From: Candidatus Poribacteria bacterium
Lineage (GTDB): Bacteria; Poribacteria; DTPJ01; WJIO01
Reading direction: 5' to 3'
DNA: 5,741 bases
Assembly: GCA_014730235.1 (NCBI GenBank)
Contig: WJIO01000322.1
Coordinates: forward strand, 1-5,741
Shown: positions 1-5,741 of the stretch, in pieces
Position numbering within the stretch: the stretch's first letter is position 1
How the letters are laid out: each line of letters starts with the position of its first letter
The notes under the pieces: generated by a model
Seen by the model: the letters and a program-made list of their open reading frames with translations, nothing else
Told to the model about the DNA's origin: nothing
The model's database searches: none
Program-made: the position numbers and the translations under genes

Positions 1-1
1 A

Positions 2-259
2 ATAGAAGAAAAAGAGGAAGTCACTATAACAGTTGATGGCATGCCTGTAAAGGCTTTTAAAGGTGAGACTATTGCATCGGCTTTAATAGCTTCCGGTATA
101 AAAGTATTCCGAAAAACCAGAGTGCGTAAAGAACCAAGGGGTGTCTTTTGCGCCATAGGTCGCTGCACAGATTGCATTATGACAGTAGATGGAAAGCCTA
201 ATGTAAGAACCTGCGTAACCCCTGTTTATAATGGAATGATAATATACACCCAAAAATGA
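2..259 (+). CDS. (2Fe-2S)-binding ferredoxin-like subunit of a heteromeric FAD dehydrogenase, 5' end missing
   Basis: This is a small electron-transfer subunit binding one [2Fe-2S] cluster, related to HcnA and to the N-terminal Fer2 part of sarcosine oxidase alpha. The frame is open to the left edge with no start codon before 41. The residues before Met-41 (ending VTITVDG) belong to the first strand of the fold, so the ATG at 41 is internal and the true start lies outside. Counting from that Met, the cluster cysteines are C37, C42, C45 and C58 (spacing C-x4-C-x2-C-x12-C) within the family pattern EPRGVFC..GRC.DC, followed by NVRTCVTPV. The protein ends after the usual GM-I-TQ tail, so its C-terminus is complete. 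Its TGA stop overlaps the next ATG (ATGA), implying translational coupling. In known complexes such a subunit shuttles electrons between two flavoproteins. The family is secure; the substrate of the complex is unknown. Confidence 0.9.
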   Translation: MEEKEEVTITVDGMPVKAFKGETIASALIASGIKVFRKTRVRKEPRGVFCAIGRCTDCIMTVDGKPNVRTCVTPVYNGMIIYTQK

Positions 260-1284
260 TTAATACAGAAATAGTGATAGTAGGTGCAGGCCCTGCTGGT
301 TTATGCGCCGCCATAGAAGCCTGTAGATATGGTTCAGAAGTTATACTCATCGATGAAAACCAAAGTCCAGGTGGTCAGTTATTTAAACAGATTCACAAAT
401 TCTTCGGTTCGCAGGATCATAACGCCGGTATCAGGGGATTTCGCATAGGACAAAAACTACTTGAGGAATGTCATGAACTCCATATTCAGGTAATGTTAAA
501 TACTACAGTATGGGGAATTTTTGAGGGTAATCAACTGGCAGCTATTAATAGTGACAAAAGCTTTCTAATAAATCCAGATAAGATAATACTAACTACCGGT
601 GCATCTGAAAATTCTTTTGCCTTTCCAGGATGGACTTTACCGGGAGTAATGGGGGCCGGTGCTGTTCAAACCATGATGAATATCCATAGGGTTCTACCAG
701 GAAAAAACGTCCTTATGGTTGGTTCTGGAAATGTTGGATTGATTGTTGCTTATCAGCTTTTACAAGCAGGTGCGAAATTAAAAGCTGTTATCGAAGCGTC
801 ATCGAACATTGGAGGATATATGGTTCATGGAGCAAAGCTTTTACGGGCTGGAGTGCCTATTCTAACTTCCCATACTATTATCCGAGCTTCAGGAAATGAT
901 GAAGTCGAAAAAGCCATTGTATCTGCTCTGGATGATAAATGGAAACCTTTACCGGGTTCAGAAAAAGAATTTGATGTTGACCTTATATGTATAGCAGTAG
1001 GATTATCTCCACAGATAAATTTATGCAAAATGGCCGGTTGCAAGTTTAAATACGTTAAAGAACTTGGTGGTCATATTCCAGTTTACAACAGGGAAATGGA
1101 AACAACTATACCAGGTTTATACATAGCCGGAGATTTATCAGGTATCGCGGAAGCTTCAACGGCTATGGAAGAAGGTAAACTGGCGGGTTTGTCAGCGGCT
1201 AAATCTCTGGGTTATATATCGGAACCTGAATTTAGAAAGCAATCAGTCACAATATATAAAAGACTGGAAAATCTGAGAATGTAA
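256..1284 (+). CDS. NAD(P)/FAD-dependent oxidoreductase subunit (HcnB / PDH-alpha-like flavoprotein)
   Basis: This is a two-dinucleotide-binding-domain flavoprotein of 342 residues. The N-terminal FAD motif is GAGPAG (G10, G12, G15), followed by an acidic strand end (LIDEN, 31-35) and PGGQL (38-42). A TTGA loop lies at 113-116, the second Rossmann motif GSGNVG at 156-161, and the C-terminal FAD motif GLYIAGD at 287-293, followed by AEASTAMEEGKLAG. There is no redox-active CxxC of the thioredoxin-reductase kind. The IGGYMVHGAKLLRAG segment (185-199) resembles HcnB and the medium subunit of multi-subunit proline or octopine-type dehydrogenases. Larger relatives carry a C-terminal BFD-like [2Fe-2S] domain, but here the chain stops about 50 residues after the FAD motif without a Cys cluster. 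The ATG is fixed by its 4-base overlap with the (2Fe-2S) gene. The likely role is passing electrons to or from a catalytic FAD subunit encoded elsewhere. The substrate is not inferable. Confidence 0.9.
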   Translation: MINTEIVIVGAGPAGLCAAIEACRYGSEVILIDENQSPGGQLFKQIHKFFGSQDHNAGIRGFRIGQKLLEECHELHIQVMLNTTVWGIFEGNQLAAINSDKSFLINPDKIILTTGASENSFAFPGWTLPGVMGAGAVQTMMNIHRVLPGKNVLMVGSGNVGLIVAYQLLQAGAKLKAVIEASSNIGGYMVHGAKLLRAGVPILTSHTIIRASGNDEVEKAIVSALDDKWKPLPGSEKEFDVDLICIAVGLSPQINLCKMAGCKFKYVKELGGHIPVYNREMETTIPGLYIAGDLSGIAEASTAMEEGKLAGLSAAKSLGYISEPEFRKQSVTIYKRLENLRM

Positions 1285-1295
1285 ACTTTTGTGTC

Positions 1296-1421
1296 TCTTC
1301 CGACCTAAGTGTGGGAACGAAAAAGAATATTATTTAAAAAACATCCCCTATCGTCATTCCTGCTTTTGCAGGAATGACGATAGGGGATGTTTTTTTGCAT
1401 TTCCGCACTCAGGTCGGAAGA
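1296..1421. repeat. Nested palindrome: imperfect outer inverted repeat around a perfect hairpin
   Basis: The outer arms are 1296-1317 and 1401-1421. They give 19 Watson-Crick pairs with one mismatch (1307/1410), one G-U wobble (1312/1405) and one bulged base (1315). Between them sits the perfect 28-bp-arm hairpin at 1336-1395. The spacers separating outer from inner arms are unequal (18 bases left, 5 right), so the outer stem would continue only across an asymmetric internal loop. The block begins 11 bases after the flavoprotein stop. No target-site duplication is evident at its edges. It could be a MITE-like or REP-like dispersed repeat, or a terminator into which a second palindrome was inserted. 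The structure is seen directly; its mobility is inference. Confidence 0.85.
1336..1396 (+). terminator. Long perfect hairpin with T tract, probable (bidirectional) intrinsic terminator
   Basis: Arms 1336-1363 and 1368-1395 are perfect reverse complements of 28 bp with a TTTT loop at 1364-1367. The arms start with six A and end in a seven-base T run (1390-1396), so the structure reads as a stem plus U tract on both strands. Its position, about 50 bases after the last gene of the oxidoreductase operon and before the efflux operon, suits transcription termination. The stem is much longer than a typical intrinsic terminator. Its core (TCATTCCTGC and complement) resembles dispersed palindromic repeats known from many bacterial genomes, so termination may be secondary to its being a repeat. 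Confidence 0.7.
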
Positions 1422-1548
1422 ACCAATTTTTTGAAACATTATTATATTAATTTTCGTAAATAACTGGTAAAGATGGAATACGGAATTTCTATTTACTGTT
1501 GTTTTCTCTACAGGAAAAAAACAGGTAATCCTTATTTTATTTTTCCCT

Positions 1549-1560
1549 GTCATTAATGAC
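1549..1560. promoter_or_regulatory. 12-bp perfect palindrome, candidate operator
   Basis: GTCATTAATGAC is its own reverse complement and lies about 90 bases before the adaptor start. It is nested inside the inverted repeat 1498-1506/1565-1573. Dyad symmetry of this size is typical of dimeric repressor sites (TetR, MarR or MerR classes are common regulators of RND pumps), but which regulator would bind is unknown. A short AT-rich palindrome can also occur by chance. Confidence 0.3.
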
Positions 1561-1635
1561 GAATGAAAACAACCACTGTTTTAAAGTGCTTTTGTTTATT
1601 AAAAATAATATAGCAATAAAAGTTAGTATATTGCC

Positions 1636-1640
1636 GGAGG
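1636..1640 (+). promoter_or_regulatory. Ribosome binding site of the adaptor gene
   Basis: GGAGG lies nine bases before the ATG at 1650. It fixes that start: an in-frame TAA at 1617-1619 blocks any longer reading, and the next in-frame Met (codon 38) would discard the membrane anchor. Confidence 0.85.
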
Positions 1641-1649
1641 AAAGACAGA

Positions 1650-3860
1650 ATGAGAAAGAAGATCATTTTATCGGTTATTCTGATTTTGATAATAGCTTTT
1701 TTTGGTTTCCGCATATTCAGCAGACAACCTCACGCGGAAGCTGCTGACGCCAAATCAGATATGCTGGGAATGGGTGTTCGCAATCTTAATGAAGCAGAAT
1801 GTGCTGGAATGGAAAAAGTTGTAGGAGTTGTAGTGGCGGCAGTTCATGCTAATGGTTCTGCGGAAAAAAGCGGTATTATGCCAAATGATATAATTTTATC
1901 TATAAATGATAGAATTCCTAAAAATCGAAGTGAATATCTGAATATTCTGGATGAAGAATTGGTGAAAAAAGGTCTTTTACTACGCATTAAGCGTAATTCC
2001 CAGGAACTGCGTATAAGGATAAAGACTGATTTTGCCGCTACCTTTAATAACCTGGGTAATGCGTATGTTGAAGAGAAAAAATATGATCAGGCAATTGAAA
2101 CGTATAATAGGGCCATATCAATAGATCCAAAAATGGCTAAAGCTTATTACAATCTGGCTGGAGTTTATTCAAAGCAGGATAATCATCAACTGGCTATTGA
2201 GAACTACAAAAAAGCTATATCTAATCAGGAAAATCTTCAGGAAGCTTACCAGAAGCTTGCTGAAATATACAGAAAACAAGGAGATTATCAGAAAGCTCTG
2301 GATATATATAAAAAAGTGATTACAACCAGCCCGGAAGACACGCTGGAATCCGAGTTACAGAACGTTGAAACTATTGTGGTAAGTGAAGGCGAGATAAAGA
2401 ATCAAATAAAAACCTCAGGAACTATTCAACCTCAAACCCAGGTAACAATATATCCCAAGATGCCGGGAGTTATTCAGCAGGTTAAAATTGATAAAGGTGA
2501 CATGGTAAAAAAAGACCAGGTAATTGCTATAATTGAATATGAAGAACTTGAATTACAGGTTCAACAGGCTGAAGCGGCTTTAGCGGCGGCTGAATCGGGA
2601 TTACAACAGACAAAGAAATTGGCAAAAACCCGTATTATGTCTCAGTTAAACCAGGCAAAAGCTGGTGTCGAGGCGGCTGAGGCGGCTCTTTACCAGGTTA
2701 TAACACTGGCTGAAACTCAAACTGAAACCCAGATACAGCAAGCCAAAGCGGCTCTGGATGCCCTGAAAGCAAATCAGGAAAAGATACAACGTGGGGCCCG
2801 GGAAGAAGAACGGGAACAAATTAAGGCCACAGTAACCCAAGCAAAAGCGGCGTTGGCAAATGCCCGGAGTAATTTTGGACGCATGGAAGAATTATACAAA
2901 GAAAAGGCCGTCAGCAAACAGACATACGAGGGTGTCGAAACTCAGTTAAAGGTTGCAGAAGCTCAGTATGAAGCCGCTTTACAGCAGTTGAAAATGGTGG
3001 AAAATGGTGCCCGGGAGGAAGATATTAATGCAATGGACGCCCAGATAAAACAGGCAGAGGCGGTATTTGCCCTTGCTAAAAAACAGGTGGAAAAACAGAC
3101 ATGGAAAAAGGATATTACCATGGCCGAAGCCCAGGTAAAACAGGCCAACGCAGGTTTAGAATCAGCCGAAACGTTGGTAGAAGCCAAAAGCTGGGAAGCA
3201 GAAATAATCGCTTCCGAAACCCAATTTACCCAGGCAAGGGTTATGCGAGACCTGGCGAAAAAGCAATTGTCCGATGCTTATATCAAAACGCCAGTGGGAG
3301 GAATAATTTCCGTTCGTCATCTGGATATGGGAAACATGGCAAATCCGGCGGCACCTCTATTTGAAATAGTAGATATGGATGTCGTGCATGCCAACGTAGA
3401 ACTTACAGAATCAGACCTGGATAAAGTTAAAGAAGGAAATCCGGCATGGGTTCATATAAAATCAATGAAAGAGCCTATACAGAGTAAGATTACATCCATT
3501 AGCCCGGTTGTTGACAAAATGAGCAGGACAGTGGAAATTGAAATTACTATTGACAATCCTCAGCATCTGATTAAGCCCGGTGTGTTTGCGAAAGTCTTTA
3601 TACCTACTGATGTTCGGTCAACAACAGTTGTCCTGCCCCGAAGCGTTGTTGTAGAAAACGAATCAAACGGTGATAAATATGTGTTTGTAGTGGAATCCGG
3701 TAAAACTCAGAAAGTGTTTGTTGAATATGGATTGATCCAGGGTAGTATGGTTGAAATTACCAGTGGGCTAAAAGGTGGAGAACAGGTAGTTTATTCAGGA
3801 CAACAGAACCTGAATGACGGTGATATGGTTTATGTTGTTGATGTTATTAAAGAGCTGTAA
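1650..3860 (+). CDS. PDZ-TPR-HlyD fusion: periplasmic adaptor (membrane-fusion) subunit of an RND efflux pump
   Basis: This 736-residue adaptor would link an RND permease to an outer-membrane channel. Order of parts: Lys/Arg start and one hydrophobic helix (5-20); PDZ-like domain (about 38-125, with GVVVAAV and SGIMPNDIILSIND); three TPRs (about 128-161, 162-195, 196-230); first lipoyl half (about 266-296, PGVIQQVKIDKGDMVKKDQVI); long Ala/Gln/Glu-rich coiled coil (about 300-545); second lipoyl half (YIKTPVGGIISV to LFEIVD, about 544-574); beta-barrel (about 577-655); membrane-proximal domain to the end. Usual RND adaptors have about 350-450 residues; the excess is the roughly 235-residue N-terminus and an extended hairpin. 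There is no lipobox Cys, so it is probably anchored by the helix, though an Ala-rich stretch at 29-34 could allow cleavage. The reading frame is unbroken through all junctions. The permease follows after 19 bases. Family assignment is secure; the role of PDZ-TPR (binding partner proteins or assembling the complex) is inferred. Confidence 0.93.
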   Translation: MRKKIILSVILILIIAFFGFRIFSRQPHAEAADAKSDMLGMGVRNLNEAECAGMEKVVGVVVAAVHANGSAEKSGIMPNDIILSINDRIPKNRSEYLNILDEELVKKGLLLRIKRNSQELRIRIKTDFAATFNNLGNAYVEEKKYDQAIETYNRAISIDPKMAKAYYNLAGVYSKQDNHQLAIENYKKAISNQENLQEAYQKLAEIYRKQGDYQKALDIYKKVITTSPEDTLESELQNVETIVVSEGEIKNQIKTSGTIQPQTQVTIYPKMPGVIQQVKIDKGDMVKKDQVIAIIEYEELELQVQQAEAALAAAESGLQQTKKLAKTRIMSQLNQAKAGVEAAEAALYQVITLAETQTETQIQQAKAALDALKANQEKIQRGAREEEREQIKATVTQAKAALANARSNFGRMEELYKEKAVSKQTYEGVETQLKVAEAQYEAALQQLKMVENGAREEDINAMDAQIKQAEAVFALAKKQVEKQTWKKDITMAEAQVKQANAGLESAETLVEAKSWEAEIIASETQFTQARVMRDLAKKQLSDAYIKTPVGGIISVRHLDMGNMANPAAPLFEIVDMDVVHANVELTESDLDKVKEGNPAWVHIKSMKEPIQSKITSISPVVDKMSRTVEIEITIDNPQHLIKPGVFAKVFIPTDVRSTTVVLPRSVVVENESNGDKYVFVVESGKTQKVFVEYGLIQGSMVEITSGLKGGEQVVYSGQQNLNDGDMVYVVDVIKEL

Positions 3861-3863
3861 AAC

Positions 3864-3870
3864 GGGGAGG
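3864..3870 (+). promoter_or_regulatory. Ribosome binding site of the RND permease gene
   Basis: GGGGAGG lies nine bases before the ATG at 3880, in the 19-base gap after the adaptor stop. It sets the permease start, which gives the usual RND N-terminus (short cytoplasmic stretch, NPV, TM1). Confidence 0.85.
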
Positions 3871-3879
3871 TAACGATAA

Positions 3880-5741
3880 ATGTCTATTGGAAAATTTTCC
3901 ATAAAGAATCCTGTTCTCATAAACCTTATTATGCTTACAATACTGGTGGTTGGGGCATATTCCTATCTGTCTTTACCCAGGGAAGTTTCACCTGAGATTC
4001 CCTTTAACTGGGTTTTTGTGACCACTATATATCCCGGTGCATCTCCCGAAGAGATTGAATATCTTATCACCAAGCCTATTGAGGAAGAAATTGAAGATAT
4101 AGAAAATATCGATCTTATTACCTCTACATCGGCTGAGAGCGCATCGTTTATAAGCGTTAAGTTCCAGCAAAATATATCAGAGCGGGAATTTGATAAGAGA
4201 TTTCAGGATTTGAATTCTGCCGTTGATAAAGTTATTTTACCCGATGGCGCGGAAGATCCGGATGTTACAGAACTCAGTACCAGCGTTTGGTTACCTGTGG
4301 TAAGTGTGGTCATAAGCGGAGACCTGCCGGAAAAAGAACTAAAGAAAATAGCTGAAGAACTGGAATCCTCAATAAAGCAGGTTGAAGGTATATCTCAGGT
4401 TACCTTGGCCGGTGTAAGAGATCGGGAAATCTGGGTTGAAGTAGATCAGGACCGTATGGAAAGCCTTAATATAACCTTTAACCAGATAGTAAATTCAATG
4501 AATATGCAAAACCTGAATATCCCGGGTGGAAATATCAGGTCAGGACGTTCAGAATATATAGTAAGAACCCTGGGACAATTTGGTGATGTAGAAGATATAA
4601 AAAATGTTATAGTCCATACTTATCAAAACGGAAATCATCTGCGTATCAGGGATGTGGCTGATGTATCAGATACCTTTGAAGAAGCTACTACCCTGGCTCG
4701 TTTTAACGGTCGTTCTGCTGTAACCCTGAATATTATCAAGAAGGCCGGAGCAAACACTATTGGTATGGTAAAAGAAACCAAGGAAGTCGTGAAAGACTAT
4801 GAAACAGTAAAACTCCCGGCTGGTGCATACATAGATATAACCAATGATATGTCCGTATATATAAAGAAAAGCCTTGGAACTCTTTCAAGAAACGCCCTGT
4901 TTGGGGTTATCCTTGTTCTTTTATCTCTTGGAGTTTTTCTTGGTGCTCGAAATGGTTTATTTGTGGCCATTGGCATGCCTGTAACCTTTATGGCCACTTT
5001 TATTTTTATGAAGATAACAGGTCAGACCATCAACGGTAACTCCCTGTTTGGACTGGTTCTTGTTCTGGGTATGGTGGTTGACCATGCTATTGTCATCACA
5101 GAAAATGTATACCGTCATTCCCGGATGCGCAATAAATCTATATATCAGGCAGTAATAGATGGAATGGCTGAGGTTACGACACCAGTTTTAAGCGCTACAG
5201 CAACTACCATAGCTGCATTTCTGCCCTTGATGCTTATGCCGGGTATCGTTGGGGCTTTTATGCGCACCATACCTATGATCGTTACTATGGCCCTGCTGGC
5301 TTCTTTATTTGAGGCATTGATCATACTTCCCTCCCATATTGCAGAATGGACTCCACCAAAGAACCAAAAGGATAAGAAACAGCGATGGGTAAGTCGAATA
5401 ATAAATCGTATACTCCCATCAAGAATTCCTAAGACTGAAAAGACTAATGGCAATGGAAAATTTCTGAAAAAGATAATCAAGGGATATTCCCGTATTTTAA
5501 AGCATATTTTACGCCGAAGATACTGGGCGGTAGGCGGCGTTATACTTTGCGTTGCTGGGGGAATAGGTCTTATACCGCTGATTGGTGTGGATATGTTTGG
5601 CGAAGAGGATGTTGGCTCTTTCTATGTCCGTCTGTGGATGCCCCCGGGAACAAGGATTTCAGAGACCAGCCGGGTATTAAAACAGGTAGAAGACATTGCC
5701 CTGTCTTTGCCAAAAGACGAACTCAAGGCCGTTATTGCAAA
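3880..5741 (+). CDS. RND-family inner-membrane efflux permease (AcrB/HAE1-like), 3' end missing
   Basis: This is a proton-driven RND exporter subunit: 620 codons with no stop, cut by the right edge, against about 1000-1050 residues in the family. TM1 is at about 11-30. The first porter region contains PGASPEE (52-58), TKPIEEEIEDIE and the TSTSAES stretch. The docking-domain segment PGGNIRSGRSEY (215-226) is short compared with AcrB. TM2 lies at about 338-356, TM3 359-377, TM4 388-408, TM5 432-452, TM6 464-484. A charged cytoplasmic linker (about 489-546) precedes TM7 (548-567) and the start of the second porter half (VDMFGEEDVGSFYV). TM4 reads GMVVDHAIVITEN: Asp401 is present, but the second relay Asp of AcrB (D408) is His402. 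CusA-type metal pumps have VDAA here, so the TM4 motif matches neither class; overall resemblance is to drug/hydrophobe exporters. TM10 and its Lys lie outside. It forms an operon with the preceding adaptor. The substrate is unknown. Confidence 0.95.
   Translation, partial: MSIGKFSIKNPVLINLIMLTILVVGAYSYLSLPREVSPEIPFNWVFVTTIYPGASPEEIEYLITKPIEEEIEDIENIDLITSTSAESASFISVKFQQNISEREFDKRFQDLNSAVDKVILPDGAEDPDVTELSTSVWLPVVSVVISGDLPEKELKKIAEELESSIKQVEGISQVTLAGVRDREIWVEVDQDRMESLNITFNQIVNSMNMQNLNIPGGNIRSGRSEYIVRTLGQFGDVEDIKNVIVHTYQNGNHLRIRDVADVSDTFEEATTLARFNGRSAVTLNIIKKAGANTIGMVKETKEVVKDYETVKLPAGAYIDITNDMSVYIKKSLGTLSRNALFGVILVLLSLGVFLGARNGLFVAIGMPVTFMATFIFMKITGQTINGNSLFGLVLVLGMVVDHAIVITENVYRHSRMRNKSIYQAVIDGMAEVTTPVLSATATTIAAFLPLMLMPGIVGAFMRTIPMIVTMALLASLFEALIILPSHIAEWTPPKNQKDKKQRWVSRIINRILPSRIPKTEKTNGNGKFLKKIIKGYSRILKHILRRRYWAVGGVILCVAGGIGLIPLIGVDMFGEEDVGSFYVRLWMPPGTRISETSRVLKQVEDIALSLPKDELKAVIA

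Follow-up and report, generated by a model that had tools for sequence, protein, structure and literature searches.

Adaptors of RND efflux pumps are usually treated as connectors of fixed plan. The adaptor described here resembles those of the MexA/AcrA type (TIGR01730, RND_mfp) in its membrane anchor, lipoyl domain, hairpin with an R-L-S tip and β-barrel, and in its gene pairing with an AcrB-family permease. Unlike MexA/AcrA-type adaptors, it carries a PDZ domain and three TPRs after the anchor. Extra domains are on record for the adaptors of metal pumps, as in the N-terminal domain of CusB and the CusF-like C-terminal domain of SilB (PMC4446572, a 2015 review). Like CusB and SilB, this protein is an RND adaptor that has gained an extra domain, and the two metal-efflux proteins offer a precedent for an adaptor domain that takes cargo from a partner (PMC4446572). 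Their additions, however, are small metal-binding domains, whereas PDZ and TPR are protein-binding modules, whose presence in an adaptor suggests that the pump docks to another protein. The architecture is real, conserved and apparently undescribed in the known family; such a conserved insert offers an example of an adaptor that could recruit further proteins to its pump, with a partner that is directly searchable.

Domain layout of the adaptor

The window analysed is a stretch of 5,741 nucleotides that makes up a whole contig (C263) of a Candidatus Poribacteria genome of 5.5 Mb in 451 contigs. On its forward strand an ORF of 736 codons runs from an ATG at 1650 to 3860, and a ribosome-binding site (GGAGG, 1636–1640) lies 9 nt 5′ of this ATG, ahead of the anchor as the first-pass annotation had read it. 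Domain calls were judged against Pfam gathering scores or NCBIfam curated cut-offs. A predicted N-terminal anchor helix (approximately residues 3–22; 1656–1715) is visible as a hydrophobic stretch after MRKK, is modelled as a helix by AlphaFold2 and is common to the unfused paralogues. Between this helix and the lipoyl domain lie the PDZ domain (residues 39–125; 1764–2024), which is HtrA/DegP-like and was placed by Pfam, homologue alignment and structure match, and three TPRs (residues 129–231; 2034–2342). The PDZ region is matched by PDZ_2 (PF13180; E = 2.2e-8, 34.7 bits against a cut-off of 27) and by a second model, PDZ (26.7 bits against 23.2), and TPR_1 (PF00515) matches three stretches within 129–231 (5e-24, 83.5 bits against 27.8). 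The earlier reading, which had placed the PDZ at 38–125 and the TPRs at 128–230, was thus off by only one or two residues.

The remainder of the chain is an adaptor core. The first half of the lipoyl domain (residues 265–296; 2442–2537) gives a weak Biotin_lipoyl_2 match below the cut-off (24.9 against 29.8 bits). It is followed by a long α-helical hairpin (approximately residues 300–541; 2547–3272), drawn from the alignment and from model helices at 299–545 whose confidence is partly low. The second lipoyl half and the β-barrel (HlyD_D23) occupy residues 537–647 (3258–3590) in the Pfam and NCBIfam matches, and the membrane-proximal region follows. HlyD_D23 (76.7 bits) and HlyD_3 (55.5 bits) both exceed their Pfam cut-offs, as do PDZ_2 and TPR_1, so that the domain search called for at first reading detects the PDZ, TPR and HlyD parts of the proposed fusion; RND_mfp (TIGR01730) scores 213 bits against an NCBIfam cut-off of 94.9. 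On sequence grounds, the product of 1650–3860 is a predicted membrane-anchored RND periplasmic adaptor with a PDZ-TPR insert. Assignment to the heavy-metal adaptors (CzcB/NccB and CusB) was rejected, with TIGR00999 at 128 bits against 319 and NF007303 at 40 against 390.

At the tip of the hairpin, R411, L415 and S422 (2880–2915) show in sequence and alignment the spacing of the MexA tip residues R119, L123 and S130 (PMC4446572), and the motif is kept in all four fusions whose sequence reaches it. The hairpin itself, at about 240 residues, is long for an RND adaptor and was listed as a difference from the MexA/AcrA type, but unfused adaptors of the phylum have such a hairpin too and align along its whole length.

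The PDZ of the adaptor matches those of HtrA/DegP-type proteins, its closest relatives of known structure, and its sequence is closest to the PDZs of the proteases DegP, DegQ and AlgW. Unlike HtrA/DegP proteins, the adaptor has no protease domain, and its one PDZ is joined to TPRs and an adaptor. An L-G-M motif is found at residues 39–41, with Gly40 invariant in the alignment of the five homologues; the conserved glycine belongs to the loop that binds ligand carboxylates in HtrA-type PDZs. The AlphaFold check proposed at first reading came out differently for the two modules: in a single-sequence AlphaFold2 model of residues 35–237 the TPRs were confident (pLDDT above 80 in most blocks), and the PDZ was modelled with low confidence. 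The modelled TPRs match consensus-TPR crystal structures (designed consensus TPR 2wqh, E = 1.6e-7); by eye, no conserved carboxylate clamp was seen in them. The corresponding full-length model was poor, with a mean pLDDT of 52.

Fused and unfused adaptors in the phylum

Using the PDZ-TPR part as query against 84 genomes of the phylum, we found full-span matches in five, namely the window's own genome (family f1) and G062, G003, G061 and G055 (family f4), at 31–38% identity. The full-length fusion proteins are collinear with the window protein from end to end at 34–45% identity (that of G055 ends at a contig end), the size and order of the insert are fixed across all five homologues, and PDZ_2 exceeds its cut-off in every one. 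As four further members of the phylum have collinear fusions in their genomes, the architecture is not an assembly accident: a chimaera is ruled out by its presence in independent genomes, and a chance match or annotation error by domains above cut-off in five genomes. By a simple Nei–Gojobori count for the one genome pair G055/G061, approximate because dS is near 1, dN/dS was 0.22 for the PDZ, 0.09 for the TPRs and 0.12 for the part where the adaptor core begins. In this single pair, purifying selection acts on both modules. The proposal of the first-pass annotation that this is a genuine single-chain fusion is therefore upheld by above-cut-off domains in five genomes, collinear full-length homologues and purifying selection in one genome pair.

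Strong matches to the adaptor occur in 57 of the 58 genomes searched, mostly to the core alone, and the other adaptors examined across the phylum are free of the insert. The source genome itself encodes two such paralogues, matching residues 234–731 and 252–655 of the window protein at 48% and 47% identity, respectively; one has an in-frame TAG inside the matched stretch. In both, the anchor helix is followed directly by the adaptor core, and it is because unfused relatives run in this way from anchor to core that the PDZ-TPR part is described as an insert between the two.

In the adaptor tree a single branch with support 99/96 sets the five fusions apart from the rest, the C-terminal piece in G055 (L086) being counted as a fusion and the truncated adaptor of G057 (L091) being left out together with seven divergent or distant rows. 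In an earlier tree that included L091 and the divergent rows, the fusions did not form one group, owing to the labelling of L086 and L091 as unfused. We take L086 to be the remainder of the G055 fusion, and the sequences make a single origin of the fusion likely, in a tree whose root is not fixed. The truncated G057 adaptor (54% identity) lacks its 5′ half, which lies beyond the contig, and may be a further fusion. A TPR match in G057 (L099), considered as the missing half, was judged by eye to be a DnaJ-TPR-like protein instead.

Outside the phylum, the fusion was not found in samples of 398, 292, 296 and 286 genomes from four other phyla, scored at few candidates per genome with no positive control and with one phylum represented mostly by little-informative genomes of about 1 Mb. 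Among 72,556 plasmids, no match extended over 80% of the adaptor protein. Together the phylum samples and the plasmids suggest that the fusion is rare outside the phylum. A scan of genome contigs did not find the fusion. In the open-access literature, to which the search was confined, we found no mention of an RND adaptor that has a PDZ or a TPR.

Permease pairing and a possible docking role

The window's permease gene (AcrB family, 3880–5741, forward strand) starts 19 nt 3′ of the adaptor ORF, encodes 620 residues up to the contig end and matches ACR_tran (8e-123, Pfam). A permease also lies directly 3′ of the fusion in G003, G061 and G062, and in G055 it lies 3′ of the C-terminal piece on another contig; whether an RND permease always follows, a question raised at first reading, is thus answered in the affirmative for five of five fusion genomes, in G055 across a contig break. 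Permeases adjoining fusions are 53–56% identical to that of the window, and the G057 permease is 66% identical; those adjoining unfused adaptors are mostly 30–46% identical, with a maximum of 50% when the whole phylum is searched. OMF genes are present in six of six genomes searched. In G057 one lies 3′ of the permease, and none adjoins a fusion in the fusion loci read. Apart from the permease, the fusion loci share no conserved neighbour gene, their neighbours differing; that of the G003 fusion, for instance, encodes a periplasmic binding protein.

The core very likely functions like that of any RND adaptor. Because the long hairpin keeps the R-L-S motif with MexA spacing, the whole is probably a standard adaptor of a tripartite pump to which a docking platform has been added. 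Judged by its N-terminal anchor and by what is known of adaptor topology, the insert would lie in the periplasm near the membrane. We propose that a PDZ domain and three TPRs were inserted between the anchor and the core of a tripartite RND pump adaptor, that the core would form a ring on the permease and that its long hairpins would reach a TolC-like outer-membrane channel, whose gene lies elsewhere in the genome, and dock there. The PDZ-TPR part would then surround the pump as a collar on the periplasmic side of the inner membrane and hold a second protein, most likely with the C-terminus of that protein in the PDZ groove and another of its surfaces on the TPRs, and the second protein would thereby be coupled to the pump. 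That the PDZ-TPR part docks another protein at the membrane surface has, in our estimate, about an even chance of being correct, and our best guess for the partner is a periplasmic or envelope protein recruited through its C-terminus. In favour of docking we counted the conserved domains, the 99/96 branch, the permease pairing, purifying selection, the R-L-S tip, the OMF genes and the conserved glycine of the PDZ loop; against it, the lack of a conserved neighbour other than the permease or of an adjacent OMF gene, the low-confidence PDZ model and the possibility of self-assembly. A bolder version, which we consider doubtful, is that the collar recognises particular periplasmic or envelope proteins by their C-termini and links them to the pump, which would then serve a protein- or peptide-linked process beyond small-molecule efflux.

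The insert, constant in size and order across the five homologues and with the permease as sole conserved neighbour, would also suit a structural role, in which the PDZ-TPR part stabilises the adaptor ring or the seat of the adaptor on the permease by touching neighbouring subunits and binds no outside protein. Many TPRs whose structures are solved occur in oligomers, which counts for this explanation, but closely related unfused adaptors do without the insert and the glycine in the ligand loop of the PDZ is conserved, and we rate it as possible but rather unlikely. The resemblance of the PDZ sequence to DegP, DegQ and AlgW could instead point to quality control, with the PDZ-TPR part tethering an HtrA-like protease to the pump or sensing unfolded envelope proteins there. 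Many bacterial PDZs resemble those of HtrA, however, the adaptor itself has no proteolytic domain, and in the loci read none of the genes next to the fusions was recognised as encoding a protease, which makes this role improbable. Passive gain of a tolerated insert with no specific function would fit its presence in few genomes of the phylum, but is very improbable for modules that have been retained in at least two families, at 31–38% identity, and that both show a dN/dS far below 1.

Other genes and repeats near the RND loci

Upstream of the adaptor, 2–1284 of the window encodes a 2Fe-2S protein (Fer2_4) and an FAD/NAD oxidoreductase that resemble parts of the sarcosine oxidase alpha subunit. 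Since 365 nt and a palindrome separate these genes from the adaptor, they probably belong to another operon. The palindrome (1344–1387) is perfect over 20 bp, encloses a loop of 4 nt and has a T run after it on either strand. Its core GTCATTCCTGC..GCAGGAATGAC was counted 253 times in the genome against 0 in a backward control. It is a REP-like repeat and may also be a two-way terminator. At other fusion loci, the gene immediately upstream of the fusion encodes a PadR-family regulator in G062 (L082, 3234–3848) and a LEA_2-domain protein in G061 and G055 (L081, 5710–6660; L045, 6849–7835). Several genomes of family f3 (G053:C75, G049:C9, G083:C42 and others) carry two related RND permease genes approximately 1.5 kb apart, possibly pairs like MdtB/MdtC.
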